Shown piece by piece: positions 1 through 64,000 of a stretch of 64,000 nt of DNA (positions are counted from its first letter, which is position 1; each line of letters starts with the position of its first letter). The DNA is taken from the NCBI GenBank assembly GCA_951799425.1, contig OX637402.1, positions 10,320,001-10,384,000 of the forward strand. Direction: 5' to 3'. A program made the position numbers and the translations under genes. Source of the stretch: Ilex aquifolium. Lineage: Eukaryota; Streptophyta; Magnoliopsida; Aquifoliales; Aquifoliaceae. Below the pieces are notes generated by a model. That model was not told where the DNA came from. It worked only from the letters and a program-made list of their open reading frames with translations, and did not search any database.

Positions 1-1139
1 TATAGTCGATAAGAGTTCATTACATAACCCTTTATAAAATTTTACAAGTCCAATGCAAATTACATTATAGATTCCAAAATGCAATTCAAAGGCCACATCC
101 CGGTTTCTTCATCATCAAGGGCCCAAGTGAGGGTTGTCCATTGACACTTGTCTAGTACATGAAATATGTCCCCATAAAGGGTGAGTGATGCTTAGTAGGT
201 TATCTCCTAAGGAGGCTACTCCGCAACCCAGATGCATATGAAATGTTCACATGCAGTTTATCAATCAATCATCCATTCGAGAATATATAATTCATAAATA
301 AATACCACAATGCCATGCTATGTCATGAGATGAAACTCACATATACAGTGTAACCCTAGCCTTCCACTAGTTCCCATAACACATGTTATGTCATGCGTAT
401 GAATTCAGACATTGCAAGACCCTTTCATTAATGTTAACATCCAACGACAAGCTTATACATCTTGCTTTCTTGGGGTAGGTATTTATGGACTTCCACCAAT
501 GGGTACCCAACCGACATGGCATTTATGTACTTCCACCAAAGGCTCCGCATACGCCGACACACTTTATGGACTTAATACCAACTAGAGTGCATATCCGAAG
601 TTACCAGGTCTTGCACCCGAGGGCGAATCAAGCCCTTCTTGCTAACCCCGACTCTTGTTTTCAATGCAATCAAGTTTTCAATTGCAATTACAATAGCATG
701 TTCATCATATCATGAGCATAATATAAACATATTCTATCTCCACAACCATTTCCAATTCCTCAATGTACATTATATCATAAAGGAAAGAATTACATTCCAC
801 AATCTTCGCAAAGCATGTTATATCATTTTCATTCAAATAACACACTTAACCATTCATAGGCATTTTATCAAACACCTATAAGGCACAAATATTATGTAAA
901 CACGTCGCATGCCCAGATCAACAAAATTACTTATGAAATTCCAACTGAAGCAATTTCTTTAAACCCATTCATGCAAGAATTGGTTTTAGCATTTTGCTAT
1001 ACCCATTTCCCTATTCTAACAACCCTAGGCATGTGTTACACATGAGATTTCATCTCTAACACCCTACACATTTCATATTTCAACCTTAGGTTATAAATAA
1101 ACCAAGTGAGGAAAGGAACCCTACATCTTGTACCGTAAG

Positions 1140-3479
1140 TGTGATGCCTCTAAAACCGGGGGTCCTTTATCAACTGTTGATCATCCATCAACCCGTGGAA
1201 GTACCCGTGAATGTCGTACAACCTGACATCATGTCAATAACATCCCCTTAACTGGGATCATGACCCACACATCCGTGGTCCTTTATACATTAGTTCATGC
1301 TCATTAATGTCCAATATAACCTCTTTGAGCAATAGAAATCGATGTCCAAGAGCTTTAGTAAAACATTTCAAAATTTTGTAGTTTTAAGAAAACCTACCGG
1401 TAGAAGTGGTCAAAGTCCTACCGATAGAAGTTGTGCACTAGACCTCTGTTTTTAGAAAATCTAAGAAAACCTATGGGTAGAAGAAGTCTCTGTTCTACCG
1501 GTAGGAGAACCTTATTGGAAAAGTTCTATCGGCTAAACCTACCGGTAGAAGCTGCCTACTGGTCCACATCTATCGGTAGAAGAGCTCAACTTCCTACCGG
1601 TAGGTGTGCCCAAAATTGTCCATTTCATCTGTTTTTTATTTCCAATCCAATCCATATCCAACCCAACACATGTATAGTGAAGTTTTTAGATAAAACATAG
1701 TTCGTACAAGTTCGATTTCCATCATTTTCATATAATTACATGCCAAAACTAAGTTTTCATAATGATTTTACAAAAACTCAAAATAAAGCCACATCTCGGA
1801 TTTTCTTCATCCTTGACGACCCGAATGAGAGCCGTCCACCGGTGTATACCCCGCACCTGAAATATTGTCCCATAAAAGGTGAGCCACACTCAATAGGATA
1901 TCTCCTAAAGAGGCTACTCCCTAACCTAGATGCATATGAAATGTTCACATGCACAATACAACAAACAACAAACATTCCAATCACGAATATGCATTTCAAT
2001 GATAGGAATCACCATGTCATGTCATGAAATGAGGTGAGACTCACTCATGCACATCAACCCGAGCCTTCACCGGCTCCCTCAACACCTGCAAAACCAAAGG
2101 AGTGCGTATCCTAATTAACCGGGTCTTGCACCCGAGAGATAGTCTAGCCCTTCTCGCTAACCGCAACCCAATTTTTAATGCAAACTGTGGGACTCAATCG
2201 AATCTTCGATCCAACTTTCCCGAGCCCACCCATCATCCACCAACTGTGGTGTTTGATGACAACCATGGACACACACCCATACTTATGCCTAATGCCCATG
2301 AATGCGATTTCTCCATGCAAATACAATGTAATGTACGATTGCAATACTATAATCATGTTTAATGTGTTATGAGCGCCACATGAACCATTTCCACCACATT
2401 TGAACAAATACCGTGGCATATTATATCACAAGCATATAATCACCATACTTCATCACACTGTCAATACATCATCAAGCATATATCAAAATTTTAGTCAACA
2501 ACAATTTTCAAGCATGTTATCACATAATCTCATGTAATTAACACACTTAATTCTCCAAGGCAAAATATAAACACATAGCATGCTCATATAACACAATCTT
2601 CCAAGAAATTACAAGCTAGCAATTTCTATATACCAATTCAAGCTAGAATTGATTTCACTAATTACAATACCCATTTCAAAAATAACAACAATAGGTAAGT
2701 GTTATACATCTCTAACAACCTACCCATTCCATATAATCACCCTAGGCTGGAAATAAACCTAATTAGGGAGACAACCCTACCTCTTGAAGCTTAAAATCAC
2801 GGTAGGAAGCTTCAAGAATCCCAAATCACGCCTAGACCCTTGATTTCTCCAAGCCCCGTCTTTGGAACTTCACCCAAATCAATGCTTCTTGGTATGGTTT
2901 TGTAGCCCTCGACGAGGAGAAAAACTTTTGTTCTTGGCTTGTGTTGATTCGAGCAACGTGGAGGCGTAGATCGTAGAGAGAAGGCTTGAAACCCTTTCTC
3001 TTTCTCTCTCCTCTTCCTCTCTGTTTTCTATCGGATAAAAGGCTGAGAATTAGGGAAAAAAATCAGATTTTATTCCCCTTTAATACTCTCTAAATACTTG
3101 GTCCTCATTCCGCCACACATTCTCCTTTCCCGGGTCCGATTTTGACCCGAATCGATTAAATTTCGTCCTGGTTCAAGTTCAAAACATTTTTATATGAAAA
3201 AGATTTAAATTATCGTCCAATTTTCAAAATTTTATTCCTGGGTTCGTTTATGTGGTCGCCCGACACCCGCTCGCCTCGTACAACGTGAAAAATCTGACTG
3301 TCTCGAAATTCGACGAAAATTACTGGTGTAGCTAGATTTCGCAAGAAAAATCCAATGTTGAGGTCCGTTTTGTCATCCGAGTTCTAAAAAAATTCGGGTT
3401 TTCAAACTATACTGTAACATAAAATTTACCGTTTTGCCTTTTTTTCATAAAAAAGTTCAAATTTACCCGGGTTTTTACT
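1140..3479 (-). mobile_element. Solo LTR, Tekay-type, nested in the LTR 1-4046
   Basis: It begins TGTGATGCC at 1140 and ends in a slightly worn ACCCGGGTTTTTACT at 3479. It is flanked by gtaag (1135-1139) and gtaaa (3480-3484), a near-perfect 5-bp target duplication. The host LTR resumes in register after it: the text around 1120-1139 and 3485-3510 matches the continuous text around 31200-31230 of the intact LTR. No internal region remains, so it is a solo LTR of about 2340 bp. It contains the palindrome array at 1394-1603 and the CGGGT/ACCCG hairpin at 2120-2134. Confidence 0.82.
1394..1603. repeat. Palindrome array, CTACCGGTAG type (8 copies)
   Basis: Copies of the self-complementary 10-mer CTACCGGTAG or close variants start at 1394, 1418, 1471, 1495, 1526, 1539, 1570 and 1594. 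Spacings are 24, 53, 24, 31, 13, 31 and 24. The array lies about 250-460 bp from the 3' end of its LTR in element sense, as in the related LTR at 62317. Variants such as CTACCGATAG and CTATCGGTAG differ at one C or G of the central CCGG. Confidence 0.85.
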
Positions 3480-5330
3480 GTAAATATACGTAAAGAACCT
3501 CCACAAGACCCGAATCTAGCTTCCAAGATGTGATCCCAAAATCCTATCTTTGAGATTTTGGCAAAACCAGCAATCTTGGGTTTGTACGCGTAGAACAACT
3601 TTGTCTCTTTGTCCAAAGAGATTCGACAGTCGGAGAAGAAAGGCTTGGAGAACTTGGTTTTCTCACTCTTCTCTTTCTCTCTCTCTCTCTATCAAAAATT
3701 ACAAGCCAAAATGGGGGAGAAATTCAAAATTTTCCCCCTTTAAATACCCCTAGTGCTTAGCTCACAATGAACTAAATTAAAATTATTTCTTGGGTTTTGT
3801 GAATAAAATTTGATCGCGTTTATTTTAGTCATGCGACATCCGATCGCTTCGGAAGAAGCAAAATATTCGAATATCTCAAAGTTTGACGAAAATTGAATGA
3901 GTTGCTAGATTTCGCGAGATGAATCCAATGATGAGGTTCGTTTCGTCATCGGAGTTTTAGAAAAAAATGGTTTTTCACCTCATGCAGTAATGGGTAATTA
4001 TCATTTTTACCTTTTTAATAAAATTTTAATGTTTTTGGGTTTTACAGTTTACATGTCAAGCAAAATCTTGTATTAAAAAATGAAGGGTAACTCACATATA
4101 ATCCCAATTTGAAAAGCACATTAAAAATTTGGAACGACCTGGGCATAATCTCATGAATGGAATTTTAGAGTAATTTAAGATAGTGTCATTGACTTCTTTT
4201 TTCATTTAGAATGTACTTTTGTCATGCATCCTTGAGATAAAAAATGACTTTTTTCCAGTTATAACGTGGGCTTGGGTGAGGGCTAAGAGAAATGAAGGGA
4301 AAAATGAGTTCAACGTGAATTATCCCAAAAATATGGCATTTAAGTCACAATTCATCTTTTTGGTGCATCATTCATTTTTTTCCACTCCCCTTTCATTTTA
4401 ATTCCATTTTTTTTCTTCTTTTCTCTTTTTTATTTTCGCCCTTTTCTTGTTGTTTTTTCCTTCATCGGCCCTTTTTTCTTTTCTTTTTACTTTTGCTTTC
4501 CTTTTTTTTTTTCAATTCAAGCTTACGTCATCCCTTTGTTTCATTTCCTACCATCACATTCCCTTCTTCAATAAAAGCATTGCTCATCTCGGGATAACCA
4601 AGGTAGGATAAATATATTCCATGTAGCTTGGTCAAAGATGTAGTTTAGGAAACGAAATTTGTTCATTTATAGCTCAAGCACTGTGACTAGGGACAATATT
4701 TTGAACAGAAAGGCTAAGGCTCAAGATTAATCAAAGAAGGCCTAAAATCATTTATCAGAGATACATGGCCAAGTATTGCTATGCATTTCAGATCAAGTCA
4801 ATTAACTATCATTTTTAGCACACTAAACAAAGTAAGAATAATGAGACTATTGAACTAAATTGAATTTGAAAGATTTTTCTTTTGAGTACATGAAAGGTTA
4901 CCCTCCAAAAAGGAATGGCACAATGGCTCACAAGGGTACTTCATTCATCTCCACTATTTATGTCAAGCTCTTTAAGATGTGAATCTCCTTCAGTAAGTTG
5001 CAAAAAAATTACATATTCATGGTGCACTTTGGTTTAGTTTGATTGAAGACATGCATGTGCTACTTAAGCATATGATAAACTTCTATGGTGCACCCATATG
5101 TTAAAAGTTAAAGTTCTAGGTGAAGCAAGCACACGTCCTAAAACAGTTAGGAGGAAAAATATAGTTCAATGTCATATGTTTTTATACATTTTTGTAAAAA
5201 AATAATTTAAAATTTCATCAAAAAATTTCAAATTATCATCAACAAAATTGTGTATTATGCAAATGATGCATCTCATCACAAGATGGTATTATCAACAAAA
5301 AATGGTGTATTATGCAAATGGTGCACCTCA

Positions 5331-5347
5331 CCCCCCTCCCCCAACTT
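5331..5347 (-). other. Internal polypurine tract downstream of integrase
   Basis: The plus strand is a run of C and T followed by AACTTG, so the element strand reads CAAGTT followed by a long G-rich tract and then GAGGTGCACC. The same sentence occurs after the pol region at 10276-10291 and, weaker, at 29122-29135. It resembles the terminal PPT of the family (14354-14371) but lies far from an LTR. A central-PPT-like second plus-strand primer is one reading. Confidence 0.5.
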
Positions 5348-5512
5348 GAACTAAGCATTGTCGTCAATGCAACAAAAAAGAAATGCAATGAGATCAAATA
5401 AATTTAAATACGAGAAAGGTAAGAAAACACCTTGCACTGATCTTTAAAAAAAACACTGCTAGCTACAAAAACAAAGGAAAACACTATGTACAATAGAAAG
5501 TAAGTCAACTAC

Positions 5513-6829
5513 TTAACTAGTGAAATAAAGTAGTAAGAAAAACAACTGTACACTAACATTTACTAAACAACTATGCCTCAACAAGATCCGGGTAGACCGG
5601 ATCAACCAACTCCTCCTCGATTTCCTAAAGTTCAAAATCCTCAAAGAATGGTTTTGGCCATTGACCTTGAATGTCTTACCATCCTCCGAGTTTTCTATGT
5701 CCACGGCTCCATGTGGGTAGGCCAACTTGAAAATGAAGGGGCCATCCCATCTAAATTGAAGTTTCCATTGGAAAATGGAGAGGTGGGAATTATACAGGGG
5801 CACTTTTTGGCCAGGCTCGAATGTTTTCCTTACAATGGATTTTTCATGAAAGATTTTAGCCATTTCTTTGTGAATTTTAGAACTCTTGTATGCATCCCAA
5901 TGGATTTCTTCCAGCTCATTTATCCCTAACTTCTTATGACTCCCAACAAGTCCTAGATTGAAATTCAAAGTTTTTATGGCCAAATATGTCTTTTGCTCCA
6001 TCTCCACTGTTAAGTAACAGGCCTTGCCATAGACTAAACTATAGAGAGATATACCAACAATGATATTATAAGCAGTGTGGTAAGCCCATAAGGCATCAGT
6101 CAATCTAAGTGACTAATCCTTTCGGTTAGGCTTAACCGTCTTCTCAAGTATGTTCTTTATCTCCCTATTGGCCAACTTGGCATGGCCATTGGTCTGTGTG
6201 TGATATGCGGTGGACACCTTGTATGTTACGCCATATTTATGCATAAAATAAGAAAATGGCCTATTGCAGAAATGTAAACCATCGTCATTTATCACAGATC
6301 GATGCATCCCAGGCATTGACAAAATATTTTCTTTTAAGAACTTAACCAAAACCCAGTGGTCATTGGTCTTGGTCGGGATTGCCTCTTTCGACTTAGACAC
6401 GTAATCTACTGGTAGGAGTATGTAAAGGTAGCCATAGGACACAGGGAATGGACCCATGAAATCGATGCCCCAACAATCAAAAATTTCAATGACAAAAAAT
6501 GGGAGTAAGGGGCATCATGTTCCTATGGATCACACTCCCTAGCCTTTGACACCTATCACATTATTTGCAAAATGAAACACAATCTTTAAATAATGTCGGC
6601 CAGTAAAAATATTTTGTAAAATCTTAGCTGAAGTTTTCTTGCAAGAGAAGTGCCCACCACATGCTTCGGAATGGAAGAAGGAGAGGACATCACATTGTTC
6701 ATTGTCTGGCATGCATCTCTTTATGACTTGGTTAGGGTAATACTTGAGCAGATATGGATTGTCGAAATAAAAGTACTTTACTTCGGCCATGAATTTTCTC
6801 TTATCTTCTAGGCTCCAATGTGGGGGCAT
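5513..6829 (-). pseudogene. Athila-type integrase (fossil)
   Basis: The translation gives the stretch WAYHTAYNIIVGISLYSLVY and then VYGKACYLTVEMEQKTYLAI, the typical Athila integrase C-terminal block that normally reads [16 protein letters not shown]. Upstream, [19 protein letters not shown] and [20 protein letters not shown] correspond to the catalytic core with its second acidic residue region. The N-terminal zinc-binding part is near 6600-6720 (H and C residues around HSEACGGHFSCKKTSAKI). The family function is to insert the cDNA into nuclear DNA. It is broken in several places and lies downstream of RT/RNase H in the usual gypsy order. Confidence 0.85.
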
Positions 6830-6834
6830 TTCTC

Positions 6835-8390
6835 CTATGGCAATAAAATTACAAATGTTAGCATACCATGTATAAAATGAATGGATAGAAAATAAATGTT
6901 CATCCGAGAAAGAGTCAGGGATAGGGATGTGCTCTTCAGTGTCTTGGACAATAAGACGTGATAAATGGTCGCCACCACATTCTCAACTCCTTTACTGTCT
7001 TTGATTATCAAATGAAATTCTTGAAGGAGGAGGATCCACCTAATGAGTCTCGGTTTGACATCCTGCATAGATAATAGATACTCTAAAGTAGAGTGATCCG
7101 CATAGACTACCACATGCGAACCAATGATGTATGACCTGAATTTATCTAAAGCAAACACTACGGCTGGCAACTCCTTTTTAGTGGTGGTGTAGTTCATTTG
7201 AGCTTCATTTAAAGCTTTGCTAGCGTAGTATATGAAGTGAGGATTTTTATCTTCCATTTGACCTAGCACTGCGCTGACCGCGCAATCACTCGCATCGCAT
7301 ATGAACTCAAATGGGAGTTTCCAATTAGGTGGTTGCATGATTAGAGGTGAGATTAGCATACTTTTATGTTTTTGAAAACATGCCTCACAATCATCCGACA
7401 CACAAATGGGACATCCTTTACTAGAAAATTTGTCAAGCGTCCTGCCAATACACTAAAATCTTTAATGAAACGACGATAAAAACCTGCATGACCAAGAAAC
7501 GACCTGATGGCTTTGTCTATTTTGGGAGTAGGAAGATTGGAAATTTCTTCCACTTTAGACTTGTTCACCTCTATGTGACCTAGCACAATCCCTTGAGTCA
7601 CCATGAAATGACATTTCTCCCAGTTATGCATCAAGCTCTTCTCTTCACATCTCTCTAATACTCTCTCCATGTTTTCCAAATATCCTTCAAAAGAGTCCCC
7701 AAACACCAAGAAGTCATCCATGAAAACTTCCACAATCCTTTTCCACCATGTCACTGAATATCCCCATCATACACCTTTGAAAAGTTCCCAGGGCATTGCA
7801 TATCCCAAATGGCATTCGACGATAGGCTTATGTTCTGAAGGGGCAAGTGAATGTGATATTTTATTGATCTTCCAGGGTAATCTCTATTTGATTATAGCCA
7901 TAGTAGCCATCTAGCATTCGGCGATAGGCTTATGTTCTGAAGGGGCAAGTGAATGTGATATTTTATTGATCTTCCAGGGTAATCTCTGTTTGATTATAGC
8001 CAGAGTAGCCATCTAAAAAGCAATAGAATAGATGTCATGCTACCCTTTCCAACACTTGATCATGGAATGCTAGTGGAAAATGATTCTGGTGAGTGCATTA
8101 GTTACGCTTCCGATAGTCTATGCAAATTCTCTAACTGGTTACCACCCAGTTGGGATTAATTTATTCTCCTCATTAGTCCCCACCATTACTCCCGATTTCT
8201 TTGGTGCTACTTGGGTGGGACTAACCCACTTATTGTTGGCAATTGCAAAGATGATTCTCACATCAAGTAGCTTGAGCACTTCATCTTTAACTACATCCTT
8301 CATAATTGGATTGAGTCTCCTTTTTTGCTGTCAAGATAGCTTGGCATCCTCTTCAAGATATATTCAGTGAGTGCAAATGAGAGGGCTAAT
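6835..8390 (-). pseudogene. Athila-type reverse transcriptase and RNase H (fossil)
   Basis: EVFMDDFLVFGDSFEGYLEN near 7690-7735 carries the RT catalytic MDD motif with the Athila-specific DDFLVFGDSF context. [20 protein letters not shown] follows near 7470-7530. RNase H is recognised by [40 protein letters not shown] and [20 protein letters not shown] between about 7050 and 7310. The upstream RT half reaches about 8390. It is broken in several places, and there is no intact open frame for the whole polyprotein. Confidence 0.87.
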
Positions 8391-8499
8391 TCCCTTGCTG
8401 TCGACAATAGTCCAACCGATCGCTCCTTTATGCTTCCTCAAGACTCTCAACAATTCCTCCTCTTAATCTGGCTCTAATGAAGAGCTTATCACCACTAGA

Positions 8500-9915
8500 A
8501 AAGTTTGGTTCTACCTCTAGAATGCATATTTAAGTGTAGATGATAATGGCTTCAACTCCAAAGTAGGTGGTTGGATAGTAGATGAAAATTTTCAAATGTC
8601 GGGGTCCATGTTCCCACCCCTTGCATAGTCTATAGTTCCAAATCCTCAACAAAATCTTCCTCCCCCACAATTGTATTGCACAGTATGTCCATGTGATGCT
8701 CCACTAAGGTGTCAATCTTATTAACTTCATGAATTGCCTCATCATCCCCTGGTTGCTTGCATGGGTTGAACACATTAAGATCCATTTGTCATGCTTCCAA
8801 ATGCTAGCTTCATTAGACCATTCCTCTAATTGATCATGACATTAGAAGTTGTAAGGAAAAGGTCTACCTAAAATGACAAGAATTTGTGCAATGGGATTAG
8901 GAACAGGGTAAGTGTCAAGCACAATGAAATCAACGAAAAAATAAAATTTTTCTAGTTGGACCAACACATCCTCTACTACTCCCCTTAGTATTCTAACACT
9001 ATGAACCGCAAGCTAAAGAGTGATGGAGGTTTGTTTCAACTCCTTTAGCTATAATTGTTGGTACACCGAGAATGGTAGAAGATTGACACTTGCCCTAAGT
9101 CTTGCAATGCTTGCTCCACACGACAATTCTCAATGGTGATTGAAATGGTAAGGCAGCCAGGATCCTTGAACTTGGGAGGGATGTTTGTCCTCAAGTTGGA
9201 GCTCACTTACTCGGTGAGGAATGCTTTCTTGTGCACATTTAACTTCCTCTTCACGATGAATAAGTCCTTAAATATCTTTGCACAAGAGGAGATTTTCTTG
9301 ATGGCATCAAGGAGTTGAATATTAACCTTCACCTAATTAAACATCTCAAGAATATTATAATAATTAGCAATCTTAGCAGGTGCCCTCAACCGTTGAGGAT
9401 AGGACAATCATTCATAGTCAAATCAACAACCTTGGGCTTCTCAAGTTGTTCAACCTCTCTGGAGTTACCCTTTGTCTCTTTTTCATTTTTCAAAGTGGCT
9501 TTGGGTGAGACCTTAGGTAAAATGGTTTTTTCAATTTCCTTTCCACTCCTAAGAGTAGTGACAACCTTTAGTTGCTCAAAATTCTCTTTAGTGGCATTGG
9601 ACGACTCAATCACATGTTTGACCCTTGGGGTTCTCTTGGGGTTTTGTAGGAAATTTCCCCTTTTGTTGTTGAAATGACCCCATAGCATTAGTTAACTTGG
9701 AAATATGTGTCCAAATGTCATTAAAAGCTACGACATTTTGGTTTTTGGTTATAGTTTGACTTTGGATGAATTCATGCATGATGTCCTCCAAATTTCTCTT
9801 GTGAGGAGGCTGATATGTGGGTGGATTGGGTTGTCCTTATTGACCAAACCCTTATTGAGGTGGATTTTGAGAAAACCCTTGTGGATTGGATCTTTGATAT
9901 TGAGAGCTAGACGAC
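8500..9915 (-). pseudogene. Athila-type gag and protease region (fossil)
   Basis: This region aligns by eye with 49080-50780 of the better-kept Athila element, including a stretch coding for VVDLTMNDCPILNG near 9390-9430 and KKENFEQLKVVTTLRSGKE-like wording near 9540-9590. In Athila elements this interval spans the C-terminal gag, the linker and the aspartic protease. Similarity to the other copy stops near 9915, where the junction with the oppositely oriented element lies. It is strongly decayed. Confidence 0.65.
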
Positions 9916-10275
9916 AGAAGCTCATATCCGAATTGAAGTCGGATTGACATGAGTCCTTTTTATTCTATTTTCATGTATATAGTAGTTAGATTTATTTTAT
10001 TGTTATATTTTTATTTTCATTATGTTTTAGTGTAGATTTTAGTATGAAGTTGTTTACATATTCCTAATTTGGACTCAATTCATTTTGAGTATCATCATAA
10101 CAAATCTTATTCAGTTTCATTTTTGAGTCTATGTTAGGGGGTGTAAACAAGTTTTTATGTGTTTCATTTTCCCTTTAATGTTTATATCACAAAAAAAAGG
10201 AGTATCTTATTTTCCATGTTACTTTCGTTTTTCTCATTGCATGATTTCGTGTGTATAGAGGACAATGCTTGGCTC

Positions 10276-10291
10276 AAGTTGGGGGGTGAGG
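10276..10291 (+). other. Internal polypurine tract
   Basis: AAGTTGGGGGGTGAGG is followed by TGCACC, the plus-strand counterpart of the tract at 5331-5347. It sits about 4 kb upstream of the terminal PPT in the present sequence, or about 1.7 kb once the solo LTR is discounted. Confidence 0.5.
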
Positions 10292-10483
10292 TGCACCATT
10301 TACATGTTCCACCATTTTTTGTATAGAATAGTTGAAAATGTTAAAATTTTGAATTTTTTTTTAAAATTGTGAACATTTTTTTGTGGAAAATATCAAATAT
10401 TGAACTATATTCTCCTATCCTAATTGTTATGGGATTTGTGGCTGCTTGATCTTCATTTTGAACTTTGAACACATGAGTACACC

Positions 10484-12833
10484 TGTAAACCCCCACATGT
10501 TATATTAATATAGTAATGTACTTGTGTAGTATTCTCCTATGTGTAGTGACGGTAGGAATGAAAAACAAAAAAAAAAAAAAAAAACTAGAGATGCAAATTG
10601 ATTGGGAGGTTTAATTTTCGAAGAGGTGGAAACTTGAGAAGAGGGATTATGGAAGTTTCTAAATATTTTTAGGTCAAAATAAGTTGTCCATTGAATCCGG
10701 AAGGTCGAAAAACATTGGGAGAGGTAATATGGGGTGTATTGGAAGCTAGGAAGTATTCCGGAGTGAAAACACACTTAGAGAAATTTTGGGTAAAAAAGAG
10801 TTGTGACACCTTCTAGTATTTAGGTCATAACTTTTGATCCTTATATCCAATTGATCTGAAATTTGGACAGTAGATAGTAGACATCTAGGGCTACAAAAGT
10901 GTATCTAATGAAACTTTTCTAATTCAACCTCTAAATGGGTCAAACATTCCCTGGAAGTCGAAGTAGCCGAAGTGTACCGGAACACAGTACCGGTACGGTA
11001 CCGTACCGGTACGCCCGAACCAGTAGCTAAACCATACCGGTACAGCGTACCGGTATGCCCGAAGTTTGGCACAGTAAAATTCAGGATTTTGGTGTTTTAA
11101 AACACCCTTTTAAGCCTCATTTGACCCATTCTTCCATCCCACTCTCACCCCAAACATCTTAGAGCCCTAAGAGAAGAGAAAAGGAGAGAAAAACACAAAG
11201 ATCTTGAGAGAGTTACCCCTTATAGAGATCAAAACCGAAATTCCTCAAGAACACCGTTCTTCTACTATCTTCTTCTACACTTTCACTACACCCTTACCCA
11301 CACCTCTTGGAATCCTAGAGAGAGTCTTAGAAAAGAATAAAGAAGGAGAAAACACAAGATCAAAAGGGAAAAACAAAGGATTTAAGAGTGATTCAAGATC
11401 AAACCCTAGATTTCAAGAACACCAAGGTAGGGGTTTCCTTCCATTCACTTACATTGAGGCTAGGGTTATTATATATTTATGATTTGGACTTCTAATCATA
11501 TTTATTTGCTATGGGTTCCTTGTCTCTTGGTATTATTGCAAACTTGATTATGTTTTGAGAAAAGTTATGGGTGGAGAGCCATAAAAACCTTAGTTTGTGA
11601 GAAACATGGATTTCTCTCTCTATCTTCACTCAAATTCGGTTTGGAAAACTATAGTGCTTTGTGTTGAGTATTGAAATGCTATTGTACATGATCTCTTGTA
11701 TTTTTCTTCATTGTTATTTGAAATTGTCTCATGATGGATTTGTGGATTTTATGGAATTTGCGTGAGAATTTGGGGGTTTATGGTATTGTTAGAATGTGAG
11801 ATATTTGTTGGTATTTTATCTCTTGCGTGGTTGTACGATACGAACATGGATTACTATGGACCAGGTATCATGTAGTGGGTAGACGTCTTTGTATGCCACG
11901 CGGGTATGAATTTTTCCTACCACATGGAGTGGGTAGACACCTTTGTACGCCGTGTGGGTATGAACTTTTCCTATCACTAATGATCACGGATTAGTAACGT
12001 GAGTTGTGTCGGACATACAGTGTGGGTTATCATGCATTGTACCAGAAATGGTTTCGACAAGAGTTTCGGGAAGTATGGGATTCCGCGAGAACTTGTTGGA
12101 AACGGTTTATGGTAGAATGGATTACCAATGGTATATGGTGTTTATTTATCCATTTCAATTACTGTTGCTATCTAAACTTGAGATCTGTTTAAATGTCCTC
12201 GTTTTACTTCAAATGTTATATATGTTATTTGTGAAATGAGACCGACCGTTTTATATACTTTTCTAAACCTTGTTTGGGTTTGGGAGGATTTTTCTACAGA
12301 GCTTCGTGCTCACCCCCTACAGTTGAACATTTTTCAGATTTTGTGCCAGAGGATGAGCTCGGTGCTAACGAGTCGGGCCATGGAGAGGCTTCACTAGAGG
12401 GATACTTGGATCCCGAGTGGGACATCTAGAGATGTCGTTTACTTTTGTTCTAGACTAGAATATTCTTTTGAAACACTGTGTAGTCTAGATTTCTTTTGTA
12501 ATTTCCGCTGCTCTATAATAGTTAATTTTTCTTTTGGAAATGTAAAGGCCAAAGATGGCATATTCTTTTGGGATGATATGGTGGATATTACCTATGGTGA
12601 ATGAAATTTTATTTTGTGAGGTATAAATGGACCCGGTGTGGTCAATGTAGTATAATTGCACAGGTTGGGTATTTGGGTAGAGCTCCCCGTACAAAGGAGA
12701 CTCTGCCCGAATTTTGTTAAATTAAGGAATGATTTTTATGAAGTCTTATTTATGGATGGTTTATCTTAGTGCTCTCATGATGTAAATGGTTTTAGTATGT
12801 AATGCCGTCCAGGGTGGTTTTGGGGGCGTTACA
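10484..12833 (+). mobile_element. Solo LTR, TGTAAACCCC...GGCGTTACA, with perfect 5-bp duplication
   Basis: It begins TGTAAACCCC and ends GGGGGCGTTACA. It is flanked on both sides by acacc (10479-10483 and 12834-12838). The surrounding Athila 3' sequence is continuous across it when compared with 28860-28900 in reverse complement. Length is 2350 bp with no internal region. It shares with the Tekay LTRs the wording GCTCACCCCCTACAG...AACATTTTTCAG near 12310-12340 and GGACCCGGTGTGGTC near 12630, so it is a diverged member of that superfamily. It carries the tight palindrome cluster at 10974-11056. Confidence 0.9.
10974..11056. repeat. Palindrome cluster, GTACCGGTAC type (5 copies)
   Basis: GTACCGGTAC or one-off variants start at 10974, 10987, 11003, 11034 and 11047 (spacings 13, 16, 31, 13). 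The motif shares the ACCGGT core with the CTACCGGTAG arrays but has different outer bases on both sides, so it stays palindromic. Unlike the other Tekay-type arrays, it lies in the first 600 bp of the LTR. Confidence 0.75.
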
Positions 12834-13394
12834 ACACCATAGAAGTTTATGCTATGCCTGAGTATCACATATGTGTTTTCTTTCGAACTCAACCATAGTA
12901 CACCTTGAATGTGTAATTTCAAAAATTTACTGATTGGATTCACATTTTACAGCTTGACATACAAAGTGGAAATGAAGTAAGTACCCATGTGAGCTATAGT
13001 TCTGATCCTTGTTGGAGGGAACTTACATTTACTCAAAGGAACAATTTTTCAAATTCAAAATCTGTTCAATAATCTCATTATGCTTGTTTTGGTTAGAGTG
13101 CATGTGGATAGTTGATTGACTTTGTCTTGAAATGCCAATATGCCTCCCCATGCTTATCTAGAGAGGATCTTAGGCCATCTTTGAATTGCATTGAGCCTTA
13201 GTCTTTTTCTTGTGAAAAATTTATCCCTAGTGTCGTGATTAAGCCTTAATTGAAAATTCGTTTCCATGCCACATGTTTTACCAAGCCAATGGAAAATGAT
13301 TACAATTATCCCACCTTGGTTGTTTCGAGACTGACTGTGATTAATCATGAAGAAAGGAAAATGTGGTGAGGAAACCCAAAAAAGGATGAATGGC

Positions 13395-13525
13395 ATTGAA
13401 TGAAAAAGAAGAGAAGAATCCAAGAAAAGGAGAAAAGGTGGGTTGAAAAAGAAAAAAAATGAAAAGAAAAGGAAAAAAATAAAAAATGTTGAGAAAAGAA
13501 AAAAAAAAAGACAAAAAAGTGACAT
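13395..13525 (+). repeat. Long purine-strand tract in the Athila 3' non-coding region
   Basis: About 130 nt of almost pure A and G in element sense. A pyrimidine mirror occurs at the matching place in the other Athila copies (4380-4515 and 28230-28330), and a shorter T-rich stretch lies near 55675-55800. It is low-complexity and non-coding; the phenylalanine-rich open frames on the other strand are by-products. Confidence 0.7.
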
Positions 13526-14353
13526 GAATGTGTAAAGTTGAAAATTCCACAAAAAAGAGATTTTTTATAATAAAGGTCATGCCCTCGGAATAACTTTTTT
13601 TTTTTGTTGTCTCCCTCCACCCTTCATTTCACTTACCCTAAATATCACCCCAAAGCCTCATTACAACCCATGAAATCCCTAAATGATCTACAGAAAGCAT
13701 GGTGAGAGCACATTTTAAATGAAAAGAAAAGTTGGTTTTGCTATCTAGTGCCCTAACATTTCATTCATGAGATTATGCCAATATCGTTTCAATTGTTATG
13801 CATGCACATCATTTTTGGATTATATGTGAGCATATTGGTTTGGGCACAAGATTCTATCTCACAATACACATGGAGAGCACGCTAGGATAATCATAGAGTT
13901 AATCATTTTTTAGAGAAACCCTTGGTGAGAATTGCATCAAAGCTGAATTTGCATAACTAAATGAATGTGGATTCTGTTGAGTAAAGGTTTAAATTACATA
14001 TTCATTTCACACACACATGATTTTTAAAAGGAAATGTGTAGGTGGAAACTCTAGAATAGCACTTAAGGCTATGATGTGATTCATGTGTGATTAGTTCAGG
14101 TGCATTGTTAAAAGCTATTTTTGACACCCCAAGGCTAGTTAGGATAACGGAATATGTTTCAAATGTTGGATATGAGGAAAAGAAGTTTGTAGGTACCTTC
14201 ATTGAAAATCTTCATGAGACAAAACTCGTCCACTAGGGATCACCTAGGGATTCAAAGGCTTGTTCCATATGCTAAATGACATAGCGGAATTAGTATATGT
14301 TTATTTTTGTTTGCCTCATTTTTACATTTAGTTTCTAGGGACTAGAAAAGCTT

Positions 14354-14371
14354 AAGTTGGGGGGGGGGGTG
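14354..14371 (+). other. Terminal polypurine tract
   Basis: AAGTTGGGGGGGGGG followed by TG lies directly before the LTR start TGATAAGCG. This is the expected plus-strand primer position for a plus-oriented element. The upstream wording CTAGGGACTAGAAAAGC matches the sequence beside the PPT of the minus-strand element at 22490-22510. Confidence 0.85.
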
Positions 14372-16197
14372 TGATAAGCGCGTAATATTGCATATTTAAT
14401 GGCCTCATTACATGCATTTTAAATCAACTTTGCATTTAATTACTTAGAGTTCTTCGAATTTGTGAATAATGTGAAAATTTTGATGTTGCAGGTAATCATA
14501 GAGTAATTGATGGCTTTTGGAACCCTACAACTAAGTGTGGATGAGTGGTAAAGACATGGACACATTATGTGAGGAATAGGAGGCTTAAAAGTGAAAGAAA
14601 TCAAGGAATTATCGGTACCTGGTAACATAGGTACCGGCACCCATACCATTTGATATCGGTACCTAGGTATTCCCCATTTTTTATCATGATCCACTTCGAA
14701 TCTAAAAAAGTAAAAAAAATGAAAGTTGTAAATCTGGATGTCCTTTGTCTTGTTTCAAAATTGCAGTTTAATCAGACGGTGCGATCAAAAGTTATGACAA
14801 ATTTACGAAAAGAACTATGGGTAGAAGACATGTAAAACCTATCAGTAGAAGACCCTATTGGAAGTTTTCTACCGGTAGAAGTCCTACGTTCTACCGATAG
14901 AACTTGCCCAGAAAGCCCAAAAACGTCACCACACGACTTCCCCAACCACGGGGGCCCACCTTTTGTCCTCTAAACCATGCCCTGACATTTTTAACACTCC
15001 ATGATGATCTCCTAACCCCTATATTCAGATTTGAAGCATGAGAGAGTGGGTGGCCAAGGAAGAGAGAGGGAATGGTTGGAAAAGGAAAGGGTCCATGCCT
15101 TTTGACTGACTTTGGAAGCTTTTTGGACAACCTGTGCCCACAAGCAACCTATCTCAGCACACTCAAGGGTATAGAGAGAGGGATGGATGAAAATATAAGT
15201 CTTCCTACATATATTTTCATATATCAAGATTTTAGAAAGAGAAGAAAGCTACTTAAGCATATGAGTAGTGTAGAGAGAGAAAGCTAGGGTTCTTGCTTTT
15301 CCTTCACATTTTCATTCTTGTAAGCTTCAATCTACATATATTCTTTCTTTCTAGCACTTTAATCTCTCTGATTTCAAGTTAAATTGAGTTTAGCTAGGAT
15401 TTTCTAGTTCTATTGCTTTTATTTGGGTATTTTCTCTTTAAGTTTTACATTTTGTGTATGAATGCTATTTCTTTTGTAGTTTAAACTTCTCCTTACATTA
15501 ATGCAAGTTCATGTTTGATTTCATTACCATGTTTTTCTCTTTCATGTTTGTTCTTACCTTTACCATGCATAGCTAAACCTTTAGTTGGCTAATCCAATAG
15601 GGATTTCCTCTTGGGTATGTGAAATCGGCTCTCTTTCATTCTTCCTCGTAGTGTAAAGTGTTTGGTTTGACTAGGTTGAGTGCGAACGTGGTTGTGGGCG
15701 CTTGATACACCGTAGACTTGTCACGGGGTATGCTTTTGCCCAACATAATCGCATTAGTTCCTCACTTCTTACGAATCAATAAAACACTGAGACACCATTG
15801 GTTGAATGAAATGAGTCGATTTGGCATACTCATTGGAATGAACTCTATGAATTAGCCAACCCTCTTTTTACTTGCATATTTCTCAAAACACAAACCACCA
15901 AACTTCAAATCACAGTATTTTTCATTTTTCCTTTTCACAAATCACTTTTAAAAACACTTGTCCTTTCCTTTTCTGAGGAGACGACCTTGGAATACTCATT
16001 CCAAGTAAAACATGACACTGCAAGTCTCTCTACGCTTGGGGAGCACTTTTGCACACACGCAAGTTTTTGTTCACACACAAGATTTTTCCCATTTCTTGCA
16101 TCGAACCCGAGAGAGAGTGAAACTCACTAACTTGTATAAGCCATATACACACAATCCGGGCTCATGTTTGGAGATTAGGGAAAACCCCATCCAAGCA
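14372..16197 (+). mobile_element. Athila-type 3' LTR
   Basis: It starts TGATAAGCG directly after the PPT and ends GGAAAACCCCATCCAAGCA, the same end (in reverse complement) as the LTRs at 20748 and 52202, which begin TGCTTGATGG. Length is 1826 bp. The palindrome array is in the first 530 bp (U3). The block around 15980-16150, with GAGACGACCTTGGAATACTCATTCC in two parts and TATAAGCCATATACACAC, matches the other Athila LTRs closely. Its partner LTR is not in the window. Confidence 0.85.
14614..14900. repeat. Mixed palindrome array: GGTACC then CTACCGGTAG
   Basis: GGTACC occurs at 14614, 14630 and 14658. CTACCGGTAG-type copies then start at 14815, 14839, 14869 and 14891 (spacings 24, 30, 22). 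The 3' flank AACTTGCCCAGAAAGCCC at 14901 recurs beside the internal array at 27001-27024 (there ACTTGCCCAGAATTCC in element sense). The array lies in U3. Confidence 0.8.
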
Positions 16198-18059
16198 TGG
16201 GATTACCTAAATTTTATTTTTATAATAATATGGTAGTGGAATTAGGCTGTTAAAATGGACAAAAAAATCCAAATCAAGAGCCATAACCCGAATCTATCCT
16301 CAAAGTGAGTCCTTCTAAGGCCCGTCAGTGGAAGCTAGTCCAATACTTGAAAAATGTTCCCACAAAAGGGGTGAGCCGAAACCCAGTAGGGTATCTCCTA
16401 TAGAGAATTCCTCCCAATTCTAATGCATATGATATGAATATGCACCAAACACACCAAGCATATATCTCAAGTAACATGCGAATGCTACCATGCATGCCAA
16501 ATATGAATAATGATTCATGAATGCATGTCCGACACCGAACCCCCTCCCAGGTTCCCATGCATGACACATACTACGATGCCATGACATGAACTGGGCATTC
16601 CAAACCCCCGCCATTGATGCTAAGCATCCAATGACCATTTATCAATACTTATGTCTTTCTTGGGTTGGTAATTTATGCACATCACACCAACGGGCTACCA
16701 AACCGACATGGCATTTGAGGGCATCTCATGTCCGATTCCGAGTACACCGACACACTTTTGTGGAATGTCACTGTTGGGCAAGTGTGTGAACCAAGTAACC
16801 GGGCCTTGCACCGAAGGGATAATCTATCCCTTCTTTCTATACCTGACACATTTTTCATATAATATTCCGTGTGATTGAATTACATGCTTATCCAATTTTC
16901 CCGAGCCCACCAATCAACTGACCATGTGGTGATTAACCTAAGTCATGCACACACACTCATACTCATGCCAATACCCTTGAATATAATGCAACCCGTGCAT
17001 ATGCAATGTAATGTCAATTGCAATTCTATTCCATCACAATGCTAAGCATCAACATGTTAATTATATCATGAGCCCTATAATAACATTCCATAACCATTAC
17101 GAAGCATGTTGTAAACAATATCAATTCAAATAACACACTTGAACATACTCTGGCATTTTATCAAACACCTTCAAGGCATAAAATGTAAACAAATGGCATA
17201 CCCAATTATCTCACACATAACCAACATGTTTAATACCCAAAGTCAAGTAGAAAATGTTTTACATATTCATCAATTCGCAAACCTCTCACTGGTTACGCCA
17301 TACCTATATCATATAAAACTTGAAATTGCAAATAATCCTAAATAGGAGGAAACACTCACCTTTGAAGAATAAACAAGAAGAAAATCATCAAGATTGCCCA
17401 AGACAAGCTCCTCAAAGTTGTAGCCCCAAAACCCTTGAATTATAAAATTTGTGGAAAATGATTGAAATTGGTGTTGACGCGTAGCCCTCGTCGAGTAGAT
17501 CGACTTTTGTTATTGGTTGATGAAGATTCAACTGTTGGATCTTGAGATATATGAGGAAGAAGGACAAGTTGAACAACTCAATGCCTCTCTCTCTCTCTCT
17601 CTCTCTCTGTGAAATTTGCAAGAGGAAATGGCTGAGAAGATCTGATTTTTTTCACTTTAACTCCCTTTTTTATACTTGACCCATAATGTGCCACATGTGC
17701 TTTTTCTATTGGTTGGAAATCCAAGAGAGCCAATCACAATGCGCCACTTGTCTACTTGGATAAGATTATTTGACTAGTCTTTTAATTATATTGTGGGTTC
17801 CGTGAATAAAACCAAGTTGCTGGAAGTTAATCGCGCGTCACCCAATTGCGTGTTTCACCTTGTTTTATGTAAAAATTCCAACTGTCTCAGAATTTAATGA
17901 AAATTGACTAGCTAACTCAATTTCATGATATGAATCCAATGGTGTGGCCCGTTTCATCATTCAAGTTATTTAAAAATTTAAATTTTTAACCCGCACTTAA
18001 ACGACTTAATTACCGTGTTACCCTTTTAATTAAGATTTTAATTTTTTTTGGGTTTTACA
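16198..18059 (-). mobile_element. Tekay-type LTR fragment
   Basis: The right end TTTTGGGTTTTACA at 18059 is the minus-strand start of a Tekay-type LTR. The interior contains the GGTGAGCCGAAACCCAGTAG...CTCCTATAGAG module near 16370-16410, a worn CTTGCACCGAAGGG hairpin near 16806-16819 and a CTCTCT microsatellite near 17585-17610. The left part is missing where the Athila-type LTR ends at 16197. It is non-coding. Confidence 0.75.
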
Positions 18060-18068
18060 GTTGCTAGG

Positions 18069-18818
18069 TGTCACTCATGATTAGTAGAAGCCCAAAGAAA
18101 TAAATTAATTTAAATATATTAATTTTTCTTCATAAATGGAGAATTAGAAGAGTTCTAATTCACACTGAATTAGAAAGAGTTGTAATTTGAGATGCTACTT
18201 GTAGTTAATATCAAATGTCTACAAGCGGTTATACTTAAACCTATGGGGTCAACAACATAAAATTGATTGGAAACTAAAGGATAAATGAGTGAAAACCAAT
18301 TAAGAGTTAATTGGGGTGAAAACTTAATTAAGAGTTAATTAGAGACTATATTACAATTAATAAGTAATAAATGAGTCATTATGTAATTATGGGATAATTG
18401 CAACTAATCCAAAGTATGATTGGAGTCTTCTATGGCACTATAAAATCCCTCTAGAGGAGGTGGGTGGTAAGAATAATGTTCTATTGCTAGCACAAGAAAA
18501 TCCACCCCATCTCTCTCTACCTCTCTTTCTACTAGTTGATCAATGGTTGAGGTAGATCCTTCAATTTTGTCAATTCATGTGGATACCAACAAAGAGAATA
18601 CAATTGCGCGTCTCGGGGTAAAGATCAAATTCAAATTTGAAAATTCAAGATTCTTTGAGAAAGCATGAAGACTGTTAAAAGTATGCTTCAAGAGGTAATC
18701 ATTAATATTCTCTACAGATCTGGGGTTTCGATTTGTATTAAACATGAATAGATCTTATAATAAGGAATCAAATTATTGTTAATTTAGTTGTGTTCCTTTA
18801 CATGATTCCTTTTACTAG
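18069..18818 (+). mobile_element. Possible Copia-type LTR with worn tRNA-Met primer site
   Basis: The AT-rich block contains a TATA-like CACTATAAAATCC near 18440 and a CT-rich leader near 18505-18535. It is followed by CTAGTATCGGAGCCA at 18815-18829, two changes away from the common plant primer site TGGTATCAGAGCCA. The layout resembles a short Copia LTR followed by a PBS. No Copia coding sequence follows, and I see no second LTR. The start TGTCACTC is a guess. Confidence 0.35.
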
Positions 18819-18829
18819 TATCGGAGCCA

Positions 18830-20036
18830 TTATTCATGATTTAATATAAAATCGATGTGATTATTGTTATGGCATGTTAATGAGATTGACCGAGAAATAA
18901 TAGGGATTGCATAACTTGCATAAAATCCTATTATTTTTTGTGAATTTTCTTCAAAATAAATTCTGAATTTTTTTTTTCACATCTTTAATATGAGATATTA
19001 ATGGATCCATGTGTTTGAAATTGTTTCAAAATCAGATTTTAAAATTGAAGAAAACTACTTTAAAAAACAAGTAACTATTTTTCTTAAAAACTAGTTTTTC
19101 ATTCATTTTAGATTCAAGATTGAACTACGGGTGGAAAGGGTCAGCTATTTGGTCCAAGAGTGGATAGAATAAAGGTTTTTCATCCAACCATGGCTTGTGG
19201 ACAGCTATGGCCACCTTCCATGGTAAATGGCAAGGGTGGTCTTGAAGTAGAACTCCGAATAGTAGTTTATCATGTTCTTGAAAGGTTTCTTCAAATCTTG
19301 TTTTGATTTGATCCAAATTTTTGTTCAAGATTGTTTTTATTTTATTTATGAAATATTAAAATTTAATTTAATGATTTTTTAAAATTGAATTGGACAAAAA
19401 TTAGATTTTTGAAGGAAGTTTAAAGTCTTAACTATGGTAAGGACTCTTGGCTTCTTCAAGTTGGATACAAAAATGTCTCCTATTTAATTTCTATTTACTT
19501 CCCTAGAAACTAGGAATTCTCTTGTACTTAATTTATGAGATTGCATCCTTGTGTTAAACTTGTAGAATTTTTTCTAATTATATTAAAAGATTGTCTTTTA
19601 ATTTACTTAGGATTTTGTCTTCTAATTTGTTGTTCTGGGAGAAGGAACCTGATGTGGATTTTCCCTCATGATTATACACCTAGAGCTATAGACACTTTAC
19701 CTAGAGAGGGGTGAATAGGTTTTTCGAATTAAAACTCAATTGATTACCAATTAAAACTTAATTGACCATAATTACCTCTTCTTAATAAAATATAGCAATT
19801 AATTATGAGAACCCCCTTAATCACCACAACTCATTTTGCACAATACGATTGATTTTCATTAATCTTCAACTAATTCGCTCACAATCAATTTCATGTCGAT
19901 GCCAAAAGCCAAACCCAAATTACACAACTATGTATGGATAGATAATCAAACAATCATTCCAACAAACACACAATGTGCGTGTGTGCTAATAATCACAAGT
20001 GTATACAATAAACAATAAATAGCACAAGTGATTTGT
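18830..20036. other. AT-rich stretch without recognised gene
   Basis: Nothing here gives a convincing protein or a second LTR. A CTAGAGAGGGGTGAATAGG stretch near 19702-19720 resembles the purine-rich PPT and start wording of some plant LTR elements. It could mark the 3' end of the putative Copia-type element, but no matching LTR follows that I can see. Confidence 0.4.
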
Positions 20037-20340
20037 TGATTATAAGAACATAATATTGCATATTTTACGTTTCATATCATTTACCTTAGTTCTGTTAGTT
20101 AATTCATTTATTTTAGTTTCGTTTTGTATTTTATAGAGAATGTGTGTGCTTACAAGAAAACTAATGTAAGAATAAGGTTTTGCACACATTTTAATACTAT
20201 AGAGGAATTCAATTATAAGTTAGGAGATCCAAGAATCAAGCCAAGGGCATTACAAGCATAATTGAGAAAAAGACCAATTCTACCAGTAAGTCATCTACTG
20301 GTTCAACTGGAGGCAGAAATCAGTTCTACCAATAGCAACT
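20037..20340 (+). mobile_element. Athila-type LTR U3 fragment with remnant palindromes
   Basis: The start TGATTATAAG followed by TAATATTGCATATTTTA resembles the start of the LTR at 14372 (TGATAAGCG...TAATATTGCATATTTAA). Three worn CTACCGGTAG copies start at 20280, 20295 and 20326, at the same distance from the LTR start as the array in the 14372 LTR. The fragment stops at 20340, where another LTR begins. Confidence 0.55.
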
Positions 20341-20747
20341 TGACTTGATCTTAATCATACACCAAAGTATAAGTGGTCAATTTGTAATATTACTCGATGA
20401 TGTCCAAGGTCAATTCCTCAAGGAGTTATCTGTTGGAAATTTGATATAGAAAAGAGTAAATTGTCGTGCGCGTAGTGTGCATTGCATCAACTTGTGGTGT
20501 GAGCTTAAGAACTGATAACTAAACATTTAAAATAAACTTTGATTACCACAAATGAAATTTCAGTTCAGGAATCCGACATGCATTTCAGTGCTTGATATTC
20601 TGATAGTCCCACCTTATATCAATTAACTCCCTTGTGAACAAAAATTTAATCGGTAGGTCTTATGTATATGTTGAACCATATTTTAGGAACCGTTAGGTTA
20701 TTCGGATGGACTATGTACCATAAAAAAACCAAACAAAAATTGTAAAC
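20341..20747 (-). mobile_element. Left part of an Athila-type LTR split by a 33-kb insertion
   Basis: TGACTTGATC at 20341 begins the same LTR family as 56261, and the text CAATTAACTCCC...TTAATCGG near 20623-20652 matches 56576-56605. The LTR continues at 53834-54948 on the far side of the inserted element. The two parts add to about 1.52 kb, matching the 1515-bp solo LTR of the family at 36059-37573. Confidence 0.78.
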
Positions 20748-22475
20748 TGCTTGATGGTTTTCCCTAACTTCCAACTCAAACCCGAATTATGTGTATATAT
20801 GGCTTATAGAGGTTGGTGAGTGTCACTCTCCCTCGAGTTCAATGTGAGAAGTGGGGAAAATCGTGTGTGGATGAACAAAAATTTTTGTGCACAAAATTGC
20901 TCCCCAAGCATAGAGAGATTCTTGCGATGTCGTGATTTACTTGGAATGAGCATTCCAAGGTCGTCTCCTCAGGGAAGGCGAAGTCGAATATTTTTGAAGG
21001 GTGATTTGTGAAAAAGTTAAAATTTGAAAATCTTTTGATTTGAATTTTGGTGAGTTGTGAGTTAAGAAATATGCAAGAAAACAAGATTGGCTAATCCATA
21101 GAGGTCATTCTAATGAGAATGCCAAATCGACTCATTTCATTCAACCAATGGTGTCTCGGTGTTTGATTGATTCGCAGGAAGTAAGGGACTAATGTAGTTG
21201 TGTTGGAAAAAAGCATACCCCATGACATGTATACGGTGTATCAAGAGCCCACAACCAGGTCCGCATTCAACCTAGTCAAACCAAACACTTTAGACTAGGA
21301 GGAATAATGGAAGAGAGTAGATTTCACATACCCAAGAGGAAATCCCTCTTGGATTAGCCAACTAAAAGTTTAGCTATGCATGGTAAACGAAAGAACAAAC
21401 ATGAAAGAGAAAGACATTGTGATGAAATCAAACATAGACTTGTATAAATGTAGAAGAAAGTTTAAACTACAAAAAAAATGACATTCATACTTACAGAAGA
21501 TAAAATACCCAAATATAAAAATGAAATAGAAGGACACTTAGCTAAATTTCATTACAACTTGAATAAAAGAGATTAGAGTCCAAAAGGGAAAAGATTACAA
21601 GTTAAATGGAGCTTACTACAATGAAAATGGTGACGAAAAATGTGAAAAACTCAACTTCTCTCTCTAAAACTTCATCTTCTACCTTGGAGCTTCTCTCTCT
21701 AAAAGTATTGTAATCTAAAATTGTGTGTAGGGAGTGCTACTTTCATCCATTCCCTCTATCCTTAGCATGAGTGACTGACTTAGAGTGATTGGAGAGAGGT
21801 TGTCCACTCAAAGAAGCAGAATCAGTCAAGGCATGGACCTCCCATTCTTTTCCAACCACTCCTTTTTCTTTCCCTTGACACCCCACTCTCTCATGCTTGC
21901 AATCTGAATATAGGGGTTAGGAGATCATCACTGCGTGTTAAAAATGTCAGAGCATGGTTTAGAGGAAAAAGGGTGGGCCCCCGTAGTTGGTGAAGTTGTG
22001 TGGAGGAGTGTCTGAGCTTTGTAGGCAACTCCTACTGGTAGGTCGTAGGGATTCTACCAGTAGCTCACTTCCAGTAAGGTATGCTATCGGTAGCTCGTAA
22101 GGGTTCTACTGGTAGGTCTTGCAGGGAGGCACTTAAGCTGCTTTTCAGTAGGCTCTTCTACCGGTAGGTCTTAAGTCTTTTACTGATAGGTCTTCTATCG
22201 GTAGGTCTTGCATGTCTTCTACCGGTAGGTCTCATCCTTGTCTTGGAATTCTTTGCTCCTTGAGCTCCCGAGCAATCTGTCATGAGGTCCCCTCCTCCCC
22301 ATTCACCCTGATCACATGATGGGGTGCTTAATGTTTGCCCTTTCCAGCCTATTACCTCAAGTCAAACAATCTCCATTAATTATCAATTCGGATCCATTTT
22401 CCCACAAATTCACTACAAAACAAGTGGAATTTTATGAAATGAAGAAGTATAATATGCAATATTCCACACTCATCA
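20748..22475 (-). mobile_element. Athila 3' LTR
   Basis: It runs from TGCTTGATGG at 20748 to ACACTCATCA at 22475 (element start TGATGAGTGT), 1728 bp. The plus-strand right edge abuts the PPT. It aligns with 52202-53833 over its whole length, including the array in U3 (22032-22228). Confidence 0.9.
22032..22228. repeat. Palindrome array, CTACCGGTAG type, in U3 (8 copies)
   Basis: Copies or variants start at 22032, 22054, 22084, 22106, 22158, 22180, 22195 and 22219. Spacings are 22, 30, 22, 52, 22, 15 and 24. Variants CTACTGGTAG, CTACCAGTAG and CTATCGGTAG differ by C-to-T or G-to-A changes in the central CCGG, the pattern left by deamination of methylated cytosine. Confidence 0.88.
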
Positions 22476-22490
22476 CACCCCCCAACTTGA
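22476..22490 (-). other. Terminal polypurine tract of the Athila element
   Basis: In element sense the sequence is CAAGTTGGGGGGTG directly followed by the LTR start TGATGAG. The same wording precedes the LTR at 14372. Confidence 0.85.
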
Positions 22491-24050
22491 ACTTTGCTAG
22501 TCCCTAGCAAACATTATTTCGAAATCATACTACATTTATGACAATTCCATTCATGTAAAACAATTCATGGATCAATAAGTTACTCAAATCACATTACAAT
22601 TATGTAAATGAACTTGGGCATAATGAAACAAAAGCAAAGTTCTTTCATTCATAAAATGTGTTAGATTCAGTACAAAGAACTCAAGACAAAACGGCTTGTG
22701 TTCCTAGGGGCTCTTCTACTAGGTCGACTACTCCTAGACCACTATCCCCCAATATATACAACCAACAAAAAACATGATCAAACTCTCTCTCTAATCCTCC
22801 TCCTCATCATCATCCTCATCGTTCTCCTCGTCCTATGACTCATCCACCTCTACAACAGTCGAGCCGGTGGGGGCAATTACCCGGAGGTCAGCACTAGTCC
22901 CCGGAGCAGATGATGGGAACTCTGGTGCAATAGGCGGTGGTGGCATCTCGTGGAGAGGCTCTCCTAGGAAGGTCCTCTAAAAAATCCTAGTTTCCATCAG
23001 CTTCAGAAGCTGCATAGTCCCCCCGAAGTTGTCCATCATCCCCTCGATAGCATCAAGGCACTAAGAGACTATCCGAGGTGGGGCAGTGGTGGATGGCCCC
23101 GCTGTGGATGGTCTAGCTGTAGGTGGCTTGACTCTAGATGACCTAGATCTCTCGTCTCTTTGTGCAGACCCTCCAGTCATGCCCACCCTCTTCATGCTGC
23201 TCAGCTTGCCAATATGGCCTAACTCGGGTGAAAGTGTCCCATCTGTGGGATGCCCTTAACCTTGGCATGGCGACACATCTTGGTGACGAGGTAGGCGTAA
23301 GGAAGATTCACCCTCGGCTTCGTTACCTGGGCGTAGTCCTTCATCACCTCCCATATCATCAAGGCTATGTCCATCTGGGTGCCAGTCATGAACGCATAGA
23401 GGAGGGCTAGTTTTTCCTCCCCTGGTGTCTTATCCGCACCCTGAGGCAAAAGGTTGTAATGCAGCACTTTTTTCATCACCCCATAGGAATGCTTGAGTGC
23501 ACCAACTTGAATCTTCCCATTGAACTACACAGGGTCCGCATAAATTAGGCTAGCATACTCTTGGATTGATTTCCTCCCTGGGTGTTATAAGGATAAACCG
23601 GGGAGTTGGTAGTAGGTCTCTAATACTGTAACGCCTCAGCAATGATTGCGGGGGTGACCTCTGTAAAACCCGAGAAAATTTCAACCTTTGTGAAAAAGGG
23701 CAAAACGGTAGATTGCCACTACGGTACAGGTTGTAAACCTGAATTTTTCTAGAACTCGGATGACGAAACGGACCTCACCGTTGGATTCGTCTCGCGAAAT
23801 CTAGTTACCACGTCAAATTTCGTTGAATTCCGAGATAGTCGGATTTTTCGCGTTTTACGAGACGAACGGGCCCCGGGTGACCCTGTACACGAAATTTTTA
23901 TAAAGTTTCCAAGTTTGGAGAAATATTAAACACAAGTTAAAATAAAAATAATTCGAACTTGAACCGGAGCGAAATTTAATCGTTTCGGGATTAAAACGGA
24001 CCCGAAATTAAATAGGACGTGTGGCGAATTGTGGGCCAAGTATTCTAAAA

Positions 24051-24058
24051 TATAAATA
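24051..24058 (+). promoter_or_regulatory. TATA box of the solo LTR
   Basis: TATAAATA lies about 390 bp from the LTR start and is followed by a GA-rich leader (24100-24135). The matching places in sister LTRs also have TATAAATA (59197-59204, and 31504-31511 on the minus strand). Confidence 0.7.
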
Positions 24059-24937
24059 GGGGGAAAAATTAGATTTTTCCCCATTGTTCAGCCGGTTTCA
24101 GCCGATAGAGAGAAAGAGGGAGAAAAGAGAGAAAAACTCACCTTCTCTCTACGATCTATGGTGCTACGGACCTCGAATCCACGCAAGCCAAGAATTAAAG
24201 TCGCTCTACTCATCGAGGGCTACGCGGCTATACCAAAAAGCGCAAGTTTTACCGAAGATTAAGGTACGGGATTTTCGAGAAGTGAGGATTTTGCTTGAAT
24301 CGGGTCTTGGAACTTCCCTCGGTCGTTCCTCACGCTTCAAGAGGTAGGGTTTCTTCCTACTAAGGTTTATTCCAAGCCTATAATGTTTTTATGGAATGGG
24401 TAGGATGATAGCCTATGTATCTCTTGCCTATTGTTGTGAAATTGGGTGAATTGGGTATTGAAATGGGTAAAGGAAATCCTAGCTTGGATGGATATTTAGA
24501 AGTTACTAAATGTGATTTCTATGATTGGATATGTGAAATGAACCCAATGTGAATTCATGTGTTATATGAAATTGTGGGCGTGTTATGTGTTTATATATAT
24601 GCCTTGAGATTTTAGTATGTTGATAACATGCTTGGAATTTGTATTATGGGAATTATATGTTTTTGATATGATTTTGCCATGGAATATGAGAAATGTGTTG
24701 AGAATGTTTATATGCCACTCATACCATATCGAACATTGTATTGGTGTTGCAATGGAGCACCACATTGCATATGCACGGGAACATCGCATTTTAGGAGGTG
24801 TGTGTGCATGGTTGTTTGTCTTCACCACGCATGGTGGATGACGAGTGAGCTTGGGTAATATGGGTCGATGACCTAGTCGAGTAGCATGGTTTATATGTTG
24901 ATAGGGTTGGGGTAGCAAGAAGGGCTAGAAAATCCCT

Positions 24938-24952
24938 CGGGTGAGAGACCCG
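24938..24952 (+). other. Conserved LTR hairpin CGGGT-loop-ACCCG
   Basis: A 5-bp stem CGGGT/ACCCG closes a 5-nt loop GAGAG. At the same place the stem is kept in other Tekay-type LTRs while the loop is GCAAG (2120-2134, 30535-30549) or TAAAA (60394-60408, with one G-U pair). It lies in the transcribed part of the LTR, downstream of the TATA box. Confidence 0.6.
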
Positions 24953-25646
24953 GTGATTGGATACGCACTCCGTTGGTATAAGAGCCCATAAAGTGTGTCG
25001 GTGTACGCGGAACCGTTGGTGGAAGTCCATGAATTCCGTGTAGGTTGGGTGACCTTTGGTGTGAGTCCATGAACATCCACCCCTACAAAGACCCTAGAAT
25101 GAAATGTCATTTGATGTGGAACAAAAATGACGGATTGGTACACATTGGCACTTGCATGTGTAGAGGAGCCGGGAAGGGCTCGGTTGATGTGCATGAGTGA
25201 GTCTCACCTCATTTCATAGCATGGCATTACATGTTTCAACATGGAATATATTCTTGTTGTGGATTGTTGATTGATAGCATGTGACATTTCATATGCATTT
25301 AGGTTGGGGAGTAGCCTCTTTAGGAGATACCCTATTGAGCGTGGCTCACCCTTTATGGGAAAAACATTTCAGGCGTGGGTTTTGCTCCGGCCGATGGCTC
25401 ATTTGGAGAGCATCAAGCATGAAGGGGGCCGGCTTGTGGCCTTAGTTTAAGTTTTGTAAAACCTTTAACAAAATTCCATTTTGATGTATATGTATTATGG
25501 AATGAATTGTAATAGAGCTTGTATGAGTTGGGTATTATATGGAAAATCTCATTAAACATGTATTGAATGAGTTTGGAGTGTATGGGGTAGCTTTAAGGAT
25601 GGTTTGGAGGGGAAAGAAATCCATTTTTATGCTCACAGTCTGAAAA

Positions 25647-26038
25647 CCTACCGGAAGGTGTGTGTCGGCCTTCCGGAAGGTTTTGCTAAAAACCCCAGCT
25701 TGCCTTGTTCACAGCTAATACCTTCCGGAAGGTTTTGCCCACTGGAATGAACCTTCCGGAAGATTTTAGCTACTAGAGTAAAACCTACCGGAAGGACTTG
25801 TCTACTGGAATGGACCTTCCGGAAGGTTTTGCCTTGGGTTTCTTTTTGACTGCTAAATTCTTCCGGAAGGCTTTGTTTTCTGGAATGAACCTTCCGGAAG
25901 GTTTCGGCTACTGGAATGAACCTTCCGGAAGGTTTTTGCTACTGATGTCGACCTTCCGGAAGTTCTTGAAATTGATCATTTTCATTTAACTGTTCTTTCA
26001 GCGACCTTCCGGTAGGTGTATGTCGACCTTCCGGAAGG
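25647..26038. repeat. Palindrome array, CCTTCCGGAAGG type (12 copies)
   Basis: Copies start at 25647, 25669, 25721, 25752, 25784, 25815, 25859, 25890, 25921, 25952, 26005 and 26027. Spacings are 22, 52, 31, 32, 31, 44, 31, 31, 31, 53 and 22. Most are perfect 12-bp palindromes. Hybrids CCTACCGGAAGG (25647, 25784) and CCTTCCGGTAGG (26005) have one half of the CTACCGGTAG type. Long spacers carry the wording TGCCCACTGGAATGAA, close to TGCCTATTGGAATTAT in the CTACCGGTAG array at 62647-62834. Confidence 0.92.
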
Positions 26039-27024
26039 TTTTTCCCAAAAAATTTTGAAATTTTCAAAATGCTTAGCCATGCTTTTGGGCTTTGTTTTCT
26101 TTGGTTCCTATGACATAAATGGACATAAATAGAGGTATAATTGACCTTGTGGATGGTAAATCCGATTAAAAGCATGTGAATGACGTGGTGTCGGGTTATA
26201 CGACTATCACGAGAATTTCCGCGGGTTGACGGATGGTCAACGGTTAATAAAGGACCCCCGGAAATTTGGGGTGTCACAACCTCAATCACCTTCCCCCTCA
26301 CATTCGTCTTCAACAAAAACAAATCCATATCCACCACCTCTAAATTCTAATAAAATTCCCTAAAAATGGGAAGCACAAACCCCTCCACTGCCTAGAACCA
26401 AAAATGTAGGCCATGCCCCTCAATCACCCGGACCACGTCATCATGTGGCCTGAGGGAGGGCCTATCCACTTGTCGCTCGCACGTCACATTCTTAGCCTTA
26501 ATGTTCTTCGTGCGAGGGTCATTCCTCTTCTTCTTCCTCTACTCCCTACTGCTGGGGGCCGACTCTTCATCCCTCTTGTGGGACCCAGTTCGCACAGGAG
26601 GTGGTGAGCCAGGGCCTATTTGCTTAGTGCGGGCCATCACAATAAAAAATGCCCCTAGGGCGGCAAACGAACAACAACCATCCCCAAAATAACTTTAAAA
26701 TCCAGAAAGACGAAGGTGTAGGTAGTCTTATCTATTCGAGCCATTGTTTCCAAAATTCCAAGCCTTGAGTGGATTTGATGATGCTTTATGGAGGAAAGAG
26801 GGTTTCTGGGGGAAAATAGGTTAAGGATGCGAAGAGGGAAACGGGGAATCAAGAACTTGAGGGAGAAATTTGATGGATTTTAGGGATACCCAGGGTTTCT
26901 TCGAATGTTTGGAGGGTTTTGGGAGAGGAGATAATGTTTTTTAGAGAGAGATCAATGAAGGAGATAAAGGGTTTTCCCGAAAATTGTGGTTTAAAACCCT
27001 CATTTTTGGAATTCTGGGCAAGTG

Positions 27025-27280
27025 CTACCAGTAGCTCGTCAGCCTTCTATCAGTAGAAAATCCTTCTGTAAAACTTCGACCGGTTGCTCTTCAGACTTCT
27101 ACCAATAGAAAACCCTTCTGGAAAACTTCTACCGGTAGCTCTTCAGACTTCTACCAGTATAAAACCCTTCTGGAAACCTTCTAACGGTAGCTATTAACTA
27201 TTCTACTAGTAGGTCTCCTTTTTGCTGTTTCAGCCATTTTGCTAAGAGCTACCGGTAGGTAATGAGTATTCTACTAGTAG
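27025..27280. repeat. Palindrome array upstream of the Athila env-like ORF (10 copies)
   Basis: CTACCGGTAG-type copies start at 27025, 27047, 27077, 27099, 27129, 27151, 27181, 27203, 27249 and 27271. Spacings are 22, 30, 22, 30, 22, 30, 22, 46 and 22, an almost perfect alternation of 22 and 30. The array ends about 390 bp before the env-like start codon at 26637. The adjoining wording ACTTGCCCAGAATTCC (element sense) is shared with the U3 array flank at 14902, so this segment looks homologous to an LTR U3. Confidence 0.9.
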
Positions 27281-27299
27281 GTGTCTTATCTTTTTGCAA

Positions 27300-29338
27300 A
27301 AAATTTCTATTTTCTAATTCTCACTCCCACTCCTAGTTTATTCAACTCCAAAGAATTCTAATGACATATTTCCTAACTCAACTACCCAAAAACATGATCC
27401 ATGTTAGTGAACCACACTATATGACTGTGCCCAGATTCATTTACAAATTTGCAATGCGATTTAAGTCTTGATGCTTTCAAAACACATAACATGGAATTTT
27501 GATTTCAACAAAGTGAATACCCAATATGTAAAGCACGAAATACAATTAAAAAAGGTATTCCTCTTTCTGTCTCATATCTAAAATTTGAGTAATATTTCCT
27601 TATCCTACTCGCTCTGGGCCGCCTGACACAACTTTTCAAACACTCGAACTAATCACACATGAGTTTCATCATAGCTTTAAATGTTACTCTAAAGTATACA
27701 CCTACGCATTTCCTTTCAAAACTCGTGTAAGTGTGAAATGAACATGCAATTCAAACATTTACTCAATGGAATCTACATTCATTTAGCTATCCAAATTCAA
27801 CTTTGATGCAATTCTCACCCAGGGTTTCTCTAAAAAATGAATAACTCTATGATTATCCTGGCATGCTCTCCATGTGTATATGTGAGGTAGAATCTTGTGC
27901 ACAAACCAAAATATACTCACACATAATCCAAAGATGACGTGCATGCATAACAATTGAAACAACCTTGGCATAATCTCATGAATGGAATATTAGGGCAATA
28001 GATAGCAAAACCAACTTTTATTTTCATTTAAAGTGTGCTCTCGCCATGCTTTTTCTAGATCATTTATGGCTTTCATAGGTTGTAATGAGGCCTTGGGGTT
28101 ATAATCGAGCTGAGTGGAATGAAGGGTAGAGGGAGACAAAAAGGGTTATTCTGTGGGCATGACCTTTATTATCAAAAGTCTCATTTTAATAGAATTTTCA
28201 GCTTCACACATTCACGTCAACTTTTTGTATTTTTTTTTCAACATTTTTCTTTTCTTCTCTTTTTTTTTTTTTTTTCTTGTTCAACCCCCTTTTTCTCCTT
28301 TTTCTTGGATTATTCTCTTCTTTTTCATTCAATGTCATTCATCCCTTTTTTGGGTTTCCTCACAACATTTCTCTTTCTTCATGATTAATCACAGTCAGTC
28401 TCGGAACTACCAAGGTGTGGTAATTGTAATCATTTTGCACTGGTTTGGTAAAACATGTGACATGTAAACGAATTTTCAATTAAGACTCAATCACGACACT
28501 ATGGATAATTTTTTCAAAAGAAAAAGTCTAAGGCTCAATGCAATTCAAAGATGGCCTAAGATCTTCTCAAGAGAAACATGGGAAGGCATATTGGCATTTC
28601 AAGAAAAGGTCAATCAACTATCCACATGCACTCTAACCAAAGCACGCATAATGATATTATTGAACAGATTTTTGAATTTGAAAAATTGTTCCTTTGATTA
28701 AATGTAAGTTCCCTCCAACAAGGATTGGCACTAAAGCTCACATGGGTACTTACTTCATCTCCACTATATATGTCAAGCTCTAAAATGTGAATCCAATCAG
28801 TAAATTTCTGAAATTACACATTCAAGGTGCACTATGGTTGAGTTTGAAAGAAAACACATATGTGATACTCCGGCATAGGATAAACTTCTATGGTGTACTC
28901 ATGTGTTCAAAGTTCAAAATGAATATAAAGAAATCACAAATCCCATAACAATTTGAATAGGGGAATATGGTTCAACATTCAGATATTTTCCACAAAAATT
29001 TTAAAATTTCTCACATATTTTCAACTATTCTATACAAAATTTGGTAGAATATGTGAATGGTGCATTTCACCTCAAAATGGAATTATCAAACAAATTGATG
29101 TATCATGCAAATGGTGCATCTCACCTCCTAACTTGAACCATGCATTGTCCTCAATGCAAAAAAAGACATGCAATGCGATGATGGAATTTAAAAGACAAGA
29201 AGGGTAAGAGAATACCTCGCAATGAGCTTTTGACAAAAACACTTCTATCTGCACACATCAAGAAAGAGCACTATGTACAAATGAAAGCAAGTAAACAATT
29301 TAACTTGTAAAGTAAAGAACAAAGGAAAATAATTGTAC
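27300..29338 (-). other. Non-coding region between Athila integrase and env-like ORF
   Basis: It holds no supported gene. It contains the T-rich mirror of the purine tract (28230-28330) and a weak internal PPT (29122-29135). It aligns by eye with 4100-5340 in the same orientation and with 10260-10483 plus 12834-14350 in reverse complement. Such long spacers between pol and the third ORF or LTR are usual in Athila. Confidence 0.7.
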
Positions 29339-29339
29339 A

Positions 29340-29553
29340 CTAATATCTAATTGAATAGTAATGCCTCAACAAGATCCAGATAGACTGGATCCACCAACTC
29401 CTCCTCCACTCTTTGAATTTCAAAACCCTTGAAGAATGGTTTAAGTCTTTGGCCATTAACCTTGAATGTTTTACCATCTTTGGGGTTTTTTTATGTCCAC
29501 GACTCCATTTGGGTAAGCCACCTTGACAGTGTAGAGGCCATCCCATCTCGATC
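29340..29553 (-). pseudogene. C-terminal end of the Athila integrase, split off by the Tekay insertion
   Basis: In element sense this is the last part of pol, with VLKFKEWRRSWWIQSIWILL matching the RSWLIRSTRILLRHSC ending of the copy at 5513. It stops at the target duplication cgatc (29549-29553); the upstream part resumes at 46545. Confidence 0.75.
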
Positions 29554-30534
29554 TGTGACACCCCAAAACCCGGGGGTCCGTTGATTTCCCATCAACCCGC
29601 GGAATACCCGTGGATACCGGGTAACTCGGTATCGCGCCGTTATGCCCCATTTACCGGGGTCCATAATTTAACAAAATTCGGGCAGAGTCTCCTTTGTACG
29701 GGGAGCTCTACCCAAAACTCAACCTGTGCAATATATTTTCACATGACCCATCCGAGGCCCAATATAAAGCAATGACCGCACCGGGTCCATTTATAAGTAA
29801 ACATTGACCACACCAGGTCTATTTATCCATACTTATAAACATTGACCACACCGGGTCCATTTATCCCTACCTATGTCAAAACATGCAAAGTTGTTTTAAC
29901 AATAATTCATATAAGTTCTATTACAATTATTTGCAAAAGATTTCATGCCCAAGACATAAGTTTCACAAATGTTTTACATTAACACAAAATAAAGCCACAT
30001 TCGGCTTTCTTCAAACATGAGGGTCCGAATTGGAGCCATCCACCGGTGTATTTCTCCCACCTGAAATGTGTTCCCGTATAGGGTGAGCCAACGCCCAGTA
30101 GAGTATATCCTACAAAGGCTACTCCACACCTTAGATGCATATGAAATGTGTACATGCAACAAACAACATTTAACAACCATTCCATACAAGAATATGCATT
30201 CAATGTTGGAATGCTACCATGTCAAGCCATGAAATGAGGTGAGACTCACTCATGCATCTTAACCCAAGTCCTTACCGACTCCTACAACACAATGCAATGC
30301 CAATGTGTAGTAACCCCATCAAATGATAGAAAATACATCCAATGACCGTTTGAATTGAAAACATGTATTTGCAAAATCAAATCATTGTTGGATGTCACCC
30401 ATTGAATGAGAGTTTATGTAATCAAAATCTTGTGTCTCGTTGGGCAACGGATTTTGGATTTTATACCACCGGTTCCGTACACCACACTACACTTTTCCGG
30501 AATTTCACCACAGGGGAGTGTATAACCAAGTCGC

Positions 30535-30549
30535 CGGGTCTTGCACCCG
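30535..30549 (-). other. Conserved LTR hairpin
   Basis: In element sense the sequence is CGGGT, loop GCAAG, ACCCG. It is identical in LTR B (39512-39526) and LTR C (45175-45189), and in the solo LTR at 2120-2134. Confidence 0.6.
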
Positions 30550-31503
30550 AGGGGGGGATCTACCCCTTCTTGCTATACCCGACACAAGTTTTTCTTTCAT
30601 GCAGCCATGCGACTCAGTCGGATTTTCAACCCAACTTTCCCGAGCCCACCCATCAATCACCAAGAATGGTGTTTGATTAACCATGCATACACACCCACAC
30701 TCAAGCCTAAGCCCATGAATGTGATGTCAATGTCATGCTCAATATGCAATCATGCCCAATGAGAAATTTTATCACATGTTCAATATGTAATGGGTGCCAT
30801 ACGAACAATTTCCCATGGCAATTTATATTACAAACATATAAATACCATATTTTGTCACAATGTTAATATATCAAAACATGCATATGTCAACAATTCCTTC
30901 ACTACAATATCCAAGAATGCTATACATCATTGTGTCATAACAAACTTTATCCACACATAGGCATTTAGCAAACACCATCAAGGCAATCATCATGTTATCA
31001 CACAATTTGCCCACATAATAACAAGTTACAAGAAAATTTCACAAGTAACTTCCCTAGACCAAATTTAACAAGGAATTTATCTAGGCCATTTCTATATTCC
31101 TTTCATGATTCCCATGACTATAGACAAGTCATAACAACTCTATACATCTAACCATTACTTATGACACCATAGGTTAGAAATGAACCAAGGTAGGAGGGAA
31201 CCCTACCTCTTGGAGCGTAAAACAACCGGTAGAACCTCCAAGAATAAGATTTAAGTCCAAATATTTGATTTTCCCAAAATCCCGTCTTTGGATCTTCGGT
31301 GAAATCAGCTCTTTTTGGTATGTACGCGTAGCCCTTGTCGCGTAGATGAACTTTGACTTCTGGACTGACGAATTCCGACGGACGGAACTCCCGGAATCGG
31401 CGAAAGAAAACTTGAAAAACCACTTTTTCTCTCTTCTCTCTCCTCACACGGTTCAGCACTAATTTTTAGAGATATTATGTGTAAAATATCTGATTTAGGT
31501 CGA

Positions 31504-31511
31504 TATTTATA
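31504..31511 (-). promoter_or_regulatory. TATA box of Tekay LTR A
   Basis: TATAAATA on the minus strand, about 390 bp into the LTR. It is repeated at the same place in the other two LTRs of the tandem. Transcription would run toward lower coordinates. Confidence 0.7.
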
Positions 31512-31901
31512 GGCAAAAATGTGTGGTTCACATCGCACCGCATATTTTCGACTTCCGGCTCCGTTTTTCATCCCGAAACGATCCATTATACCTCGAATTA
31601 AGTTCAAATTAATTTTATTTGAACTTTCACTTTTTCTTTAAGATATTTTATAAAAAAATGTTTTTAGGGACCCCTGGAATTTCAGTCGCCACGCAGTCAC
31701 CTCGAACGACGTACAAAAATCCGACTATCTCGGAATTCAACGAAATTTGACAGGGTGACTCGATTTCGCGATACGAATCCAACGGCGAACTCCGTTTCCT
31801 CATCCGAGGTCTAGAGCATGAGTATTTCAAATAAGCATTAAGATAGCAAATGACCATTTTGCCCTTATTCACAAAAATTCAAAATTTACCCGGGTTTCAC
31901 A

Positions 31902-31916
31902 TTCTTCCCCCCTTAA
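31902..31916 (-). other. Polypurine tract of Tekay unit 1
   Basis: In element sense TTAAGGGGGGAAGAA directly precedes the LTR start TGTGAAACCC. The same tract is at 40881-40895 beside LTR B. Confidence 0.88.
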
Positions 31917-31995
31917 AATAATTTTGTCCCCGAAATTCACACACACACATACATGCAATCCCATGCATATGCTGCAGTCATGTAATAGTAAATGA

Positions 31996-33400
31996 CTATA
32001 AAAATGTACCTCTATCCTCAAACAAGAAAGGATAATTGGCACGTACGGTGTCCTCGCGCTCCCATGTCGCCTCTTCCACTCCCCGGTGCTGCCACAGCAC
32101 CTTCACTAGCCTCACGGTCTTGCCTCGCAAAACCTGATCTCGGCTATCCATGATACGCACCGATCCCTCCTCGAAGGTCCCATCCGCATCAACAACAAGC
32201 TCGCCCCAATCCACCACATGAGTCGGATCTGGGGTGTATTTCCGGAGCATAGAGACATGGAACACCGCGTGAACACTCGATAAATCTGGCGGTATCGCCA
32301 ACCGGTAAGCGACTGTACCAACCCTCTCAAGTATCTCAAAGGGCCCGATATACCTCGGTGACAGCTTTCCTCGCTTGCCGAACCTGACCACTCCTCTCGT
32401 AGGCATCACCTTCAAGAAGACATGATCTCCCACCTCAAACTCTAGAGGTCGCCGCCGTCTATCGGCGTAGCTCTTCTGCCGGCTCTAAGCCGTGAGAAGA
32501 CGCTTCCGTATCAAGCCCACCTTCTCTGAGGTGTCTCTAACCAAGTCCGGACCCGTAGAAGGTCTCTCTCCAACCTCTGTCCAACAAATCGGAGATCGAC
32601 ATGGCCTCCCATATAGTGCCTCATAGGGTGCCATCTGTATGCTCTCCTAATAACTATTGTTATAGGCGAACTCCACCAAGGGTAAATGATCTTCCCAGCT
32701 ACCCTTGAGATTTAGGACACATGCCCGTAGCATGTCCTCTAATGTCTGAATGGTCCTCTCAGACTGACCGTCCGTCTGGGGATGAAAAGCAGTGCTCATC
32801 ATCAGTTGTGTCCCCATGGCTCGTTGGAAACTCTCCCAAAAATGAGTCGTAAACCTGGGATCCCGATCTGATACTATAGATACGGGTACCCCATGCAACC
32901 GGACAATCTCCCGTATATATAACCTGCAGAATTCCTCCAGTGTGAAGGTCATCCGCACAGCCAAAAAATGTGCCGACTTCGTAAGCCGGTCCACTATCAC
33001 CCATACCGCATCATGTCCCCGCGATGTCCGTGGCAAGTGAGTCATAAAATCCATCATGACATGTTCCCACTTCCACTCAGCTACCTCCAATGGCTGGAGT
33101 AACCCTGCTGGTCTCTGGTGTTCAGCTTTCACTTGCTGACACGTGAGACATCTACTAACAAAATCACCAACCTGCCCCTTCATCCCATTCCAATAATACT
33201 GGCGACGAAGATCATGATACATCTTCGTGCCCCCTGGATGAACCGTAAAACGAGAGCAATGGAACTCCTTAAGGATCTCCTCTCTCAGATCCGCCAACTG
33301 AGGAACCACAACCCTTCCTCGATACCGAAGACTACCATCCGAGTGAATGGCCCAGCCCTCGTCACCTATACCTGCCTGTACACGGTCCTGGATGGACAAT
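31996..33400 (-). pseudogene. Tekay integrase with C-terminal chromodomain (unit 1, fossil)
   Basis: The zinc-binding region reads [20 protein letters not shown] and later [20 protein letters not shown], giving the HHCC set. The catalytic core has [19 protein letters not shown] and then [20 protein letters not shown] and [20 protein letters not shown], containing the DDE residues. The C-terminus has the GPFEILERVGTVAYRLAIPP motif and ends in a chromodomain-like block, VRLVKVLWQHRGVEEATWER, which defines chromoviruses and is thought to guide insertion into marked chromatin. It is broken. Confidence 0.92.
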
Positions 33401-33411
33401 AGCTCTGTGTC

Positions 33412-34745
33412 CTAACTCTGGGACTCAATAACCCTGCTCAATAGGGAAGGCGTAGCCACCAAACTCCCCAAAGTACCCTGAGCCGGACCCATATAACATA
33501 GCCCGAACTGTCCCACAGTCTCGAGCATCTGCCACTCTCGGGAAACTACACTAGCCAAGACTCCCCGTGACTTCCGGCTGAGTGCATCAGCCACCACATT
33601 TGCCTTACCGGGATGGTAATGCAAAGTGAAGTCATAATCCTCCAGATACTCCATCCACCTGCGTTGCCTCTTGTTGAGGTCCCGTTGTGTAAAGATGTAC
33701 TTCAGACTTTTGTGGTCTGAAAACACCTCGAACTGCTCACCGTATAGATAGTGGCGCCAAGCCTTCAAGGCAAAGACAATGGCCGCCAACTCCATGTCAT
33801 GTGTGGGGTAATTCTGCTCGTGGTTCTATAACTGCCGAGAACCATAAGCCACCACCCTCCCGGACTGCATCAAAACGCATCCAAGTCCGTCCTTAGTGGC
33901 ATCACAATACACTGTGTACCTCTGTCCCCTTTCTGGGACAATCAAAATAGGAGCTGAAGTAAGCCTCCTCTTTAACTCCTGGAATGCCTTCTCGCAAGCA
34001 TCATTCCACTCGAACTTGACCTCTTTCCGAGTCAACCTGGTCATAGGTGCAGCTAGTCGGGAGAATCCTCAATAAACCGCCGGTAATACCCTGCCAATCC
34101 CAAGAAACTGCGTATCTCGAAGACTGACTTCGGCCTCTCTCAATTCATGACTGCCTCAACCTTCTCTGGGTCTACGGATACACCCGAAGCTGACACCACA
34201 TGTCCCAAAAACTTCACCTTAGTCAGCCAAAATTCACACTTGCTGAACTTGGCGTACAACTAATGGTCTCTCAAGGCCTGGAGAACAATCCTCAAGTGAC
34301 CCTCATGCTCCTCCTCAGACTTGGAGTAGATCAAGATGTCATCAACAAAGACTACAACAAATTGATCAAGGTAGGGTTGAAACACCCTATGCATGAGATC
34401 CATGAAAGCCGCCGGGGCATTCGTCAATCCGAATGGCATCACTGTGAACTCGAAATGCCCATACCGCGTCCGAAACGCCGTCTTAGGGATATCTGTCTCC
34501 CTAACCCTCAACTGATGGTAACCGGTGCGGAGATCTATCTTGGAGTAGACCCGCGCCCCTCTCAGCTGATCAAATAAGTCATCAATCCTCGGCAAAGGGT
34601 ACCTATTCTTGATAGTAACCCTATTCAACTGCCGGTAATCTATGCATAGTCGAAGGGTTTTGTCCTTCTTCTTCGCAAATAACACCGGAGCGCCCCAAGG
34701 TGAGGTACTCGGTCTAATGAACCCCCTGTCCAACAATTCCTGCAA
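33412..34745 (-). pseudogene. Tekay reverse transcriptase and RNase H (unit 1, fossil)
   Basis: RT motifs in order: [78 protein letters not shown] and the catalytic [14 protein letters not shown]. RNase H follows with VYCDATKDGLGCVLMQSGRV, then [20 protein letters not shown] and the closing [17 protein letters not shown]. Order and wording are typical of plant chromoviruses. It is broken. Confidence 0.93.
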
Positions 34746-36058
34746 TTAGACCTTGAGTTCTTGCAACTCAACAGGCGCCATCCTATGTGGAGTCATAGAG
34801 ATGGGCGATGTACCGGGATGCAACTCTATAATGAAGTCTACATCCCTATGTGGAGGTAATCCCGGTAGTTCATCCGGAAAAACATCCTCATAATCACACA
34901 CAACCCGAGGTAGACCCAACTCCTGTCTCGCCTCGTCCTCCAGGGTAAGGCTTGCTAGCCAACCCATCAACTGCCCGTGCCATCTAGAGTCGTACACGGC
35001 TTGGGGAAAAGCATCGTGCTTATCCCCCTGAAACATGAAACAAACCCCATCTGGTGTGTAAGTAGTGACCCGCTTCCGATCACAATCAATGACGACTCGG
35101 TGTGCCGTCAACCAATCCATACCAAGGATAACATCGAACTCCGACATGTCCATGAACCTAAGGTCCACGGTGAGTAGAATCCCTGAGATCTCTAACTCAC
35201 AACCCCGACATATCTGATCAACGCTCACCCTAACTCCTAGGGGAGAACTCACATGTAATGGCTCTTCCAAGGTTTCAACCTCTAAGCCCAAGTCTTTCAC
35301 ACAAGATGCAGCAATAAAAGAATGAGATGCACCAGAATCAAATAGTACTCTAGCCCATAAGCGAGAGAGCATAAATGTAACTTGTATCACCGACTGGTCT
35401 GCCGGCTCAGTCTGAGGTATCATGGCGTAGACACGCCCCTGGGTCCCTGAAGTCCCGACCTGTGAGCTCTGGTCTCAACCTCTACCCATGCCTTGGCCCG
35501 ATTGTGGAATCCCTGCACGCGAAGTAGTAGGGGCCTGAGTAGCACCCTGGAACTGGTACTGGTTCCCCTGGCCCATAGTGGAGTATGAAGGAGTATAGTG
35601 AGTCTGTGTGTGCCCCACCGAAGACTGGGGCTGAGATGCCCCATAGCTTTGAGATCCTTGCCTCTGAAGGCAATCCCGCTTCATATGCCCCGGTTGGTGG
35701 CAATGATAGCAAGTCCTTTGGCCTGCCTGGTTGGGAGGCCTCTGATTTTTCCCGCCTTGGGAGTATTGACCTTGGCCTTGGCCTTGATAGCCGCGGCCCT
35801 ACCCTTGATACCTCTGCGGAGCAGAAGTCCTCTGCTTCTTCCCCGCACTAGAAAAAGAGGATTGACCCTCCTTCTTCCTGTCTTTAACACCCGCCTCCCG
35901 GATGTTTCGTGCATCATCCACCTCTCTCTCAATGGTCATAGCTGTCTGGACCATCAAGTTCAAGTCTTACAGGAGAAGACCCACAATTTTGCCCCGGATG
36001 GACAACTTCAGACCATCCTCAAACTTCCTCACTTTGGCCATGTCTGTGGCCACATAAT

Positions 36059-37573
36059 TGATTAGCACTCAAAAGTAGCATATTGTTACACTCTTTTTGG
36101 ACTAATTATACTTTGATGGAGTTTAAATGATGATATTTTAGGTTCTAAAGTGAAGGGAAGTCCAAAGGCATCCAAGAAGTACATCTGAGGGTAACAAGCA
36201 GCTCCTTAAGGACATAAACTGGAAAAAACGTCACCCAACGTCCGAATGTCCAGTGGAACCCTAATGTCCAGTGAAACCCTAATGAAGACTGGTAGATGAA
36301 GACCGGTAGATGAAGACTGGTAGATAAAGACTGGTAGATGAAGAATGGTAGTTGGTTCAATATTTTGGCCTATAAATAGACCCATTGTTGGAACATTTTA
36401 AGTAGTAGATTTTGGAGGAGAATTTAGAGAGCAAAATTTATTTCATCTTTTGTAGCTTCCATTTCAATTCATGTATTGAAGATTTTATGCTTATGTTCTT
36501 ATGGTAAGAGTTCTTTCTTATAATTGTCATTTCTTTATAGCTTTTATATTTACTTGCTTATATAAATATAATGGAAGGCTGAGCCTCCTCTTCTAATTGT
36601 TACTTGTATTTGCACACATAAAGAGATATAGCTTATCCTTCGGTTGTGGTGGAAACCCTCCAAGGATAACTAGCTTTCTTCTATTTTATTGTTCATGCAT
36701 TTTACTTCCATTGCTTGAGCATCCTTCTTCTTAGAGGAGTGAAACTCTTCCACCTTTTTAGTGCTTTACCAAAGCCGGGAAGGGTGGAACGTGATTCACT
36801 TGTTCTTTGTCGAAGAACGACTCCTTGTTTAGCTATTTTACTTTAAAGCATTTCACTTCTAGTGCTTGAGCATTTTACTTTGTAACACCTTTTGGGGATG
36901 AGTACCATTCATCATTCTAGCTTTACCATAGCTATGAAGGGTGAGTAGTCCTCATTCACTCTTTGGGAAGGGAAGATAGATATGTAAAAGATTAATCCGG
37001 ACATTATGTTTGTGTATCACCTTTATGCTTAAATGTTCTATACTCCACTTGATTTTTGGGTGATTGAATGCACCTAGCAAAGTGAAGGTACTTTGTATAA
37101 TCAACGGATCTTTCTATGATAAATGGATGACTCCTACATGGAAAGATCCATTGATTCAAGGCAAGTTCCCTAACTAACTCTTCATGACAAACTTTCAATG
37201 TCCACCATTATTGCACTTCATTCCTATCTTCCGATTAATTTGCCGTTGACACGGGAGTTAATTGAGTTATAAAGCATAAACATAATGCACCGGATAATCA
37301 ACTACATATTCTGATTCCCGAATCAAAGAGTGTTTGTTACATTTAATCATCTTATATTTTGTCTAGAAAAATACCCATTGGAAAGAATCTTACATTCTAT
37401 CCAAGACTTCCCACAACTTCAAAATCATAATATTTCCAGTTACAAGTCTTTCTCACTATTTACTTCAAAGAACACCAACCATAGTTCCCTGAGGATTCGA
37501 CTCTGGACTCAAACCGGATTATTACTACAGCTTGACCGCCTGCACTTGGGTGTACACATTTCGGATCAAGTCA
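36059..37573 (+). mobile_element. Solo LTR (TGATTA...AAGTCA family) inside Tekay gag
   Basis: It starts TGATTAGCACTC and ends CGGATCAAGTCA, with perfect target duplication ataat at 36054-36058 and 37574-37578. Length is 1515 bp. A TATA box TATAAATA is at 36371-36378. The family is the LTR of the outer Athila-type element (20341-20747 plus 53834-54948) and of the solo LTR at 56261-58178. It is absent from the second Tekay unit, whose gag is not represented, so its timing relative to the tandem cannot be set from that alone. Confidence 0.93.
36285..36355 (+). repeat. 14-bp tandem repeat in U3 (5 copies)
   Basis: The core GGTAG recurs at 36291, 36305, 36319, 36333 and 36347 at an exact 14-bp period within units like GAAGACTGGTAGAT. 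It occupies the U3 place, just upstream of the TATA box, where sister LTRs carry palindromes. The motif contains one half of CTACCGGTAG but is not palindromic. Confidence 0.85.
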
Positions 37574-38515
37574 ATAATCATCTGCGAAACGGGCTAATTC
37601 TGTGAACTTAGCCACGTATTCGAGCACCGTCATAGTCTCCTGCCTCAATTCTAAGAACTCCTTGGCCTTTGCATGTTGAGCGGCCACTGGGAAGTACTTA
37701 CCCATAAAGAGTTCCATGAACTCTGCCCAAGTCATTGCCTCCAAGTTCTTGGAGTCTCTAACCCAATCCCACCATACTTGGGATTCTCCCTCCAGTTGGA
37801 ATGTAGCTAGTGTGATCTTAGTGGCATCGGAGGTGATCTCCATAGCCCTTAAGATCTTGTCCACCTGCCGGAACCAACGATCAGCTACCATCGGGTCCGC
37901 CCCTCCCATGAAGATTGGAGGCTGATGTGCCTTGAACTTCTGGAGGTGACTTGAGCCTCCTTGGCTCCCATTTGCACTAGCTTGTGCAATGGTAGATGTT
38001 GTAGCACTAGCATGTGCAATAGTAGCAGCTGTAGCACTAGCATGTGCTATAGAAGCAGCCGCAGTACCAATAGCCTCCATAAAGGCTTGTTGGTCAAAGG
38101 CCGGTGGTGGTTGGTTGTTGTCCCGCCCACCGCCTCGGCGTCCTCAGCCACGTCCTCTTCCTCTTGTTGCCATCTATACACACATAAGATCGCAATAGAC
38201 TAACAATTTAGTACCCCAAAGTTAGGGATCAAACACAAACGTTGAGAATTCTCTCGTTGTCTCCCCTAGTAGAACATGTGTCACATACTAGTAGACGTTT
38301 AACCCTTGAACTATCCCGTTCATCCCTTTTCCGAATCCAAGGTTATGTTTTCTAACCCTAGTGTTCCTCCTTTCCATATACATTCTACTATGTATATAAT
38401 TCACACAACAAGTAACACATAACATGTAGCAAGTAGAGCACATAACATGAAATGCGTATGGAATGCAATGGTCTAGACCCATGCCCCTCAAACCTTAGGT
38501 AAATCGTATACCTAA

Positions 38516-38527
38516 GCTCTGATACCA
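38516..38527 (-). other. Primer-binding site, initiator tRNA-Met (unit 1)
   Basis: In element sense TGGTATCAGAGC begins three bases after LTR B. It matches the 3' end of plant initiator tRNA-Met, the usual primer of chromoviruses. Confidence 0.93.
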
Positions 38528-38530
38528 AAC

Positions 38531-40880
38531 TGTGACACCCCAAAACCCGGGGGTCCGTTGATTTCCCATCAACCCGCGGAATACCCGTGGATACCGGGTA
38601 ACTCGGTATCGCGCCGTTATGCCCCATTTACCGGGGTCCATAATTTAACAAAATTCGGGCAGAGTCTCCTTTGTACGGGGAGCTCTACCCAAAACTCAAC
38701 CTGTGTAATATATTTTCACATAACCCATCCGAGGGCTAATATAAAGCAATGACCGCACCGGGTCCATTTATAAGTAAACATTGACCACACCAGGTCTATT
38801 TATCCATACTTATAAACATTGACCACACCGGGTCCATTTATCCCTACCTATGTCAAAACATGCAAAGTTGTTTTAACAATAATTCATATAAGTTCTATTA
38901 CAATTATTTGCAAAAGATTACATGCCCAAGACATAAGTTTCACAAGTGTTTTACATTAACACAAAATAAAGCCACATTCGGCTTTCTTCAAACATGAGGG
39001 TCCGAATTGGAGCCATCCACCGGTGTATTTCTCCCACCTGAAATGTGTTCCCGTATAGGGTGAGCCAACGCCCAGTAGAGTATATCCTACAAAGGCTACT
39101 CCCCACCTTAGATGCATATGAAATGTGTACATGCAACAAACAACATTTAACAACCATTCCATACAAGAATATGCATTCAATGTTGGAATGCTACCATGTC
39201 ATGCCATGAAATGAGGTGAGACTCACTCATGCATCTTAACCCAAGTCCTTACCGACTCCTACAACACAATGCAATGCCAATGTGTAGTAACCCCATCAAC
39301 TGATAGAAAATACATCCAATGACCGTTTGAATTGAAAACAAGTATTTGCAAAATCAAATCATTGTTGGATGTCACCCATTGAATGAGTGTTTATGTAATC
39401 AAAATCTTGTGTCTCGCTGGGCAACGGATTTTGGATTTTATACCGCCGGTTCCGTACACCACACTACACTTTTCCGGAATTTCACCACAGGGGAGTGTAT
39501 AACCAAGTCGCCGGGTCTTGCACCCGAGGGGGGGATCTACCCCTTCTTGCTATACCCGACACAAGTTTTTTCTTCCATGCAGCCATGCGACTCAGTCGGA
39601 TTTTCAACCCAACTTTCCCGAGCCCACCCATCAATCACCAAGAATGGTGTTTGATTAACCATGCATACACACCCACACTCAAGCCTAAGCCCATGAATGT
39701 GATGTCAATGTCATGCTCAATATGCAATCATGCCCAATGAGAAATTTTATCACATGTTCAATATGTAATGGGTGCCATACGAACAATTTCCCATGGCAAT
39801 TTATATTACAAACATATAAATACCATATTTTGTCACAATGTTAATATATCAAAACATGCATATGTCAACAATTCCTTCACTACAATATCCAAGAATGCTA
39901 TACATCATTGTGTCATAACAAACTTTATCCACACATAGGCATTTAGCAAACACCATCAAGGCAATCATCATGTTATCACACAATTTGCCCACATAATAAC
40001 AAGTTACAAGAAAATTTCACAAGTAACTTCCCTAGACCAAATTTAACAAGGAATTTATCTAGGCCATTTCTATATTCCTTTCATGATTCCCATGACTATA
40101 GACAAGTCATAACAACTCTATACATCTAACCATTACTTATGACACCATAGGTTAGAAATGAACCAAGGTAGGAGGGAACCCTACCTCTTGGAGCGTAAAA
40201 CAACCGGTAGAACCTCCAAGAACAAGATTTAAGTCCAAATATTTGATTTTCCCAAAAATCCCGTCTTTGGATCTTCAGTGAAATCAGCTCTTTTTGGTAT
40301 GTACGCGTAGCCCTTGTCGAGTAGATGAACTTTGACTTCTGGACTGACGAATTCCGACGGACGGAACTCCCGGAATCGGCGAAAGAAAACTTGAAAAACC
40401 ACTTTTTCTCTCTTCTCTCTCCTCACACGGTTCAGCACTGATTTTTAGAGATATTATGTGTAAAATATCTGATTTAGGTCGATATTTATAGGCAAAAATG
40501 TGCGGTCCACATCGCACCGCATATTTTCGACTTCCGGATCCGTTTTTCATCCCGAAACGATCCATTATACCTCGAATTAAGTTCAAATTAATTTTATTTG
40601 AACTTTCACTTTTTCTTTAAGATATTTTATAAAAAAAATTTTTTAGGGACCCCTGGAATTTCAGTCGCCACGCAGTCACCTCGAACGACGTACAAAAATC
40701 CGACTATCTCGGAATTCAACGAAATTTGACAGGGTGACTCGATTTCGCGATACGAATCCAACGGCGAACTCCGTTTCCTCATCCGAGGTCTAGAGCATGA
40801 GTATTTCAAATAAGCATTAGGATAGCAAATGACCATTTTGCCCTTATTCACAAAAATTCAAAATTTACCCGGGTTTCACA
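38531..40880 (-). mobile_element. Tekay LTR B (shared middle LTR)
   Basis: It runs from TGTGACACCCC at 38531 to GGGTTTCACA at 40880, 2350 bp. It serves as the 5' LTR of unit 1 and the 3' LTR of unit 2. It shares some variants with LTR A and others with LTR C. Confidence 0.95.
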
Positions 40881-40974
40881 TTCTTCCCCCCTTAAAAGAA
40901 TTTCGTCCCCGAAATTCACACACACACATACATGCAATCCCATGCATATGCTGCAGTCATGTAATAGTAAATGA

Positions 40975-43836
40975 CTATAAAAATGTACCTCTATCCTCAA
41001 ACAAGAAAGGATAATTGGCACGTACGGTGTCCTCGCGCTCCCATGTCGCCTCTTCCACTCCCCGGTGCTGCCACAGCACCTTCACTAGCCTCACGGTCTT
41101 GCCTCGCAAAACCTGATCTCGGCTATCCATGATACGCACCGGTCCCTCCTCGAAGGTCCCATCCGCATCAACAACAAGCTCGCCCCAATCCACCACATGA
41201 GTCGGATCTAGGGTGTATTTCTGGAGCATAGAGACATGGAACACCGCGTGAACACTCGATAAATCTGGCGGTAACGCCAACCGGTAAGCGACTGTACCAA
41301 CCCTCTCAAGTATCTCAAAGGGCCCGATATACCTCGGTGACAGCTTTCCTCGCTTGCCGAACCTGACCACTCCTCTCGTAGGCATCACCTTCAAGAAGAC
41401 ATGATCTCCCACCTCAAACTCTAGAGGTCGCCGCCGTCTATCGGCGTAGCTCTTCTGCCGGCTCTAAGCCGTGAGAAGACGCTTCCGTATCAAGCCCACC
41501 TTCTCTGAGGTGTCTCTAACCAAGTCCGGACCCGTAGAAGGTCTCTCTCCAACCTCTGTCCAACAAATCGGAGATCGACATGGCCTCCCATATGGTGCCT
41601 CATAGGGTGCCATCTGTATGCTCTCCTGATAACTATTGTTATAGGCGAACTCCACCAAGGGTAAATGATCTTCCCAGCTACCCTTGAGATCTAGGACACA
41701 TGCCCGTAGCATGTCCTCTAATGTCTGAATGGTCCTCTCAGACTGACCGTCCGTCTGGGGATGAAAAGCAGTGCTCATCATCAGTTGTGTCCCCATGGCT
41801 CGTTGGAAACTCTCCCAAAAATGAGTCGTAAACCTGGGATCCCGATCTGATACTATAGATATGGGTACCCCATGCAACCGAACAATCTCCCGTATATATA
41901 ACCTGCAGAATTCCTCCAGTGTGAAGGTTATCCGCACAGCCAAAAAATGTGCCGACTTCGTAAGCCGGTCCACTATCACCCATACCGCATCATGTCCCCG
42001 CGATGTCCGTGGCAAGTGAGTCATAAAATCCATCGTAACATGTTCCCACTTCCACTCAGCTACCTCCAATGGCTGGAGTAACCCTGCTGGTCTCTGGTGT
42101 TCAACTTTCACTTGCTGACACGTGAGACATCTACTAACAAAATCACCAACCTGCCCCTTCATCCCATTCCAATAATACTGGCGACGAAGATCATGATACA
42201 TCTTCGTGCCCCCTGGATGAACCGTAAAACGAGAGCAATGGAACTCCTTAAGGATCTCCTCTCTCAGATCCGCCAACTGAGGAACCACAACCCTTCCTCG
42301 ATACCGAAGACTACCATCCGAGTGAATGGCCCAGCCCTCGTCACCTACACCTGCCTATACACGGTCCTGGATGGACAATAGCTCTGTATCCTAACTCTGG
42401 GACTCAATAACCCTGCTCAGTAGGGAAGGCGTAGCCACCAAACTCCCCAAAGTACCCTGAGCCTGACCCATATAACATAGCCCGAACTGTCCCACAGTCT
42501 CGAGCATCTGCCACTCTCGGGAAACTACACTAGCCAAGACTCCCCGTGACTTCCGGCTGAGTGCATCAGCCACCACATTTGCCTTACCGGGATGATAATG
42601 CAAAGTGAAGTCATAATCCTCCAGATACTCCATCCACCTGTGTTGCCTCTTGTTGAGGTCCCGTTGTGTAAAGATGTACTTCAGACTTTTGTGGTCTGAA
42701 AACACCTCGAACTGCTCACCGTATAGATAGTGGCGCCAAGCCTTCAAGGCAAAGACAATGGCCGCCAACTCCATGTCATGTGTGGGGTAATTCTGCTCGT
42801 GGTTCTATAACTACCGAGAACCATAAGCCACCACCCTCCCGGACTGCATCAAAACGCATCCAAGTCCGTCCTTAGAGGCATCACAATACACTGTGTACCT
42901 CTGTCCCCTTTCTGGGACAATCAAAATAGGAGCTGAAGTAAGCCTCCTCTTTAACTCCTGGAATGCCTTCTCGCAAGCATCATTCCACTCGAACTTGACC
43001 TCTTTCCGAGTCAACCTGGTCATAGGTGCAGCTAGTCGGGAGAAGTCCTCAATAAACCGCCGGTAATACCCTGCCAATCCCAAGAAACTGCGTATCTCGA
43101 AGACTGACTTCGGCCTCTCTCAATTCATGACTGCCTCAACCTTCTCTGGGTCTACGGATACACCCGAAGCTGACACCACATGTCCTAAAAACTTCACCTC
43201 AGTCAGCCAAAATTCACACTTGCTGAACTTGGCGTACAACTAATGGTCTCTCAAGCCCTGGAGAACAATCCTCAAGTGACCCTCATGCTCCTCCTCAGAC
43301 TTGGAGTAGATCAAGATATCATCAACAAAGACTACAACAAATTGATCAAGGTAGGGTTGAAACACCCTATGCATGAGATCCATGATAGCCGTCGGGGCAT
43401 TCGTCAATCCGAATGGCATCATTGTGAACTCGAAATGCCCATACCGCGTCCGAAACGCCGTCTTAGGGATATCTGTCTCCCTAACCCTCAACTGATGGTA
43501 ACCGGTGCGGAGATCTATCTTGGAGTAGACCCGCGCCCCTCTCAGCTGATCAAATAAGTCATCAATCATCGGCAAAGGGTACCTATTCTTGATAGTAACC
43601 CTATTCAACTGCCGGTAATCTATGCATAGTCGAAGGGTTTTGTCCTTGTTCTTCGCAAATAACACCGCAACGCCCCAAGGTGAGGTACTCGGTCTAATGA
43701 ACCCCCTATCCAACAATTCCTGCAGTTGGACCTTGAGTTCTTGCAACTCAGCAGGCGCCATCCTATGTGGAGTCATAGAGATGGGCGATGTACCGGGATG
43801 CAACTCTATAACGCGTCCTCTTCCTCTTGTTGCCAT
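40975..43836 (-). pseudogene. Tekay pol, unit 2: RT, RNase H, integrase, chromodomain (fossil)
   Basis: The same domains and nearly the same wording as 31996-34830 are found: RT with [19 protein letters not shown] and [12 protein letters not shown], RNase H with [20 protein letters not shown], integrase with [16 protein letters not shown] and [14 protein letters not shown], and the terminal chromodomain block. This unit is shorter than unit 1 and broken. Confidence 0.92.
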
Positions 43837-44178
43837 CTATACACACATAAGATCGCAATAGACTAACAATTTAGTACCCCAAAGTTAGGGATCAAACACA
43901 AACGTTGAGAATTCTCTCATTGTCTCCCCTAGTAGAACATGTGTCACATACTAGTAGACGTTTAACCCTTGAACTATCCCGTTCATCCCTTTTCCGAATC
44001 CAAGGTTATGTTTTCTAACCCCAGTGTTCCTCATTTCCATATACATTCTACTATGTATATAATTCACACAACAAGTAACACATAACATGTAGCAAGTAGA
44101 GCACATAACATGAAATGCGTATGGAATGCAATGGTCTAGACCCATGCCCCTCAAACCTTAGGTAAATCGTATACCTAA

Positions 44179-44190
44179 GCTCTGATACCA
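44179..44190 (-). other. Primer-binding site, initiator tRNA-Met (unit 2)
   Basis: TGGTATCAGAGC in element sense lies three bases from LTR C, as in unit 1. Confidence 0.93.
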
Positions 44191-44193
44191 AGC

Positions 44194-46539
44194 TGTGACA
44201 CCCCAAAACCCGGGGGTCCGTTGATTTCCCATCAACCCGCGGAATACCCGTGGATACCGGGTAACTCGGTATCGCGCCGTTATGCCCCATTTACCGGGGT
44301 CCATAATTTAACAAAATTCCGGCAGAGTCTCCTTTGTACGGGGAGCTCTACCCAAAACTCAACCTGTGCAATATATTTTCACATGACCCATCCGAGGCCC
44401 AATATAAAGCAATGACCGCACCGGGTCCATTTATAAGTAAACATTGACCACACCAGGTCTATTTATCCATACTTATAAACATTGACCACACCGGGTCCAT
44501 TTATCCCTACCTATGTCAAAACATGCAAAGTTGTTTTAACAATAATTCATATAAGTTCTATTACAATTATTTGCAAAAGATTACATGCCCAAGACATAAG
44601 TTTCACAAGTGTTTTACATTAACACAAAATAAATCCACATTCGGCTTTCTTCAAACATGAGGGTCCGAATTGGAGCCATCCACCGGTGTATTTCTCCCAC
44701 CTGAAATGTGTTCCCATATAAGGTGAGCCAATGCCCAGTAGAGTATATCCTACAAAGGCGACTCCCCACCTTAGATGCATATGAAATGTGTACATGTAAC
44801 AAACAACATTTAACAACCATTCCATACAAGAATATGCATTCAATGTTGGAATGCTACCATGTCATGCCATGAAATGAGGTGAGACTCACTCATGCATCTT
44901 AACCCAAGTCCTTACCGACTCCTACAACACAATGCAATGCCAATGTGTAGTAACCCCATCAACTGATGGAAAATACATCCAATGACCGTTTGAATTGAAA
45001 ACATGTATTTGCAAAATCAAATCATTGTTGGATGTCACCCATTGAATGAGTGTTTATGTAATCAAAATCTTGTGTCTCGTTGGGCAACGAATTTTGGATT
45101 TTATACCGCCGGTTCCGTACACCACACTACACTTTTCCGGAATTTCACCACAGGGGAGTGTATAACCAAGTTGCCGGGTCTTGCACCCGAGGGGGGGATC
45201 TACCCCTTCTTGCTATACCCGACACAAGTTTTTCTTTCATGCAGCCATGCGACTCAGTCGGATTTTCAACCCAACTTTCCCGAGCCCACCCATCAATCAC
45301 CAAGAATGGTGTTTGATTAACCATGCATACACACCCACACTCAAGCCTAAGCCCATGAATGTGATGTCAATGTCATGCTCAATATGCAATCATGCCCAAT
45401 GAGAAATTTTATCACATGTTCAATATGTAATGGGTGCCATACGAACAATTTCCCATGGCAATTTATATTACAAACATATAAATACCATATTTTGTCACAA
45501 TGTTAATATATCAAAACATGCATATGTCAACAATTCCTTCACTACAATATCCAAGAATGCTATACATCATTGTGTCATAACAAACTTTATCCACACATAG
45601 GCATTTAGCAAACATCATCAAGGCAATCATCATGTTATCACACAATTTGCCCACATAATAACAAGTTACAAGAAAATTTCACAAGTAACTTCCCTAGACC
45701 AAATTTAACAAGGAATTTATCTAGGCCATTTCTATATTCCTTTCATGATTCCCATGACTATAGACAAGTCATAACAACTCTATACATCTAACCATTACTT
45801 ATGACACCATAGGTCAGAAATGAACCAAGGTAGGAGGAAACCTTACCTCTTGGAGCGTAAAACAACCGGTAGAACCTCCAAGAACAAGATTTAAGTCCAA
45901 ATATTTGATTTTCCCAAAATCCCGTCTTTGGATCTTCGGTGAAATCAGCTCTTTTTGGTATGTACGCGTAGCCCTTGTCGCGTAGATGAACTTTGACTTC
46001 TGGCTGACGAATTCCGACGGACGGAACTCCCAGAATCGGCGAAAGAAAACTTGAAAAACCACTTTTTCTCTCTTCTCTCTCCTCACACGGTTCAGCACTG
46101 ATTTTTAGAGATATTATGTGTAAAATATCTGATTTAGGTCGATATTTATAGGAAAAAATGTGCGGTCCACATCGCACCGCATATTTTCGACTTCCGGCTC
46201 CGTTTTTCATCCCGAAACGATCCATTATACCTCGAATTAAGTTCAAATTAATTTTATTTGAACTTTCACTTTTTCTTTAAGATATTTTATAAAAAAATGT
46301 TTTTAGGGACCCATGGAATTTCAGTCGCCACGCAGTCACCTCGAACGACGTACAAAAATCCGACTATCTCGGAATTCAACGAAATTTGACAGGGTGACTC
46401 GATTTCGCGATACGAATCCAACGGCTAACTCCGTTTCCTCATCCGAGGTCTAGAGCATGAGTATTTCAAATAAGCATTAGGATAGCAAATGACCATTTTG
46501 CCCTTATTCACAAAAATTCAAATTTACCCGGGTTTCACA
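44194..46539 (-). mobile_element. Tekay LTR C (5' side)
   Basis: It runs from TGTGACACCCC at 44194 to GGGTTTCACA at 46539, 2346 bp. It is followed by the target duplication cgatc at 46540-46544, after which Athila integrase sequence resumes. Confidence 0.95.
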
Positions 46540-46544
46540 CGATC

Positions 46545-47477
46545 GAAATTTTCCTTGGAAAATGGAGAGACGAGAATTATAAAAAAACACTTTTTGGCCG
46601 GGCTCGAATGTCTTTCTCAAAATGGATTTGTCAAGGAAAATTTTGGCCCTTTCTTTGTGAATCCTAGAGCTCTCGTATGCATCTCTACGAATTTTCTCCA
46701 ATTCATTTAACTCCAACTTCCTATGTTCCCCAGCTACTCTCAAGTTGAAATTCAAGGTTTTTATAGCCCAATATGCCTTGTGCTCCATTTCCACCGGCAA
46801 GTGACAAGCCTTGCCGTAGACTAGTCTATATGGAGACACACCAAGAATGGTCTTATAAGTAGTGTGGTAAGCCCACAAGACATCGGTCAACCAGAGTGAC
46901 CAATCCTTTCAATTTGGGTTAACCATTTTCTCAAGTATGCTAGTTATATCCCTATTGGCTAACTCGACATGGCCATTAGTCTGTGTGTGTTACACCATAT
47001 TTATGCATCAAAGAAGAAAATGGTCTATTGCAAAAATGTCAGCCACCATCACTTATCATTGCACGAGGTATCCCAAACCTAGAAAAGATGTTTTCTTTTA
47101 AAAACATGAGCACGACTTGGTGGTCATTGGTCTTGGTTGGGGTTGCCTCTACCCAATTGGACACGTAGTCCACTACTAACAAGATATAAAGGTAGCCAAA
47201 AGACATAGGGAATGGACCCATGAAATCGATGTCCCAACAATAAAAATTTCAAGAACAAGCATGGGGGAGAGGGGCGTCATGTTTCTACGGGTCACACTTC
47301 CCAATCTTTGACACCTATCACATTGCTTAAAAAATGAGACACAATCTTTAATCCATGTAGGCCAATAAAAACCACTTTGTAAAATCTTAGCTGAAGTTTT
47401 CTTGGAAGAGAAGTACCCACCACATGCTTCGGAATGACAGAAAGAGAGGACATCTCACTCTTCATTTTCCAGTTCAC
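46545..47477 (-). pseudogene. Athila integrase, main part (fossil)
   Basis: [20 protein letters not shown] near 46785-46845 is the Athila integrase signature. GYLYILLVVDYVSNWVEATP near 47140-47200 is the start of the catalytic core. The H/C-rich N-terminal part lies near 47300-47460. The C-terminal piece lies on the other side of the Tekay insertion (29340-29553). It is broken. Confidence 0.88.
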
Positions 47478-47677
47478 ATATCCTTATGATTTGATCAGGA
47501 CAATATTTGAACAGGTACGGGTTGTCAAAATAGAAGTACTTCACATCCGCCATGAATCTTCTCTTATCATTAGGGCTCCAACGTGGGGGTATTTGTCCTG
47601 TGGCAAGAAAATTATAAATTTCGGCATACCACGAACAAATTGAATGGATAGAAAATAGATGCTCATCAGGGAAAGAA

Positions 47678-48982
47678 TCAGGGATAGGGATGTGCTCTTC
47701 GGCGTCTTGGACAAAAAGCAGTGATAAATGGTCCGTCATCACATTCTCGACTCCCTTTTTTGTCCTTGATGATTAGGTTGAATTCTGGAAGGAGGAGGAT
47801 CCACCTAATAAGTCTCGGTTTAGCATCCTGCTTAGAAAACAAATACTTCAAAGCAGAGTTATCGGTGTAGACTACTACTACAATAGGTGAACCAATGATA
47901 TATGACCTAAATTTATCCAATTCAAACACTACGACTAGTAACTCTTTTGCAGTGGTGGTGTAATTCATTTTTGCTTCATTTAGATTTTTGCTAGCATAGT
48001 GTATTACATACGACCTTTTATCTTCCCTATGACCTAGCACTGCGCTGACCACGTAATCAGTCGCGTCGCACATGAGCTCAAATGGGAGTTCCCACTTGGG
48101 TGGTCGCATGATTGGAGGTGAGGTAAGCATACTTTTAAGTTTTTTGAAAGATGCCTCACAACCATCCGACCACACGAATGGGACATCCTTTGCTAACAAA
48201 TTCGTCAAAGGTCTTGCCAATGCACTAAAATCCATAATGAAACGGCGATAAAAACCTGCATGGCCAAGAAACGACCTGATGTCCTTTACTACCCTTGGAA
48301 TTGGTAGGTTTGAAATCGCTTCCACTTTGGACTTATCCACTTCGATTCCCTTTGCAGACATGCTAGCACAATCCCTTGCGTTACCATGAAGTGGCATTTC
48401 TCCCAATTAAGTACCAAAATTTTCTCCTCACATCTCTCTAAAACTTTCTCCAAATTCCCCAAACATCCTTCAAACGAGTCCCCAAATGCTAAAAAGTCAT
48501 CCATGAAGATCTCCAATCTTTTCCACAATGTCACTGAATATCCCCATCATACATCTTTGAAAAGTTCCAAGGGTATTGCATAAACCAAATAGCATTCGGC
48601 GATAGGCATATGTTCCGAAGGGGCATGTGAATGTAGTCTTCTCTTGATCTTCCAAGGCGATCTCAATTTGATTGTAGCTAGAGTAGCCATCCAAGAAACA
48701 ATAAAAAAGATGTCCGGCTACCCTTTCTAGCACTTGATCAAGGAATGGTGGGGGAAAATGATCCTTTAGAGTGCATGAGTTAAGGTTCCGGTAGTCAATG
48801 CAAACTCTCCAACCGGTGACCATCCTTGTCGAAATCAGCTTATTCTTCTCATTGACCACCATCGTCACCTCGGACTTCTTTGGTACCACTTGCGTGTGGC
48901 TGAACCATTTATTGTCAACAGTTGCAAAGATAAAGCCCACGTCAAGTAGCTTGAGCACTTCATATCTAACCACATCCTTCAT
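47678..48982 (-). pseudogene. Athila reverse transcriptase and RNase H (fossil)
   Basis: RT reads VTGWRVCIDYRNLNSCTLKD, FYCFLDGYSSYNQIEIALED and FTCPFGTYAYRRMLFGLCNT, then the catalytic EIFMDDFLAFGDSFEGCLGN and [16 protein letters not shown]. This wording is diagnostic of the Athila lineage. RNase H follows with [20 protein letters not shown] and [20 protein letters not shown]. It is broken. Confidence 0.92.
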
Positions 48983-49064
48983 GGCGGGATTGAGCCTTCT
49001 TTGTGATTGTTGGGATGACTTGGTGTCTTCTTCGAGGTAGATTCTATGAGTGCAAATGAGAGGG

Positions 49065-50122
49065 CTAATTCCCTTGATGTCTGGCTATGGTCCAACTGAT
49101 GACTCCTTTATGCTTTCTCAAGACTCGCAACAATTCCTCCTCTTGCTTTGGCTCAAATGACGAGCTTATAACCACTAAACATGTTTGATGCTCCCCCAAG
49201 AATGCATATTTCAATGTGGACAACAATGACTTCAACTCCAAAGTGGGTGGTTGCACTGTTGATGGAAAAATCTTATTTTCTTGTGGCAAGAGTTTTTCAA
49301 ATGTTGGGATCCAAGTCCCTACCCCTTGTACACTCTCTGGCTACGTATTATCAATAGACTCCTCCTCCTCCCACTTGGTATTGCACATAAATTCCATGTG
49401 ATGATCCACCAAAGTGTCAATCCTATTGACTTCATGAACCTCCTTGTCATCCCCTTGTTGCTTGCAAAGGTTGAACACATTGAGATCCATTGTAATATTT
49501 CCAAATGCAATCTTCATTAGAACATTCCTACAATTTATCATGACATTAGAAGTAGCAAAGAAAGGCCTACCTAATATGACAGAAATCTATGATTTAGGAT
49601 TAGCAACGGCATGAGCATCAAGCACAATAAAAGCAACGGGAAATAAAATTTGTTCACTTGGACCAAAACATCATGAACTACTCCCCTTGGTGTTCTCATG
49701 CTTCGATCCACTAGTTGAGGAGTGATAGAGGTTGGCTTCAACTCCTCAAGCTGTAATTGTTGATACACCAAGAAGGGTAGGAGGTTGACACTTGCTCCCA
49801 AGTCTAGCAATGCTTGCTCCACACGGCAATTCCTAATGGTTATGGCAATGGTAGGGTAGTCAAGATCCTTGAACTTCGGTGGTGTGTTTGTCTTCAAGAT
49901 GGAGCTTACTTGCTCGGTTAAGAATGCTTTATTGTGCACATTCAACTTCCTCTTCACGGTACATAAATCTTTCAATAATTTTGCAGAAGGGGGGATTTGC
50001 TTGATAGCATCAAGGAGAGGAATGTTGATCTTTACCTGCTTAAACATTTCAAGGATATCAGAATAGTTAGCAATTCGAGGCGAAGACTTCAAACATTGGG
50101 GAAAAGGGGCCAGGATGGACAA
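49065..50122 (-). pseudogene. Athila protease and linker region (fossil)
   Basis: FKDLDYPTIAITIRNCRVEQ and ALLDLGASVNLLPFLVYQQL near 49780-49880 form the aspartic protease active-site block, with DLGAS in place of the commoner DTGAS or DSGAS, as is usual in Athila. MSILAPFPQCLKSSPRIANY and LLDAIKQIPPSAKLLKDLC upstream are conserved Athila wording between gag and protease. Confidence 0.87.
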
Positions 50123-50429
50123 TCATGCACATTCAAATCAACAAGCTTTGGCTTCTCAAGTGTGTCAACCTCTTCGGAGTTACCCTTAGTCTCATTTTCA
50201 TTTTTCAAAGTGGCCTTCATTGTGACTTTTCAAGGATATCAGAATAGTTAGCAATTCGAGCCGGTGACTTCAAACATTGGGGAAAAGGGGTCGGGATGGA
50301 CAATCATGCACATTCAAATCAACAAGCTTTGGCTTCTCAAGTGTGTCACCCTCTTCAGAGTTACTCTTAGTCTCATTTTCATTTTTCAAAGTGGCCTTCA
50401 TTGTCACCCTCTAAGGGTGGTGATAGCCT

Positions 50430-51709
50430 TGAGTTGCTCATTACTTTTTTTGGTAGTGTCGGACAACTCAATCACGTGTTGACCCCTTGGGTTTTCTTGG
50501 GGTTGAGCAAAAAAATTCCCTTTTTCTTGTTGGGACAACCCCGTAGCATTGGTCAACTTAGTGAGTTGTGTCCGAATGTCTTTAAAAGCGGCGGCATTTT
50601 AATTGTTGATTGTAGTTTGACTCTGAATGAATTGATGCACGACATCATCCAAATTTATCTTGTGAGGAGGTTGGTATGTGGGCAGATTGGGTGGCCTTGT
50701 TGACCAAACCCTTGTTGAGGTGGGTTTTGAGAAAACCCTTGTGGATTGGACTGTGGGTAATGAGAGCTAGATGACGGACTATGACCATAATATGATTGGT
50801 TTTGCTTGGGTGGAATGAGAGGTGACAATGAGGTGGACCCATGAGGAATAGAGTTGTCATTCTTCCAACTAAAGTTCGGGTGGGAGCTCCATCCCGGATT
50901 GTATGTGTTAGAGTGTGGAGAGTATGAATGCCTACTTTGGTTAAATGCATTCACTTGCTTATGACATACTTCTTTGAGTGTCGGAATGTTTGGACACTCT
51001 GCAATAGAGTGCTCAACACTCTCACATATTCAGCAAGATTCCTCGACCTTTGTGAAATTTGACACCTCATGTCTCCTATTCACCTCTAAGCTTTCCACCT
51101 TACGAGACAATTTTGTTATCTTTGCAATCAAATCTTCTTGGTCACATAAATTATACATCCCTCCTCCACTTGGTTGAATTCTCGGAGAGGAAATCAACAC
51201 ATCGGTGGGATTCAAGATATCCTAAGATTGGACATTTTCCACCAATGTGTTAAAGTACTCGAGGGCCTCATCGAGATCCTTACTAAAAAACTCTCCATTG
51301 CACATCATGCCAATAAGTTATCAGTGGCCCGGTGTAATTTCTTCATAGAAGAAACTAACCAATTGCCATGATTCAAATCCATGATGTGGAATGGAGTGTA
51401 TCAAGTTCTTGTATCTATCCCAACACTAATAGAACTGCTCATTTGGTTTTTCTGAAAAATTTTGAATTTGTTTATTTAAAGCAATTGTCTTGGGCACTGA
51501 AAAAAATTTGGTTAATATTCAGATAACATTTGTGCCCAAGAACTTATCAAGCGAGGTTTCAATGAGTTCAACAAGGTTATTTCTTTGTCCATGGGGGAGA
51601 AGGGAAATAATTTCATGCGTGCCATGTCCTCCATAACATGATTTGTAATGAATGTTCCAACTATTTCCTCAAATTCCTTAATATGTAGGTAAGGATTTTC
51701 TTGTTCCAC
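50430..51709 (-). pseudogene. Athila gag (fossil)
   Basis: The N-terminal part (51512-51709) has NPYLHIKEFEEIVGTFITNH and ARMKLFPFSPMDKEITLLNS, the Athila version of the retrotransposon gag domain. Lower coordinates encode a P-, S- and N-rich region (50650-50950). The stretch from about 51710 to 52180 is leader and start of gag. It is broken. Confidence 0.82.
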
Positions 51710-52180
51710 TCCATGGAATTACGGAAGTAATTGTAACATACCCAATTTAACTAGGAAGCCATGTGCTTGCACAGGTAGAAGTATGCATGAGGGGTTCGTG
51801 CTTCGGGTAGGTTGGAGATAATCTCTCGTCGGATGATCAATTGGGAGATTATTTCCTTCATTTCTCAGAGGGGGAATTGCATTCGGGGTTTGGTACTTGG
51901 GGTTTTTGCACTCCCCCGCCCCTCGGATTGTTAGCACCATCATCCTCAAAATTGTCTCCTACGTCCTCGAGTGGGTCTTGGTCTATATTAATATTTGGTC
52001 CTAGGGCACGTCTCACTTTTCTATTTTGATTATCACGTCCCCATATGCAAAAACACTAACTACAATTGGAAATTTATACATAAATATATACAAAGGAGCA
52101 ACATACCTCATCCTTTGATGAGAATCACGCGACTTACCTCTGTTGTTCCCAAATCACCTTCAAATTCAACGCTTAGCCTT

Positions 52181-52197
52181 CCCCGGCAACGGTGCCA
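52181..52197 (-). other. Primer-binding site, tRNA-Asp
   Basis: In element sense TGGCACCGTTGCCGGGG begins four bases after the LTR. Plant tRNA-Asp ends in CCCCGGCAACGGCGCCA, so the match is complete but for one base. tRNA-Asp priming is typical of Athila. Confidence 0.9.
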
Positions 52198-52201
52198 AAA
52201 A

Positions 52202-53833
52202 TGCTTGATGGTTTTCCTAACTTCAACTCAAACACGAATTATGTGTATATATGGCTTATAGAGGTTGGTGAGTATCACTCTCCCTCGAGTTCAATGTGAG
52301 AAGTGAGAAAAATCGTGTGTGGATAAACAAAAATGTGTGTGTGCAAAATTGCTCCCCAAATGTAGAAAGAGTCTTGCGATGTCGTGATTTACTTGGAATG
52401 AGTATTCCAAGGTCGAAGTTTTTGAAGGGTGATTTGTGACAAAGTGAAAATTGAAAAATCTTGTGATTTGAAGTTTGGAGAGTTGTGAGTTAAGAAATAT
52501 GCAAGAAAGCAAGGTTGGCTAATCCGTAGAGGTCATTCCAATGGGAATGCCAAAAAAACTCATTTCATTCAACCAATGGTGTCTTGGTGTTTGATTGATT
52601 CAGAGGAAGTGAGGGACTAATGTAGTTGTGTTGGGTAAAATCATACCCCGTGACAAGTCTACGGTGTATCAAGAGCCCACAACCATGTCTGCACTCAACC
52701 TATTCAAACCAAACACTTTACACTACGAGGAAGAATGGAAGAGAGTCGATTTCACATACCCAAGAGGAAATCCATCTTGGATTAGCCAACTAAAAGTATA
52801 GCTATTCATGGTAAAACAAAGAACAAACATGAACGAGAAAGACATTGTGATGAAATCAAACATATACTTGTATAAATGTAGAAGAAAGTTTAAGTTACAA
52901 AAGAAATGACATTCATACTCGAAATACAAAGTTCAAAGAGAAAATACCAAAATGTAAAGATGAACTACAAGGACACTTAGCTAAACTTGATTACAACTTA
53001 AATAAAAATAGATTAGAGTGCAAAAGGGAAAGATTAAAAGTTAAATGGAGCTTAATACAATGAAAATGTTGAAGGAAAAGGTAAAAAACCCAACTTCTCT
53101 CTCTAAAACTTCATCTTCTATCTTGGAGCTTCTCTCTCTAAAAGTATTGTAATTTGAAATTGTGTAGAGAACCTTTTTTTCGTCCATTCCCTCTCTCCTT
53201 AGCTTGAGTGATTGACTTGGAGTGATTGGAGAGAGGTTCTCCATTCAAAGAAGCAAAATCAGTCAAGGCATGGACCTCCCATGCTTTTCCAACCACTACC
53301 TTTCTCTCCCTTGGCTTCCCACTCCCTCATGCTAGCAATCTGAATGTAGGGGTTAGGAGATCATCATGGGGTGTTAAAAATGTCAGGGCATGGTTTAGAG
53401 GACAAAAGGTGGGCCCCCGTAGTTGGTGATGCCATGTGGAGGAGTGTTTGAGCTTTCTGGGAAACTCCTTGCGATAGGTCGTAGGGATTCTACCGGTAGC
53501 TCACTTCCTGTAAAGTATGCTACCAGTAGCTCGTAAGGGTTCTTCTGGTAGGTCTTACAGGGAGGCACTTAAGCTGCTTTCCGGTAGGCTCTTCTATCGG
53601 TAGGTCTTCTACCGGTACATCTTGCATGTCTTCTACCGATAGGTCTCATCCTTGTCTTGGAATTCTTTCCTCCTTGAGCTCTCGAGCCAGCTGTCATGAG
53701 GCCCCTTCCTCCCCATTCACCTTGATAGGGTGCTTAATGCATGCCCTTTCGAGCCCATTACCTATAATCAAACAAATCTCCGTCAATTTTGATGAAATGA
53801 AGATGTATAATATGAAATATTGCACACTCATCA
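52202..53833 (-). mobile_element. Athila 5' LTR
   Basis: It runs from TGCTTGATGG at 52202 to ACACTCATCA at 53833, 1632 bp. It pairs with 20748-22475. It is followed by taaaa, close to taaac before the other LTR. Confidence 0.92.
53468..53642. repeat. Palindrome array in the 5' LTR of the Athila element
   Basis: CTACCGGTAG-type copies start at 53468, 53490, 53520, 53542, 53594, 53609 and 53633. Spacings are 22, 30, 22, 52, 15 and 24, the same sequence of spacings as the other LTR of this element once its extra copy at 22180 is allowed for. Confidence 0.88.
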
Positions 53834-54948
53834 TAAAATCGAAGGTGAACCATTCAAAAGGTTTACTATAGCTAATCAATCGGCATGTCTACGATTCAAT
53901 ACAGGTGGAGTTTCGATTTATATATTAAATCAAAAGCATGGGCTATGGCAAGACTTAACCTGTCTATAACAAATCTATCAACTGTTACATAAATCCTAAC
54001 TACGTGCATCATTGTATCATGCATGAAATACATAGTAAGTAAAGATGAAATGGCAATAAACAGTAAACCTAGCTCGGTACTCGTAACTATGAGCATACGC
54101 ATAGTTATACATAGTAATACATAGTACTGAACATAAATGAAAACCATCCGTCATTTGAGGGAGGTATAAAGATCAAAACATAAATAAAATGCCACTTTCA
54201 TTACTCAAACAATGTTACACATGTCTTCACCCTTCAGTAAAGAGTAAAAGAAAGACTACTCACTCTTCATTTCTATAGACAAGCAAGAAAATCTCATCCC
54301 TCCGAATGAGGTGTATGTATTCAAAATACAAAAGAAAAAGTAATCAATCATTTCCTAAAGAATAGTTGAAACACCCCCACTCTTCACTACCAAATTAAGG
54401 TGCAAAAGTGAGAGGTTCAACCCTCCAATAGAAAGGAAGAAAAAGAATAGTAGAAGAAAGAATTTGGCTTAGGAGTGTTTAGTGTAGGGTAATTTCCTCC
54501 TAGAGATTTGCTTTCCGAAAATGGAGAAGAACTTGTCCAAAATGCCTCCCAAACATGCCTATTTATAGACCTTCCAAGCTGCACTAAGTCGGTTTAAATG
54601 AACTGGCCAATAGGATCACTTGTTCCATCATCCAACCAATGAGAGAAGATATTTGAAGTTGAGGTGGTTAAGGGTACCATCCGGACACCACCACCACCGT
54701 CTGGACGATGGTCATGCACTGGTTCTTGCATGGAAGTCTCCTTTGTTGACTTTGTTGACCTTGGCCACCGTTGGTATGCTAAGGACACCATCTAGATGGT
54801 CCCAAGTTGCTGGCTTTTCTTCCTACTTCCTCCTTTTTACTCTTAGGCCATCCAATTCTCCAAAAATGGCATAAAAAACCCTACAAAAACACAAATAATT
54901 AACCCTAAACCCTAATTCATTTATGCACTTTCTAGGGTTAATTATACA
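53834..54948 (-). mobile_element. Right part of the split Athila-type LTR
   Basis: It continues the LTR that begins at 20341. It ends CTAGGGTTAATTATACA at 54948 (element start TGTATAATTAACCC). A TATA box (TATAAATA on the minus strand) is at 54560-54567. It shares wording with the 56261 LTR, for example AAGACTTAACCTGTCTA near 53949-53965 and ACTACTCACTCTTCATT near 54256-54272. Confidence 0.8.
54676..54800. repeat. Palindromes of ACCATCTAGATGGT type in U3 (3 copies)
   Basis: A perfect 14-bp palindrome ACCATCTAGATGGT lies at 54787-54800. Imperfect relatives ACCATCCGGACACC (54676) and ACCGTCTGGACGAT (54696) are nearby. They lie in U3, upstream of the TATA box, where sister LTRs carry other motifs. 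Confidence 0.6.
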
Positions 54949-54966
54949 CCCCGACCAAACATTACT
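54949..54966 (-). other. Polypurine-like tract of the outer Athila-type element
   Basis: In element sense the wording GACTAGTAATGTTTGGTCGGGG is directly followed by the LTR start TGTATAATT; the last bases GGTCGGGG are the G-rich part. The CTAGGGACTAG wording just upstream recurs at both other Athila terminal PPTs. Confidence 0.55.
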
Positions 54967-56260
54967 AGTCCCTAGCAATATAAACAAATAAAACACCCAA
55001 CCACTTTCGTAGGTTTTGCGTTTGCATTTAGCCAATGCAACAAGCTTTTAAATCCCTAGTGGACGAGTTGTCTCGTGAAGGTTTATAGTGAAGGTACCTA
55101 CAAACTTCAACAATTAAGATAAAATAATTTAGACTTTTCACACATAAGATTCAACCATTATTCTATCCTTCTTTTTCAGAATATTCCCCCATCCCTTATC
55201 ACAGTAAGAGTAACACACACCATTTGTGACACTGTTCATTACATTTTCATGTGTGTGGATTTGCACCATTTCGAAAAATTCTTTAAGAAATATCAAAGCC
55301 CTCTGCTACGCTGTACAAAAATTACCTTTGAAGTCAATCCTTTCATTGAAATCACTCAGCAAAGAAAACACTCAAGTGTTAGTGACTATCACTCAAAAAT
55401 TATATGTGATAAGAATATTGTAAACAAAGCAAAGTGATGACACATGTAACATTCCAAAAGAAGGTTATTGGAATAAAAACTAAAATTTGGCATAATCTCA
55501 TGAAAGAATATTAACACTATATCAAATAACATTATCAACACTCTCCCTTATAATGAGTGATTGAGAACAATACATATGCATCACTCTTGGAATCAAAAAT
55601 TACTTTATTAGGGTTATAACATGGCCAAGGTGGTTGGGTTTTAGAAACGGCGTCTAAGGGATTCAAAAGTTGTCATTTTCTTTTTTTTAAGCACACATCT
55701 CCCACTAACTTCCAAACTTTATAAAAACAACACCATTTTTCTCCATTTTTATTTCTTTCAATCTCGGGGCTTCAATTACTTGTTTTTTCCTTCTGTTTGT
55801 TGCAAAACTTTCATATGCATTCTTTATTTCTTTCATTCTTTTCCCACACATTCTTTTCCCACACATGCTTTCTTTAAGAGAAGGTGCAAGAAAATTAGAT
55901 AGCTAGGGGTTGGATAAATATTTTTTTCATTTGCTTGGTCAACATATGGGTTGAAGAAAATAAATTTTACTTAAGCTCAATCACGTCTTACTAAGGGTAT
56001 AATTTTTCCAAAAACAAAATTAAGGACATGGCTCAAAATAAAATCACAAATGGCATAAGATTATTTTCTAGAATACGTACACCTACATACTTCTCATAAG
56101 AATTTCAATGGAGAATGCTAACATGTCACTCAATCAGTGTTAATCAAAACAAGTTTAATGAGATTATTCAAAGAAATATTATGTTGAACTGAAATTCTTA
56201 CATGAGTAAGTGTTTAAAACTCTCCAAAGAAGACAGGTTCAAAATCTACACAAGGGTGTT

Positions 56261-58178
56261 TGACTTGATCCGAAATGTGTATACCCAAGTGCAGGCGGTC
56301 AAGCTGTAGTAATAATCCGGTTTGAGTCTGGAGTCAAATCCACAGGGAACTTTTGTTGGTATTTTTGAGATAAGCAGTGGTGGAGACCTATTGTTTGTAA
56401 CCTTTGAGATTTGTTGATAGATGTGAGATTTCCTGGACAGAATATAAGATTCTTTCCAAGAGAATTTTCTTAACAAAACAGGAGATAAATACTAATGAAA
56501 AAGGGTCACTCTTTAGTTCAAGGATCTGGACATGTAGTTAATCATCCGGTTTATTATACTTGTGCTTGATAACTCAATTAACTCCCGTGTCAACAGTAAG
56601 TTAATCGGAAGATAAAGATGGACTGTGAGAATTAAGAACATGATTCTGATGTCTTTCTAGAAGTTTACAAGAATTGTCTGTGCCGAGACTTAACCCGTCT
56701 ACAAACAAGCAAATGTTTCTCCAAGACATCCAATCATGACATTAATATTCCATTCTTTAAATGAAGCACAATAAGGGGGAGGATTGAAGGGTAGTCCTGA
56801 AGATCTAGCCGGGGTACTTGCCTTGAACCGATGAGTCTTTATATGCAAGAGTCATCCATGTCATAGAAAGAACCCACGATTATACAAAGTACCTTAGCTT
56901 TGCTAGATGCAATTAATCATCCAATAAGCAAGAAGAGATAAACGTTAAGCATAAGAACAATGCACAAATATACCGGATAACTTATGCATGCCCTTCTCCT
57001 CTTACTAAAGAGTGAATGAGAAACTACTCACTCTTCATGGCTTTGGTAAATCTAGAAAAGTGGGTGATGCTCATCCCTCCAAGTAGAAGACTTAAAAGAT
57101 AAAATAACAATGAACAAGGAGCCAATCTTTAACAAAGATTGAGTGAATCACGTTCCACCCTTCACGGCTTTGGTAAAGTTCTAGAAAAGTGGAAGAGTTT
57201 CACTCCTCTAAGAAAGAAAGAAGCTCAAGCAATGGAAGTGAAGTACATGAACAATAAAAGTAGAAGAAGGCTAGTCACATTTGGAGGGTGGCTTCCTCAA
57301 CCAAGAAATGGAGGGTTGCTTCCTCAACCAAAAGATGAACTAACTCCCTTCTATGCATGTAAATGAAAGCATAAACATAAACTACTCTTATAACAAGCAA
57401 GGAGATGTTGGACTAAAGCCAAACTAATCTCTAAAATAAAGACTTCATACAAGGAAAATATAAGCTTAAATCTACAATGTGAGTGGGAGTCTAAGCCTCC
57501 ATCAACCCTTCTACTTGGCTCCCATAGCTCTCCAACAATGGGAGTATTTATAGGCAAGAGGAGGAGACAAGAGGGGGTGAAGGAATAGTGTATGCCGGCC
57601 AAGTCCAAGTGAAAAACCAACCACTCTGCTGCCAGTCTGTGGAGAACGTTCGAACGTGAGTTGGCGTTCGAACGTTCTTTCTGTTTTTGCTTTATGGTCG
57701 TTTGAACGTTTCTTCTGTCTTTGCACTAGGGGCGTTCGAACGCCAGATACGCTCTGATCCTCTCACTCGAGTGATCTGTTGGTCTTCTGTGAAGTTCAGT
57801 TCCACACTCTATGCAGTAGTCTGGTCTTCAATCAACTCAAGTGCACGTTCGAACGTGAGTTAGCGTTCGAACGTGACACTCAAGTGCCTCAGAGCTTCAC
57901 AGTCTTCTTTCCTAACTGCAACACGCCTTCTCTTAGTAGTTGAGTCTGATACAGTTCAATGTGGCCGTTTGAACGTGAGTTGGCGTTCGAACGTTCTGGC
58001 TGTGCTCCAAGCTTTTCCAATTTTGTGCTCTAATGTGCTGGTGTTGCCTTCAAGTGTGGTACTTGTTGTTCTTGAGTCTTTGTTCAGTTTAGGGCCTAAA
58101 ATGACATCACTTAAACTCCATCAAAGTACAATTAGTCTTAAAACGGCATAGTAATATGCTAATTTTAAGTGTTAATCA
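56261..58178 (-). mobile_element. Solo LTR (TGATTA...AAGTCA family) with perfect duplication
   Basis: It runs from TGACTTGATCCG at 56261 to AGTGTTAATCA at 58178, with target duplication gtgtt at 56256-56260 and 58179-58183. Length is 1918 bp. A TATA box on the minus strand is at 57545-57552. The U3 palindrome array lies at 57646-57994. It is the same family as 36059-37573, but the U3 arrays differ completely. Confidence 0.93.
57646..57994. repeat. Palindrome array, CGTTCGAACG type (8 copies)
   Basis: ACGTTCGAACGT, GCGTTCGAACGT and close forms start at 57646, 57664, 57698, 57732, 57845, 57863, 57965 and 57983. Spacings are 18, 34, 34, 113, 18, 102 and 18. The sum 18 + 34 equals the 52-bp unit of the CTACCGGTAG arrays. 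Confidence 0.9.
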
Positions 58179-58589
58179 GTGTTCATCTCCACTATGCATG
58201 TAAGCCTTACAAATGATTATGTTATTTCAAAAAGTTTTCCAAATTAGGAAATCATTATGTGCAAAAAAATAGTAAGTTTTTCATGAAAATATAGGTACAA
58301 TGCACAAATACAGTATGAATTCCCCTGTGATTCAGTTTGGGTTATACCTACAAGTAGACAAAACGACAACATAATCCTACCGTGAATCATATGAACTATT
58401 CATCTTAACATATCGAAAAAAGAATAGTACTAAGCGAACATAAAATAACTAACAAACTAAAATTAATCTAACATTAAAAACATAAAACCAAATTTCTGAA
58501 AATAATATCCAAAGTATTTAAAATAGTGCACAAAAGAAAATAGTCTGAGAAAGGAAGAGAGAGAGAGTAGTAAAAATAGATCCAAAAGA

Positions 58590-61500
58590 ACTCTGGCTAG
58601 CTATGATGACAATGATGGGCCACCACTGTACCCTCTCCTAAGTCGTCTCATGATATCTTTCTGATTATCCTCTTACTGGACCATTCTCTGGTTAAACTAG
58701 ATCATCCTCATCTCAAGACCCATCAAAATCTGCCTGTCAGTCTGATCATCTACCAGAATATTGGGTTGCTCCTCCTACTGCTGCTGCTCTTCTGGTGACT
58801 GGAAATGTTGTAAAACCCGGGTAAATTTGAACTTTTTTCTTAAAAAGGGCAAAATGGTAATTTGCCACTATAATGCGGATTTAAAATACGTATTTCTCTA
58901 GAGCTCGGATGACGAAACGGACCTCACCGTTGTATTCATCTCGCGAAATCTAGTTGTCCTGTCAATTTTCGTCGAATTTCGAGATTGTCAGATATTTCAC
59001 AATTTACGAGACGACTGTGTGTCGAATGACCTCACAAAGGTCCCCAAAAACGGAAATTATAAAATTTCCTTATAATTGAATTAAAGTTCAAATAAAAACA
59101 ATTTGAACTTAAACCGAGATGAAATTAATCGTTTCAGGGCGAAAACGGACTCGGACAAGGGGGTGTGTGGCGCGACGTGGACCAAGTGTTAAGGGTTATA
59201 AATATGAACAAATATTTGATTTTTAGGCAGAATACTCTGCATTTTCCAGTGGGCAAAACATGTGAAGGAAGGGAGAGGGAAAGGAGAGAACAAAACGAAA
59301 GTTTTCAAGACTTATCGCTACGATTTCCGCCTCTTCGTCGCTCGAATCAACTCGAGCCAAGAATCAAAGTTGATCTCCTCGACGAGGGCTACACTTACGT
59401 ACCAAGAACGAAGGATTTCAACGAAGATCCAAAGGGAAGATTTTGGAAAAATCAAAGGTTTGAGGTTGGGGTTGGTGTTCTTGAAGTTCTACACTTCATT
59501 TTACGCTCCAAGATGTAGGGTTCCCTCCTACTTTGGTTTACTTCTAACCTATGGTTCCATATGAAATGGGTAGGTATATGGAACTATGCATGTCACTTGC
59601 CTCTTGTTATGGAAGTGAGGAATTGGGTATAGAAATGGCTTAGACCAACTTCTAGCTTAAATTTGATATATGGAAGCTATTGGTGTAAACTCTTGGAAAT
59701 TGGGTTTATGTGGGCTGTTTTGTGTATTTTAAAACCTTCCTATTATGGTTGGGTTAATGGAAAAGGGTAGGTATATAGAACTATGTATTTCACTTGTCTA
59801 TGGTTAAGGTGTAGGTGTAGAAATGATTTAATCAATTTTTAGTTTGAAATCGATATGTGAAGTTCCATGTGAAAATTCTTGGAGCTTGGTATTGTGTGGG
59901 CATGCTATGTGTTATATTGTGCCTTGTGAAAGAAATGAGTTCTTTACATAGGTTATGTGATAACATGATTGGTGCCTTGAAGGTATTTTTCTAAATGCCT
60001 ATGTGAGAATTAAGCTTGTTATGACATAATTTATATGTGACATGCTTGAGAAAAAGTTAATTGATATATGTTGTTAATATATTAGCATCATGATGAATTG
60101 TGGTAATTATGTGCATTAGATATAAATTACCATGGCATATGTTGAAGTATGTGGTTAAATTGATCCATATGACATTCATTACATATGGGACTTGACATTG
60201 ACATGCAATGGTTTATTATATTGCAATTGCACGGAGACATCGCATTAGGTGGGTGTGTGTGCATGGTGTGATCAAACACCACACTTGGTGATTGATGGGT
60301 GGGCTCGGGAAAGTTGGGTTGAAAATCCGACTGAGTCGCATGGTTGCACGAAAAACTTGTGTCGGGTATAGCAAGAAGGGCTAGACTCTCCCTCGGGTTA
60401 AAAACCTGGCTACTTGGTTCAGACACTTTTCGGCGGAGAAATTCTAGAAAAGTGTAATGGTGTGCGGAACCGGTGGTGAAACTCCAAAGATCCGCTACCC
60501 AACAAAGACACAAGATTTTGTTTTATAAATAAAATAGTCATTCAATGAGTAGCATCCAACAATGATCTTGTTTTATAAACACATGACTTTTATTTTAAAA
60601 GGATCATTGGATGAAATTCATCAATGACAGATTTTCTACACATTGACATTGCATTGTGTTGCGGGAGTCAGTGAGGGCTCGGGTTAAAGTGCGTGAGTGA
60701 GTTTCATCTCATTTCATGGCATGACATGGTAAAAGAATTCCAACATTGAATTGCATGTTCTTGTTTAGAATGGTTGTTGATTGTTACATGTGCACATTCA
60801 TATGCATCTAGGGTGGGGAGTAGCCTCTGTAGGAGATACTCTATTGAGCGTTGCTCACCCTATACGGAAAAACATTTCAGGTGCGGGATACACACCGGTG
60901 GACGGCTCTCATTTGGAGCCTCAAGGGTGAAGATAGGCCGAATTGTGGCCTTTAACCTTGGTTGTTGTAAAACTTTTGTTAAAACTATGTTTTGGGCATG
61001 TAATATATGTAAAAGAATTGTAATCGAACTTATATGGACTACTTTTAATATAACCTTGCATGTTTTTATATGAGTATGGATAAATGAAACCGGTGTGGTC
61101 AATGTTTACTCATAAATGGACCTGGTGCGGTCAATGTTGTGTATTGGACCTCGGATGGGTCACGTGATTGTATATTGCACATGTTGTGTTTTGGGTAGAG
61201 CTTCCCGTACAAAGGAGACTCTGCCCGAATTTCGTTAAATTATGGACCCCGATAAATGGGGCATAATGGCGTTGTGTCGAGTTACATGATATCCACGGGT
61301 ATTCCGCGGGTTGATGGGTGATCAACGGTCACCCGGATTTTTGGGGTGTCACAAATGTGCTCCTTCTTGGAATGGTTCTGCTGGTTGCACAAGTGGTACA
61401 TCCTGTTGTCCCTTTGCCTGTATTCCATGACTCTTTTTCAATAAGGTCTTTTCTAGAGGTGCTAGATTCTATAAAATCGGTCATTATGCATCTGATATCA

Positions 61501-62279
61501 CTTCTTTGTGTCTACACAATTAAAAAACTAAAACAACAAAAAGGAGTGAGGGTTTCTTATTTTCCACTATCAAGAACATCTGATTCATTATTAGGGTAGG
61601 CAGGTCAATGGTATGTCCCATTCCCAAGGAGTATAAAAAATATGCTTTCTCAATATAAATTTGGTTTTCTAAGAATGGGCAACAAATTGTTAACATTGAT
61701 TAGATTTAGGATCCGATACTTATCAGTCAAGTCACCATACTTAATGAACTTATTTGGCCTACCCCGAACATAGTCCGAATTTCTAGTTAATTCAATTCCA
61801 ACAACAGACATACGAGGCAAAGGATTAAGAGGGTATTGGACATTAAGGGGTTTCCTAATAGGTTTCAATTCATCAAGAATAGTAGACACCGTACCTTGAA
61901 ATTTAATCCCTCTAACGTATGCAAAAAAGCTCTTTGTCCCGGTAATCTCGGCTTTACTATAAAATTCATGCACTAAACATTCATATGCAAAATCCATAAT
62001 TTTCATGTAACCCAACCAACCTCAAGCCTTAAATCTTGCCAAACCCCAATATTCTCAAAATCCTCATAAATAACCGGTCTTTCAGTAATGATAATTTTAG
62101 ATTAACAGTGAACCAAATTTGTTGCTTTATATTTTTAAACATATCATTGTCGAATTGAGTATGAACCTGGGGCTACTTTGGTTCATGCGACATCACTGAG
62201 GCGATGAAGGAGCTCCTCGCCTTGGACGGCTTAAACATGCACCATCCTTATGTGCTATTGTCTTCTTCCTTGGACCCAT
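58590..62279 (-). pseudogene. Second Athila env-like / plant transposon protein ORF (fossil, holds a solo LTR)
   Basis: The frame begins near 62279 with MGPRKKTIAHKDG. The segment 61650-62015 encodes ECLVHEFYSKAEITGTKSFF and AYVRGIKFQGTVSTILDEL, the VREFYAN...VRGK wording typical of the domain in Athila third ORFs. The lower part is interrupted by the solo LTR 58809-61353. It is distinct in sequence from the env-like ORF at 22791-26637. It is broken, and its function is unknown. Confidence 0.62.
58809..61353 (+). mobile_element. Solo LTR, Tekay-type, with perfect duplication
   Basis: It runs from TGTAAAACCCGGG at 58809 to TTTTGGGGTGTCACA at 61353, with target duplication aatgt at 58804-58808 and 61354-61358. 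Length is 2545 bp. A TATA box is at 59197-59204, the hairpin at 60394-60408, and the GGTGGGGAGTAGCCTC module near 60814. Near its 3' end it has GACCTGGTGCGGTC-type inverted repeats (61085-61135) instead of perfect palindromes. It sits inside the outer Athila-type element. Confidence 0.94.
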
Positions 62280-62316
62280 AATGGAATTTTTTATTTTCTT
62301 GACAAGAAGTGGGTTT

Positions 62317-63558
62317 TGTGATGCCCCTAAAACCGAGAATCATTTGTCAACCCGTTGATTACCCATCAACCCCCAGAAGTACCCATGAATGTCGTATAAA
62401 CCGACACTACGGCAATAACATCCTATTCACCGGGATCATAAACAACACAGCGTTTGGGCAGATTCTCCCTTGTACCGGACACTCCCAAACGCATAATCTG
62501 TGTACATTTAAATCACTTGACCCTTTAAAGGTCCAATATGCATCAATTTGCCCTTAATTTTACTCCATTTACATCCCTTTGACAAAAGGACTCAAGGTCC
62601 GGAAGCTTGACAAAAATATTTTAATTTTCTAAAAATTTGAGGGAACCTACCGGTAAATAATCGACGTTCTACCGGTAGAAGTGCCCATAGGAATTCTTCT
62701 ACCGGTAGATAATCAACGTTCTACCGGTAGAAGTGCCTACTAGAATTCTTCTACTGGTAGATACTCGACGTTCTACCGGTAGAAGTGCCTATTGGAATTA
62801 TTCTACCGGTAGATAATCAATGTTCTATCGGTAGAAGTGTCCAGTTTGCCCCCAATTCAATCTTTTTTCAATTCAAACTCATCCAATCTCATACAACATC
62901 CACCCAAACTCATATAACATACTATTTTACACAAAACGTAGTCCATATGAGTTCGTTTTACAATCCTTTATACAATATTACATATCCAAAACTAAATTAC
63001 ATATTTGTTTTACAAAAAAAGTAATTTAAAGCCACATCTCGACTTTTCTTCATTAATGAGGGCCGAAGTGATAGTCATCCACCGACGCTTGTCCCACACC
63101 TGAAATGTTGCCCCCATAAAGGGTGAGCCACACTCAATAGGGTATCTCCTAAAGTGGCTACTCCCCAACCTAGATTCATATGAAATGCTCACATGCAATT
63201 CAACAATCAAACAACCTTCATCCAAGAAGATACAACTTCAAGAATGAATGTCATAATGTCATGCCATGTTATGAGGTGAGCCTCACACATGCAATGCAAC
63301 CCGATTCTTCACTGGCTCCCATATCACATGCAATGCCATGCGTATGAATCTGGGCAATCCAAGCCCCCGCCATTGATGTTACACATCCAATGATCATTAT
63401 AAATTCTAGGTTTTTCTAGGGGTGGGTATTTATGGACCTAAACCAAGGGGAACCTAATCGAAACGACATTTATGGACTTCTACCAATGGCTCCACATATG
63501 CTGAGACACTTTATGGACTCAATACTACTTGATTGTGTTCACCCTAATCTTCGAACAT
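62317..63558 (-). mobile_element. Tekay-type LTR, 3' part with palindrome array
   Basis: It begins TGTGATGCCCCTAAAACCG at 62317, as in the solo LTR at 1140. It holds the array (62647-62834) and the GGTGAGCCACACTCAATAGG module near 63122-63141. Similarity to the other LTRs fades near 63558, where Athila LTR sequence starts, so the 5' part in element sense is missing. No target duplication was found. Confidence 0.75.
62647..62834. repeat. Palindrome array, CTACCGGTAG type, 52-bp period (8 copies)
   Basis: Copies start at 62647, 62669, 62699, 62721, 62751, 62773, 62803 and 62825, with spacings 22, 30, 22, 30, 22, 30, 22. Five of the eight are the perfect 10-bp palindrome. The short spacer is like ATAATCAACGTT and the long one like AAGTGCCTATTGGAATTATT. 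Confidence 0.95.
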
Positions 63559-64000
63559 TATCCAATCATGTGTATATGGCTTATATGAGTAGGTGAGTGT
63601 CACTCTCCCTCAGGTTCAATGCTAGAAATGGGAAAAACGTGTGTGTGGATGAAAATGTGTGTGTGTGTAAAAGTGCTACCCAAGCATACAGAGACTTTCG
63701 ATTGTCGTGTTTTATTTGGAATGGGTATTCCAAGGTCGTCTCCTTAGGGAAGGAAATGTCAGGTGTTCTCGAAGGGTGATTTGAAAAGAATGAAAGTGTA
63801 AAGTCATGTAGGTGTGTTTTGGAGAGTTGTGTTTTGATAAAAATGCAAGAAAGCAAGGTTGGCTAATCCACAGAGGTCATTCCAATGGGAATGCAAAATT
63901 TACTCAATTCATTAAACCAATGGTGTCTCGGTGTTTGATTGATTCGTAGGAAGTGAGGGACTAATGTGGAGGTGTTAGGCACAGGCATACCCCGTGACAA
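63559..64000 (-). mobile_element. Athila-type LTR fragment, cut by the window edge
   Basis: ATGTGTATATGGCTTAT followed by GGTGAGTGTCACTCTCCCTC matches the left part of the LTRs at 20748 and 52202 in the same orientation. GGCTAATCCACAGAGGTCAT near 63859 also matches. The outermost TGCTTGATGG end is not present at the junction, and the rest lies outside the window. Confidence 0.8.

Follow-up and report, generated by a model that had tools for sequence, protein, structure and literature searches.

Arrays of CCGG-centred palindromes in LTRs of Ilex aquifolium: two alternative half-sites for a putative dimeric protein

We analyzed a stretch of 64,000 nucleotides of the Ilex aquifolium genome (the window), in which LTRs of Ty3/gypsy-type elements carry arrays of short palindromes centred on CCGG. 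The palindromes are of two types, defined by the letters marked ? in CCT?CCGG?AGG (the diagnostic pair): T..A in the TT type and A..T in the TA type. We consider it rather probable that these are promoter-proximal arrays of half-sites for a putative dimeric protein, and that two alternative half-sites switch array-wide. A sequence-specific protein would bind the palindrome as a symmetric dimer, one subunit per half. Two half-sites would work, GGAAGG (TT) and GGTAGG (TA), and other letters at that place would not persist. LTR lineages would switch type over the whole array, one half-site at a time, as selection follows a reading protein that has been exchanged for a paralogue or altered in specificity; pairs would be matched because both subunits change together. 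In addition, arrays would move as modules between LTR backbones. Such a half-site code with array-wide switching, combined with import of arrays, fits the counts below better than does selection for symmetry, proposed in the first-pass annotation of the window.

The array under study lies near the 3' end of a solo LTR with the following features:

23657..23661, plus strand: target-site duplication ACCTC, left, read from the sequence
23662..26278, plus strand: solo LTR, Ty3/gypsy-type, 2.6 kb; TGT...ACA ends and duplication read from the sequence
25647..26039, plus strand: array of 12 CCGG-centred palindromes with spacings 22, 52, 31, 32, 31, 44, 31, 31, 31, 53 and 22
25647..25658, no strand: hybrid palindrome CCTACCGGAAGG, diagnostic pair hybrid in 23/23 close copies scored
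25784..25795, no strand: hybrid palindrome CCTACCGGAAGG, diagnostic pair hybrid in 23/23 close copies scored
26005..26016, no strand: hybrid palindrome CCTTCCGGTAGG, diagnostic pair hybrid in 23/23 close copies scored
26124..26131, plus strand: TATA-like box CATAAATA, 86 bases downstream of the last palindrome core
26246..26251, plus strand: AATAAA, a possible polyadenylation signal
26279..26283, plus strand: target-site duplication ACCTC, right, read from the sequence

The LTR thus has TG..CA ends within a 5-bp duplication, and its 3' end was fixed through a copy (L001) in which the PBS TTGGTATCAGAGC comes directly after the same LTR end. Ty3/gypsy domains (RVP_2, Ty3_capsid, RVT_1 and Integrase_H2C2) occur in window ORFs of elements with related LTRs, that is, in other elements than the solo LTR, which itself carries none of them. 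The chromodomain matches in two window ORFs (Chromo, E 0.0022 and 0.0033) fall below the curated cut-off, and therefore the Tekay-type label for these elements is plausible rather than firm. Among the 12 sites (25648-26037), nine have the core CTTCCGGAAG, in six of them as the full CCTTCCGGAAGG; the remaining sites are two CCTACCGGAAGG (25648 and 25785) and one CCTTCCGGTAGG (26006). A first look across the genome gave 1,667 candidates for LTRs of this family, and the 40 that were scored are all at 98-100% identity. The array is common by descent to all fetched copies except L042 (C8:23684845-23685295), where it has collapsed, so that the dozen copies on which the first-pass annotation relied are not independent events. 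Palindromes act as deletion junctions both in L042 and in L029, which is without one 31-bp unit.

The states of the diagnostic pair were counted in 800 Mb of sequence, with reversed sequences as controls and with related copies counted many times. The TT palindrome CCTTCCGGAAGG occurs 17,078 times (175 for its reversed control) and the TA palindrome CCTACCGGTAGG 3,175 times (10 for its control), which bears out the reality of the palindrome arrays. Hybrids, made of one half of each type, number 3,259 against 692. G or C on one side of the pair is found 181 times against 95, and on both sides 11 times against 20 (5 C..G, 0 G..C and 6 unmatched). Hence, the symmetric states G..C and C..G, at 0 and 5 of 23,704 sites, are at background. 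With only two of the four possible symmetric states above background, it is not symmetry as such that is maintained. Moreover, one-sided G/C changes are 18 times rarer than TT/TA hybrids. Decay would give them at least as often as hybrids, which argues that the hybrids are not mutational decay. The background level of G..C and C..G and the rarity of one-sided G/C together make the two half-sites the likely functional units.

For the counts of purity, spacers and flanking units, sites with up to two mismatches (<=2) were accepted. Spacer-core lookalikes, for example CTACTGGAA, were excluded, and some decayed hybrids went with them, one of them in L049. After this removal, 28 of the 39 arrays have no foreign half-letter at all; the most mixed array is the one at 53490 in the window (4/18 foreign half-letters). 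The spacer core at window positions 25739-25748 and like places (CTACTGGAAT in relatives) itself resembles a decayed hybrid palindrome, as if CTACCGGAAG had undergone C to T at the CpG. This core is nonetheless conserved from one LTR group to another.

Within TT arrays, departures from the majority letter in one half are independent of those in the other at 6/6 core pairs. TA arrays behave likewise at pairs 1, 2 and 5, but show excess symmetry at pairs 3, 4, 6 and 7, where 16, 31, 0 and 11 of 1000 shuffles, respectively, are as high. A possible cause of the excess at pairs 6 and 7 is the presence of two sub-forms, GGTAGGT and GGTAGAA. The TT half-site also varies less: G and T there reach 0.88 and 0.92 at +6 and +7, against 0.55 and 0.57 in the TA half-site. 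The types thus differ beyond one letter, as expected of two reading proteins. Over 51 arrays, the spacings fall into clusters of 22-24, 31-32, 43-44 and 52-53. Their phase concentration is 0.74 with a peak near 10.2-10.5 bp (compared among periods of 8-14 bp rather than with shuffles, related arrays at full weight), which would suit sites that lie on the same face of the helix.

Further arrays in the window lie on related and on different LTR backbones:

1394..1603, minus strand: TA-type array in a related LTR, whose 3' end is near 1140 by homology
14815..14900, plus strand: TA-type array of the clade II LTR group, strand relative to L077
22032..22228, minus strand: TA-type array, clade II, strand basis as for 14815
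27025..27280, no strand: decayed TA-type array on a third backbone, related to L051 and L058
53468..53642, minus strand: TA-type array, clade II (the 53490 array), strand basis as for 14815
62647..62834, minus strand: TA-type array in a related LTR, whose 3' end is at 62317

An all-against-all comparison of flanks with the arrays masked gave one connected component, which was split by hand, using the pairs listed, into LTR groups, with both types present in every one of them. Clade I includes the arrays at 25647, 1394 and 62647, and clade II those at 14815, 22032 and 53490; the third group consists of 27025, L051 and L058 plus the TT array L081. The strand of clade II arrays is set by the LTR sense of L077, which we take from a PPT-like G run.

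Other repeats were observed along with these arrays. Window positions 57647-57993 and L022 (8405-8703) hold a different CG-centred palindrome array, CGTTCGAACG, in 6 and 7 perfect copies. GTACCGGTAC palindromes occur at window positions 10987-11056 and also in L021 and L022; L021 is a tandem repeat of roughly 1,509 bp, and its unit also has CCTTATAAGG seven times. Three sister LTRs (29762-29874, 38739-38851 and 44402-44514) have no CCGG palindrome array and carry near the LTR end, on the minus strand, a 38-bp array with GGACCCGGTGTGGTCAA, in which GGTCAA is presumably W-box-like.

The first-pass annotation had held that the palindrome was replaced while the spacer stayed. A matched difference of this kind behind a kept spacer is seen away from the 25647 array. 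When the spacer TTTTCCANTGNGCAAAAC was fixed and both diagnostic letters were left free, all 61 genome-wide matches were matched pairs (24 TA and 37 TT), with no hybrids and no other letters, although 29.1 hybrids would be expected if the halves were independent; these sites are related copies, and 18 of the 61 were fetched with their surroundings. Similarly, the TA array L100 and the TT array L094 are identical in 21/21 and 11/12 letters of two neighbouring spacers and differ at both diagnostic letters in 3/3 palindromes. Outside the array they are 71% (left) and 84% (right) alike. The long spacer is thus more strongly conserved than the flanks and probably represents a second motif with a function. 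The spacer-aligned count of matched and unmatched pairs that the annotation had suggested does not come out the same everywhere. The spacer CTACTGGAGTNAAAC has 1,429 matches, and the first 100 listed, counted by eye, comprise 54 hybrids, 37 TT and 9 TA sites. All 54 hybrids are of one form, CCTACCGGAAGG, and, considered together rather than checked one by one, most of them agree with site five of the 25647 family, which is fixed there.

At 25647 itself, the spacers and the orientation tell a different story from change in place. The array ends 239 bp from the LTR 3' end (26278), a distance similar, as had been noted, to those at 1394 (254) and 62647 (330 bp). The reported spacer likeness is also above chance (25647 against 62647 on the same strand, 0/200 shuffles as high). 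However, the LTR ends and a PBS place the LTR at 25647 on the plus strand and those at 1394 and 62647 on the minus strand, so the likeness is to an array that has the reverse orientation with respect to its LTR. The orientation of the 25647 array relative to its LTR is opposite to that in L052, L054, L056 and L075 as well as at 1394 and 62647. For eight of its nine long spacers, the closest counterpart is in a clade II array (6 TT and 2 TA). The best masked match of the array is L079, at a modest E of 2e-5, and the two have a common spacer order around the 44, 31 and 53 spacings, with spacer scores of 0.65 at the 44 spacing, 0.90 at the best 31 spacing and 0.33 at the 53 spacing. The relative L080 scores 0.76 at the 44 spacing and 1.00 at the best 31 spacing. 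L069 and L074 have 95% of the LTR end in common with 25647, yet carry different TT arrays in the usual orientation. Clade II arrays, in the presumed sense of their LTRs, have the same orientation as the 25647 array.

Because its spacers resemble clade II and its orientation opposes that of its own LTR relatives, the 25647 array was probably imported, in LTR-sense orientation, from an L079-like clade II LTR. Import explains the orientation better than inversion in place, a judgement that uses the clade II LTR sense as presumed from a PPT-like motif. Copy-choice template switching between co-packaged RNAs would be the simplest account of the import.

How often the type changed was estimated from trees of the flanks. 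The fewest changes are 5 in clade I on both sides (4-5 in bootstrap) and 2 in clade II (2-3), while well-supported branches alone force one change. The clade II tree was built without L097, L071, L072, L023, L061 and W14815 (long or mosaic flanks), and the clade I tree without L001, L055, L069 and L074, with L103 kept despite its long branch. Trees of smaller sets give 2 changes (9 clade I rows) and 4 changes (24 clade II rows). The number of changes is soft, since the LTRs are mosaics. A single TT clade, tested by clade because L096, L097, L105 and L106 are of clade II type in reverse, is rejected on the clade I left flank (p 0.003) and in clade II (p 0.033), and is not rejected on the clade I right flank (p 0.164) or in either of two sets with fewer clade I arrays (p 0.085 and p 0.237).

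Thus, three of four clade I tests are compatible with another explanation, in which each type arose once and spread as recombination or template switching carried entire arrays from one LTR group to another, rather than by repeated switching in place. The clade II-like spacers and L079 match of the 25647 array favor it, as do the different arrays of L069 and L074 on nearly the same LTR end. Nevertheless, we regard it as not very likely. The long spacer of the TT array L075 is nearest to that of the TA array L052 of its own clade (0.90), and its best score with TT arrays of other clades is 0.43 (scored outside its own clade). Clade I TA and TT arrays with 21/21 spacer letters in common also speak against it.

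Hybrid palindromes had been taken for intermediates of the paired change, and we therefore followed them in 23 copies of the family (the window copy, L001, L004, L007 and L029-L048 minus L042 with its collapsed array). Twenty fetched copies were the best matches to the window copy, and hence close relatives. The diagnostic pair is hybrid at each of the three hybrid positions in all 23 copies, and among the first 100 hybrid matches listed genome-wide, 85 (counted by eye) stand in threes or fours at the spacing of this family. In contrast, the sites that correspond to 25648 and 25785 are T..A in the relatives L073 and L080. The place of 26006 is hybrid in L073 and also in L080 (site C1:22304395, at the edge of the fetched stretch), and holds T..A (CTTCTAGAAG) in the more distant L079. 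Together with the fixation in close copies, this speaks against intermediates. The hybrids at 25648 and 25785, and probably that at 26006 too, have the appearance of one-sided changes from T to A that came later, in a direction that is presumed rather than rooted. A further one-sided change of the T-to-A kind is present at 26028 in 3/23 copies.

Recent changes in palindrome cells of these copies are one-sided in 35/35 cases and matched in 0/35. No reversion of the family hybrids by conversion was found among the 23 copies. Minor letters make up 35/3,300 in palindromes and 129/5,703 in spacers, and distinct variants per column are alike (25 in 144 and 42 in 249). Palindrome constraint consequently rests on shared variants, as distinct variants per column do not differ.

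These data bear on concerted evolution without selection, whereby conversion or slippage would homogenize palindromes within an array. The purity of 28/39 arrays, the 31-bp unit lost in L029 and the collapse between palindromes in L042 are in its favor. However, conversion tracts would need to end at 10-12 bp, sparing diverged spacers. The lack of matched cells among 35 changed ones, the hybrids that stay fixed and the background level of G/C states likewise weigh against it, and we consider this explanation unlikely. Conversion or selection acting on the symmetry itself, as put forward in the first-pass annotation, is not supported: G..C and C..G are at background, TT halves vary independently and recent changes are one-sided, with the excess symmetry at TA pairs 3, 4, 6 and 7 standing as an exception.

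The setting of the arrays resembles that of promoter elements. A NATAAAT box lies at offset 93-94 after the last palindrome in 14 of 23 clade I arrays, a constant distance in this part of the clade, and the TATA-like box CATAAATA of the window copy starts at offset 86; box matches at offset 200 in L096, L105 and L106 are on the wrong strand for the LTR and were left out. A lone TT palindrome at L023:4886 stands upstream of a clean CTATAAATAGGGG box in what seems to be another element. The upstream array, the TATA-like box and the helical phase point to an enhancer that would be read by a dimer. Such a dimer may come from the host, or it may be encoded by the element, as VANC proteins are (PMC5735166).

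Two known regulators were considered as readers. A heat-shock factor would take control upon the change from TA to TT, as TTCCGGAA corresponds to the nTTCnnGAAn proto-HRE and, joined by a GAAC spacer end, to a three-unit element. In its favor, three places in the window array read GAAnnTTCnnGAA (25749, 25887 and 25918), and the three-unit element, scored from flanks with the same core assumed, is found at 16/151 sites of TT arrays against 1/169 sites of TA arrays, though several of the arrays counted are close relatives. The HRE of ONSEN arose from a proto-HRE of this form, according to PMC5059998, where a lone nTTCnnGAAn is nevertheless termed non-functional. The third unit is missing at 135/151 TT sites, which makes a heat-shock element weak as the general meaning of TT, and the C expected at half-site position +9 is present in 11%, with T there in 70%. 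We find the switch to heat-shock-factor control doubtful; judging from its motifs, such a factor is a possible reader of part of the TT arrays, not of most.

An AC-I/MYB site as the meaning of TA is not supported, since GG[TA]AGGT half-sites are 133/338 in TA and 212/302 in TT arrays; GGTAGGT, present in part of the TA half-sites, is what we take to be AC-I-like. The 13-bp repeat of Tto1, linked with NtMYB2, is reportedly a short motif in an LTR promoter and is not known to be palindromic. The arrays likewise consist of short motifs in LTRs, but what sets the TA type apart is not a MYB site.

Selection for self-complementarity itself (through a cruciform, or through a hairpin or dimer that RNA would form in its 3'-terminal U3 copy), although the sites are perfect palindromes able to pair mutually and TA arrays show the excess symmetry mentioned, is very improbable, as any Watson-Crick pair would serve, yet G..C and C..G are virtually missing, TT halves vary independently and hybrids are fixed in an amplified family.

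Among the open-access papers listed, no title or abstract opening describes such arrays for LTR elements. LOB-domain (LBD) homodimers, plant-specific proteins with palindromic sites that have a CCGG centre, are a candidate parallel; an open-access search listed no paper in support of it. VANDALs are not LTR elements. In PMC5735166, on the VANC/VANDAL anti-silencing motif arrays of Arabidopsis, related TEs have motif types that differ by one letter (C-type and T-type), motif copies within a repeat diverge together, co-evolution of motif and reading protein is proposed and the elements encode their own reader. The LTR arrays likewise consist of short motifs whose type is shared within an array. 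They differ in residing in LTRs, in being perfect palindromes and in having a conserved spacer too. As for LTR elements, ONSEN/COPIA78 is built of nTTCnnGAAn half-sites, and heat-responsive elements evolved repeatedly in LTR families, as stated in PMC3907296 and PMC5059998. ONSEN has one compact element, whereas here 2-12 sites are phased and the alternative type CTACCGGTAG is no HRE.

We tentatively propose that the arrays may form a two-letter regulatory code on three LTR backbones, where whole-array flips, both in place and by import, would change the activating or anti-silencing protein, be it of the host or encoded by the element. If true, motif and reader would be engaged in a race in elements other than VANDAL transposons. 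The arrays provide a natural, replicated series of enhancer-specificity switches, with shared spacers and flanks and one of two palindromes at more than 23,000 sites in one genome. With such a series one can ask directly how a multi-site enhancer comes to be read by another protein, which of selection, conversion and import brings about array-wide change, and whether the motif-and-reader race of VANDAL transposons also takes place in retroelements.
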